This document shows positions 1-41,513 of a stretch of 41,513 nt of DNA, in pieces. The stretch comes from a virus. Each line of letters starts with the position of its first letter. Position 1 is the first letter of the stretch. A program made the position numbers and the translations under genes. The notes beneath the pieces were generated by a model. The model did no database searches and had not been told where the DNA came from. It was given only the letters and a program-made list of their open reading frames with translations. The stretch spans positions 1 through 41,513 of the IMG/VR virus record IMGVR_UViG_3300036760_001539; one strand, given 5' to 3'.

Positions 1-2826
1 TTACTTTACAATCATCGCCATGTTCGTCACAACCACGCCGCTCGCCAGCGTGAAGCTGTGCTCCGTCCGGGGTGAGTGGCATAGTTCCTCTGGCTCGTAG
101 GTGAGCATTGACAGGGTGTAAACAGGCTCTTCAACTTCAACGGTCTCCTTGAATACCTCGCCCGCCTTCATCCAACGACCATCTGCCAGAACCTCGTGGT
201 TGTAGGTGATCGCGCCTTCGGGCAGTTCCTGCATGATGCGACGTTCCGCTTCATGGTCGATGCGAGCCAGTACGGGCCGCCATGTGCCCTTGGCCGTGAG
301 ACAGAAGTCGCCGGGATGAACATCCCGGATTGCGATGTTGCCGCGATGCGTCTTGACGAGCGTGTCGCCCGTGAAGCATCCACCACGCCCGCCGCCGCCG
401 CCTCCACCCGAACCGCCTGAACCTCCGCCGCCGCCCGTACCGCCAGCGACGTTCTTCGCGCTGAGAGTTCCCAGCGGTGTGTGCTTCTGTAGATATTGGA
501 ACTGGAGAGCCAAGATGGTCACGTAGGGCCAGGCAATCTGGGGACTGCCCAGGACCGTGACCACAGGAGAAGTCTGGTTGAAGGTCGGTGATCCCTGTGC
601 GGTTCCGGTGTTGGAGCCGATAGAGTCTGCTACCGTGGCACCCGCTGACTCCGTCATCTTCCAGTAAGTGGCAGCAGAATCGTAGGTGATCTCAGCGTCA
701 TAGTAGAAGTTGGGCGAGTCGTTGCCGACGTTCACATAAGCCTGGAAGTGGGCACCGACCTGTCCCACGGTCAAGCATGTGTTGAAGACCGAGCCATGGC
801 TGATCGTGAAGCTGTTGAACGTGTTGCTGGTCAGCGGTGCACCAGCGAATCCTGCCGCGAATCCGATGTGCCAGTACCCGGCTGTCGTTGCCACGGTACC
901 CGCGCTGGTCGTCTGCCAGAAGGTCACGTTGTCGCTGGTCTTGGCGGAGTCCACGTACACGGTCATTGTGCCAGAGGTGGCAGCCGGGTCGTAGGTGCAG
1001 ATGATGTGGTGCCATGCACCGTCAAGTACCGAGGCACCCGCCGTGGTGACCGTCTTCCAAGCCGGGGTGGTGTTGTGCAGACCGAAGACGACCTCACCTG
1101 ACGAGTTGACGTAAATTTGAACTTCGACGGACGCCGGAGCAGACGTGCCCTGGACGTTGCTGAAGCTGTAGAGAGCTTGGTTGGCCGCCACGCTGCCCTT
1201 GAACCAGAGTTCAACCGAGAACGTCGGAGGGATTGAAGCAGAGTTGGCTGTCTGAATCCACTGGGATGAAGCTGCCACTGTAGTGATGCCCGTGATGTTG
1301 GGGATCGTGATGTCACTGGCGACCACGAAGTTTAGAGTGCCCGCATACTCGTGGAAATATGGCAGATAGTAAGCTGTGTTGTTGGCGATCAACCCGGTGA
1401 CCGCTTGACTGGTCGAACCCAAAACGTGCATGGTGCCATCGGCCCGCGTGAAGAAGCAGGACGGTGATGTGGTGATCGTCGTCTGAGTGGTCGTCGTTGC
1501 CAGTTTGAACGGTGTGCTCAGTGAAGCCGGGGTGCTGCCCTTGGCAACGACTCCCGGGCCGCTCGGGTCCACATTGGCGTTGCCTGTCGGATACCAGAGG
1601 TCAGGAGTGCCATTCCACCAGATTCCGTCGATGTTGCCCGTGACGGTCCCTTTCACATTTGACAGGGACGCAGGTGGGATGATGTCGATAGCAGACGCTG
1701 GAGGAGTCCAGAGGAGTTGCAACTCATAGTTCGCTCCCGTGCCGTGCTGCCACTCCACCACAATCGGGTAGTAGGCACCCGCCGTCAAGAGGATCGTACC
1801 GCTCTGTTTGTAAGCTGCCGTGCCGTTGGCGGACTGTGCCGTCTTCAGGTTCAGGACGACAGGCTGGCCCGCGACAAAGAGGTTGGCACCATCAGACGAG
1901 TTGACGCCGATGGTGTACTGCCCAGTCTCGGGAGGGATGATGTACCCGGTGAACCGTGCATAGAAGTATGTGCCGTTCACGCCCGCAGGTTTCACGTGGC
2001 TGCCACTGACCACGTTGCCATAATCCAGACCGTTGGAGAGCGAGATCACGACGGTACCCGCCGCGCTCGCCGCGCTCGTCCCAGTCAGGGTGACCGTGGC
2101 CTTGCCCTTCGGAACCATTGTGCCCGCCGTTGCCGTTGCGGTCACGCCCGTGAGAGAGACGCTGACGCCAGAGGCTTTGAAAGCCACCGCCGCACATCCC
2201 CACTCGCTGCCTGAACCAGTGAAGGCTGTGGCGATAGAGCCGGGTGAAACGTTCAGCGCATATTGAGCCTTACCAACACTGAAAGTTGGAGCCGCTTGCC
2301 CAAGTGTGAATCCTGAACCCGCGCTGGATGGGCCGCTCTCGGAGACAGAGGCAACGAAGATCAAATCTACGGCTGCGGTAGTGAGGTTGGCCGTGGCAAC
2401 AGTTCCTGTTGTCTGGTTGTTCGTGGTGGTACTCGTCTCCTTGGAGGCCGAAGCAGCGATGCCAGAGAACTCGTACAGAGTGAAAGAGACGTCCAGGAAA
2501 GTTGACCCAGTTTTTGATGCCGTGAAGGTTGTGGTCGTAGATGACAACATCTGGGCAGCGTTCTCGATGTAATAGATCGAGACGCGACCGCCTTGAGGAA
2601 GACCAGCATCGGCATAGGTGGCACTCGCCGCCAATGTCCAGGTGAATCCGCTCGTAACCGGAGCCGAGATAGTTGGCCCGGTCGTGGTGTCGGCATCAGC
2701 GTAGCAGACACAGATGAGCAGATTGCCTGCCACCGTGTTGCCTGTGAAGCCTACAGCCGAAGAAGTCCGCGGAGTTGCGCCGCCCGCGTGACCGCCCGCT
2801 TTGCTTTGTACAAGTGCGATTGCCAC
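1..2826 (-). CDS. Large tail-tip/fibre protein: N-terminal adhesin-like region, PA14, LamG-like and C-terminal Hint domain
   Basis: The start is GTG at 2826 behind AAGAGG; 941 residues. Residues 1-218 form a beta-rich region. Residues about 285-380 look like a PA14 domain (YFYARFTGYI, TGQYTIGVNSSDGANLFVAG, YPIVVEWQ). Residues about 545-720 resemble a LamG/concanavalin domain (FSVELWFKG, DGAWHHIICTYD). Residues 795-816 are an almost pure glycine linker. Residues 817-941 look like a Hedgehog/intein (Hint) domain, opening with CFTGDTLVKT and IRDVHPGDF. PA14 and LamG domains usually bind carbohydrate, and Hint domains cleave themselves at their first cysteine. The gene lies at the distal end of the tail operon. 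I infer an exposed receptor-binding or tail-tip protein whose C-terminus may be released or ligated. The canonical C-terminal His-Asn of inteins is not evident (the end is VVTNMAMIVK), so splicing is unlikely and N-terminal cleavage more likely. Confidence 0.75.
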   Translation of the reverse strand: MAIALVQSKAGGHAGGATPRTSSAVGFTGNTVAGNLLICVCYADADTTTGPTISAPVTSGFTWTLAASATYADAGLPQGGRVSIYYIENAAQMLSSTTTTFTASKTGSTFLDVSFTLYEFSGIAASASKETSTTTNNQTTGTVATANLTTAAVDLIFVASVSESGPSSAGSGFTLGQAAPTFSVGKAQYALNVSPGSIATAFTGSGSEWGCAAVAFKASGVSVSLTGVTATATAGTMVPKGKATVTLTGTSAASAAGTVVISLSNGLDYGNVVSGSHVKPAGVNGTYFYARFTGYIIPPETGQYTIGVNSSDGANLFVAGQPVVLNLKTAQSANGTAAYKQSGTILLTAGAYYPIVVEWQHGTGANYELQLLWTPPASAIDIIPPASLSNVKGTVTGNIDGIWWNGTPDLWYPTGNANVDPSGPGVVAKGSTPASLSTPFKLATTTTQTTITTSPSCFFTRADGTMHVLGSTSQAVTGLIANNTAYYLPYFHEYAGTLNFVVASDITIPNITGITTVAASSQWIQTANSASIPPTFSVELWFKGSVAANQALYSFSNVQGTSAPASVEVQIYVNSSGEVVFGLHNTTPAWKTVTTAGASVLDGAWHHIICTYDPAATSGTMTVYVDSAKTSDNVTFWQTTSAGTVATTAGYWHIGFAAGFAGAPLTSNTFNSFTISHGSVFNTCLTVGQVGAHFQAYVNVGNDSPNFYYDAEITYDSAATYWKMTESAGATVADSIGSNTGTAQGSPTFNQTSPVVTVLGSPQIAWPYVTILALQFQYLQKHTPLGTLSAKNVAGGTGGGGGSGGSGGGGGGGRGGCFTGDTLVKTHRGNIAIRDVHPGDFCLTAKGTWRPVLARIDHEAERRIMQELPEGAITYNHEVLADGRWMKAGEVFKETVEVEEPVYTLSMLTYEPEELCHSPRTEHSFTLASGVVVTNMAMIVK

Positions 2827-2837
2827 AGTCTAACCTC

Positions 2838-3245
2838 TTAGGAAATCGTGATTGATCCAGCGGCACCCGGTGCTGGCAGAACCACGGTGAACGTGTCACC
2901 AGTGGAAGAAGTGGAGCCAAAAGTGAATACCGCGAGAGCCTTGTTGCTCCGGCTGGAGTTGTAGATCAACGCGGTGCTCGCTGTGATCGTCGCCGCCGCC
3001 CAAGAAGGATCGGTGAAGTCGATGTAAGCAATGTCACCGCTGAGACCGACCGTGAAGCCAGACAGAGCCGTACCGCCCGCGCTGTATCCCGCGCCTGACA
3101 CTTCGCCCGTAGCGGTGTAGGCAGTCGTGGTCTTGTCCAGAGTGCCAGGGTTGTACAGAGCAATCTTGTACGTGTCGCCCGGTTGGTGGACGCCGTTCAA
3201 GATGTCCTGTTTGAACTGGTCTGTTACTGCTTGTGTTGAAGCCAT
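2838..3245 (-). CDS. Small phage structural protein of unknown role
   Basis: The start is ATG at 3245, chosen because AAGGAGAACGAT stands directly before it; 135 residues. The protein resembles a widespread phage family recognisable from the N-terminal pattern TDQFKQDILNGVH followed by YKIALY, and the central pattern ATGEVSGAGYSAGG with IYNSSRSNKALAVF. Members usually sit beside tail-tip and fibre genes, as here between the J-like hub gene and the PA14/Hint protein. The composition is rich in Thr, Ser, Gly and Ala, with no Cys and no membrane segment, which fits a beta-rich virion component. A tail-tip or decoration role is inference from position. Confidence 0.7.
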   Translation of the reverse strand: MASTQAVTDQFKQDILNGVHQPGDTYKIALYNPGTLDKTTTAYTATGEVSGAGYSAGGTALSGFTVGLSGDIAYIDFTDPSWAAATITASTALIYNSSRSNKALAVFTFGSTSSTGDTFTVVLPAPGAAGSITIS

Positions 3246-3255
3246 ATCGTTCTCC

Positions 3256-5955
3256 TTATGTCTGTGCCGCCGAAGGCCAGCCCAGAGGACCAGCACCCAC
3301 GTTGAATTGTCCTGTCACTCCGAGGATCAAACCGCTCGAAGCATCCACTGTTCCTGGTCCCGCGCCTGGGATTACGAACGTCGTTGGCGTGAGCGAGTCC
3401 AGCGACTCCGCGTTGTTCCCGAAGGAGTTGACGCTCTGGAACTTGAAATAGATCGTCTTGCCCACCCATGTCGGGTCGTACTGGAACCGGAACACCGAGT
3501 CGTCCAGCCGCATGAACAGCGAGCCAGCCGGGTGTGAAGCAATCGTTGTACCCATCTGACCGCGACGGATGTAGGTGCCCATCGTGTACTGGTCTTGTCC
3601 TGTAACCGTGACCGCGCTGTAGGAGATGATCTCCCCATCCACGAAGCACATCGTCGTGCCCAGGTCCGCATCGGTTGTCGTACCCGCGTCCAGAGCCACG
3701 CTGTTGACTGCCATGTCCACAACCAGGGAGTGCGTTGTGTCGGGATCAGAGCCGGATGCGAATGTCGCGTCCAAGGCTCCAAGCCGCGCTGGCGTCTTGA
3801 TAGACCCTGCTTCTAGATACTTGGTGCCGTCTTGAGATACCCAGACGTTGCAACTGCCCCAGTTGTCTGACTGACCAGACGCGCCAATCCAAATTTCATT
3901 TCCCGAGTATCCCGTCAGGCGCGAAGAGGCTTCAAACAACACAACCTCTGAGGTTCCCGGGATGGCATAGGCATTCGCCACCACATTGCCCGTGGAGACG
4001 TCCTTGTTGTAGACGACGGGCTGGTGGATGCCCCAGGGATAATCCTCAGCCGTAATCTCGAGACCGTTAACCGGGTCATCCACAATCTTCTGAATGCGGA
4101 CGGGCAACGTGTTGATGCCCAGATTGACGTTGTTCAATCCCTGTGCCCAGATGCTGGAAGTCGTGATCGTCACGAGGTCCATCGGCTCCAGATAGGAGTA
4201 GTTGAAGGGCAACGTGAAGACGTAAGTGTTGCGGATGTTGACACCGCGCTTCACGCGCATGTTGGCCGCGAAGACCGCCGCTGGCAACTCCGTGATGAAT
4301 CCCCAAGATTTGGGGTCTTCCAGACGCAGACCATAGCGATCAATGGCTGCCTGGTCAAACTCCTGGATCAGTTCGGGCGAGTACTGATTGCCGCGATTGT
4401 TGAAATTGACCTGGCACTCGTTGTATCCGTCCTGCCACGCGGCCCGCGAAATCTGGACCGGGTCTTCGCCGGGGTTGCCGAGGAAGCAAGAGTCATCCAG
4501 GGCAACAACGAAGTTGGCCGGAGCCACCCAGGTCTGACCATTCGCAACCATGGAGGTGTCGCCGTAGGGCACCAGTTTGAAGAGACCTTCCGACATGAAC
4601 GCGGCACACATGCCCGCCTCAATCCACTCAGCGATGAGGCTGGCTGCCGAGACCTGGCTGTCGATCACGGGCGAGATGAAGAATCCGTTTGCTGCAAACC
4701 ACGACCAGGCTGTGTTGCTGACCGTGTGTGCGCCGGGTGAACCCGCTGGGCCGCCCCAGGTGCCGAGAGGACCGTTGTCGATGACACTGGTCGGGAATGG
4801 TGTGATGCCTGAGCCGAGACCGCAGACCGTGTTCGTCAGAACCTGTGTGATGCACTGAACCGGGTTGCAGTCCACGACACCCGAGCCATAGCTGTCCGTC
4901 GTCGTGACTTCGTACAGCACATCTTGAATCTGTCCGCCTGCGCCCAAGTCCATCGGGTTGTATCCCACGTATGCTGTGCGCGTGTATCCCAGAGCTTGCT
5001 CGGGATGCTTGCTGGACATGAAACTCCAGATCGACTGCGACTGGGCACCGTTGAAGAGGGTGAAGTTGAGAGTGGTCGGTTGATCCTGACCTACGACCGC
5101 GTCGTCCTCGAGTTGATAGGTGATCTGAACTTCCGCCGCGATATCCGCCGCCGCGAACTTGTAAGTGGCAGGTGCGCTGCCTGATTGTGTGTAATGGCCC
5201 GCGCTGCCCGGGAAGCCAGAGCCGCCGTCCTTGGTGAGAGCCGCGCCTGAGCCTGTGATGTAACGCACACCCAGATCCTTGTTGAACGGGAGTGTGCCTC
5301 CAACTGTGACCGTCTTGCCTGACGGGATCGTGGCATTCATCTGCTGACGGATGAACTGGAGCCGGAAGGAATAGGACAACTGGACAGACTTGCCCGCGTC
5401 GTGCGCGACGTCGAAGTGATAGGAGCCGTCCGCCGGGTTCACCGAGTAAGTGCCCGTGGTCAGCGTGGTGCCGTAATCCACTTGCACCATCGGCGCATAG
5501 CTGGAGGCATTCAGGACGGTAGGAGCCGGAGCACCCGCGTCACTCAGACTGCCGGAATAGTTGTTGAGCATCCCCACGCCCGCGTCCAGGACGAAGGCAC
5601 TGGAGTTGAGCGGTGTGTAGATGCCTGATCCTGCGATGACATAGTTCTCCACCGAGGAGTTGTTGCTGAGCCAGTTCTGGCCTGCCCAGACATCGTTGAT
5701 ACCCTTGATGGTTCCTTCACATAGACCAGCGATAACGTCAGCGGAGTAGATGTAGGATTGCGCTCCACCCTTACCGCCGCCCTTGCCGCCCTGTGTGATC
5801 TTCTTGGCAGAGAAGCTGTCTTCGTACAGCAGCGACTGTTGAACGCGACCACGGCCCAGAACCCAAGGCAGAGGGAGTCCCTGCACAGATTGCGTGATCT
5901 GGATTCCGTTCAGCCGGGTCGGTTTCTGTGAGTTGCCACCGCCAAAGATGCCCAT
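3256..5955 (-). CDS. Tail-tip hub protein, GTA gp15 / lambda J-like
   Basis: The start is ATG at 5955, overlapping the upstream stop as TAATG; 899 residues. The N-terminus (MGIFGGGNSQKPTRLNGIQI, then LPLPWVLGRGR) and the following Gly/Lys-rich stretch GGKGGGKGG, then YIYSADVIAGLCEGTIKGI, are typical of the J-like/GTA gp15 tail-tip family that caps the tail tube and carries host-recognition modules. The context supports this: GTA gp12-, gp13- and gp14-like genes precede it directly. The C-terminal part (RFQYDPTWVGKTIYFKFQSVNSFG) reads as a fibronectin-like fold. It should be the central hub contacting the cell surface. Confidence 0.85.
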   Translation of the reverse strand: MGIFGGGNSQKPTRLNGIQITQSVQGLPLPWVLGRGRVQQSLLYEDSFSAKKITQGGKGGGKGGAQSYIYSADVIAGLCEGTIKGINDVWAGQNWLSNNSSVENYVIAGSGIYTPLNSSAFVLDAGVGMLNNYSGSLSDAGAPAPTVLNASSYAPMVQVDYGTTLTTGTYSVNPADGSYHFDVAHDAGKSVQLSYSFRLQFIRQQMNATIPSGKTVTVGGTLPFNKDLGVRYITGSGAALTKDGGSGFPGSAGHYTQSGSAPATYKFAAADIAAEVQITYQLEDDAVVGQDQPTTLNFTLFNGAQSQSIWSFMSSKHPEQALGYTRTAYVGYNPMDLGAGGQIQDVLYEVTTTDSYGSGVVDCNPVQCITQVLTNTVCGLGSGITPFPTSVIDNGPLGTWGGPAGSPGAHTVSNTAWSWFAANGFFISPVIDSQVSAASLIAEWIEAGMCAAFMSEGLFKLVPYGDTSMVANGQTWVAPANFVVALDDSCFLGNPGEDPVQISRAAWQDGYNECQVNFNNRGNQYSPELIQEFDQAAIDRYGLRLEDPKSWGFITELPAAVFAANMRVKRGVNIRNTYVFTLPFNYSYLEPMDLVTITTSSIWAQGLNNVNLGINTLPVRIQKIVDDPVNGLEITAEDYPWGIHQPVVYNKDVSTGNVVANAYAIPGTSEVVLFEASSRLTGYSGNEIWIGASGQSDNWGSCNVWVSQDGTKYLEAGSIKTPARLGALDATFASGSDPDTTHSLVVDMAVNSVALDAGTTTDADLGTTMCFVDGEIISYSAVTVTGQDQYTMGTYIRRGQMGTTIASHPAGSLFMRLDDSVFRFQYDPTWVGKTIYFKFQSVNSFGNNAESLDSLTPTTFVIPGAGPGTVDASSGLILGVTGQFNVGAGPLGWPSAAQT

Positions 5956-6467
5956 TACTCTCCCACCAGCCTTGGCGAAGTGTTCTCAACAATTCCACCA
6001 GAGGCAAATCCTTGCGTGTACTCTTCCTTCAACGTGAAGAACAACTTGTCCGCGTGTCGGAAGATCGGTTCGTTCTTTCCATGTGCGCCTGTCACGCCAT
6101 GCCGCGCAATCGCGTGGATGATGAACTCAGGCCAAGAGATGACGACACCCGCGTGCGCGTATGCGAACCCGAGCCGGAAGACCACGACATCGCCGGGTTG
6201 AACTTCGGACTCAGGGATCTCACGCATGTAAGTCGCGACCAGATCGACATACTCCGTGGACGCCCGGTGTTGGGCAATCTGGAGGCTGTAATCCTTCGGA
6301 AGATCAGTGATCTCCGGGATGTATCCAGTGGCGCGGAAGATTCCATACAGAAGCTGTCCGCAGTCCACGCCGCATCCCTTCAGGCAGGACCAGCCACGGT
6401 AGGGTGTGCCCGCCCAAGACTTGGTCTCTGCTACGATCGCGTCGCGTTGTTCGTTGGTCAGCGGCAT
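5955..6467 (-). CDS. NlpC/P60-family tail peptidase, GTA gp14-like
   Basis: 170 residues, with TAATG junctions to both the upstream and the downstream gene. The NlpC/P60 signature is clear: WAGTPYRG near residue 20, the catalytic Cys in CGVDCGQLLYGI, and the catalytic His in YAHAGVVI with a following HAI. Proteins of this family hydrolyse peptidoglycan stem peptides. In GTA and related phage tails this gene sits between the gp13 hub protein and the gp15 protein, exactly as here, and helps the tail tip cross the cell wall. A virion-borne murein peptidase that also takes part in tail-tip assembly is well supported. Confidence 0.85.
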   Translation of the reverse strand: MPLTNEQRDAIVAETKSWAGTPYRGWSCLKGCGVDCGQLLYGIFRATGYIPEITDLPKDYSLQIAQHRASTEYVDLVATYMREIPESEVQPGDVVVFRLGFAYAHAGVVISWPEFIIHAIARHGVTGAHGKNEPIFRHADKLFFTLKEEYTQGFASGGIVENTSPRLVGE

Positions 6468-7402
6468 TAGAATGCTCGATTCGGCACAGGGCAGTACGGC
6501 ATACCGCCAAAATTAATGGAGTTGTCCACGGAGGCTCCCGCCGCCGTCTTGCGCGTCTTGCATGCGGTCAAAGTCTTGTTGCAGCCTGCGATGACCGTGA
6601 AGGTATCGCCCGCCGCGATGGGCAGAATCCAAGCCGCCGTCATCAACAGGTTGCCGCCCGTATGAGACTTGACAGTCTGTGAGAGACCAGCGTTGGCTCC
6701 CGTGACGCACTTGACCACACCCTGCGTGAAGTAATCCGTCGCCTGTGAGAAGGCTGAGACCGGGATCAATGTCCGGTTGTCGCTGCCCGCCTTGGCCGTG
6801 AAAGCCTGGGTGTAAGTCGCCGCCACAAGTTTGCAGTTGCTGTCCGCGAATCCCCAAGGACAGTTGCTTTGGATGAGCCGCGTCGGCACTTTCATGTTCA
6901 ACAGGTAGAAGGGATCAGCGCACTCAAACTCGACCTTCACCCGGTTGATATCCGTGATCTTCGTGACGGTGCCCAACCACTTCGTCTCGATGCCGTGGCT
7001 CACGTCGCCGTAGGAGCCGAGAGGCATGTATGCCGTGAAGACTTCCACCTTGGCCGCGTCAAACAATCCCTGGTACGCTCCGTTGAGGATGCCGATGGTC
7101 AAACCGGGATACACAACGTCTCGCAGCGGGACGCAAGTCAGCATCATCGTGTTGGCGTTGCAGCCGAAAGTCGCTTCGGAAGTAATCGGCCCGCGTGCCC
7201 ACCGCCCGTAAGTCATCGCCTTGAAGACCACCGTGCCACCGTCCCAACCCGGTGTTCCGAATGATACGGTGATGTCAAACTGTCCTTCCGTCGCATACAT
7301 CAGGGTGCCAGTGGGCAACGTGATGAGAAACAGATCAGCCTTGAGAGCAGCCGGGTTCGCCTGCAACCAAGTGATCAAACCGCTGGGCATCAGTCTTTTC
7401 AT
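6467..7402 (-). CDS. Tail hub protein, DUF2163 / GTA gp13-like
   Basis: 311 residues, ATG overlapping the upstream stop (TAATG). The pattern of a long beta-rich N-terminal part, a SNCPWGFADSNCKL motif near residue 185 and a C-terminal GCNKTLTACKTR...NFGGMPYCPVPN motif is characteristic of the DUF2163/BR0599 family. Two pairs of cysteines are positioned as in tail-tip proteins such as lambda L, which carry an iron-sulfur cluster; cluster binding here is inference. The family forms part of the tail hub between the distal tail ring (gp12-like, upstream) and the J/gp15-like protein. Confidence 0.8.
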   Translation of the reverse strand: MKRLMPSGLITWLQANPAALKADLFLITLPTGTLMYATEGQFDITVSFGTPGWDGGTVVFKAMTYGRWARGPITSEATFGCNANTMMLTCVPLRDVVYPGLTIGILNGAYQGLFDAAKVEVFTAYMPLGSYGDVSHGIETKWLGTVTKITDINRVKVEFECADPFYLLNMKVPTRLIQSNCPWGFADSNCKLVAATYTQAFTAKAGSDNRTLIPVSAFSQATDYFTQGVVKCVTGANAGLSQTVKSHTGGNLLMTAAWILPIAAGDTFTVIAGCNKTLTACKTRKTAAGASVDNSINFGGMPYCPVPNRAF

Positions 7403-8031
7403 TAGATCAACACACTCTCAAACTTGACGCTCGACACAGACCAGAGTCCCGTGGTGTTGCCACCCGAGACGTAGAAGGCATCGCGGGCCAGGTCGCCCAG
7501 CGTGTCGTCTTGAAACCGACACAGGTAGTAGAACGTCCCAGTCCAGGTGAGCGTTGCCGCCCCAGCCGGAGGCGAAGAGAACGTCACGACGCCCGTGCTG
7601 TCGATGCTGTAGGCTCCCGTGGGAGTCCCGTTGATCTTGATGTTGGTCAGCACATGGACATTCTGAATCACGTCGAACCCGCCGCCGCCAATCTGTCTCT
7701 GCAACTGGAAGACTGTCGTCGCGCCGTCACCAGTTCCGAACTGCACGTCCGTGCACGTGTGATCGTTGGGATCGGAGAACAGGAAGAACCCGGCTCCGCC
7801 GTAGGTCGCTGTGTAGAGACCCAGCAAATTGTTGATGGCGGTGTTGGCGAGAGTTTCATCACCAATCGCGAAGTTCAAATCCAGTTCGAAATTCCAAGTG
7901 GGATAGGCCATCAACGCCATGGTGCGGAGGCCACGGCCCGCCGCTGGTCTTTGGACCACGGTGTTGAACTGCGGAGACTTCTTGAAGCCAGGCAGTGCCC
8001 AGGGCAACGATGCCATGATTGGATAGCTCAT
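7402..8031 (-). CDS. Distal tail protein, DUF2460 / GTA gp12-like
   Basis: 209 residues, with TAATG junctions on both sides. The family is recognisable from the sequence after the first 30 residues: FNTVVQRPAAGRGLRTMALMAYPTWNFEL (here given in two stretches, residues 22-50), the FFLFSDPNDHT motif, and the alternating GDGATTVFQLQR pattern followed by VTFSSPPAGAATLTWTG. These are hallmarks of DUF2460 proteins, whose GTA member forms the distal ring between tail tube and hub. It follows the tape measure gene directly, the normal place for a distal tail protein. Confidence 0.85.
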   Translation of the reverse strand: MSYPIMASLPWALPGFKKSPQFNTVVQRPAAGRGLRTMALMAYPTWNFELDLNFAIGDETLANTAINNLLGLYTATYGGAGFFLFSDPNDHTCTDVQFGTGDGATTVFQLQRQIGGGGFDVIQNVHVLTNIKINGTPTGAYSIDSTGVVTFSSPPAGAATLTWTGTFYYLCRFQDDTLGDLARDAFYVSGGNTTGLWSVSSVKFESVLI

Positions 8032-10253
8032 TACTTGTTCAACCTCCGGACACGTGACGTCAGGTGCTTGTCAAATGTCGCTGCGTGCTTCACGAGCATC
8101 CGCTCGACGCCGTGTTGATCCACAGCGTGAATCACAGGAGCATAGGTGAAGGAGTGCGAGTTGCTCACAGGACCGCCTCCGGTGCCGCCTGCCATCCCGA
8201 AAGTGTCCTGCAAACCGCGAGAGATTGGCTCAGGGAGCACCATCTCATTCTCGTGAACCTTTGCCATACCCGTCTGGTCGACGATGCCTCCCTCGGCAAA
8301 GGAGCCGTATGAGGCTGCCGCAGCGAAAGCCGCCGCGCCCATAGCCGGAGCCGCCGCGTCAATCGGCCAAGGAGCCGCCGCCCAGGACGCTGTCATGTTG
8401 GCACCAGCCAACCCGGCTGCCGACATCGCGCCTGCTTTGTTGGTGGTCTCACCGATGACCTTGGCGAGCAGGTGTGTGATGATCCACTGCTCCAGCCACT
8501 GGACGAGCATTGAGATCATGCTCTCGAGGATCTGCATTGCTACGTTTCGCATCGCGTCGCCCAGGCTCTTGCCCTCAACGATCATCTTGGCGACGCCGTC
8601 GCCGAATCCCTTGGTGACCTGCTCGATGCTCTGCTGTAGGTTGACCCGGATGTCGCGGCCCAGGGTCTTGGTCTGGACTTCCATCTTGCTGAAGAAGTCG
8701 TGCCATGACGCCGCGTTCTTCCGAAGCTCAACGCCAATCTTGGAGAGTTCCTGCTGATACTTCGCCGTCTCCTGGTTCAGCTGCTTCTGGAGGATCAGTT
8801 TCTTGCTGTCGTCGGTCTGCGTGCTGATCTGCGTCTCGAGGTACTTCTTCTTGGCCTCGAACTCCTCACGCATGATCTTCTCGATGTCAGCCGCATACTG
8901 CTTCTCGGTGCTGAGACCAAGATGGTGGGCCGCCTCGACAGCGACACGCTCGCCAGACAGGTAGACCAGTTGAGCCGATAGTTGCTCCGCGAGAGCCGCG
9001 TTGCGGGCATTCTTCTCCGCTTCCGCCGCCGCCATAGCAGCGCGAACCCGCTCCACGAGTAATCCCTTGTAGTATGCCGTGTCCTGGAGACCCTTGGACT
9101 CTTCCTCTTTGATGGCCGCATCGATGGCCGCCACCCGAGCCGCCGTGCCCTCTTTGGTGGCAGCGATCTTCAGTTTCTCGCTCTCTTGCAGAGCGGAGAC
9201 CGCGTGGTCGTATGCGTCCTGCCAAGCCTTCTCCTGCTGGTCAATAGCCGCCTGTTGTTCCTTGGCCTGCTCCTTGATCCGCTTGTCCTCTTCCGCGCCC
9301 AGGGTCTTGTCGGTTGTCTCGACGGCAGCCGTGGTCTGGATGCTCTTCAGTTCCTGAATCTTCTTGCGTGCCTCGGTCTGTGTATGCAGAGCGTCAACCA
9401 GAACCTGCTCGCCTTCGATCTCCTTGTCGGTGATGCCCACGCCCAGCTTGCGCAGTTCAACGATGGCCTCTTCATACTTGGCATAGTTGCCCTGTTGCTT
9501 GCCCGTGATCATCTGGCTTTCGGCAGCCTGCTTCTGTAGAGCGAGGATGTGCTCCTCGCGGGCCACCTTGGCCTCCAGGAGTTTGTTGGCCTCGTCCTCT
9601 TTGCCTTCGGAGAGCAGCTTGTCGTATTGCGCCTTGAACTCTTCCAGGGAGTGGCGTGCGCCTTCCGAGCCGGAGCCAAAGTTGTACCAGTGTGTCTTCA
9701 GCTGTGCGAAGACCGCCTCCGATACCTTGGACAGCACGTCGAACTGCGTCATCAAGTCTTTGAGGGATGCGTGGTCGATCAGTTCAAGCTGCTTCTTGAG
9801 AGCCTCAAGGTGCTTGCCCGCGAGTTCATCCACGTGGATGCCCGCCTGCAATAGCTTGTCGTCCAGGTCACCTAGAACTTTGTTGGATGTGACGCCAAAC
9901 TCGGATTGAGCCTTGGCGAGCTTCTCCGCCTCTTCACGAAGGGAGATGAGATGCTTGATGAGGATGGCCGCGCCAACCGCGATGGCAAGGAATGGGAACG
10001 CTGCTTCGAGAGCCGCACCGACCGGGCCGATGCTGGCGATGAACGAACTGACGGCACGCGGTAGGTGGACGCCGAAACCTTCGCCCAACAGCATGACGGA
10101 GTGCCGTGCCTCCATCATGGAGTAACTGGCCTTCTCGCCAGCTTGCTGGGCTGAATTACCGAACTGGTCTAACTGCGACCGTGCTTCGTCCAGGGTGAAC
10201 GTGGCTTGGCCGTTTACAACATCGACCGCGAGGGTGCCGACCAAGACGCTCAT
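8031..10253 (-). CDS. Tail tape measure protein
   Basis: 740 residues, ATG at 10253 just after the chaperone stop codon. The N-terminus pairs with a short region of repeats; hydrophobic segments lie around residues 70-105 (FIASIGPVGAALEA, FPFLAIAVGAAILI), followed by a long, charged, helical region full of Lys, Glu and Ala from about residue 110 to 560 that should form coiled coils. The C-terminal part has Gly/Ala-rich hydrophobic stretches near 610-660. Size, composition and position right after the frameshifted tail chaperones identify it. Tape measure length sets tail length; at roughly 1.5 angstrom per residue this would suggest a tail near 110 nm. Confidence 0.9.
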   Translation of the reverse strand: MSVLVGTLAVDVVNGQATFTLDEARSQLDQFGNSAQQAGEKASYSMMEARHSVMLLGEGFGVHLPRAVSSFIASIGPVGAALEAAFPFLAIAVGAAILIKHLISLREEAEKLAKAQSEFGVTSNKVLGDLDDKLLQAGIHVDELAGKHLEALKKQLELIDHASLKDLMTQFDVLSKVSEAVFAQLKTHWYNFGSGSEGARHSLEEFKAQYDKLLSEGKEDEANKLLEAKVAREEHILALQKQAAESQMITGKQQGNYAKYEEAIVELRKLGVGITDKEIEGEQVLVDALHTQTEARKKIQELKSIQTTAAVETTDKTLGAEEDKRIKEQAKEQQAAIDQQEKAWQDAYDHAVSALQESEKLKIAATKEGTAARVAAIDAAIKEEESKGLQDTAYYKGLLVERVRAAMAAAEAEKNARNAALAEQLSAQLVYLSGERVAVEAAHHLGLSTEKQYAADIEKIMREEFEAKKKYLETQISTQTDDSKKLILQKQLNQETAKYQQELSKIGVELRKNAASWHDFFSKMEVQTKTLGRDIRVNLQQSIEQVTKGFGDGVAKMIVEGKSLGDAMRNVAMQILESMISMLVQWLEQWIITHLLAKVIGETTNKAGAMSAAGLAGANMTASWAAAPWPIDAAAPAMGAAAFAAAASYGSFAEGGIVDQTGMAKVHENEMVLPEPISRGLQDTFGMAGGTGGGPVSNSHSFTYAPVIHAVDQHGVERMLVKHAATFDKHLTSRVRRLNK

Positions 10254-10256
10254 GTG

Positions 10257-10984
10257 TTACTCCTTCAGGACCGCAGCCAATGCCGCCTTGTTGTTCTCAA
10301 GTTCCTCCGCTTTGCGTTCCTCGTCGGTCTCGAGATTTTCATCGCGCACATAGTCAAACGGTGTCCAAATCTTGTCGCTCTTTTCCAGGCGATGCGCGTT
10401 GCGATAGTCGGCAGCGACCAGCGACGTTGCGAAACACTGATACCGGAACGCCACCTCTTGCCGCTTCCGCAGAGCCTTGAACTGCGCCGGGGTCAGGTTC
10501 CAAAACTGTTCGTCAGTCAGACCGAGGTCATAGACTGCGATTGCCCAGAAGTCTTCCCAGCTGCGCGGTTCGCTCTCTAGGCTGCGGAGCCGACCGCGTC
10601 CCCGTTTTTTGATTCACCCTTGCCTTGTTCGGCAAGAGCCGCCTTGATCTTGTCCGACACGCCAGGGAAGAACATGTCAAACAGAGCCTGTTGAAGAGGT
10701 CCCTGGACGTCCGGGTTGAGCGTCTCTTCGATGTGCTCCTTGGTGACGTCGGGGTGGAACTTCATCAGGCCGCAATACACCAGCGCGGGTGTCTGCGAAG
10801 ACTTGATGTGTTTCCACTGCTGCCAATCCTTCAGATCGATGCCGAGTTCTTCCTCAGCACGCCGGATGGCCCGGTAGTCATAGACCAGTTTGAAGTTCTC
10901 GACGACAGGGTTGCCGTTGGGGTCCTCAGAGTTGAGGACGAAGTTGATGTACGGAGTTACTGGGCTGTTGATCGCGAGAGTCAT
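10257..10984 (-). CDS. Tail assembly chaperone, long frameshift form (G-T-like)
   Basis: This product reads the 10577..10984 frame to the slippery site at 10604-10610, then continues in the -1 frame to a TAA at 10257; about 242 residues in total. After the shift the sequence includes SWEDFWAIAVYDLGL and FWNLTPAQFKALRKRQE, and the FW.LTP..F..L pattern is typical of the second half of tail assembly chaperones. In lambda and many siphoviruses, short (G) and long (GT) forms made by -1 frameshifting bind the tape measure protein before the tube polymerises. The tape measure gene follows directly. No independent start with a good ribosome site precedes the second half, which supports the frameshift. 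Confidence 0.85.
10577..10984 (-). CDS. Tail assembly chaperone, short form (G-like)
   Basis: Start ATG at 10984 is preferred because GGAG lies six bases before it; an upstream TTG at 10996 has no such site. 135 residues, ending at TAG. Features are an N-terminal beta region, the segment YDYRAIRRAEEELGIDL, and a C-terminal acidic/Lys-rich tail GKGESKNGDAVGSAA where the frameshift occurs. It lies between the tail tube gene and the tape measure gene, the fixed place of gpG-like chaperones. Most ribosomes should stop here; a fraction shift to make the longer partner. Confidence 0.85.
   Translation of the reverse strand: MTLAINSPVTPYINFVLNSEDPNGNPVVENFKLVYDYRAIRRAEEELGIDLKDWQQWKHIKSSQTPALVYCGLMKFHPDVTKEHIEETLNPDVQGPLQQALFDMFFPGVSDKIKAALAEQGKGESKNGDAVGSAA
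10604..10610 (-). promoter_or_regulatory. Programmed -1 ribosomal frameshift site (A AAA AAC)
   Basis: On the coding strand the heptamer A AAA AAC lies in the exact zero-frame phase required (TCA AAA AAC), near the end of the short chaperone frame. Slipping back one base joins the short frame to an open -1 frame that encodes the conserved second half of the chaperone. This is the canonical slippery sequence used by phage tail chaperone genes. Confidence 0.88.
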
Positions 10985-11044
10985 AGTCTTCTCCAAGGCA
11001 CACTTAGTGCCCGGTCAGTTTCAGCACGAGGGAACGTGGCCGAA

Positions 11045-11449
11045 TTAGCTGGCGGAGTAGACCTTCGGACCGCTGATCTTGATCTTCAGCGTGAACTCGC
11101 CAGCCTTGTCGAGCGGTGCAGCCTCGTCCAAGCCAGTGATCATGCCGTTGAAAGTCAGGAGACCGAGGGAGTTCGGGAGCGTGTGCACCCAAACCGCGAC
11201 GACACCCTTGTTGGTCTCGAGAGCTTCTTTCGAAGTCTCGCCGGGATACCAGATGCCCTTCACCGTGCACTCACCAGCGTCTTTCAACGCGGGGATGAAC
11301 GTGCGATAGCCGCTTGCAGCAGCCGCATCGGTTGTATCCGGGGTGTCAACCTTGTTACCCGAATAGGTAACATCGGAGATGTGGAGCAGAGTGGTGGAGC
11401 CGAACTTGATTTCTTGCCCGACGCCGACGAACGAAGCAGGAGTAGCCAT
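11045..11449 (-). CDS. Major tail tube protein
   Basis: 134 residues, start ATG at 11449 after GAGGGAACAAAGAT. The sequence begins MATPASFVGVGQEIKFG and contains VTYSGNKVDTPDTTD and the closing strand EFTLKIKISGPKVYS, the pattern of lambda gpV/TP901-1-type tube proteins (a beta-sandwich that forms stacked hexamer rings). It lies downstream of the tail terminator gene and upstream of the tail chaperones, the standard order. It should be abundantly made. Confidence 0.85.
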   Translation of the reverse strand: MATPASFVGVGQEIKFGSTTLLHISDVTYSGNKVDTPDTTDAAAASGYRTFIPALKDAGECTVKGIWYPGETSKEALETNKGVVAVWVHTLPNSLGLLTFNGMITGLDEAAPLDKAGEFTLKIKISGPKVYSAS

Positions 11450-11482
11450 ATCTTTGTTCCCTCTTGTTGCTGAATTTCTTTC

Positions 11483-11647
11483 TTAGCGCGGTGACCGGGT
11501 GGTTGTCCGCCTGGTTATAGATACCGCCCAGAAAGTGTGATTATTGCGACGACTCTTCATCTCCTCGGGACTGGGTGCACCCGTGACGGTGTACGTGTCC
11601 AGAAGAGGATCTTCAAGATCTGGATCGAGTTTGTGCGAGGCTTCCAC
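11483..11647 (-). CDS. Possible 54-residue protein between tail terminator and tail tube genes
   Basis: A GTG at 11647 stands five bases behind a CGGAG ribosome site and opens a 54-codon frame (MEASHKLDPDLEDPLLDTYT...), ending in TAA at 11483. It fills most of the 210-base gap and starts 12 bases after the tail terminator stop. The product is acidic at its N-terminus and Arg/Thr-rich at its C-terminus, with no recognised family. The repeated late-region motif (11515-11542) lies inside it, so the gap could instead be regulatory. Confidence 0.35.
   Translation of the reverse strand: MEASHKLDPDLEDPLLDTYTVTGAPSPEEMKSRRNNHTFWAVSITRRTTTRSPR
11515..11542 (-). promoter_or_regulatory. Copy 1 of a repeated promoter- or operator-like motif
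   Basis: Read on the minus strand this has the form AATCAC, 12 bases, GGTATCTATAA. It shares both blocks and nearly the same spacing with the motifs at 18884-18912 and 24231-24258. Here it is 66 bases upstream of the tail tube start, so a transcript starting just after TATAA would carry a normal leader. Confidence 0.45.
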
Positions 11648-11659
11648 GGATACTCCGTG

Positions 11660-12073
11660 TTACGACTCTTTGTAGAACACACTCACTTGCACCAAGACGC
11701 GAAAGTCGATGGTCTTCATCGCCGTCGGAACGAACGGTGGATCAGTCTCGAAGTCGATCAGGCAAGCCTGAACGAACGTGTTGTCGGCATCCGACAGGGT
11801 CTGATTCTTGAAGTTCTGGAGGACCGCCCGTACCGCCTTGGCGACCTTGCGCGCCTCGGTAGCAGACGTGCCGCTGTAGCAGTCAAACTGGAACCGGGCC
11901 AGCCTGTAGCCTGTGGAGCCTTCGGTGTCTTTGGTGTCCAGCGCGGTGCCGATGTGATAGACGATGTACGGTGACTTGAGACCTTTGACCATGCCCACGG
12001 GCACAATCTCGCCCGTCAGCGCGGACAGCGCGGTGTCGGCTCGCAGCAGCGTTACGATTCCTTCAGTGATCAT
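11660..12073 (-). CDS. Tail terminator/completion protein, DUF3168-like
   Basis: 137 residues; its ATG overlaps the upstream stop as ATGA. The sequence MITEGIVTLLRADTALSALTG, followed by PYIVYHIG and later RFQFDCYSGTSATEARKVAKAVRAVL, is the DUF3168 pattern (gp17-like tail completion proteins), in which a small alpha/beta fold forms the hexameric ring that ends tail tube growth and joins the head. The position between the HK97 gp10-like gene and the tail tube gene fits. Confidence 0.8.
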   Translation of the reverse strand: MITEGIVTLLRADTALSALTGEIVPVGMVKGLKSPYIVYHIGTALDTKDTEGSTGYRLARFQFDCYSGTSATEARKVAKAVRAVLQNFKNQTLSDADNTFVQACLIDFETDPPFVPTAMKTIDFRVLVQVSVFYKES

Positions 12074-12516
12074 TCTTCAATCTCCTCGGACAAGCCAGCC
12101 TGGATAGCTGCCATCAGGTCCTGATATGTCTTCCGGTCGAGCAACTGGCGAACCTTGTCGATGTACGCTTGCAGAGCATCCTTGCTGGAGGCATCGAAAG
12201 ACTTCTGCATCCAGTGGTCGCCCGCCATGAACTTGGTGCCAAACTCGTGGAACCGACCGATGTAGTTCCACTTCTTGTCGGGTCCGATGAAGATGTGCAA
12301 GCTGTCGGAGTTGGCACCCTTCACCTGAATACCGAGTGACTCCAGCAGAGCACCAGACTCCACGGGAACCGTCTCCTGCATCGCCGCCAACAGAACCTTG
12401 GCCGCCGCCCGTGACCCAGTGCGCATCATGGCGCGGGCCGTCTTGGGGTCAGAGAGTTCCTCCAGCCTGCGCTTGAGTTCCTCGAGACCTTGCACTTTGA
12501 CAATGACATCGGGCAT
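12070..12516 (-). CDS. HK97 gp10-like head-tail joining protein
   Basis: Start ATG at 12516 (TAATG with the preceding gene), 148 residues. The segment GLEELKRRLEELSD, then AARAMMRTGSRAAAKVLLAAM-like helix (residues 26-46) and ETVPVESGALLESLGI with HEFGT, is the standard signature of the HK97 gp10 family, thought to act as a tail-completion or head-tail joining component. A downstream DUF3168 gene, joined by ATGA, is its usual partner. The longer frame upstream of 12516 is unlikely to be translated. Confidence 0.85.
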   Translation of the reverse strand: MPDVIVKVQGLEELKRRLEELSDPKTARAMMRTGSRAAAKVLLAAMQETVPVESGALLESLGIQVKGANSDSLHIFIGPDKKWNYIGRFHEFGTKFMAGDHWMQKSFDASSKDALQAYIDKVRQLLDRKTYQDLMAAIQAGLSEEIEE

Positions 12517-12890
12517 TAGAGCTTCGCCTTGATGACCTCGATGCCCGTGAGGATTTCTCCCTGCACCCGGTCGTCGTCCTTGATGTGTTCGTGGAGACCA
12601 GCCTGCATCTGGACCAGCGACTGGCACATGATGTTCTGGTTAGCCATCAGTCCCTTGTGGACCTCGGCCAAATCACAGATGGCGGTGGCCGCCCGGTTAA
12701 CGTCCGTCTGGACGTGTGTCATATGGTTGTCCACAGCCTTCGCGAGATAGCCTTCGAAGCTGACCGCGATACGGTTGAACCAATTGCCGAGAGCCTTCTT
12801 CGCGGTGAAATAGATTTTGCCGAGGGTGAGAGCGAGACCGCCCCAGGCGGCCCAGTACTTTGCAACCTCGTAAGCTGTGTGCCAATTCAT
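12516..12890 (-). CDS. Membrane-anchored coiled-coil protein, possibly holin- or virion-associated
   Basis: ATG at 12890 is preferred over the GTG at 12920, as GGAAAG stands in good spacing; 124 residues. One hydrophobic segment lies near residues 10-30 (YWAAWGGLALTLGKIYF), followed by amphipathic helix rich in His, Asp and Gln up to the C-terminus. No enzyme motif. It lies between the fibre genes and the head-tail joining gene. A small membrane protein with a long soluble helix could be a holin partner or a phage membrane protein; no family was recognised. Confidence 0.6.
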   Translation of the reverse strand: MNWHTAYEVAKYWAAWGGLALTLGKIYFTAKKALGNWFNRIAVSFEGYLAKAVDNHMTHVQTDVNRAATAICDLAEVHKGLMANQNIMCQSLVQMQAGLHEHIKDDDRVQGEILTGIEVIKAKL

Positions 12891-12953
12891 ATGCGTCTTT
12901 CCGTTCGTGAGTTGAACCACGGTGTTTCTACATCAATGAGGTGTAGCCTCCGG

Positions 12954-14185
12954 TTATCTGCGTTCAAGCCAAGTGATCTGGCTGTTGACAGAAACGCTGC
13001 CCGTGAACGCGGTGCAGGCGAGGGTCAGCATGTCTTGTCCGGAACCCGCGATGTCGAGACCGATGGGTACAAGACCAGTGAGTGAATCGATGTTGGAGCC
13101 GCGTGCTGTGTCGGTTGAACCAGAGACGAAGCCAGAAGCAACCTCGGTACCGCCCGTGACAGTAGTTCCGGCAACATCGAACTCCACACCACTCTGTTGG
13201 CGTCCGCAGACGTCCAAGCCGGGGAGCCGCCTAACGTGGCGTTGTGGATGAGTTCCCAGTAGACAGTACCGCTGGAAGCAATGACAGTGATGTCAACCGG
13301 AACGATCGACATACGGTTGGTCAGACTGTTGAATGTCGTCTTAGGACGGATCGAGAGGACGGCCCGCTTGGTGGAGACCGAGATAGACGTGATTTCGTTT
13401 GATGCGTTGAAGTTGAGACCAGCCGGGAACTCTTGTCCGCCTTCCGATTGAACGCTGCCACAGATGGCAGTCATGGATGTCGTACCCGATGCCGTGCCCG
13501 TGTTGTGAATCTCCCAGCGAATGGGCAGGCACGCCGTGTTCATCCAGGGAACCGTCAGGACGTTGGCGTTGAGAACCTGATGGACGTAGATCAATGTGCC
13601 GGCGATGATCAAACCGAATCGCACACGGCCCACTCCCAGCCACTGGAAATCGATGACAAAGATTTGCGTCTTGGTCGCGTCCAGGGTGACGCCGGAGGGG
13701 TTGGCCGCGCCGCCCGCGCCGGACATTGTGTCGAGGTTCCAGGAAGCCTGGGCCACGAACGTATCAACCGGGGAGCCGGATGTGTTGGTGCGAACCGTGA
13801 CGCCCAGACCGTTGTTCTGGTCGAAGAAAAGACCGTTGTTGACGTCGTAGTATCCGATCTGCGAACGGACATTGGCCTTCGCCGCGCCGATGATGCCCGT
13901 CATCTGGATGAATTGCGACTTGCCCGGCTGATAGATGTTGTAAGAGCGTTGCTGGAGGATGCTGCCGTCGCCAGACGTGTTGCCGCCCGTGGCGAGGGTG
14001 ACACTGGAGACGTTCGTGGTCTTCACGCCCGTACCCGCGCCAACGTTCAGCACCTGCATGAGCAGAGGATTCGCGTCATACGTGAAGTTGACGATGAACA
14101 GGTTCTGCGGTTGCGACACACGGCCACGCCCGAAGGCATCTGCCTGCGTCGAACCGAAGACGACCGGGTTTGTTAGGTAAGCCAT
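12954..14185 (-). CDS. Fibre-like structural protein with a frame break near 13181-13198
   Basis: The ATG at 14185 follows AAGGAACAAT. The uninterrupted frame ends at 13025 after 386 residues, but beyond about residue 330 it turns into an implausible Ser/Leu/Pro-rich tail. In the -1 frame the sequence instead continues as VEFDVAGTTVTGGTEVASG, then a run ending SVNSQITWLERR and TAA at 12954, which is the expected beta-rich C-terminus. Removing an AG from AACAGAGTGG restores one 408-410 residue frame. Either a recent mutation truncated the protein, an error is present, or the ribosome shifts; no canonical slippery site is seen. The N-terminal part (residues 1-300) reads as a phage structural, fibre- or decoration-like protein. 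Confidence 0.6.
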
Positions 14186-14193
14186 ATTGTTCC

Positions 14194-17100
14194 TTAGAAG
14201 ATCTGCCAGTTCGTGCCGTCGTACATCACGTCGATGGACTGATTGACCGTGTTGATAGATACGCTTGCAGCATCGTCAATTAAGCCGGAAGCCGGAGTGA
14301 TGGTCAGAGTTCCCGCCTTGCACTTGAGCCGGAAGACCTTGCCCGTGACCTGTGAAGCTGGCAGGGTTGCTGTCGCTGTGGCTGTGAACTGAACCGCGAA
14401 GTCGTCAACGGTCAGGGTGTAGTTACCACTCTTGGAGACGAAGGACGCAGACTGTCCGCCGGAGCCGACGATGGTGCCTGTGTTGGTGACGGCAAATTTG
14501 CGTGTCGTGCCCGCCGCGCCTGCTTGGAAATCCAGGAAGTAATGCGGGCCGGGACTCAGAGCCGTCTCAACGTTGTTGACCAGAATGTTGGTGTAGACAC
14601 CCAGACCTTGCTGAGTCGCGGTTCCGGTATCCGTCGTCAGCGTGATGTTGCCCGTGGTCTTGGCATACGTGACGTAGTTGCAAGTCACCGTGCCCGTCTC
14701 AGCCGTGGAAGCCTGGGTTCCGTGGCTGGTCGGGTCAGTGAACTGCATCTGAGTGGCGTTGTTGGTACCAGACAGTTTGACAACCTTGCCGTTGAGCCAG
14801 GTACCAACCGTCAAGCCAGTTAGATAGACATAGTCGTTTGTGACGTTGGCGTTGCCTGAGCAAGCCAGAGTGACCAAGTTGCCAGCAGACTCCGTGATGT
14901 TTGTGATGGTGACGTTGACTCGAGCGACGCTGCCTGTGACAGTCTGGGAACCGTTGACTGCCGTGTTCGTGCCAGCGGTGATTACAAGGTTCGTTGCGCC
15001 GTTGGTGAAAGCTGCCGTGGTGGAGAAAACCACAGTGACAACGTTCGTGACAACCTGAACACCCGCGATGGTTCCCGAGATCAACGCCTGGTTGATTGTG
15101 GGGTTGATAAACAGCGACTGATAGTTACCCGTGCCATACACAGGAATGAAGGTGCTCGGGTTCGGCATGCCTGAGCCGACAATGCCCAAAGCCATGAGGG
15201 TGTGGTCACCAGCTATGTTGGTTGCTGGACCGATGTTGTTTGAGCTACCGCCAAAGCTGAAACCAGCTGAACCTTGTGTGCCTGCCGAACGGTTGATGGT
15301 CGTGTAGGCATGCTTAAACGTGAACCCCGACTGGATTGCTCCGCAGTCTACATAGACCATCTGGTTGCCCTGGCTGTTGTCGGCAGTCTGGAGGTTGAAG
15401 TGGGCTATTCCACCCTGGATGCATTTGAGGTGCGTTTGAGCACCGCCAGAAGGCATGAACGTCAAGATGGCTCCGCTGCCAGCAGTTCCCGGACCGAATC
15501 CCCATCCCGCATTTTGCGAACTGCCCGTGATGGGTGCTGTGGCCTGCGTGGCCGTCGGAGCAAGGCCAGTAGGGATAACAATCTGGGGAACCACTGACCC
15601 AGTATGGGTAATGACCAACTGAGCCTTCGGATTGCTCTGTGTCGCCGTGCCTGTGCAAGCGACGGAGTTCAAGAGACCGTGGGATGTCGGGTCTACGAAC
15701 GTGATGGTGTTGGCCGGAGCCGTGACGACCGTGGCGTGCTGACCATTCAGCCAAGCTGCCTGGGTCAAACTGGTGAAGGTGACCACGTCACCAACAACGA
15801 AGTTGTGGCCCGTGACCGTCAACGTGACGGTGAAGCCAGCCGTCTCAGCCGCGTTCGTTACAGCGAAAGACTTGGAAGCCGCGATGACGTTTTGGAAGGA
15901 CCAGCCATCCAAAGCATCGGCTCCGTCCTGGAAGTACCGTCCATTGATGTTCAGAATCGGCGATGACTGGTTGGTGCCGCCCGCGACAGCCGCCGTGATG
16001 TTGGACCAGATCCAGTTGGTCGCCGCCGTGTGTGTGAAGGTCGTGTTGCGGGTCGTCTGCGCGAGCGTGAGGTCAGCGGTAGCCGCAACCAGGTCACTCC
16101 ACTTGCCAGATGTGGCAATGGCTGTCAAACCGGAGACACGAGCAACCGGGACGATGCCGTTGGTCAAAGTGCCCGTGATGTCCACCTTGAACAGATGGAC
16201 GGAGTTGGTCGCGTCCTTGAAGTCGATGAAAGTTCCCGTGGGAGCAACGTCAGTCTTCCGAGACGCCGTGAGGATGTCATCGCCGTTGTTGAACTGGGCA
16301 AAATCCAAGCTGTTCAACGGAGTGATCAGGCTGGCAGAGATGTTGCCCATGCCATCGTCTTCAAGATTGACAATGCCGTCTCCGCTTCTGAAGTTGAGAC
16401 CGCTGTACGAACTTCCGGCGAAGGTTAACGGAGGGTTGGTCAGGTCAGCGAAGTCGGGTTGCGTCTCGCTGAATGTTCCGGACGCCGCATCGTAGGAATG
16501 AAGCCACTTGTGGGATGAGCCTGTGATACTGGAGGCCAAGATGAGCAGAACCGTGCCTGTCTGACCATTGACGGTCTGAACAGGAGCAGCCGGGGTGAGC
16601 AACTCGAGCCAGTCCGCCAAGGCAGTCGGATCGCCGCCCGCCTTGAGGATGAAGTTCTTGTTGATGTCGGTGCGGATCGCAACGTCGCCTTCTTCCGCGA
16701 CCAGAGCCAGCATCGCAGCCTGACTGCCCACAACGTTGGGTTTCGTGATGGCGAGTGGCGGGAGATAGGCATTCGGGATGAGAGAGTTGGCGTCCAGGGC
16801 AACATAGCCGTTGGGCTGACCCTTCTCACTCAGCAACTGCCGAGCGGAGTCTCCGGAGGCTCTCGTGCCTGCCTCGGTAGCGACGATTCCAGCAGCGTAT
16901 CCTTCCGCCGTGGATTGAGCTGTGGCCGCCGCGCCAGCCGGGTCGTATGCAGCGTTGGCCCGGATGACTTCAGCGGAGATCTTGGTGTCGGTATAGCCTT
17001 CCGCCGTCGCCAGGGTTGCTGCATCTTGTGCGTCGACATAGACGACTGTGGCCGTGCCTGAAGGGACATGCGAATCGGTATAGGCTTCAGCCGCCGCGAG

Positions 17101-17424
17101 CGTAGCCGCGTCCTGGGCATCAACGTAAGTGACCGAGGCCAGACCAGAGGGAACATGGGCATCGGTGTATGCTTTGGCCGCCGCGAGGATCACAGCATCC
17201 TGCGTGTCCACATAGCTGACGTCCGCCTTGAGCAACAGATCGGCAATCAGGTTCTTGACATAGGCTTGGTCGATCTCCAGGGGAACTACCGGGTGACCGA
17301 TGCCTTCACCGATGAAGAACTCGTGAGTATCTGTGGTGAAAAGGACACGTCCCAACTGCTCCTCAGCGGGGAGGTTGGCTTTGAGACCGCGCAGAACGCG
17401 AACGATGTATTGCTGGGCTGCCAT
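14194..17424 (-). CDS. Tail fibre protein
   Basis: 1076 residues, ATG in a TAATG junction. The N-terminus contains LGRVLFTTDTHEFFIGEG, a motif common at the start of phage fibre and tropism-determinant proteins. Residues 71-157 hold three 29-residue repeats beginning YVDxQDA, each followed by a helical Ala-rich part, suggesting a trimeric coiled shaft. The remainder is Thr/Val/Asn/Gly-rich beta sequence, with C-terminal SKSGNYTLTVDDFAVQF and DVMYDGTNWQIF, as in many fibres. It is placed unusually, between the head closure gene and the tail genes rather than after the tail tip. Confidence 0.8.
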   Translation of the reverse strand: MAAQQYIVRVLRGLKANLPAEEQLGRVLFTTDTHEFFIGEGIGHPVVPLEIDQAYVKNLIADLLLKADVSYVDTQDAVILAAAKAYTDAHVPSGLASVTYVDAQDAATLAAAEAYTDSHVPSGTATVVYVDAQDAATLATAEGYTDTKISAEVIRANAAYDPAGAAATAQSTAEGYAAGIVATEAGTRASGDSARQLLSEKGQPNGYVALDANSLIPNAYLPPLAITKPNVVGSQAAMLALVAEEGDVAIRTDINKNFILKAGGDPTALADWLELLTPAAPVQTVNGQTGTVLLILASSITGSSHKWLHSYDAASGTFSETQPDFADLTNPPLTFAGSSYSGLNFRSGDGIVNLEDDGMGNISASLITPLNSLDFAQFNNGDDILTASRKTDVAPTGTFIDFKDATNSVHLFKVDITGTLTNGIVPVARVSGLTAIATSGKWSDLVAATADLTLAQTTRNTTFTHTAATNWIWSNITAAVAGGTNQSSPILNINGRYFQDGADALDGWSFQNVIAASKSFAVTNAAETAGFTVTLTVTGHNFVVGDVVTFTSLTQAAWLNGQHATVVTAPANTITFVDPTSHGLLNSVACTGTATQSNPKAQLVITHTGSVVPQIVIPTGLAPTATQATAPITGSSQNAGWGFGPGTAGSGAILTFMPSGGAQTHLKCIQGGIAHFNLQTADNSQGNQMVYVDCGAIQSGFTFKHAYTTINRSAGTQGSAGFSFGGSSNNIGPATNIAGDHTLMALGIVGSGMPNPSTFIPVYGTGNYQSLFINPTINQALISGTIAGVQVVTNVVTVVFSTTAAFTNGATNLVITAGTNTAVNGSQTVTGSVARVNVTITNITESAGNLVTLACSGNANVTNDYVYLTGLTVGTWLNGKVVKLSGTNNATQMQFTDPTSHGTQASTAETGTVTCNYVTYAKTTGNITLTTDTGTATQQGLGVYTNILVNNVETALSPGPHYFLDFQAGAAGTTRKFAVTNTGTIVGSGGQSASFVSKSGNYTLTVDDFAVQFTATATATLPASQVTGKVFRLKCKAGTLTITPASGLIDDAASVSINTVNQSIDVMYDGTNWQIF
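16954..17214 (-). repeat. Three 87-base coding repeats in the fibre shaft
   Basis: Three consecutive in-frame units of 29 codons, starting at residues 71, 100 and 129 of the fibre and each beginning YVD(T/A)QDA. They are similar at DNA level too. Such repeats can expand or contract by recombination and so change shaft length. Confidence 0.8.
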
Positions 17425-17867
17425 TAGAAGTCTCCACCATCAATGTCAGGAATGGGCTGATCCACCGTGACCAGGGTCGGCAGTTCGCTTGAAGCCTGCG
17501 TCTGCACGCCGTCATTGACTTCACGGCACAGGAACCGGAGTTCCACGCGACGGAAGTCGGGGTCACTTACTCCGACGATGAACCATGTCTCGCCCGTGGG
17601 ACCGATGACGGTCATCTCGGAGTTGACGCCGTCCATGTAGGGTGTGCGAACGTCCCAGAACATCTCAGCCTGGACTTCACCAACAGCGTTGACTTGTAGG
17701 TCGTTGCGTGCACGGATGTATGCCCAGACGCCGCTGGCAAAGAGGACAAGAGGACCGGGACTGCCATCCGCCGTCCGACCTGGGTTGGGCTGGTAGATGT
17801 CGATCTGGTCGCGCATCGCGCTCCGGTCGGTGTACCGGAAGTTGTCACTCAGTCGCAGGGATTTCAT
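17424..17867 (-). CDS. Head closure / head-tail adaptor protein, SPP1 gp16-like
   Basis: 147 residues, TAATG with the connector gene. From residue 18 (MRDQIDIYQPNPGRTADG) it follows the head-tail joining family: an N-terminal strand of the type 'I.i..p....d..G', the central VWAYIRARNDLQ, then EMFWDVRTPYMDGV and TWFIVGVSDPD. Proteins of this family close the portal channel and dock the tail. An internal ATG at residue 18 is an alternative start nearer the family's usual length. It follows the gp6-like connector gene as expected. Confidence 0.8.
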   Translation of the reverse strand: MKSLRLSDNFRYTDRSAMRDQIDIYQPNPGRTADGSPGPLVLFASGVWAYIRARNDLQVNAVGEVQAEMFWDVRTPYMDGVNSEMTVIGPTGETWFIVGVSDPDFRRVELRFLCREVNDGVQTQASSELPTLVTVDQPIPDIDGGDF

Positions 17868-18646
17868 TAGTACCTCGAAACTGGTTGGCTGGTGTTCAGC
17901 ACGCGGTATGACTTGATGATTGCCTCCAGCGCGTAAGGCACCGGGCCAAACGTGCCGCCCGCCACTGGCTCACGATTGCTGTACCAGTGATTCGCCAGTT
18001 GCATGATTGCGATCTTCAGAGCACGCGGGATAGCGTTGGTCCGGTTGAATGCCGAAGTCAATTGGTCAGGAGGAGTCGGTGCACCTGTCTCCGTCACGTT
18101 CTGCACGTTGGTCGGGCCGCCCGCGCCTGCCGTGAAATAGATCCTCACGTTGTTGGTGCCGATCATTCCCTGAGGCCAGCGTTGGCCTGTCAGCGGAGCG
18201 ATGCGAGCCGGGGTGGAGATCAAGTCCACATCAAAGTCTGCGTTGGGCAACAGCGTCTTGAGCGTGCCGTCGGTGTGGACGTATTCGATCTTCTCAACAG
18301 CCGTCACCGGGTTTCGCATGAGAGTCATCTCGAAGGGATTGCAGCGAGGCTGCCAACCCATCGGAGGATACGGAGTCAGCGGGCCATACCCGAAGTATGC
18401 ATTTTGACTCGCGGAGTAAGCGTACCCGCTGAATCCGAACGGGATGGAAGGCAACCCATCCTCGAACTGAATGAAGGCACGAGAGACCAGAGATAGGCCA
18501 GTGTTGTCCTCGACATACTGCCGGGCCGCCGTGATCAGGTCGTCGCACATCGTGTCATCGGACGTGACGTAGACCTTCGCGAAGTTCTTCAACTCCGTGC
18601 GAGTAACTGGCTCTGTCGGGAATGCTACTTCTGCGATGGTTGACAT
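17867..18646 (-). CDS. Head-tail connector protein, gp6/phiE125 gp8-like
   Basis: 259 residues, start ATG at 18646 after AAGAGGGTTCC. The N-terminal segment TRTELKNFAKV...DDDLITAARQYVEDNTG (residues 17-53) is the hallmark of gp6-like connector proteins, which form a ring under the portal. The C-terminal part extends beyond the small HK97 gp6, and the overall length fits the phiE125 gp8 subgroup. The downstream head closure gene overlaps as TAATG. Confidence 0.8.
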   Translation of the reverse strand: MSTIAEVAFPTEPVTRTELKNFAKVYVTSDDTMCDDLITAARQYVEDNTGLSLVSRAFIQFEDGLPSIPFGFSGYAYSASQNAYFGYGPLTPYPPMGWQPRCNPFEMTLMRNPVTAVEKIEYVHTDGTLKTLLPNADFDVDLISTPARIAPLTGQRWPQGMIGTNNVRIYFTAGAGGPTNVQNVTETGAPTPPDQLTSAFNRTNAIPRALKIAIMQLANHWYSNREPVAGGTFGPVPYALEAIIKSYRVLNTSQPVSRY

Positions 18647-18729
18647 GGAACCCTCTTCTTAGGTGTGGGTCTTACAGCGGTTCGCACGGCTGGAGCCACA
18701 CAAGCACATTCACGTTTCTGTTCCGCCAT
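18625..18729 (-). CDS. Possible 34-residue Cys-containing peptide
   Basis: An ATG at 18729 follows TAAGAGGTCATC, with a good ribosome site and eight bases beyond the stop of the small membrane protein gene. The frame encodes MAEQKRECACVAPAV... and ends in TAG inside the start of the connector gene. It is Lys/Arg/Pro-rich with three cysteines; no family. It may be real or a short leader that couples translation into the connector gene. Confidence 0.35.
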   Translation of the reverse strand: MAEQKRECACVAPAVRTAVRPTPKKRVPCQPSQK

Positions 18730-18738
18730 GATGACCTC

Positions 18739-18870
18739 TTAGATCTTCTTCTTGATGTCTTCAACCACGACCTTGCTCTCCTTCACGAAGAGAGCCTTCA
18801 GCTTGCGAGCGATGGCGGGACAGAACACGCCGAACGCCAATCCAACGATGAAACCAACGACATAGTGCAT
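18739..18870 (-). CDS. Small membrane protein, 43 residues
   Basis: ATG at 18870 follows GTGAGGTCACCCC, giving 43 residues: a hydrophobic segment (YVVGFIVGLAFGVFCPAIA), then a basic helix (KLKALFVKESKVVVEDIKKK). It stands alone between the capsid terminator and the connector gene. The single hydrophobic helix with a cationic tail is typical of phage membrane peptides; a lysis or head-assembly role is not shown. Confidence 0.6.
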   Translation of the reverse strand: MHYVVGFIVGLAFGVFCPAIARKLKALFVKESKVVVEDIKKKI

Positions 18871-18883
18871 GGGGTGACCTCAC

Positions 18884-18912
18884 TTATAGATACCCGGAGA
18901 AGAGGGGTGATT
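18884..18912 (-). promoter_or_regulatory. Copy 2 of the repeated promoter- or operator-like motif
   Basis: Minus-strand form AATCAC, 13 bases, GGGTATCTATAAGTGA, lying between the capsid terminator and the 43-residue membrane gene. Its position just behind a terminator fits a promoter restarting transcription. However, the ribosome site begins only a few bases after TATAAG, so a promoter would give a nearly leaderless message. Confidence 0.5.
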
Positions 18913-18925
18913 TTGAGCAAAGGAA

Positions 18926-18950
18926 AAGGCCACCAGTGGTTGGCGGCCTT
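18926..18950 (-). terminator. Rho-independent terminator after the capsid gene
   Basis: Minus-strand AAGGCCGCCA, loop ACCAC, TGGTGGCCTT then TTCCTTT: a ten-pair stem with one G-U pair and a U-rich tail, 24 bases after the capsid stop codon. It should separate the packaging/capsid operon from the downstream joining and tail genes. Confidence 0.8.
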
Positions 18951-18973
18951 CTCGGTTATCGCCTGTCAGCTGG

Positions 18974-20251
18974 TTAGCTGGCCGGGTGGGTGAGGATCGC
19001 GAACGCGGCAGACTGGAGCAGCTTGCCATCGGTGCGCAGGTAAGCCTGGAAGCCGACCTGGTGCGAACCCATGAACAACTCGTTGAAGCGAACAAGCTGG
19101 AATCCCAGCACGTCGCGGATGATGTACTTGCTGTGGTCGCCGAAGAGCAGCGATACGTTGCTGGCTCCGATGACGTCCATGGCCTGGTTGTACACGTACT
19201 TGTAGCCACGGATGGTGTCCGGCTCGTTCTCGGCCAAGCCAGCGGACCAGATCGAGCGTCCGTACTTGTCCTTGACCTTGCGCAGAGCATCGTAGGTCGC
19301 CATGTTCGCTTCGAACACGCCGTTGGCGCGGTATGCCGGGTCGACCTTGGCAATCAAGTTGTCAATGTCGTCCGAGCCGACCGAGTTGATGGAAGTGCCG
19401 ACGCTGTCGTTGGTCGAGGAACCAACAGCAGTTACGCTGCGGCTGCCCGCCGTGACGAGGCCAGCAATCAGACCCTTGGGCTGACCAGTGCCGTTGCCGC
19501 TGGTGTAAGCCAGGTTGGTGAGACGCTGTAGACGGATGGCGAACGCTTCAGCGAGGAAGCCTTCGACGTCGAACGCGCTGTCCTGCAACAGCTGAACAGA
19601 TGCGAGCACCTGATCGGATGAAGCAAGGTTCGCGCCCAGGACCACTTCGTCCATCGTGGGGTTGGTCTGTGCGACCGGGTTGCCTTCAGCAAGCCACGAA
19701 CCCACGTTGGCCGTGTCGTCCATGGTCGGCCAGTGCAGCGGGTTGCCCGTAGCAGTCGTGATGACACGAGCTACCTGGCGGACACCGCCGATTGCCTTCA
19801 GTTTCTTTTCCAGTTCCTTCTGGAATCCGATGGGAACCAGCGTGACGCCATCTGCGCCTGCTGCATCGCCCATGGCTGCGTAAGAACGCATCTCTTCAAG
19901 GATCGGAGAGGTACGGCCCGTCTTCAGGAAGCTGCGGAAGCCATCGCGGTACTCGTCGCTGGACTGGATCTGTGCAACGCGGGTCTGCATCTGGGAAACA
20001 GCATTGACGCGCTTTTCAACGTCGCCAACCTGCGGTTTGTCGGTGGGTTTCACGGTGCGGAGTTCCGCATCGAGGGCATCGGTCGCTTCAATGCGATCGA
20101 TCTGGCTCTTGAGTTCTTTCTGCTTCGCGTCGAGTTCGTTGAAGCGAGCGAGCTTGGCGTCTTTCAGATCGCCAGTCTCCGACTCAACAATCTGCTTCAT
20201 CTCGGCTGCGATTACGCCACGAGCCTGACGGAGTTCGAGTGCCTTGGACAT
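18974..20251 (-). CDS. Major capsid protein, HK97 fold
   Basis: ATG at 20251 (AAGGAACCCTCAT before it) gives 425 residues; an ATG at 20278 behind GTGAGGGGCAG is an alternative. The N-terminal part, to about residue 95, is a charged coiled-coil scaffold (delta) domain (LDAKQKELKSQIDRIEA) that a prohead protease would remove. The rest has the HK97 pattern: SPILEEMRSYAAMG, LVPIGFQKELEKKL, NPLHWPTMDD, GSWLAEGNPV, and AYTSGNGTGQPKGL followed by the C-terminal P-loop region. It forms the icosahedral shell. The protease and portal genes upstream complete the head module. Confidence 0.92.
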   Translation of the reverse strand: MSKALELRQARGVIAAEMKQIVESETGDLKDAKLARFNELDAKQKELKSQIDRIEATDALDAELRTVKPTDKPQVGDVEKRVNAVSQMQTRVAQIQSSDEYRDGFRSFLKTGRTSPILEEMRSYAAMGDAAGADGVTLVPIGFQKELEKKLKAIGGVRQVARVITTATGNPLHWPTMDDTANVGSWLAEGNPVAQTNPTMDEVVLGANLASSDQVLASVQLLQDSAFDVEGFLAEAFAIRLQRLTNLAYTSGNGTGQPKGLIAGLVTAGSRSVTAVGSSTNDSVGTSINSVGSDDIDNLIAKVDPAYRANGVFEANMATYDALRKVKDKYGRSIWSAGLAENEPDTIRGYKYVYNQAMDVIGASNVSLLFGDHSKYIIRDVLGFQLVRFNELFMGSHQVGFQAYLRTDGKLLQSAAFAILTHPAS

Positions 20252-20386
20252 ATGAGGGTTCCTTGGGGCGGAAATCATCTGCCCCTCACCTGTCGTGCCG
20301 GGGTTGTTCGCATGCGCACGTTGCGCCGCGTAAGATGTCTGCTCAATAGATAGCGGGCGAATTACCAACTGCGTTGGGAATCTCTC

Positions 20387-20857
20387 TTAGGGCAGGAGAT
20401 AGGGGAGTGCAGCGATGACTTGGACGTGATTCTTTTCTATCCCGACAGCGTCTCTTCCACACTTACGGGCCGCGAGTAAGGTGGAGCAGGAGCCAGCATA
20501 AGGGTCTAAGATGGTGCCCTGCGTCCGGTTGATCAGTCTAACGATGGCGTCCACGGGCCGCGCAAAGGGACATCCGCGGTCAGGGTAAGTCGCCAACTCG
20601 GGCATCGGTATCTGCTCCACTGCACAGCCGTGCTGGAATCGAATGAAGCCGGGAACCGGGTTGGTGATGAGTATGAGAGCACCGTCTTTGGGAAGGAGCC
20701 GCCAGAGGTAGGAGCCGGAGGTCTGAACCCACTGGATGGCTTTCTCGAGGTTCAGGTTGCCGATGGAAGGTTCGGTGATGACGGCACCAAACTGTTCAGC
20801 CGGGAACTGGGCCGCCATGTCTTCGGCCATGCCGTGAAACAGAATCTGGGTGCTCAT
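20387..20857 (-). CDS. DNA methyltransferase-like protein with degenerate catalytic motif
   Basis: ATG at 20857 overlaps the preceding stop as TAATG; 156 residues. The C-terminus TILDPYAGSCSTLLAARKCGR, then AVGIEKN, is a good beta-class S-adenosylmethionine-binding motif (FxGxG-like), and the order (motif IV first, motif I last) fits a beta-class enzyme. The catalytic motif IV, expected as SPP(Y/F) or DPPY, appears as TEPSIGN at about residues 34-40. This and the absence of a target recognition domain suggest the protein is non-catalytic or very divergent. It lies in the head operon between a small gene and the capsid gene, an odd place for a methyltransferase. Confidence 0.65.
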   Translation of the reverse strand: MSTQILFHGMAEDMAAQFPAEQFGAVITEPSIGNLNLEKAIQWVQTSGSYLWRLLPKDGALILITNPVPGFIRFQHGCAVEQIPMPELATYPDRGCPFARPVDAIVRLINRTQGTILDPYAGSCSTLLAARKCGRDAVGIEKNHVQVIAALPYLLP

Positions 20858-21072
20858 TAGTTCCGCATCAAGCCGCGATGGAAGTCCGCCATGTAGAGGA
20901 CCTGGGCTGAGCGGGTCTTGTCCTGCTGATAGTCGCTGCAAGCCTTCTTGGCCGCGTTGAGACGGTCTACCGCGAGTCCCATTTCCTCAATAGAACTGGC
21001 AATTTCGACAGCCTTGTTGGCCGCCCTTAGCTCGTCTTGCAGAGCATCGAATTGTATGTCACCGCTCTTCAT
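20857..21072 (-). CDS. Small hypothetical protein, helical
   Basis: 71 residues, TAATG junctions on both sides. The sequence is highly helical (FDALQDELRAANKAVEIASS, LAVDRLNAAKKACSDYQQ) and ends RGLMRN. It lies between the prohead protease and the methyltransferase-like gene. The helical nature would suit a scaffold or adaptor, but no family was recognised. Confidence 0.6.
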   Translation of the reverse strand: MKSGDIQFDALQDELRAANKAVEIASSIEEMGLAVDRLNAAKKACSDYQQDKTRSAQVLYMADFHRGLMRN

Positions 21073-21965
21073 TACTCGATCTCAGCCAGCCGGGTCTTCG
21101 CCTTGAAGACGCTCATGCGAACTGTGTGGTCGCAGTTCATCGCCATGCCTGTGCAGGCACCGTTGGAACACTCAGGGCAGTTGCCCGCCTTGCATTGTTC
21201 GCAGCCACATTGGCAATCGTGAACCGTGCCCTCGTCGCCCGCGTCAGGGAGAGTCGTCTCGCCCGCGTCGCGCTTGCTCTTGAGAGCCGCCCGCACTTCC
21301 TCCACGCTGCGTGCTTCCACGCTGGTGGATTCATATGCCGGGTAGGTGACGATGGAGACGTCGAACATGTCAACGTCGGTGATGGTGCGCAGAGCCGAGC
21401 CGTCAGCGTTGAACTCGATGTCCTCAGCGCGGACGATGAAGCCGAAGGACATTTGCGATACGTCGCCACGCTTCATCAGCGTGTAGACGTCGCGGCCCAA
21501 CTGTGTGTCGGGCATGTCGTTCTGGCAGCGGAGACCAGTGTTGTCCTCGGACAGACGGAGGGTTCCAGACTTCGTGCGACCCAGGACCATGTTGGGGTCG
21601 TGGTTGAAAAGCATGCGGACGTCCTGGCCTTCGCCCAGTGCGCGCTTGAATGCGCCGGGTGCGATCTGCTCCTGGAAGGAGCCAAGGTCGGTGCGTGTGT
21701 TGAAGACCGCCGCGTAGCCTTCGGCCATCGGGCTGGTTGCGTCAGCGCGCAACTCGGTTTTGAAGACGCGGTATTCCATTTTGTTGTTTGCCATAGATCT
21801 CCCTATTACTCCCCATGCTTCTTTGAATGCCTTCTTCTCGGCATCTGCGTCGCTCATGCCAGCCTTCTTGGCCGCCTTGTATGCGCTGTTCCAGACTTCC
21901 ATGAACTGAGCCTTCTTGCCCTCGGGCACGTTGGCCGGAACGTCAGACGGTTTGCTGTACGGCAT
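21072..21965 (-). CDS. Prohead protease fused to an N-terminal ChaB domain and a Cys-rich tail
   Basis: 297 residues, one base after the portal stop. Residues 1-55 (PANVPEGKKAQFMEVWNSAY, then KAFKEAWGVI) match ChaB-like domains. Residues 62-215 are the HK97-type prohead protease (peptidase family U35/S78): EGYAAVFNTRTDLG, IAPGAFKRAL, His122 in FNHDPNMVLGRT and Ser173 in QMSFGF. The protease cleaves the capsid delta domain during maturation. Residues about 249-280 carry many cysteines (CQCGCEQCKAGNCPEC), probably metal binding. An internal ATG at 21794 with AGGGAGATCT before it could also give the protease without ChaB. Confidence 0.88.
   Translation of the reverse strand: MPYSKPSDVPANVPEGKKAQFMEVWNSAYKAAKKAGMSDADAEKKAFKEAWGVIGRSMANNKMEYRVFKTELRADATSPMAEGYAAVFNTRTDLGSFQEQIAPGAFKRALGEGQDVRMLFNHDPNMVLGRTKSGTLRLSEDNTGLRCQNDMPDTQLGRDVYTLMKRGDVSQMSFGFIVRAEDIEFNADGSALRTITDVDMFDVSIVTYPAYESTSVEARSVEEVRAALKSKRDAGETTLPDAGDEGTVHDCQCGCEQCKAGNCPECSNGACTGMAMNCDHTVRMSVFKAKTRLAEIE
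21794..21808 (-). promoter_or_regulatory. Internal ribosome binding site at the protease domain start
   Basis: Within the ChaB-protease frame the coding strand reads ATAGGGAGATCT directly before ATG at 21794. The site is as strong as those of nearby genes and lies exactly at the border between the two domains, which suggests a second, shorter product. Confidence 0.5.
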
Positions 21966-21966
21966 G

Positions 21967-23598
21967 TTACTTCTCCTCTGGAACAGAGTTCTGAGCCACA
22001 GGGATGATCTTCTGCATGGCGAGGTTCAACTCGTCTGCGCTCATCTCACCCAGGTTGTCCTTGTCCCAAGTTGTCGATCTCTCATAGATACCCGCGCAAT
22101 GAACCTTGATCGCACCTGCCACGATCACAGGCATTGTTATGTCGCCTTCGAGTGGTAGAACTGACGCTGCTAAACCAACCAGAATCGGCGTGAAAACACG
22201 CTCAAAGTCACGCAAATCAGGCTTGTTGCGGGCCGAAATGCGCGTAATGGCGTCGCTCATCTGGGTGAAGAAAACATTGAACAGCGCACGCCCAGCGGGA
22301 GCCTGCTCTGGAGTACCGCCCGCCTCTGGTTTCTTCCCAGGAGCAACGGGAGCGGGTGGCGGTGGCGGAGCCTCGTCGGTCATGGCCGTCATGTTGACAG
22401 GAACCCACAGACCACCGCCTGGGTTCTCCGGCTTGAGTTGCTTCGGATCGACCGGGTTGAGACCCAGCATGTGGCGTCCCTCGTCCGGGGTGATGAGGCC
22501 AGCGTAGCGACCGACCTGTAGAGCCTTGAGGGTCGTCGCGAAGTCTGCCCTCTGATAGTCGTCGGTGTCGAACTTGGCGAAATACTTGTTGGCTGAACGA
22601 CCGATGTTGTTGGCGAACAGCTTGGCATTGATCTCCGCCTCATAGCGACGAAGGTTCGGCTTGAGGGTTCCGATCAGGAACTCGAGGAACCGCTGCTCCA
22701 GGCCAGACACCTTGTCAGTCTGCACACCGCCCACGAAGTGGGAGGGGACGCCGTAGATGGCACAGATGTCTTCCTTGGAGAGTTCCTTGGACTGGATGAA
22801 CTGAGCTTCGTCAGGTTGAATGCCTACAGTCTCCCATTTCAAGCCGCCGTCCAAGATAGCCATGGCGTGTGCGCCTGAGCGACTGTGTGTCGCTTGCCAG
22901 TTGGTGGCGAGTTCGAGTTTGCGCTGTGGTTGCAGAACCTCAGCAGACGAGATGTAGCCACCGGGCCGCGCATCGTTGTTGAAGAACCGTGCGCCATAAT
23001 TCTGGAGAGCGATGGCGTTGCCCAAGACTTCACGTGCGTGATAGCGGATAGGCGAGAGGCCAACCCACGGATCGATTCCGAAGTTCTTGAAGTGCAGCAT
23101 GTCCTCCGCGAGGATCACGCGCTCGTTGCCGTCAAATGTGTCGGTCGTCTTGTAGACCAGTTTGCTGGTCTTCTGTACCCGGTAGGGGAACGTGCGGAAC
23201 GGTGAGCGAATCCAAAATTCAGCGGGCCGTCCGCCGTTGTCGCGAACGATCTCAGCGTAGGCATTGCCTGTCAGAACACGGTGTGTTTCCAGAATCGTCC
23301 AGAAGTCAACAGCCGTGTACTCCTCGTTGGGAGCATCGTGCAGAAGAGAATAGAGAGCGTGATCGGCAGCAAGGTCTTGGCCGCCCTTGACGCGCTGCAT
23401 GACATTCACGGGAAGCATGCCGATGGAGTTGGAGAGCACGCGGATACATCCAGCGACCGCTGCAATCTGAATGCTGGTCATCTCCGTGACAGCGACGCCC
23501 GCCTCAGATGGAGCCAGCATCATTCCTGGGAGGAAATCGGAAATGCCTGCGCTCGCGAAACCTGAGAAGAAATCGCGAAGTTCAGTTTTGAAGGACAT
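21967..23598 (-). CDS. Portal protein, HK97 family
   Basis: 543 residues, start ATG at 23598 after AGGAAAGTAAACC. The family pattern is clear: SIQIAAVAGCIRVLSNSIG, LPVNVMQRVKGG, YTAVDFWTILETHRVLTGNAY, FKNFGIDPWVGLSPIRYHA, and ELSKEDICAIYGVPSHFVGG. Portal proteins form the dodecamer through which DNA enters and leaves the head. The C-terminal region after residue 395 is a Pro-rich stretch (APPPPPAPVAPGKKPEAGG) and a helical domain, longer than the minimal portal. Confidence 0.92.
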   Translation of the reverse strand: MSFKTELRDFFSGFASAGISDFLPGMMLAPSEAGVAVTEMTSIQIAAVAGCIRVLSNSIGMLPVNVMQRVKGGQDLAADHALYSLLHDAPNEEYTAVDFWTILETHRVLTGNAYAEIVRDNGGRPAEFWIRSPFRTFPYRVQKTSKLVYKTTDTFDGNERVILAEDMLHFKNFGIDPWVGLSPIRYHAREVLGNAIALQNYGARFFNNDARPGGYISSAEVLQPQRKLELATNWQATHSRSGAHAMAILDGGLKWETVGIQPDEAQFIQSKELSKEDICAIYGVPSHFVGGVQTDKVSGLEQRFLEFLIGTLKPNLRRYEAEINAKLFANNIGRSANKYFAKFDTDDYQRADFATTLKALQVGRYAGLITPDEGRHMLGLNPVDPKQLKPENPGGGLWVPVNMTAMTDEAPPPPPAPVAPGKKPEAGGTPEQAPAGRALFNVFFTQMSDAITRISARNKPDLRDFERVFTPILVGLAASVLPLEGDITMPVIVAGAIKVHCAGIYERSTTWDKDNLGEMSADELNLAMQKIIPVAQNSVPEEK

Positions 23599-23601
23599 GG
23601 T

Positions 23602-23751
23602 TTACTTTCCTGCCTTCCGGGTCGAGGCCAGGGCAGCAATGATCATGCCGCTGCCTGCCACCAGGAATCCCAAGGGATGGTAGATGAGGGTCGCGCCTGT
23701 AACGACAAGCGAGAATCCAGACAATAGGATTGCCAGACTGACTCGATTCAT
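23602..23751 (-). CDS. Two-helix small membrane protein, 49 residues
   Basis: ATG at 23751 follows GAAAGGTAACAA three bases after the upstream stop; TAA at 23602 precedes the portal start by three bases. The product (MNRVSLAILLSGFSLVVTGA... and LGFLVAGSGMIIAALAST) has two hydrophobic segments and a short basic tail. Its strict packing between two genes with good spacing supports a real gene. The role is unknown; a holin or a membrane-anchored head-assembly peptide is possible. Confidence 0.65.
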   Translation of the reverse strand: MNRVSLAILLSGFSLVVTGATLIYHPLGFLVAGSGMIIAALASTRKAGK

Positions 23752-23754
23752 TTG

Positions 23755-24225
23755 TTACCTTTCAACGGTCCGTCTCAAAGCAGCTTCACGCAGTTTGTGT
23801 CGCGTGACTTCGGAAACCAAATGACCGCGCTTTGCCTCGCTTATTCTTAGACAGGTTTCAGGGGAATGTCTGCCAACAAAGTTCTTGGTGCCATGCATTC
23901 CCTTGCTGATCCGTTGTCGAACTTCTGCGGATCGCGGGTGATTCAACTTCATCTGTCGAATCATCTCTTTGGTCTCCTCAGAATGGCTGAGAAAACCATC
24001 GCGACAATCCTTGGCTAAGTTCAGAACTTCACAACCTGCGTCCACGAAATACTTCACCCAATGAGCCTCGCGTTCTCGGACGACCATGCTGTCGCAGGTT
24101 TCCAGAACGGCCCAGTCGCACCAGAGCATGCCGTGACCCTTCAGCCGCTCAATGATTCTCTTCGATCTCCCGATGTAGACACCCGGTGGCGCGAAGATGA
24201 CGTAGATGGAATGAAGACTCACCAC
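23755..24225 (-). CDS. GIY-YIG homing-type endonuclease
   Basis: 156 residues, GTG start at 24225 or the next codon. Residues 6-20 give a GIY-YIG motif ([16 protein letters not shown]), with Arg at KRIIERL and Glu in the later [16 protein letters not shown]. The C-terminal 80 residues contain short repeats of the NUMOD type ([44 protein letters not shown]), which bind DNA in homing nucleases. No intron is visible around it, so it appears free-standing, between large terminase and portal genes. It should cut related phages that lack the insertion and spread itself. Confidence 0.85.
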
Positions 24226-24230
24226 TTCAC

Positions 24231-24258
24231 TTATAGATACCCTTCTCCCACTGGGATT
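24231..24258 (-). promoter_or_regulatory. Copy 3 of the repeated promoter- or operator-like motif
   Basis: Minus-strand form AATCCC, 13 bases, GGGTATCTATAAGTGA, between the large terminase stop and the GIY-YIG start. It shares GGGTATCTATAAGTGA with the copy at 18884-18912. It may drive or control the nuclease gene, or be connected with its target. Confidence 0.5.
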
Positions 24259-26077
24259 ATTGAGGCTGCTTGGCTCTGCACTTGTCGCACAGGAAGATCA
24301 GCGTCTCGCCTTTGATCTCTCCGATACAGAGAGCGGTGCACCGCTGGCAGTTGCCAATGACCGAGATAGAGCCGCCGCCGCTGGAACGCGGGGTGCCCGC
24401 GATGACCAGAATGCGACCGATTGCCATGAGCAACGCGACAGCCGGGTCGATCTTGTTGGTGACTTGCTCCTTGGTCGGGAAGAGCATGCCGTTGCGGTCA
24501 CGGTGACAGACGACGTTGCTGATGGCCCAGGCGAGCACCGGGTCGCCGTTGTAGTGGAACCTCTTGTCGAGAACCGCTGCTTCTAACTCGTCCATGGGAG
24601 GAGTGAACATCACAGCAGTCTGTTTGAACTCCGTCATGGGCACTCCCTCACCGAGCAAGTGGTTCACAATCTCCACAGCTTGATACTGGTCGTGTGGAAC
24701 CTCTTTGACTTGGAACTTCTTGCACTGCTCGCGGAGCCAGTCTTCCACCATGTCGTAATCGTTGGTCTCGCCTGGGCATTCCTCGATGACACCCTCAGCA
24801 AGCCATCCTTGGTAATGACTGTTCTCCTTCTTCTTGATCTGCATCTCGGGCAGGAGGTAATGGCCGAATGCGTAATAGTGCCGCTTGGGCTGGCCCGCCC
24901 CGTTGGGGATCGTCCGGTAGAACACTTTCATGTTGGCGAGGATGTCCAGCTTGGAGGCCAAGTCTTCCCCGATGACGCAGTCGTCTTTGAGGAAGTCGTC
25001 CTCCTTCAAGGTGGGATCGGCGCAGGCCAGGAACTTGGAGAGTTCCATCCACGTGCTGTCTGACTTACACCAGATGTTCAGGTGCTTGGTGAGGAAGCCG
25101 GGTTGCTGGCTGGGAATCTGTACGGCTGACGCCGCCTTGTTATGAATCGTCTTTGGGTCTACGCAGACGCCCCAAGACGGATTGGCCTTGATCCAGGCAG
25201 CCGGGGTTGCCCAGTCGTCGCCGCCCTTGCCGTCCTTGTCGGGTAGGTCAATCGTCCAGATGCAGCCGAAGATCGTTTCGTCGTGAAGCGCACCCTCCAG
25301 TACCTTGCGAATCTCAGTGTCGATCTCGTAGCAGACAGACGCGAGGTCGGTACCCGCCGTGGTGATAATCCAGAGCATCGCGCCTTGGCGTTTGCCCGTG
25401 GCGGTGTCAAGTGAGTCGTAGAATCCGCGATCAGCCAGAGTGTGGAGTTCGTCAAAGATGACGAAGTATGGGTTCTTGCCTTCTGACGTGCGGTCATCAG
25501 AGGCCAGCGGGCGGAATAGACTGTTGGACTTCGCGGAGTGGAGGCTGTGCTTCTCGATCTCGATCCCAGCGCGGGCCGCGAACGCGGGCATGTTGATGAG
25601 CATCTGACGGGCCGCTCCCCAGACGATCTTCGCCTGGTCTTTGGATGAGGCGCAGGAGTACACCTGCGAGCCGGGTTCCGAGTCTGCGAAGGCTTTCTCG
25701 ATTCCGAGCGGTGCAGACCATGTAGATTTCCCACTACCTTTGGGAACGCAGATGTATGCACGACGGAATCGGTTGCCACCCTCGAGATCAAGCCAGGACA
25801 TGGCGGTCATGGTGACCCAGACTTGCCAGGGCATCATCACAACCTTCTTGCCCGCGAACTTGCGTCCCTCGACGTGAGGACAGAGTTCAACGAACCGACA
25901 GACCTTGGCTCCCACTTCGGGATCGTAAGTGTATGGGAACTCCTCGGTTCCCTGTCTCTTGAGATCATTCACTTGTCGCTGGCAGGCGAGCTTGACCCAC
26001 TTACACGCAGGGATAGCTCCGGACAGAACGTCCGTAACGTATTGAGCCGCGATGGCTTCGTAGTTACGCTGCGCCAT
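24257..26077 (-). CDS. terL: Terminase large subunit with C-terminal zinc ribbon
   Basis: ATG at 26077 (GCGGAGTTCA before it) is preferred; 606 residues, overlapping the lysozyme gene by 14 bases. ATPase motifs are VPKGSGKST (residues 111-119, Walker A-like) and [10 protein letters not shown] (206-214, Walker B plus Glu), with a coupling motif WIITTAGT (236-243). A nuclease Asp lies in [11 protein letters not shown] (368-378). The protein packages DNA into the head through the portal. The last 32 residues (CQRCTALC...FLCDKC) form a zinc-ribbon-like extension that is not part of the minimal family. HNH and small terminase genes lie just upstream. Confidence 0.93.
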
Positions 26078-26495
26078 TGAACTCCGCTTCCTCTGCAAGA
26101 CGACGACGGAGCAGGCCAGCGACAACCTTGCCGCCCGCGTGATCCCACTTTTCAAACTCTTCGGAGGCTCCGTGGTAGTCGCCCGCGTTCAGCAGACGCA
26201 GGAGTGTGGAGCCGTTGAGGGATGCGCAGCCGAGGTTGAAAGCGAAGTCAACCAGGGCATCAAATTCTCCCTGTGTTAGTGGAACTTTCACGTGCGTGTT
26301 GACGTCGTTCTCGCAGGCTGCGATGTCTTGCATCAGCCACTCCTGTGCTTGTAACTGCGTGCAGTGGTCGCCCATGAAGACGCCGCGTGTATGTCCGTAT
26401 CCAATCGTCCAGACACCCACTTGATCCTGATAGGCTTCCAGGCGACATCCTTCGAACGACTCTGTTAGTGCCAATCCTTGCGTTGAATATTTCAT
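26064..26495 (-). CDS. Phage lysozyme (endolysin), glycoside hydrolase family 24
   Basis: 143 residues, ATGA overlap with the small terminase. The T4/P21-type triad is intact: Glu15 in FEGCRLEAY, Asp24 in YQDQVG and Thr30 in VWTIGYGHT. The later GEFDALVDFAFNLGC and LRRRLAEEAEF are also typical of the family. The enzyme cuts the glycan strands of murein at the end of infection. It has no signal or anchor segment, so a holin is needed. The position between small and large terminase genes is unusual. Confidence 0.9.
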   Translation of the reverse strand: MKYSTQGLALTESFEGCRLEAYQDQVGVWTIGYGHTRGVFMGDHCTQLQAQEWLMQDIAACENDVNTHVKVPLTQGEFDALVDFAFNLGCASLNGSTLLRLLNAGDYHGASEEFEKWDHAGGKVVAGLLRRRLAEEAEFNGAA

Positions 26496-26911
26496 TGTGT
26501 TGGTTGATCTCCTGTTTCAAACTCCGCGAACGGGTCCGCCTTACCTTCCGGCTCCCGTGGTGTGACGGAAACCTTGGAGCGTTCCACAGGGTTCATACCG
26601 AGCATGGACAGGCACTTCTGGAAGTTGGAGATGTCACTCGGGCGATCGGTGCCTTTGCGAATGCGCTCCAACAAACGAACAGCGATCTCCACTTGCTTGC
26701 GGTCAGTCTTCGTCAAGACACCAGGAGCGATTTCGGAGACGATCTCCTTCCAGATCTTCTTCTGTTCCTTGGTCAACAGAGAAGGACAGTTGCCCAGGTT
26801 CGGGTCGGGCTGAGGCTCGTTAGCGCGGGCCGCGAGCCGCTCCGGATGCTTGTCGGCTGAACCGGATAGCTTCAACAGAGCCGTTGGCTTGCGTGGTCTT
26901 CCAAGTCCCAT
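26492..26911 (-). CDS. terS: Terminase small subunit, P27-like
   Basis: 139 residues, start ATG at 26911 after GAAAGGAGTCATAAC. The N-terminal basic GRPRKPTALLKLSGSADKHP and the following PxxP-type linker and helices (LLTKEQKKIWKEIVSEI, LTKTDRKQVEIAVRLLERI) match P27-type small terminases, which recognise the packaging site. Together with HNH protein and large terminase it forms the packaging module of a cos-type phage. Confidence 0.85.
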   Translation of the reverse strand: MGLGRPRKPTALLKLSGSADKHPERLAARANEPQPDPNLGNCPSLLTKEQKKIWKEIVSEIAPGVLTKTDRKQVEIAVRLLERIRKGTDRPSDISNFQKCLSMLGMNPVERSKVSVTPREPEGKADPFAEFETGDQPTQ

Positions 26912-27020
26912 GTTATGACTCCTTTCAGTCCGTCCACTTTCGGGGTCGCGTAAGAACGCATGGGCGACGCCCCGCAGAACTAATGGACTTCGCGCTCCTA
27001 CACCCCATACCCCTCAGCGT
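26912..27020 (-). other. 109-base gap between HNH and small terminase genes, possible packaging-site region
   Basis: The gap holds a G-rich stretch (GGGGTATGGGGTGTAGG) and a short palindrome GGGCG-A-CGCCC around 26964-26974, then the small terminase ribosome site. In many phages the cos site lies next to the HNH/terS genes. No known cos sequence was recognised, so this is position-based. Confidence 0.3.
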
Positions 27021-27371
27021 TCAAAGGCAATGACTTAGCTCTGCTCCTGTCTTCTTTGCATGGCAAGAGTGGCAGAGACACTGTAGGTTCGCTTCGTCGT
27101 AGAAGTCCCTGCCTGTAGATACCCACGTCCTGGCGTCAATGATGTGGTCCACGTCTGTAGCTAGCGCGTTGTTGCACTCTACACAGACAGGGAATAGGGA
27201 CAGGAGTCTGCGTCTTAGTGCCTGCCATCGCTTGGTCTTGTACAGGGAGACGAGTGGATTGTTCTCCTTCAGCTTGCGCCACAGGTCACGCTCATGCATG
27301 GTGGCCTGGGCCGTATGCACTGTGCAATTGAGAGTGCCGCAATGACACGCCTTGGGCGCACGCATTGGCAT
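27021..27371 (-). CDS. HNH endonuclease of the packaging module
   Basis: ATG at 27371 overlaps the preceding stop as TAATG; 116 residues. The HNH motif is complete: CVECN, DVDHIIDARTW, then NLQCLCHSCHAKKTG, with paired cysteines for a structural zinc. An additional N-terminal CHCGTLNC motif may bind another metal. Small HNH proteins next to terminase genes stimulate cos cleavage during packaging in HK97-like phages. That role is the best supported here. Confidence 0.88.
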   Translation of the reverse strand: MPMRAPKACHCGTLNCTVHTAQATMHERDLWRKLKENNPLVSLYKTKRWQALRRRLLSLFPVCVECNNALATDVDHIIDARTWVSTGRDFYDEANLQCLCHSCHAKKTGAELSHCL

Positions 27372-30337
27372 TATGGTGTCACCAGTGGCTTGCTTGGTTC
27401 GAATCCCCACTTAGAGAGGAAGACTGCTTCATATGGTCTGTAGTCGTTCCTATGCTGTAGGTATGCAGGGTTGCGTGCGTCATCCATCTCCTGGTGCTGT
27501 GCTACAGCGTCAGGACAGAGGACCACGTCCAAGAAGGCACCACGTGCACGGATGAAGAAGTCTTCGTGTTCGTAACCTACCTTGATCTCCTCGTCCCAGC
27601 GGAGTCGCTTGATGACTGCTGTCTTGGCGATGAAGAAGTTGAGGACCAGGTCTGCTTTGGTGTACTGGATGGTCAGTGACTGGATGCCTGCGTTGGTCGT
27701 GTGCTGCTTGTACCACTCGGGTTTGGCCGGGGTGAAGAACAGTTTGCCGTCTACCTTGACGAAGTTGCCACCGAAGTCCAGATAGTTGCCTGACTGCACG
27801 AACCCTTGGGTGCCGACCTGTAGGACGCGGCCCGCCGCGATGTCTGCTACGTCCATCAAGCCGCGCAGATACTCTAGGTGGGAATCTTTGAAGCCGAAGT
27901 CGTCGTCAGCAATCAGGCAGTAGGGTGTCGTGCAGGCATCGATCAGGACGTTGCGTCCTTTGGACAATCCGCTGTCGGCTGGCAATGAGATGTAACGCTC
28001 CACGCCCAGAGTCTTCAGCTTGGCTTGCTTGGCCTTGTTAGTCGGGCCGTCGTCTGCCACGATGACGTGGATGCTGGGATAGTTCTCTTTCAACGTCTTG
28101 ACGCAATGGTAGAGAGACTCTTCGCGCATGAACGTCTTGAGCAACGCGGTGACGTCGGACATATCGGTGAGCAGAGGATCGGGAGGCTGCACGCCGTTGA
28201 CTGCTGGACGGTCTGGCGTCTTCTTGTCTACTGTGACCACGAAGGCATAGGGCAGCAGGTTCTCTTCCCAGTGTCGTGTGCAGTAAGGCTTGGGGAGGAT
28301 CTTGGCAGGCATGTGGTCGTGCACGTAGCGATTCAGATGGGACTCGTCGTGCCATACCGCCGTGAAGCCGTTTGCCTTGTCTGTCTCCACGTTCTTGACG
28401 ACGGTCTCTGCCATCGCGAGGTAGGCTGGCACGGTGCCACCTTGGAATCCGCCACAGACGTATTGCTTGACCTCGCACAAGGGCAGGTAGGCTGTGCTCC
28501 GCGGATTAGTCTCCGGTGTACCCGGCTTGCCGATGAAGTTCGGGTGAATCGTTACCACCAGTCCGTCAGCGTAGATGTCGGGAGGCAGCGGGCGGATGAT
28601 CTTCATATCGATGTCGGTGTGATAGACGTACTCGTACTTGGCAAGCCACTTACTCTGCGAGAGGATCGTCTTGTGGCGTAGGAGGGTGACGTCGGGCCAG
28701 CCAGCGTGTGGGATCTTCACTTGCTTGGCGACCTTGTACCGGGTCGGGCTGTCCGTGAAGAGCAGGACGTCTGCCTGTGGGAAGTTCTTAGCCGCTCCCT
28801 CCAGGTTCTGCTCGATGTATTGCCAGTATGGCTCGCCTGTAGCGATGAGGACGAGTGCCGTCTTAGGCGGACTGTAACGTCTCTTCAATTGCTCATAGAG
28901 GCAGCCAGTCGCATACTTCGCGTCCTTGTCCTGCTTCATGTTGCGCCATGCTTCGTTCCACAGGTGGACAGCGCGGGAGTCCGGATACAAGACAGCCGGG
29001 ACGGTAGGATCGATCATCGTGTTGCGCTCGAGCCGGAGCGAGAACGGGATCGGACAGAAGACTTCGGGCCGCTGCACGTAGCGTTGGAGTTTGAAACGCT
29101 CCACTGCCTGGTGCATGAGCTTGGGACCGATGGCTCCCCACTGCATGTTCTTGTCTATGTCTTTGCACTGGTCAACGAGCCATTTGTAGATGTCGCTGCC
29201 AGCGGGTGCTTTGAGGTTGCCACAGTTGGTGTACGCCATTCCCGCGCTGCGCTCGCTGCTGAAGACGTAGGGAACGTCGAAGACCAGAGGTGCGATGCAG
29301 ATGCTGTCGGTGTCTACCCACCAGTTGCCCTTCTTGTAGAGCAAGCTGTAGCGGAAGAGATCAGCGAAGCCAGCGTAGGAGTTGGTGCCAAAGCCGCCGC
29401 CTTCATACACGAAGACGCGCTCCTTGAGGACGATCTCGTTGGCGTCCTTGATCACGCATCCCTTGGGGACGTCTGCCACCGGGCCGTAAGTGTAGAGATG
29501 GAACGGATGCCCGTGGTGCAGGTAAGACTTGATGCACGTCTGCTCCATAGCGGTGAGACGTTCGCCAATCCACAGCGACTGGACGATGTCCCGGCTGTTC
29601 GGTTCGCTCTTCTCCATAGAGAAGTCGGCCAACGTGCGCTCGGTAGGTTCCTTGAGGACAGGAGCCGGGGATGGTTGTTTCTGGGAGAACGTTGCCAGCA
29701 AGCGCACAAGGTTCGCACCACGGATTTCACGCAGGGCATCGGGCGAGCAGGCATGTGTGCTGATGATGTCGTTGTCCAGGGATGGGAAGCCGAGACGGTG
29801 ATCCGTCTTGATGCGCTCGCTGTGTATCTGTGGCACGCCCATAGAGAACAGAGCCTTGCCAACCAGCGCATCCTCCAAGCCTGTCTGCCTGAACAGAAGA
29901 GGCTGTTTCACCACAGCCAACATCGCTCGTTTGTCCAAGGAGTAGCAGCCGCCCTGCGGATACTTGATCCGGTCGTTGTGTGGAGGGTCGATACGCATCG
30001 ACGCCATGCAGGGGACGCTGGTTAGCTCCGCCAGATAGTCGGGCATTGGCATCAGGAACGTGTCATCGTCCACTTTGATCAGGTTGTCGTAGCGGTTCGC
30101 CAGCGCATACTTGCAGAGTTCGAACGTCTTGTAGGGCAGGTGCTCGTAATCGTCGGGACAAGACAGGTGAACGATGTCGCCAATCATGTCGTCAGCCGGA
30201 CAAGGGTCGGTGCCGCTGAAGAACTTGACGTCCAAGTTGTCGTTGAGTTTCCGTACCCAGGACATCCAGGAGTCGCGCACCGCGTTGCGACGGTCCAGGT
30301 ATCTGCTGCAAGTTAGAACTGCGATGAGGATCTTCAT
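27371..30337 (-). CDS. Four-domain glycosyltransferase fusion (GT31-, GT32-, GT6- and GT12/GT2-like)
   Basis: ATG at 30337 overlaps the preceding stop as ATGA and follows AAGGAAAAGCA; 988 residues. Domain 1, residues 2-195, is GT31-like: RRNAVRDSWM, YKTFELCKYALANRYDNLIK, VDDDTF (90-92 DDD) and GLEDALVG. Domain 2, about 250-395, is GT32-like: FADLFRYSLLYKKGNWWVDTDS (DTD 342-344, in two parts). Domain 3, about 490-690, is GT6-like: YHTDIDM (DID 575-577), VCGGFQGGTVPAYLAM, WHDESHLNRY. Domain 4, about 728-960, is GT12/GT2-like: FMREESLYHCVKTL, ADDG, GLSKGRNVLIDA, IADDDFGF (DDD 811-813), YEHEDFFIRARG. All four acidic metal-binding motifs are intact. I infer stepwise addition of up to four sugars, to host surface glycan or to virion protein. 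It lies downstream of a sigma-like gene and upstream of the packaging genes. Confidence 0.85.
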   Translation of the reverse strand: MKILIAVLTCSRYLDRRNAVRDSWMSWVRKLNDNLDVKFFSGTDPCPADDMIGDIVHLSCPDDYEHLPYKTFELCKYALANRYDNLIKVDDDTFLMPMPDYLAELTSVPCMASMRIDPPHNDRIKYPQGGCYSLDKRAMLAVVKQPLLFRQTGLEDALVGKALFSMGVPQIHSERIKTDHRLGFPSLDNDIISTHACSPDALREIRGANLVRLLATFSQKQPSPAPVLKEPTERTLADFSMEKSEPNSRDIVQSLWIGERLTAMEQTCIKSYLHHGHPFHLYTYGPVADVPKGCVIKDANEIVLKERVFVYEGGGFGTNSYAGFADLFRYSLLYKKGNWWVDTDSICIAPLVFDVPYVFSSERSAGMAYTNCGNLKAPAGSDIYKWLVDQCKDIDKNMQWGAIGPKLMHQAVERFKLQRYVQRPEVFCPIPFSLRLERNTMIDPTVPAVLYPDSRAVHLWNEAWRNMKQDKDAKYATGCLYEQLKRRYSPPKTALVLIATGEPYWQYIEQNLEGAAKNFPQADVLLFTDSPTRYKVAKQVKIPHAGWPDVTLLRHKTILSQSKWLAKYEYVYHTDIDMKIIRPLPPDIYADGLVVTIHPNFIGKPGTPETNPRSTAYLPLCEVKQYVCGGFQGGTVPAYLAMAETVVKNVETDKANGFTAVWHDESHLNRYVHDHMPAKILPKPYCTRHWEENLLPYAFVVTVDKKTPDRPAVNGVQPPDPLLTDMSDVTALLKTFMREESLYHCVKTLKENYPSIHVIVADDGPTNKAKQAKLKTLGVERYISLPADSGLSKGRNVLIDACTTPYCLIADDDFGFKDSHLEYLRGLMDVADIAAGRVLQVGTQGFVQSGNYLDFGGNFVKVDGKLFFTPAKPEWYKQHTTNAGIQSLTIQYTKADLVLNFFIAKTAVIKRLRWDEEIKVGYEHEDFFIRARGAFLDVVLCPDAVAQHQEMDDARNPAYLQHRNDYRPYEAVFLSKWGFEPSKPLVTP

Positions 30338-30984
30338 TGCTTTTCCTTGTCGAACATGTGTTTGGCGTGCCATTGACGGCGATTCATATCTGGCGAGGGA
30401 TAGTTCAGGCAGAGTCCCTCGTCATGCATCGCGTCCACGATTTGCCATCGAATCTTCAAAGTCTCCAGGGCATCCATCCCCAGCTTGCGGCACTGTCGCC
30501 CGAGGTTGATCACTGACCAATGCTCCTCGTCTTCTAATACCCAGTCGAAAATGCCCAGCGCGGGCACGTCGAGCCTCTCTCTGACGCGATCAAGCACGAT
30601 CTGTAGGTCTGGGTTGGGTAGAACTGACGTTGCCCTCTCGATCATTCCTGAGAGCGATTCCTGTTCGTCCTTGCATTCCTCCAGATAGACGGTGCGCTGC
30701 GCCTTGGACTGGTCACCGTTGGGCCGCCACCCGGTTATGCGGGCCAGGGAGTTGATGGCCGCGTTGCGGATACACTGGATGACGTAGTCGGAGCCGCGCT
30801 GCTTGTCTGGCGGAATCGTCAGCATCTTGGCGATGATGTCCTGACGCAAATCCTCACAGTCTTCCTTGGACAGAGAGAACGATTCGCGATAGCGATTGAT
30901 CTCACGTTGAATCGCCGCCGCGAACTGCGTGAGCAGTTCCTCTTGCGTTGGCACACGACTCGTCCATCTCTTGTACTTCGCCAT
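30334..30984 (-). CDS. Sigma-70-like regulatory protein, second copy
   Basis: 216 residues, ATG at 30984. Residues about 30-80 (LSKEDCEDLRQDIIAKML... then VIQCIRNAAINSLARITGW) resemble sigma-70 region 2, with its acidic helix followed by a hydrophobic, Arg-rich helix. The second half has ILDRV-like helices and a possible helix-turn-helix near 150-190 (LGRQCRKLGMDALETLKIRW). It could direct RNA polymerase to late promoters. It ends in an ATGA overlap with the glycosyltransferase gene. Confidence in the family is moderate; another DNA-binding regulator is possible. Confidence 0.5.
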   Translation of the reverse strand: MAKYKRWTSRVPTQEELLTQFAAAIQREINRYRESFSLSKEDCEDLRQDIIAKMLTIPPDKQRGSDYVIQCIRNAAINSLARITGWRPNGDQSKAQRTVYLEECKDEQESLSGMIERATSVLPNPDLQIVLDRVRERLDVPALGIFDWVLEDEEHWSVINLGRQCRKLGMDALETLKIRWQIVDAMHDEGLCLNYPSPDMNRRQWHAKHMFDKEKQ

Positions 30985-31004
30985 ATATGAGGGTTCCGTA
31001 GCGA

Positions 31005-31301
31005 CTAAACCTTGTCCGTTGGCGAATCCTTCTTCTTGAAGATGTCGGACAGCGTGGAACTACCTTTGCCCAGGGCATACGGCCAAGCTGCGAAGGCAGT
31101 GAGTGCGCCGATGATGAGAGGCAAGCCGCTGACCCAGGTCTGTAGTTCGCCGTCGCGCAGAGCCATCGTGTGGCGAACGCTCCAAGCGATCAGGCCCATG
31201 GACCAGATAGAGAGGATGAAGCTCAGGACACGGGCGGAGGATGGCTGACCGTTGTCACAGAGCATGTCCTTGATGAATTGCTTGTAGGGTTGTAGATTCA
31301 T
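31005..31301 (-). CDS. Two-helix membrane protein, holin candidate
   Basis: 98 residues, start ATG at 31301 after AAGGAGTAACA. Two hydrophobic segments lie at about residues 25-43 (VLSFILSIWSMGLIAWSV) and 59-76 (LPLIIGALTAFAAWPYAL), with short charged ends (DIFKKKDSPTDKV at the C-terminus). This is the size and topology of class II holins, and the window needs a holin for its lysozyme, which has no export signal. No family match was certain. Confidence 0.55.
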   Translation of the reverse strand: MNLQPYKQFIKDMLCDNGQPSSARVLSFILSIWSMGLIAWSVRHTMALRDGELQTWVSGLPLIIGALTAFAAWPYALGKGSSTLSDIFKKKDSPTDKV

Positions 31302-31303
31302 TG

Positions 31304-32146
31304 TTACTCCTTGTTAGCGATGAAGATAATTTCGTGGCCGTAACTGGTCCTGACGCCAACCCGCTTGATGAGCTTCTCGTGCTCCAACTCCTTCACTCTC
31401 GACCTTGCTGCGTGGATGGAAAGCTGCTTCCCATCGGCCAACATCTCGGCATAGACTTCGTTGATGGTCTTGGGCCGGGTGAGCTTCTGGAGGAACAACT
31501 GTCGGAACTCAGGGACGCCGATGTTGCAAGGAACCGGATTGTGACGTCGTGTGTACTGCTTGCGTGGTCCCCCTTTGTGTCCCTTCCTCTTGTAAGTTCT
31601 GATGTGTTGGGGAACGCCCAACTCCGTGCGGCATAGGCGCAGGAAATCCCGACGCAGGCGAAAGAACGCCGACTTGGCTCTTTCGTCAATGATTCCCATC
31701 TCAACTGAGGTCTGCGGGGTGCCGCTGCTGATGCCGAAGTGGGCATCCAGCATCCGTTGCTGCTCCGGCTCGAAACGACAGATCACACTCTTGGCGACGT
31801 CCATCAGCTTGGAGGAAGACGTATCAGGAGCCGGAAGATCGGGATAATGCTCGCCTCCCTCTTCATACGGAGCGTTCAACTCCAGCTTGCGAATCCAGTT
31901 GTGTTTGGAGATTTTGTTTTGGCCGTACTCCGACTGCTTGTGCTTGATGAAGACCGACAGCAAGCCTCCAACGTCGGGCTGGTCGCGCAGGTTCGGGTAG
32001 CGACGATACCAACTGACCATCTTCAGTAGCGTGTCAGAGATCAGGTCCTCCACATCTTCTGGAAGGAGTTCGAACCGCCGTGCACACTTCTGCGCTTGTC
32101 TTTTGACTTGTGGTGTGTGCGCGATGATGAATTCCTCTTCGTTCAT
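31304..32146 (-). CDS. Sigma-70-like regulatory protein with C-terminal helix-turn-helix
   Basis: 280 residues, joined by ATGA to the zinc-ribbon gene. Residues about 10-75 (VKRQAQKCARRFELLPEDVEDLISDTLLKMV, in two halves, then GLLSVFIKHKQSEYGQN) follow the pattern of sigma-70 region 2, including the PEDVEDL acidic turn. A helical centre with EPEQQRMLDAHFGIS and a basic segment KRKGHKGGPRKQYTRRH follow. The C-terminus (TINEVYAEMLADGKQLSIHAARSRVKELEHEKLIKRV, about 235-265) is a winged-helix. A phage transcription factor for middle or late genes is likely. Confidence 0.55.
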   Translation of the reverse strand: MNEEEFIIAHTPQVKRQAQKCARRFELLPEDVEDLISDTLLKMVSWYRRYPNLRDQPDVGGLLSVFIKHKQSEYGQNKISKHNWIRKLELNAPYEEGGEHYPDLPAPDTSSSKLMDVAKSVICRFEPEQQRMLDAHFGISSGTPQTSVEMGIIDERAKSAFFRLRRDFLRLCRTELGVPQHIRTYKRKGHKGGPRKQYTRRHNPVPCNIGVPEFRQLFLQKLTRPKTINEVYAEMLADGKQLSIHAARSRVKELEHEKLIKRVGVRTSYGHEIIFIANKE

Positions 32147-32319
32147 TTTTGTAATCCGTGGGCCGGGTTCCGCCGCGCCACGAGCGGTGGATCATCCTTG
32201 CGAGCAGCGGGCCGCTGGCACGTATCGCAGGCGACCTGCTTGAGCGTTTTGTCGCGCTGACCGAAGAGGATCTTCTCGGTGACGTGACCCTTGATGCAGA
32301 CGTACTCACGAATAGGCAT
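32143..32319 (-). CDS. Small zinc-ribbon protein, 58 residues
   Basis: ATG at 32319 follows CAGAGGCAGCT, and the stop overlaps the sigma-like start as ATGA. The product MPIREYVCIKGHVTEKIL, continuing to VACDTCQRPAAR, has Cys8, His12 and a CxxC pair, a compact zinc ribbon like the FmdB type. It could be a DNA- or RNA-binding adaptor. Translational coupling to the sigma-like gene suggests a joint role in transcription. Confidence 0.7.
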   Translation of the reverse strand: MPIREYVCIKGHVTEKILFGQRDKTLKQVACDTCQRPAARKDDPPLVARRNPAHGLQK

Positions 32320-32334
32320 AGCTGCCTCTGATAC

Positions 32335-32556
32335 TTAGTCTTCGGGTGAAACGACAGGTCCGGAGCCGCGCTTGTAGGGAATTTTCAGAGAGCCAGCTTG
32401 GAAGTGCGCCGTGTTGGCCCAGTCGTCAATGTCGTTCAGCCAATGGAAGTACCAACGGATCGCGGGCCAGAAGATACGACAGGCGACAAGCATCGCCGGG
32501 ACGACGAGGAACAGGGAGATGAGGATGTAAAGCAAAAAGCCTAAGAGTGTGGACAT
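32335..32556 (-). CDS. Small membrane protein, 73 residues
   Basis: ATG at 32556 follows AGGAGGACACC, a very strong ribosome site. The N-terminal half is hydrophobic (LLGFLLYILISLFLVVPAMLV), followed by a short aromatic segment (FWPAIRWYFHWL) and a soluble tail ending VVSPED. The single long hydrophobic stretch with aromatic border fits an inner membrane protein, perhaps a superinfection-exclusion or lysis factor. No family recognised. Confidence 0.6.
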   Translation of the reverse strand: MSTLLGFLLYILISLFLVVPAMLVACRIFWPAIRWYFHWLNDIDDWANTAHFQAGSLKIPYKRGSGPVVSPED

Positions 32557-32609
32557 GGTGTCCTCCTGCTTAGGCTTTCGGTAGTTAGGAAACGTGTGTT
32601 AGTTAGCGA

Positions 32610-33200
32610 TCAGTCGTTCAGGTAGCAACCCTCGAACTGGTGAACCTGGCCTTTCTTGTCGGTCAGACTGTACGGTGTGCACCAGACCTTGTATTTGCTG
32701 CCGGAGTAAGTCTTGATCTCTGCAAGACGATACTTGAACTCTCGGCTGTTCAGAAGCACGGGCGTCTTGTACTTGGCTTCCGGGTAGGGATAGTCGGGGT
32801 CGGTTCCCACCAATTTCGTGTGTGGGTCGCTCAGGACCAGTTTCGCCAACGCCATGATGGGTTGACAATCCGATGTCGCGTAGTCGAAGTGACGGTCGTC
32901 AAAGCAGGGCGAGTGGTCGGTGATGAAAGTGGTGTCCGCCGGACGTATCTGATTTCCTTCCAGATGCACATCCAGTGATGACGGGCCATGATCGTAGCAG
33001 GAGATTGACGTCCCTTCCACGTAGCAGTACGCATCAAGTTGCTGCCCGTTCACGACAACATGAGCTTCCCCGTCGGGAACGGAGAGGATGACTTCATAGA
33101 CCACGCGGCCCGTGTGGTCATAGACTGGAGGCTCCGCTGGTTTCTTGGCAAACGCCGCGCTCGCCAGGAAGAGGACCAGGATTGCGATTGCTGTTTTCAT
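32610..33200 (-). CDS. Secreted or periplasmic protein of unknown function
   Basis: ATG at 33200 follows AAGGAGCAAAT; the longer frame upstream is rejected. 196 residues. The N-terminus MKTAIAILVLFLASAAFA is a clear Sec signal peptide with a cleavage site of type AFA. The mature part has seven cysteines (YCYVEGTSISCYD, SPCF, SDCQ, KVWCTP, EGCYL), which suggests disulfide bonds. As a single exported gene in the early region it may be a lysogenic-conversion (moron) gene that changes host surface or defence. No family was recognised. Confidence 0.65.
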   Translation of the reverse strand: MKTAIAILVLFLASAAFAKKPAEPPVYDHTGRVVYEVILSVPDGEAHVVVNGQQLDAYCYVEGTSISCYDHGPSSLDVHLEGNQIRPADTTFITDHSPCFDDRHFDYATSDCQPIMALAKLVLSDPHTKLVGTDPDYPYPEAKYKTPVLLNSREFKYRLAEIKTYSGSKYKVWCTPYSLTDKKGQVHQFEGCYLND

Positions 33201-33280
33201 ATTTGCTCCTTGAGCGTACCCTACCGCGTCTCTATGCATAAAGCTATACAATCGAGCAGCCGTCAGTACCGTTCAGCCAG

Positions 33281-33682
33281 TTACTTGCTCGTCAGGTTCC
33301 TGGTGGAGAAGAAGTCGCAGAGGTCAATCTCGTTTGCCATGATGAATCGCGCATAGCGCGAACGGTAGTCGTTGCTGATGGCGAACCGCTCCGTCTTAGC
33401 AATGCCCTCTTGCCAGCGAATGATCTCAGTCAGGAAGCCGATGCCAATCCGCTTGTAGCCTTTCTCACGTGCGATCCGGGCATACTGGACGTACAGGCGA
33501 TAGACCTCAGGGTGCTGGCGATGGTAATCCTCGAACCGCTGCTCGATCGTTCGGGTGTCTACCTTCTTCACGACGGTGTTGGCAGGAGCTAACCGGGGTG
33601 ACGTGTCGTACAAGCTGACGCGCATCTCGTCCCGCACAATCTTGTCCTCACGGTCTTGATCGGTGATGTAAGTGTTCTTCAT
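33281..33682 (-). CDS. Conserved phage protein of unknown function
   Basis: 133 residues, ATGA junction with the upstream gene. The patterns RFEDYHRQHPEVYRLYVQYAR, KRIGIGFLTEIIRWQ and SNDYRSRYARFIMANEIDL, with FFSTRNL near the end, belong to a small family that recurs in tailed phages and prophages. Members often lie in early gene clusters. The basic and aromatic helix suggests nucleic acid binding, but its function is unknown. Confidence 0.6.
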   Translation of the reverse strand: MKNTYITDQDREDKIVRDEMRVSLYDTSPRLAPANTVVKKVDTRTIEQRFEDYHRQHPEVYRLYVQYARIAREKGYKRIGIGFLTEIIRWQEGIAKTERFAISNDYRSRYARFIMANEIDLCDFFSTRNLTSK

Positions 33683-34077
33683 GCTGCCTCAGGAGGTCGC
33701 CGGGTACTGATCGCGCCGCGTGAGCGACGAAGGACCTGATTTGTATTTCCCCGTGCGACCTCTGAACCAGGTTCTGTAGTTCTAATACTTGCCGCATTAG
33801 CGATCCCAGCTTGACAGGCAGCACGTGACTTCGCTCTCCAAGCCGGATCACAGTACCGCCGTTTCATCTCGCAGGAGAGGCAGCGGGTTGACTTGGCGAG
33901 GATCCACCGTAGGCCGCACGCACACTTCTTGAACTTGGGTTTCACCGTTCGCTCCTTCAATTGCTTCTTCAGGTCGGCATTCTCCTCGAGGAGTTCACAC
34001 CAATTCGCGTACACGGTGTTCAGCGCGAGGATTGCCCGCTTGTACCGGGTGTAGGGAACCGGAGGCAGGGTCTTCAC
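33679..34077 (-). CDS. Zinc-finger-like hypothetical protein
   Basis: 132 residues; GTG at 34077 overlaps the preceding stop as GTGA. An N-terminal helix with coiled-coil character (LNTVYANWCELLEENADLKKQL) is followed by two cysteine pairs, CACGLRW and RCLSCEMKRRYC (residues about 53-76), probably one zinc site, then a basic tail. A DNA-binding early protein is plausible. The following gene overlaps as ATGA, so it is part of the same early operon. Confidence 0.5.
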   Translation of the reverse strand: MKTLPPVPYTRYKRAILALNTVYANWCELLEENADLKKQLKERTVKPKFKKCACGLRWILAKSTRCLSCEMKRRYCDPAWRAKSRAACQAGIANAASIRTTEPGSEVARGNTNQVLRRSRGAISTRRPPEAA

Positions 34078-34286
34078 TTGGTCACCTCTCTGGTGTCAGG
34101 AAGATCTGCTATCTTCTCTAACCAATCCAGAAGAACCACGGTGGTCATGTTGTGGGCAGACGCAAGATGCTGACCGAGTTCAATGAAGGCATTGTCCCGC
34201 GCCGGACCGTTGTAACGTCGTCCATTACGAACTGGGCCGCCGAAGGGCAGCGAAGACCAACCGCATTTTGAGCATGTGACTCTCAT
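34074..34286 (-). CDS. Small C2H2-type zinc protein, 70 residues
   Basis: 70 residues, one base after the replication protein stop. Cys5 and Cys8 (CSKCGW) pair with two histidines in LGQHLASAHN (about 39-46), giving a zinc-finger-like C2H2 arrangement. The C-terminus is a helix (TTVVLLDWLEKIADLPD). It follows the replication protein directly and could help DNA replication or regulation. No family recognised. Confidence 0.5.
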   Translation of the reverse strand: MRVTCSKCGWSSLPFGGPVRNGRRYNGPARDNAFIELGQHLASAHNMTTVVLLDWLEKIADLPDTREVTK

Positions 34287-34287
34287 A

Positions 34288-35097
34288 TCAATCGTCCAGA
34301 TCGAATGCTTTGGACTTGCACGCGACGCCCGTCTTGCGAACCGTCGCCGCCTTCACGCCGCACACAAGGCAGGAGTCGCACCCGAGCGGGTTGTCCGGGT
34401 TGTCCCAGTCGTGCAGAAGGAGTGCCACCTCGGGACCAACTTCAATGACTTCCTCCAATCCCTCAATTTCTATGTCCGGCTCGGACGCGGGCGGAATCAC
34501 TCCTGGCTGCGCCGCTGGTTGAACAGAAACCTTCGGGGACGACCGGGGTTGGTGTTGTTCGTCGTTACCTGTCTGCTCAAGTTCTGTCAATGCGTCGCCA
34601 GAGGTTTTCGCCAGATAAGCCTGATAAGCCAGAGGGGGTAATCCATTACCTGATTGAGCCATTCTGTTACCTGACTGGACGGGTTTGTTACCTGACTCGG
34701 GCTGGGCTGTTACCTGACTGAAATCACTCAGGTAATCCATTACCTCAGTTAACCCGTTACCTGACAGGCGAACCCCGAAGGTGAATCGGATGCCCATCTT
34801 GAATCGTTCCCACACGACCAACTCGTACTTGTCGCGCATCTGCTTCATCCGCCATTTGGCCGTCTCGTAATCCACTCCGCAGAACTCTGCGATCTGTCCA
34901 TAGGAGATTGTTCCGTGGAATGACACGATACCGTCGGTGACGTCGTCCTTCTCCAGGAAGTTGTTGCTGTGTGCCCACAGCGCGGCAACGGTGGAGCGAA
35001 CGTACTCTACAGGCGGAAGAGAATCCATCACGCCGCGCAACAGCAGCTTGGGGTTGACGTAGTCACGCGGTTCCTTAGCCACGGGACACCGCCGCAT
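34288..35097 (-). CDS. Winged-helix replication protein
   Basis: 269 residues; ATG at 35097 overlaps the preceding gene by 23 bases, and GTG at 35082 is an alternative, neither with a strong ribosome site. Residues about 55-105 (FHGTISYGQIAEFCGVDYETAKWRMKQMRD, in two halves, then YELVVWERF) form a winged helix-turn-helix, typical of phage replication initiators and replisome organisers. Residues about 110-178 are low-complexity (SGNxxxQSGN units), encoded by the iteron-like repeats, then a Pro-rich linker and a C-terminal zinc pair (CDSCLVCGVK). The arrangement of a DNA-binding domain plus iterons inside its own gene parallels lambda O. Confidence 0.65.
   Translation of the reverse strand: MRRCPVAKEPRDYVNPKLLLRGVMDSLPPVEYVRSTVAALWAHSNNFLEKDDVTDGIVSFHGTISYGQIAEFCGVDYETAKWRMKQMRDKYELVVWERFKMGIRFTFGVRLSGNGLTEVMDYLSDFSQVTAQPESGNKPVQSGNRMAQSGNGLPPLAYQAYLAKTSGDALTELEQTGNDEQHQPRSSPKVSVQPAAQPGVIPPASEPDIEIEGLEEVIEVGPEVALLLHDWDNPDNPLGCDSCLVCGVKAATVRKTGVACKSKAFDLDD
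34565..34766 (-). repeat. Iteron array, probable phage replication origin
   Basis: The 11-mer GTTACCTGACT or a close form (given on the plus strand) starts at 34565, 34645, 34666, 34687, 34709, 34739 and 34756, with an inverted copy at 34726. Copies 34645 to 34709 are spaced 21, 21 and 22 bases, two helical turns. They lie inside the replication protein gene and cause the SGNR-type repeats. Direct repeats with helical spacing inside the initiator gene are the layout of lambda-type origins. Confidence 0.7.
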
Positions 35098-35338
35098 CGC
35101 GTTTGGTTGTGGACATCACGCCGCTGGCGTAGCGAATGTGATCTAGAAGAGTCTTGCGCTCATTTCTCTCTGACCAGACAGCCGTTCGGGATATGCCCTT
35201 CTCTACGGTCGCCACGTCGTACATGGACAACCAGATGAGGAACTGACGCTGGGAGGGGACGAAGTCAACGCCGCCTACGAGAGCCTTCCAAAGTTCAATG
35301 AGAGGTTGGGATTGTTGAGTCAGGCTTGCGACATCCAT
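35075..35338 (-). CDS. Small early protein of unknown function
   Basis: 87 residues, start ATG at 35338 after AGGAGCACCAT. It has helical regions (LTQQSQPLIELWKALVGG, RQFLIWLSMYDVATVEKGIS) and a basic C-terminus with AVWSERNERKTLLDHIRY. It overlaps the replication protein gene and starts that operon, so a role in replication control is plausible. The middle could be a helix-turn-helix (VEKGISRTAVWSER). No family recognised. Confidence 0.55.
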   Translation of the reverse strand: MDVASLTQQSQPLIELWKALVGGVDFVPSQRQFLIWLSMYDVATVEKGISRTAVWSERNERKTLLDHIRYASGVMSTTKRDAAVSRG

Positions 35339-35399
35339 ATGGTGCTCCTATCTTGTCCTGCTAATTTAAGGTGCCGCTTGTTGCTCAATACCCTGATTC

Positions 35400-35419
35400 A
35401 CGAAGTCCGCAGACTTCGT
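35400..35419 (-). terminator. Perfect hairpin between small early genes
   Basis: ACGAAGTC, four-base loop, GACTTCGT: an eight-pair perfect stem between the 60-residue gene and the next operon. No U-rich tail follows, so it could be an attenuator, an RNA processing site or an operator rather than a terminator. Confidence 0.4.
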
Positions 35420-35454
35420 TCATTAGCGATCTACTGACGCGGGCCGGGGATCAG

Positions 35455-35637
35455 CTATTTGCTGATCTTCACCACTCCCTGCGCGTCGGGCCGCCCGAGC
35501 CGCATCCCCGCCAGCTTGACCAGGCGACGCAAATCCGCCGCTGAGATACTCCGCCGTCCCCTGGACATGGAACCTGCATAGATCACGATTGGCTCCGTCA
35601 AAGGGACCGGGTGGCTGAATTTCTTTGTCTTCGTCAT
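35455..35637 (-). CDS. Small protein, unit C of a duplicated gene-leader set
   Basis: ATG at 35637 (60 residues) follows ATGGAGGAAGACGCT, so GGAGG is the ribosome site; the first ATG of that string is not preferred. The product MTKTKKFSHPVPLTEPIVIY..., with RGRRSISAADLRRLVKLAGM, has a basic centre and helical C-terminus. It shares leader and start layout with the gene at 35702-35875 but not the C-terminus. It might be a DNA-binding or anti-repressor-like peptide; function unknown. Confidence 0.5.
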   Translation of the reverse strand: MTKTKKFSHPVPLTEPIVIYAGSMSRGRRSISAADLRRLVKLAGMRLGRPDAQGVVKISK

Positions 35638-35647
35638 AGCGTCTTCC

Positions 35648-35712
35648 TCCATGTAGGCAAATACCAAGCGTTTGAGACTTCCCCGAATTCGCGGGCGGAC
35701 TTTATTTCCGCC
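35648..35712 (-). repeat. Repeated leader, copy 1, with hairpin
   Basis: About 65 bases closely match 35886-35949: an inverted repeat GGCGGA/TCCGCC (35694-35712), a GGGGAAGTC block, then a TTGGTATTTGCCT and ATGGAGGAA block ending just before the small gene's start. The stop codon of the previous small gene falls inside the hairpin. It could control translation of the gene that follows. Confidence 0.7.
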
Positions 35713-35875
35713 TGGGTTTGGGCCGGGGTGGGATCGTTTCCCATCCTTGTTTCTCCAACCGTTCGGCAATGGCGCGGCCCATCCCCGTGTCCGGTATCCA
35801 CAGTTCTGTGCTGGTAGGGGTAGTAATCCGGCAGGGTGTCGTGGGCTTGTTGGTGGTTGTATCCTTTGTTTTCAT
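35702..35875 (-). CDS. Small protein, unit B of a duplicated gene-leader set
   Basis: ATG at 35875 (57 residues) follows ATGGAGGAAACAAAC. The product has a Thr/Pro-rich N-terminal half and a C-terminal part TELWIPDTGMGRAIAERLEKQ ending in Pro/Arg/Lys residues. The segment TELWIPDT reappears upstream at 35945-35990 in the remnant of an older unit, and the whole leader-gene unit is repeated downstream. It appears to be a product of tandem duplication. Function unknown. Confidence 0.5.
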   Translation of the reverse strand: MKTKDTTTNKPTTPCRITTPTSTELWIPDTGMGRAIAERLEKQGWETIPPRPKPRRK

Positions 35876-35885
35876 GTTTGTTTCC

Positions 35886-35949
35886 TCCATGAAGGCAAAT
35901 ACCAACTGGTTGGGACTTCCCGAAATTCGCGGCGGACTTTATTTCCGCC
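35886..35949 (-). repeat. Repeated leader, copy 2, with hairpin and upstream remnant
   Basis: Same element as at 35648-35712, with the GGCGGA/TCCGCC hairpin at 35931-35949. Directly upstream (35945-35990) lies a fragment that would encode TELWIPDT, the same sequence as in the gene downstream, joined abruptly to the hairpin. This is what a tandem duplication followed by an internal deletion would leave. The rest of the gap up to 36026 shows no gene. Confidence 0.65.
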
Positions 35950-36026
35950 GTGTCCGGTATCCATAGTTCTGTGCCTACGAAGGCCACTCGAAAACGGATG
36001 TAAGTTGTTGAAGGGGGGAGGGTAAT

Positions 36027-36047
36027 GGGGCGGTCGTTAGCCGCCCC
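36027..36047 (-). terminator. GC-rich hairpin after a small early gene
   Basis: GGGGCGG, seven-base loop, CCGCCCC. It lies about 90 bases after the stop codon at 36133 and before the duplicated leader region. A U-tail is not present on the coding strand, so termination is uncertain. A second, weaker hairpin (36110-36132) adjoins the stop codon. Confidence 0.35.
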
Positions 36048-36132
36048 GTTGCGTTGCGTCCTTTAGGGAAGGGTCAGCCAGGGACAGGTTGGGGGAGGGG
36101 TTTACGAGGACCGGGGAGGTTCCCGGCCCGGT

Positions 36133-36402
36133 TTAGTACTCCTCGGGGAGCAGCAGGCAGGTAGACGATCTGTCGGCTTCGGTGATAATCCAGAACCGCG
36201 TGCCGTTGCTCATCCTGTAGGCCGATAGGAGCCGCTCTCCGTGGATAAGAGCGAGGTCGTTGGCGACTGAATCCTCCGCGTTGACCTCGCCCCAGTCACC
36301 GCTCCAGTGCCGAATGAGAAAAGCCAGCGGGTCATCGCCGCTGGCCTTGAACTCCTCCAACACACCGGGCGTCGCTACAACTTGCCCGAAGCTGCCGCTC
36401 AC
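36133..36402 (-). CDS. Small conserved element-borne protein, unknown function
   Basis: GTG at 36402 overlaps the upstream stop as GTGA and follows GGAGGCGAA, so it is preferred over a GTG at 36423; 89 residues. The C-terminal pattern RHWSGDWGEVN, then LLSAYRMSNGTRFWIITEADRSS and LLLPEEY is one I associate with small proteins common on plasmids and integrative elements, with no established function. It forms a two-gene operon with the upstream gene. Confidence 0.6.
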   Translation of the reverse strand: MSGSFGQVVATPGVLEEFKASGDDPLAFLIRHWSGDWGEVNAEDSVANDLALIHGERLLSAYRMSNGTRFWIITEADRSSTCLLLPEEY

Positions 36403-36812
36403 TTCGCCTCCAGCGCGGCCCACTGATCCTTCACACGAGCCGGGTTGTCAGCGAACTGCTCACACAGTTCCTGAGGTGATACACCCAAGCGTTCGGCGCG
36501 GCTGACCCAAGACAGCGCGTAGCCAGACTTGCCGAAGCACTTCACTACCGCATCCTTGCTCGGGCGTCCAGCCAGGACGTGGTAGGCCGCGCCCTTGGCG
36601 ACCAGCGAGGCGTTCTTCGCGGGCAGCTTCGGAGCGGGAGCCTCTACAACATCGTGCGCGGCTGCGGACTTGAAGTCTTTGGCGGGAGCGGGAGCCTTCG
36701 TCTTGCGACTCTTCGCATCCTTGTTCAAGAACTTCAGGGCAGACTTGCGATTGACCCCACGGGACTCCATCACAGCGTTGACTTGCTCTGTCGTGAACTT
36801 TGACTTTGCCAT
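36399..36812 (-). CDS. Basic protein of unknown function
   Basis: 137 residues, ATG at 36812 after ACAGGAGAGAAGCAA. The first 30 residues (TTEQVNAVMESRGVNRKSALKFLNK) could be a helix-turn-helix; the middle is Ala/Pro/Lys-rich (TKAPAPAKDFKSAAAHDVVEA), and the C-terminus has LAGRPSKDAVVKCFGKSGYALSWVSRAERLGVSPQEL, another possible DNA-binding helix pair. It is the first gene after the terminator of the methyltransferase/ATPase cassette. A regulatory DNA-binding protein is plausible; no family recognised. Confidence 0.5.
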   Translation of the reverse strand: MAKSKFTTEQVNAVMESRGVNRKSALKFLNKDAKSRKTKAPAPAKDFKSAAAHDVVEAPAPKLPAKNASLVAKGAAYHVLAGRPSKDAVVKCFGKSGYALSWVSRAERLGVSPQELCEQFADNPARVKDQWAALEAK

Positions 36813-36847
36813 TTGCTTCTCTCCTGTTGACTAAGTAGTAAACAACT

Positions 36848-36869
36848 GAGGCGAACCATAGCTCGCCTC
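36848..36869 (-). promoter_or_regulatory. Inverted repeat upstream of a basic early protein gene
   Basis: GAGGCGA, eight bases, TCGCCTC lies 36 bases upstream of the ATG at 36812. It could be an operator in the leader of this operon, or a hairpin in its transcript. A TTGTTT...TTAGTC region between it and the gene resembles promoter elements weakly. Confidence 0.35.
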
Positions 36870-36948
36870 GGAGAGATCGCCAAATGATATTTTTGGTGGT
36901 TGGGTAGCTTCAGTACTTGGGTGGGGTTACTTCATCCCTACAACTAAA

Positions 36949-36981
36949 AGCAGCCTTCGTACTCGATACACGAAGGCTGCT
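36949..36981 (-). terminator. Rho-independent terminator after the ATPase gene
   Basis: AGCAGCCTTCGT, nine-base loop, ACGAAGGCTGCT followed by TTTTAG on the minus strand: twelve perfect pairs and a short U-run, 20 bases after the ATPase stop. It ends the methyltransferase/ATPase operon and insulates the small early genes downstream. Confidence 0.85.
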
Positions 36982-37000
36982 CTTAGCGACGGGGTAGGTC

Positions 37001-39289
37001 TTAGATTTCTGCGGCGGCTACAGCCTCGGGTTCCATCTGGACTTCACGCGCAGCAAACAGAGACGACATCATCGCGATGCGTATGCGCTCTTGCCGCTCC
37101 CGCTCTTCCGCCACTTCGGCGTCCTCTTCTTTGCGCGTAGTCCCTTCCGGTTGCTCAGCCGCTTTTTGTTGATCTTGGTAGTGAAGCAAGGAATGTACGA
37201 TCAACCAAATCTCATACCGTTTCGTGAATGACTCTGCCAGTGCGACATCCCTGTTCTCAAACACGGCCCGCTGGTTTGCAAACTTGGGAAACGCCGTTGA
37301 GTAGCGAACCACCAACGTTCCTTGCTCCATCTCCGCTTCTGAGGCAATCAGTGCTACATTCTCCGGCCAACCTAGGTCTGTCCAAGCAGGAGTCTCGGGA
37401 TCAATCGGCTCTGGTCTGAACGGCGGTATCGTAATCTTCTGGTCGGCAGGCTTTGCTTCTGGAACTTCAACGATCTTGTAAGGTCGCTCATCCACGAGTA
37501 CAGGCAAGCCGGGTCGTGTTAGTTCCACACGCAGGACTCCCGAGTGCCCGACCTGTGCATTATTGGCAGCCTCGATCACGGCGCGCATTCGTCCGGCTAC
37601 GAGAGCAGTAGAACCGCGCAGAATCAGTTGGTCGCCTACAACGAGGTTGATGCGTGAAGCAGAGGGATTGTTCGGATTGTGATACGTGCTGTTCGCGTCC
37701 GTTACGATTCGGACGTAGCGTCGTTGTTCGGCATAGAAAGTGATCGGATGATCTTCATCCCAAACGAAGCGGATGTATGTCGGAGGCTCGTGTAGTTCAA
37801 TCGGCGTTGGCTTGGGACGAGGCTTAGGCGGGTTGGCAGGGTGGTTGGTCGGCGTCCCGGTGCCCTTGGTCTCGCCTCCGGTCGTCTGGCCCATATCAAG
37901 CCCGTGAATCTTCATCAGACGAGCGACCTCGGACTGCATTTGCTGGATGGCATTCTCATCTCGCTCGTGCATACCCCGATGCTTGGCCTCTTCGTTCAGC
38001 TTCGCGAGTACGTCGTCAGACTTGAGAGCCTTCACCATTTCCTGCTGAATCATTTCGCGAACTTTGACTTCACGCTGCGTCTCGCGACTGGAAACGAACA
38101 ACTGCCGCTTTGATGTCGGACTAAGGTTGTTGCAGTCAATGTGGCAAATGAGTCGCGTAGTCAGGAATGGAAGCTCCGCCTCCTTCCTTATCAGCAGCTG
38201 TGAGAACTCGCCTTGGTTCTGTCCGTTGAGCGTGAGGACGATTGGCTTGGCAGGATTGACGAAGGCCGCGTTGGGCTTCTTGTTGGCCTTATCCGAGTGT
38301 GTCAGCACCCAATATTCAATTCCGACTCGTCCAAAATCGCCCAGTGAGACGTTGAACATCGGAACGCTGTGGGCCAAAGCTGGACCGCTGGTCTTTTCAT
38401 CCCCGTCATCAGTCGCGCCGTTGAGCGCATTACGAGAACCCTTGATGACGCGGCGGTAGTCGTTGACGCGATTGTCAAACCAAATCGGCATGACCGGGTC
38501 AAAGAGAGTCGTGTTCAAGCTGCCGTAAAGACTGTTCGGACCAACTGGTGAGGAATAGCCTGTAAGGTCGTAACCGAAGTGCCGCACCACCGTGCCCTCG
38601 GGGAACTCCTGGGCGTTGAGATCAGCCTGGGGCAATTCGCCGTTCTGCAGGACGAGATAGACGTAGTGCCCGATCTTGTATTCGTCCGGCGGAAGGTCAA
38701 GGAACTTTACGAGAGTGAAGCCTACTGGCTGATCCTTGTACCGACTCGCTACTAGCGTGTAGCGACAGAAGGAGAACGTCGTAGAGCCGCCCTGACCGTA
38801 TGCGCCAGCAAGGTAGTGCTTCTGTAGTTTGTTGCTTTCGTTCAGACTCAAAATCGTCTTGGGCATGTCCTGCGGTGTCATGCCGATGCCACGATCCCGT
38901 ATCTCAAGGATTCGGCTTTCTTTACCCTCACCCGCTTCCAGCTTGATCGTTACCTTCTGCGCGAGGGCACGACGCTGTGCGGGAGTCAATGAACTCAAGC
39001 CGTTTTCGGGGACGCCCAACCACGCAACCGAAGCCTCCAGCGGAGAGCGACAGACAGGTAGGCCGCCGTGGCGTTCATGCTCGAGTTCGAGCACGCCGTC
39101 AATGCCATTGGTGAGTCGTTCCACGGCGGAGCGGGCTGGGTCAGCAGATAACTCAATCGTGCCGCGATTGTTTTCGCGACCTAATGCCTTCCATCGGGTG
39201 TTGGTAGCTTGGAAGGTTCGCAGAGCAGTCTCAACGTCAGCAACCGAGTTGGCGGATGCAAGAGCCTTGTAAAACTCAACAGCGGTCAT
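37001..39289 (-). CDS. GHKL-type ATPase (gyrase B/Hsp90/histidine kinase/MutL fold) coupled to a methyltransferase
   Basis: 762 residues; ATG at 39289 overlaps the methyltransferase stop as ATGA. The N-terminal ATP-binding Bergerat fold is evident: N-box SAVERLTNGIDGVLE (Glu57, Asn61, Asp64), G1 box IRDRGIGM (132-136) and G2 box GAYGQGGSTTF (162-172). The middle contains DCNNLSPTSKRQLFVSSRE, then a helical region (about 430-470) and a Pro/Lys-rich linker; the rest is beta-rich and ends in a long charged helix (EEDAEVAEERERQERIR). No nuclease or kinase His motif is seen. Similar ATPases, MutL/MORC-like, occur with DNA methyltransferases in restriction-like systems. I infer ATP-driven clamp action on DNA, guided or restrained by methylation. 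Confidence 0.75.
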   Translation of the reverse strand: MTAVEFYKALASANSVADVETALRTFQATNTRWKALGRENNRGTIELSADPARSAVERLTNGIDGVLELEHERHGGLPVCRSPLEASVAWLGVPENGLSSLTPAQRRALAQKVTIKLEAGEGKESRILEIRDRGIGMTPQDMPKTILSLNESNKLQKHYLAGAYGQGGSTTFSFCRYTLVASRYKDQPVGFTLVKFLDLPPDEYKIGHYVYLVLQNGELPQADLNAQEFPEGTVVRHFGYDLTGYSSPVGPNSLYGSLNTTLFDPVMPIWFDNRVNDYRRVIKGSRNALNGATDDGDEKTSGPALAHSVPMFNVSLGDFGRVGIEYWVLTHSDKANKKPNAAFVNPAKPIVLTLNGQNQGEFSQLLIRKEAELPFLTTRLICHIDCNNLSPTSKRQLFVSSRETQREVKVREMIQQEMVKALKSDDVLAKLNEEAKHRGMHERDENAIQQMQSEVARLMKIHGLDMGQTTGGETKGTGTPTNHPANPPKPRPKPTPIELHEPPTYIRFVWDEDHPITFYAEQRRYVRIVTDANSTYHNPNNPSASRINLVVGDQLILRGSTALVAGRMRAVIEAANNAQVGHSGVLRVELTRPGLPVLVDERPYKIVEVPEAKPADQKITIPPFRPEPIDPETPAWTDLGWPENVALIASEAEMEQGTLVVRYSTAFPKFANQRAVFENRDVALAESFTKRYEIWLIVHSLLHYQDQQKAAEQPEGTTRKEEDAEVAEERERQERIRIAMMSSLFAAREVQMEPEAVAAAEI

Positions 39290-40260
39290 TTTGCCTTCTT
39301 CTTAGCCTTGGCGAATCTACCCTTTGAGCTTCTGGCGTAACTTGCGTTGGTTTCCACGGAAATCCAGCGACGCTTGAGATTATCAGCTGCGGCACCAGTT
39401 GTGTTACTCCCGGCGAAAGGATCCAAAACCAATTGACCCGGCTGCGTGAGGAACTTGATGAAGAACTCTGCCAACCCAACAGGCATACGGGCCGGGTGCG
39501 GCTGCACGCCGTACCTACGGCAATGTTGCTGGTAGAGGTCGGTGCTCATCGTGTTGGAGAACCGAAGCACGTTGGAAGGAATCGCGCCGTTGTTGTTCGT
39601 GAAGAACGACGTCTCGCCGATCTTGAATTCCGACGGTCGTTTTCCCGCGTTGTACTTCTTGTTCTTCAGCAGGTCCAGCATAGACTTGCTGTACGGAGTC
39701 AGAACATTCCGGTTGTTCGCGTAAGGCCGCTCCGACGGAGACATCCACCACAGATTGGTGTAGGAATCCTTCAGGCGAATGCGCTCCACGTTGACCCACT
39801 GTGCGGGACTCGGGAGCCGCGCCGGGTTGTGACATACGAATTGTTGCGCCAAGTTCAGCTTTCCTTCCTTGCGGAAGGCCAGCAAAGCCTCAACTGCCAG
39901 CGTAGACATCACAGGCTTGCCCGCTTCCCAAGCGTTTCCCATTTCCAGCACGATTGAGCCAGACTTGGTCAACAGGCTCGCAAACAATGGAGCGAATTTC
40001 GCGAGCCACTTGACGTACTTTGTGCCCAGGAGGTTCCCATACTTCTTCTTACGGTTCAGCGGGAACGGGGGAGAAGTGAAGAGTAATTGTATCTTCCCCT
40101 TGTAACGCTTCGCAATGGGAGACTGGAGGAAGTCCTCAGCGGAGCAGCAATACATAGCTCCCCGGCCAGTTCGGTAGGCCACGCGAGGTTTCTGCGCCTT
40201 GGGCTTGCGTTCACTCTTCTTGGCAGCTTTGGGGCGTACAGCTGCCCTACGACGTTTCAC
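39286..40260 (-). CDS. Beta-class DNA methyltransferase (N4-cytosine type)
   Basis: 324 residues, ATG at 40260. Catalytic motif IV is LLFTSPPFPLNRKK (TSPP at 62-65), the form typical of N4-cytosine enzymes; the S-adenosylmethionine motif I is LVLDPFAGSNTTGAAA (278-292), followed by RWISVETN. Motif IV before motif I is the beta order, with a target recognition region between (about 110-260). The first 30 residues are very basic. The ATPase gene follows as ATGA. It could protect phage DNA from host restriction, or mark self DNA for the partner ATPase. Confidence 0.85.
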   Translation of the reverse strand: MKRRRAAVRPKAAKKSERKPKAQKPRVAYRTGRGAMYCCSAEDFLQSPIAKRYKGKIQLLFTSPPFPLNRKKKYGNLLGTKYVKWLAKFAPLFASLLTKSGSIVLEMGNAWEAGKPVMSTLAVEALLAFRKEGKLNLAQQFVCHNPARLPSPAQWVNVERIRLKDSYTNLWWMSPSERPYANNRNVLTPYSKSMLDLLKNKKYNAGKRPSEFKIGETSFFTNNNGAIPSNVLRFSNTMSTDLYQQHCRRYGVQPHPARMPVGLAEFFIKFLTQPGQLVLDPFAGSNTTGAAADNLKRRWISVETNASYARSSKGRFAKAKKKAK

Positions 40261-40349
40261 GCACGTGTCCCTCGACGCCAGATGTTGACGGTAACGAAAT
40301 TCTAGCGTGCGGGAGCTGGAAAAGAAAATGGTAAGTTAAAAGAGAAAGG

Positions 40350-40371
40350 GTCGGGGAGAAATCCCCGACCT
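40350..40371 (-). terminator. Rho-independent terminator after the integrase gene
   Basis: GGTCGGGGA, loop TTTC (minus strand), TCCCCGACC, then CTTTCTCTTTT: a nine-pair GC-rich stem and a pyrimidine-rich tail directly after the integrase stop codon. It keeps integrase transcription out of the methyltransferase cassette. The remaining gap to 40260 holds only the methyltransferase leader. Confidence 0.85.
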
Positions 40372-40373
40372 CT

Positions 40374-41513
40374 TCACGCAAATACTCCGAACGTGCCATT
40401 CACCTGTTCCCTGCTACGGACGGAGCGGGCTTCCTCACCTTCCAGATAGGCCAAGGTCGTCTCCAGCGCGGAATGGCCGAGCCTCTTCTGGATAGTCCGG
40501 GCGTCTACGCCGTCGCGGTGCTGGAGGGTGGCGTAGGTTTTGCGGAATTTGTGGAGCTTGAACTCCCCGTGCAATCCGGCCCGCTTCGCCAGGTACTTCA
40601 GTTTCCGAAGCATGTGGCCGTCGGCTTTGCCCTCAGCCTGCGGGAAGATCAGGCTGCCTTTCGTTGCCAGCATCCTCTTCTTTAATGCGGCGACGAGGAA
40701 GTCGGGAAGGGGAATCTCGCGCTCCTCATAGTCCTTGGGCTTCCAGTGCTCCTTCGCTTTCACGGTGAACAGGCCGTCCACGAAGTCTATGTCATTCCAC
40801 TCCGCATACATGACTTCCTGTTCGCGTGCTCCAGTGCAGAGGAAGAACTGAAACAGAATCCACTCTTCCGGGTCGGCCACTTTGAACAGAGCCTTGAGTT
40901 CGTCGGGGCGATAGGCACGAACCTTCTGCTCCACGAACTTCACACGCATCGTCACTTCCTTTATTCCGAAGTGTCGCAGGAACGTGACGACCTCGCCCAC
41001 CCGATTATGGATGGTGCGGTCGCCGAGGCCTTCCCGCCGAAGGTATCCAACGAAGTCATAGAGGTGCTGGGTAGTGACGTTTGCAAGGAGAGAGTTGCCG
41101 CTCGAGGCATAGAACTGCTGGAGGGTGTAGCGGTAGCCACCAGAAGTCTTAGGGGACTTCGAGGCAACGTTCTCAATGTATTTGTCGATGGCAGCGTCCA
41201 GCATCAACTCGCCCGGTTTGAGGACGAGCTTCGGCTCAGGCTTAGGGCGTGGCGCGGGCAGATTGAGGTTGCGGGAAATCTTCGTGCCGATGTCCGGCTT
41301 CCGCTTGCAGGACTCGGTGATTAGCTCCACCTGCTTCTTGAGCGACTCTTTCTGCGCTTCCCTGTAGGTCTTTGCGTCCAGCTGCTCCCACTTGCGCTTG
41401 CCGTCCTGGGTGTAGCGCAGGCAGAAAGTTGTATCGGGGGAATAGGCCGCTCGGGGCGAGGCTGGTTTGTATTTGCGAGTGCCGCTTTCGCGGGTGTAGA
41501 TCGTGACGTTCAT
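40374..41513 (-). CDS. int: Tyrosine-family site-specific integrase
   Basis: 379 residues; the ATG is the last three bases of the window, so the promoter and attachment site lie outside. The catalytic set is intact: Arg230 in CTGAREQEVMY, Lys in LFTVKAKEHW (about 252-254), His321 and Arg324 in KLHKFRKTYAT, His347 in RLGHSALETT and Tyr356 in LAYLEGEE. Residues 105-195 form a SAM-like core-binding domain, and the N-terminus is basic. It integrates the phage into, and excises it from, the host chromosome, which marks the element as temperate. Confidence 0.93.
   Translation of the reverse strand: MNVTIYTRESGTRKYKPASPRAAYSPDTTFCLRYTQDGKRKWEQLDAKTYREAQKESLKKQVELITESCKRKPDIGTKISRNLNLPAPRPKPEPKLVLKPGELMLDAAIDKYIENVASKSPKTSGGYRYTLQQFYASSGNSLLANVTTQHLYDFVGYLRREGLGDRTIHNRVGEVVTFLRHFGIKEVTMRVKFVEQKVRAYRPDELKALFKVADPEEWILFQFFLCTGAREQEVMYAEWNDIDFVDGLFTVKAKEHWKPKDYEEREIPLPDFLVAALKKRMLATKGSLIFPQAEGKADGHMLRKLKYLAKRAGLHGEFKLHKFRKTYATLQHRDGVDARTIQKRLGHSALETTLAYLEGEEARSVRSREQVNGTFGVFA

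Follow-up and report, generated by a model that had tools for sequence, protein, structure and literature searches.

Gene organization at the locus

The window analyzed here is the whole of the metagenomic virus record IMGVR_UViG_3300036760_001539, 41,513 bases in length. Its phage genes encode an integrase (40374-41513), an HNH endonuclease, the small and large terminase subunits (TerS and TerL), a portal protein, a protease, and capsid and tail proteins, all on the minus strand. The virus is a small temperate siphophage. Its closest terL relatives among phage records are proteobacterial phages (~40%), and the best bacterial GT6 match lies on a contig of 12 kb from a Planctomycetota MAG.

A glycosyltransferase (GT) gene of 988 amino acids occupies 27371..30337 on the minus strand, from an ATG at 30337, which has an AAGGA Shine-Dalgarno sequence at the right distance, to a TAA stop at 27373-27371. 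The TGA stop of the upstream gene (30334..30984, minus strand), whose product has weak ECF-sigma-like similarity, overlaps the GT gene start as ATGA. The GT gene stop overlaps the start of the downstream HNH endonuclease gene (27021..27371, minus strand) as TAATG. The genes for TerS (26492..26911) and TerL (24257..26155) are encoded on the same strand. The GT gene is translationally coupled to its neighbors and reads toward the packaging genes. An in-frame ATG further upstream, at 30373, which would give a protein of 1000 amino acids, was rejected as the start, as it lacks a ribosome site like the AAGGA of 30337. A scan for promoters and terminators was uninformative, with counts equal to those in shuffled sequences.

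The window is a single metagenomic record of which no near-identical copy was found, and its four-domain frame could have arisen as a chimera of metagenome assembly. However, the GC content of the GT gene is even, the gene is one in-frame open frame with no frameshift or stop, and the overlaps with both neighboring genes are intact. Moreover, a relative (L391) has a fusion of three GTs in the corresponding position. A chimeric origin is hardly credible, and the presence of four full-length catalytic domains within one open frame is not due to chance.

The four catalytic domains

The first domain (D1; residues ~1-220, 29678..30337, minus strand) is GT31-like. It matched the Pfam family Galactosyl_T (GT31) with an E value of 6.9e-9 and a score of 36.2 bits, above the gathering score of 23 bits, and a profile of its phage relatives matched C1GALT1 (4e-16) and B3GALT6 (1e-15). 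The AlphaFold (AF2) model of D1 had a pLDDT of 86.8, and its top folds in Foldseek were human B3GalT6 and B3GNT2 (1e-12). The metal motif DDD is at residues 90-92 (30062..30070), and the catalytic-base motif EDxxVG is at residues 155-160 (29858..29875).

The second domain (D2; residues ~247-490, 28868..29599, minus strand) is GT32-like. Its own match to Gly_transf_sug (GT32) was below the cut-off (E value, 3e-3; 18.6 versus 23 bits), but homologous domains in five phage contigs (L166, L037, L102, L146, and L027) exceeded it. The AlphaFold model (pLDDT, 89.1) was assigned a GT-A fold by Foldseek, with SetA, YeGT, and PaTox ranking above Och1 (GT32). Relatives that are ~31 to 45% identical to D2 pass the Gly_transf_sug or Gb3_synth cut-offs; together with the predicted GT-A fold, they support a GT32-like assignment at the level of homology and fold rather than of subfamily. 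Both Asp residues of its metal motif, DTD (residues 342-344, 29306..29314), are invariant in 18 sequences. D2 resembles effector toxins in its fold only.

The third domain (D3; residues ~491-710, 28208..28867, minus strand) belongs to GT6, with matches to Pfam Glyco_transf_6 (2.2e-21; 76.4 bits, above the gathering score of 25), NCBIfam Gltr_6 (3e-31), and, by phmmer, Bacteroides ovatus GT6a (BoGT6a; 4e-24). It contains the metal motif DID (residues 575-577, 28607..28615) and the motif WHDESHLN (residues 662-669, 28331..28354), which includes the GT6 catalytic Glu. The WHDESHLN and GG motifs are shared with BoGT6a and the mammalian ABO/alpha3GT enzymes. Unlike D3, which has DxD, BoGT6a has NxN and is metal independent, and the solved BoGT6a and ABO/alpha3GT enzymes are single catalytic domains, in contrast to the window protein. 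The cyanophage P-SSM2 also has a GT6 with DxD, PSSM2_268, beside other GT genes, but this is a single-domain protein among separate genes and not part of a fusion.

The fourth domain (D4; residues ~720-985, 27383..28180, minus strand) is a GT2-superfamily, GT12-like domain. It matched Pfam Glycos_transf_2 (GT2) at 7.5e-12, and its closest solved relative in a PDB profile search was B4GALNT1 (9h6j, GT12; 3.9e-21). The metal motif DDD is at residues 811-813 (27899..27907), and the xED motif, within GYEHEDF, has its ED at residues 925-926 (27560..27565). Two stretches of one chain of a bacterial chondroitin synthase (2z86) also matched the D4 profile, but that enzyme has no GT31, GT32, or GT6 domain. 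Chondroitin synthase polymerizes a two-sugar repeat.

Together, these profile matches and models show a 988-aa phage protein with four complete, motif-intact predicted GT-A domains in the order GT31, GT32-like, GT6, GT12. The AlphaFold models were made of D1 and D2 singly, whereas the placement of D3 and D4 rests on sequence. Judged by family, the chemistry of D1 to D4 is predicted to be inverting, retaining, retaining, and inverting.

It may be that only some of these domains are active, the fusion having grown by accretion and at least one module now being a scaffold or decaying. Such a course would fit the mosaic of the slot described below, in which relatives gain and lose domains, and GT31 includes inactive paralogues, for example COSMC (PMC7185993). 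However, the four metal motifs, the GT31 EDxxVG, the GT6 WHDESHLN, and the GT12 xED are all intact in the uninterrupted frame, and partial activity is considered improbable.

An earlier note on this DNA had described the 988-residue frame and its four GT domains. The frame is real, lies on the minus strand, and is intact; all four metal motifs are exactly where the note had placed them. Its family calls of GT31, GT32-like, and GT6 agree with the Pfam and profile matches (for D2, through its relatives and fold), the resemblance of D4 to GT12 beta-1,4-GalNAc transferases is borne out by the PDB search, and the proposed GT-A fold was supported by prediction for D1 and D2. The note had also contrasted DxD in a cyanophage and in vertebrate GT6 enzymes with NxN in bacterial ones. 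This was right for phages: among the aligned GT6 sequences, cyanophage and giant-phage members have DxD (one cyanophage, DAD), while human-gut contigs have NxN. Most bacterial GT6 enzymes are of the NxN, metal-independent type, but the GT6 of Parachlamydia has DxD and was shown to be metal dependent (PMC3961637).

The slot upstream of HNH-TerS-TerL and GT fusions elsewhere

The HNH gene marks a conserved slot. Six other contigs have GT genes, most of them fusions, immediately ahead of HNH-TerS-TerL and in the same orientation; L341 resembles the window in TerL (45%), portal (42%), and protease (53%). As a GT-independent test of the slot, 80 loci were collected with the window TerL alone as the query, and 36 of them had at least 2.5 kb of upstream sequence. 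Such GTs were found in the slot at 4 of these 36 loci, including both closest relatives (terL, 70 to 72%). No GT was detected there at 32 of the 36, indicating that a GT at this position is accessory. In the window's phage family, GT genes recur at this locus, immediately upstream of HNH-TerS-TerL-portal.

Of the relatives with upstream sequence, the two closest carry different genes in the slot. L391 (IMGVR_UViG_3300050018_000046; TerL, 70%; TerS, 57%; HNH, 50%; portal, 62%) has a 710-aa GT31-GT2-GT31 fusion. Like the window protein, it is a multi-GT fusion with an N-terminal GT31, which is 58% identical to D1, but the similarity ends with that domain; the other domains are unrelated, and the protein has three domains, with no GT32, GT6, or GT12. 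In L390 (TerL, 72%), the slot gene is a single GT31, 45% to D1. In a phylogenetic tree, the D1 domains of the window, L391, L390, and the sister phage G002 formed one clade with 100/100 support. The recognizable structural proteins of G002 are 26 to 51% identical to those of the window, and its D1 homologue is a separate gene immediately behind a tail-fiber gene. Because L391 and L390 share only D1 with the window protein, the N-terminal GT31 appears to be lineage specific and the C-terminal modules exchangeable; the constant-D1 pattern was seen in four phages (the window, L391, L390, and G002). The nearest relatives of D2, D3, and D4 are in phages with no recognized kinship to the window.

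A GT32-GT12 unit recurs in one chain in L336 and L102 (44 to 45% identical to D2 and ~40 to 52% to D4). Both proteins lack the intervening GT6 and the N-terminal D1, and L102 has an FkbM methyltransferase instead. Either GT6 was inserted between GT32 and GT12 in the window, or it was lost in L336 and L102.

The earlier note had regarded the combination of domains as undescribed in phages, and in the searches described here the same order was indeed found in no other protein. In a tblastn search of 50,697 phage records, none covered the whole 988-aa protein, and D1 alone had no match. Whole-protein scans of IMG/VR and GTDB with short exact patterns returned nothing, the patterns being too strict; alignments of the domains did match. 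Among the matches listed from IMG/VR and GTDB (up to 80 loci per short-pattern scan, in scans from which records closely resembling the window may be missing), only the window had all four domains in this exact order. Among the best 80 GT6 loci in bacterial genomes, none had GT6 fused to GT31, GT32, or GT2/GT12, and no description of a four-GT phage protein was found in the open-access literature.

The protein is, however, not an isolated curiosity. In IMG/VR, genes of GT6, GT31, GT32, and GT2/GT12 adjoin each other in many large phages, often overlapping (as in L100 and L026), and the two-family fusions seen were GT31-GT6, GT6-GT31, GT32-GT31, GT31-GT2, GT2-GT31, and GT32-GT12. At least 48 distinct open reading frames of at least 400 aa had two or more GT matches, a count in which a few have one split domain counted twice. 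L027 encodes a GT6-GT32-GT2 fusion of 692 aa. L179 encodes a protein of 1228 aa with GT2, methyltransferase, GT31, and GT32-like domains, together with a weak match to a fourth GT that falls short of the cut-off; it may therefore combine a methyltransferase with four GT domains. Uncultivated phages commonly encode multi-GT fusions drawn from these families, often as pairs or triples and in many orders, and the 988-aa protein is an extreme member of this modular class at a recurrent locus.

Predicted activity and acceptor of the glycan

Virus-encoded chains of transferase domains are known from the chlorovirus PBCV-1. In A064R (GT-GT-methyltransferase), the domains act successively on a growing glycan in vitro, and the enzyme was described as one of few known to contain three transferase domains, of which two are GTs (PMC9614988). 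For A111/114R, which contains three GT domains, stepwise synthesis is supported by modeling and hydrolysis data (PMC7826918). The window protein likewise has at least three transferase domains in one polypeptide, with active-site motifs intact, and may build its product stepwise. It differs in having four GT domains, whereas A064R and A111/114R have three transferase domains and a known acceptor, the N-glycan of the major capsid protein, and belong to eukaryotic algal viruses with other GT families and sugars.

By analogy with A064R, the 988-aa protein would act in the cytosol as a metal-dependent synthase of oligosaccharides, with each domain in turn adding one sugar from host nucleotide sugars. 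The donors would have to be derived from the host, because no sugar-nucleotide gene was recognized in the window. The lineage-specific D1 would act first and attach the inner sugar to a conserved acceptor; the outer, variable sugars would be added by the exchangeable C-terminal modules. As a complete enzyme chain in one polypeptide, such a protein would also be useful for oligosaccharide production.

Because the GT gene is coupled to its neighbors and placed before the packaging genes, a virion protein is the likely acceptor. On balance, we favor a stepwise oligosaccharide synthase that is made during lytic growth and most likely decorates a virion protein (tail fiber or capsid); the glycan might then alter particle recognition or adsorption. 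Glycans have been reported on mycobacteriophage capsid and tail-tube proteins (cited in PMC12619734 and PMC13313380), and these two papers describe no multi-domain fusion.

The main rival to virion decoration is a change of host glycan, in which LPS, capsule, or cell wall polysaccharide is modified in the lysogen or infected cell, resulting in receptor masking and exclusion of other phages (seroconversion). Lysogenic conversion, too, often involves GTs. The integrase marks the phage as temperate, the capping of surface glycans suits GT6, GT31, and GT12 chemistry, and the P-SSM2 GT6 gene is clustered with other GT genes and with nucleotide-sugar genes. However, among the window open reading frames scanned, none was recognized as a member of a Gtr-type conversion set (GtrA flippase, GtrB bactoprenol-GT, membrane GtrC), although modification of the host surface by a soluble enzyme is possible. 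The coupling of the GT gene toward the packaging genes also argues against a host acceptor, as do the homologues in sister phages, which likewise lie within the late structural module. Modification of host glycan is rather unlikely.

A third potential acceptor is modified DNA bases, whose glycosylation would protect the phage against restriction. GTs acting on hydroxymethylated DNA are known from phages, among them the T-even phages (PMC9614988; also Pyle et al. 2024, cited in PMC12619734). In the window, however, no hydroxymethylase or base-hypermodification gene was recognized among the open reading frames scanned, only N6/N4 methyltransferases, and the solved enzymes of the families matched by D1, D3, and D4 have glycans and glycoconjugates as substrates. 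Sugar hypermodification of DNA is very unlikely.

This small temperate phage joins four different GT families in one protein, and its relatives have other combinations in the slot, which points to a set of interchangeable enzymes for assembling a sugar coat, most likely that of the virion. More tentatively, the locus may serve temperate siphophages for glycan diversification: in a fixed slot ahead of the packaging genes, a lineage-specific N-terminal GT31 would be combined with swappable C-terminal GT modules, so that exchange in one gene rewrites the outer virion sugars, a process that would be the phage equivalent of antigenic or receptor variation. The relatives form a natural series for asking whether the order of the sugars follows that of the domains and whether module exchange is a means by which phages vary the glycans of their coats. 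Within the window, the PA14/Hint protein encoded at 1-2826 contains 23% Ser plus Thr, rising to 45% over 60 residues, and by this composition it is a candidate acceptor.

Large glycosyltransferase fusions in other phages

The 1228-aa protein of phage locus L179 (L179:1269-4955), which contains GT2, TPR, methyltransferase, GT31 and GT32-like domains and a weak second GT2, is another very large glycan-enzyme fusion. Glycosyltransferase fusions with RimK-like ATP-grasp, sulfotransferase and GT11 domains were present in other phage loci (L166:4345-7755, L192:3745-6621 and L203:4480-6966), indicating that the fusion habit reaches past the four families of the 988-aa protein.

Regulator-like and fibre-like proteins

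The start of the glycosyltransferase gene is overlapped by a gene (30334-30984, minus strand) for a 216-aa protein with weak similarity to ECF sigma-70 region 2, perhaps a phage-encoded regulator. The 941-aa fibre-like protein (1-2826, minus strand) carries a PA14/GLEYA domain at residues 268-383 and a C-terminal Hint/Vint domain preceded by a Gly-rich stretch; self-processing of a phage fibre is possible. Its residues ~95-155 are strongly enriched in Ser/Thr.

Other genes and gene order

A homing-endonuclease-like ORF (23755-24225, minus strand) lies between the portal and terminase genes. Next to the genes for the integrase and a DNA methyltransferase, the phage encodes a 762-aa HATPase_c_3 protein (GHKL/Hsp90-type ATPase; 37001-39289, minus strand), which may represent a module of the defence or MORC-like type.

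The sister phage G002 has its major capsid gene (L384:3199-4440) past the tail genes and distant from the portal and protease genes, an arrangement that differs from that of the window. In the window, the capsid and protease genes flank a 184-aa ORF (20387-20941, minus strand) whose match to an N6/N4 DNA methyltransferase is confined to the C-terminal part of that enzyme. In the close relative L391, a homologue of this ORF (37%) is placed between HNH and TerS.
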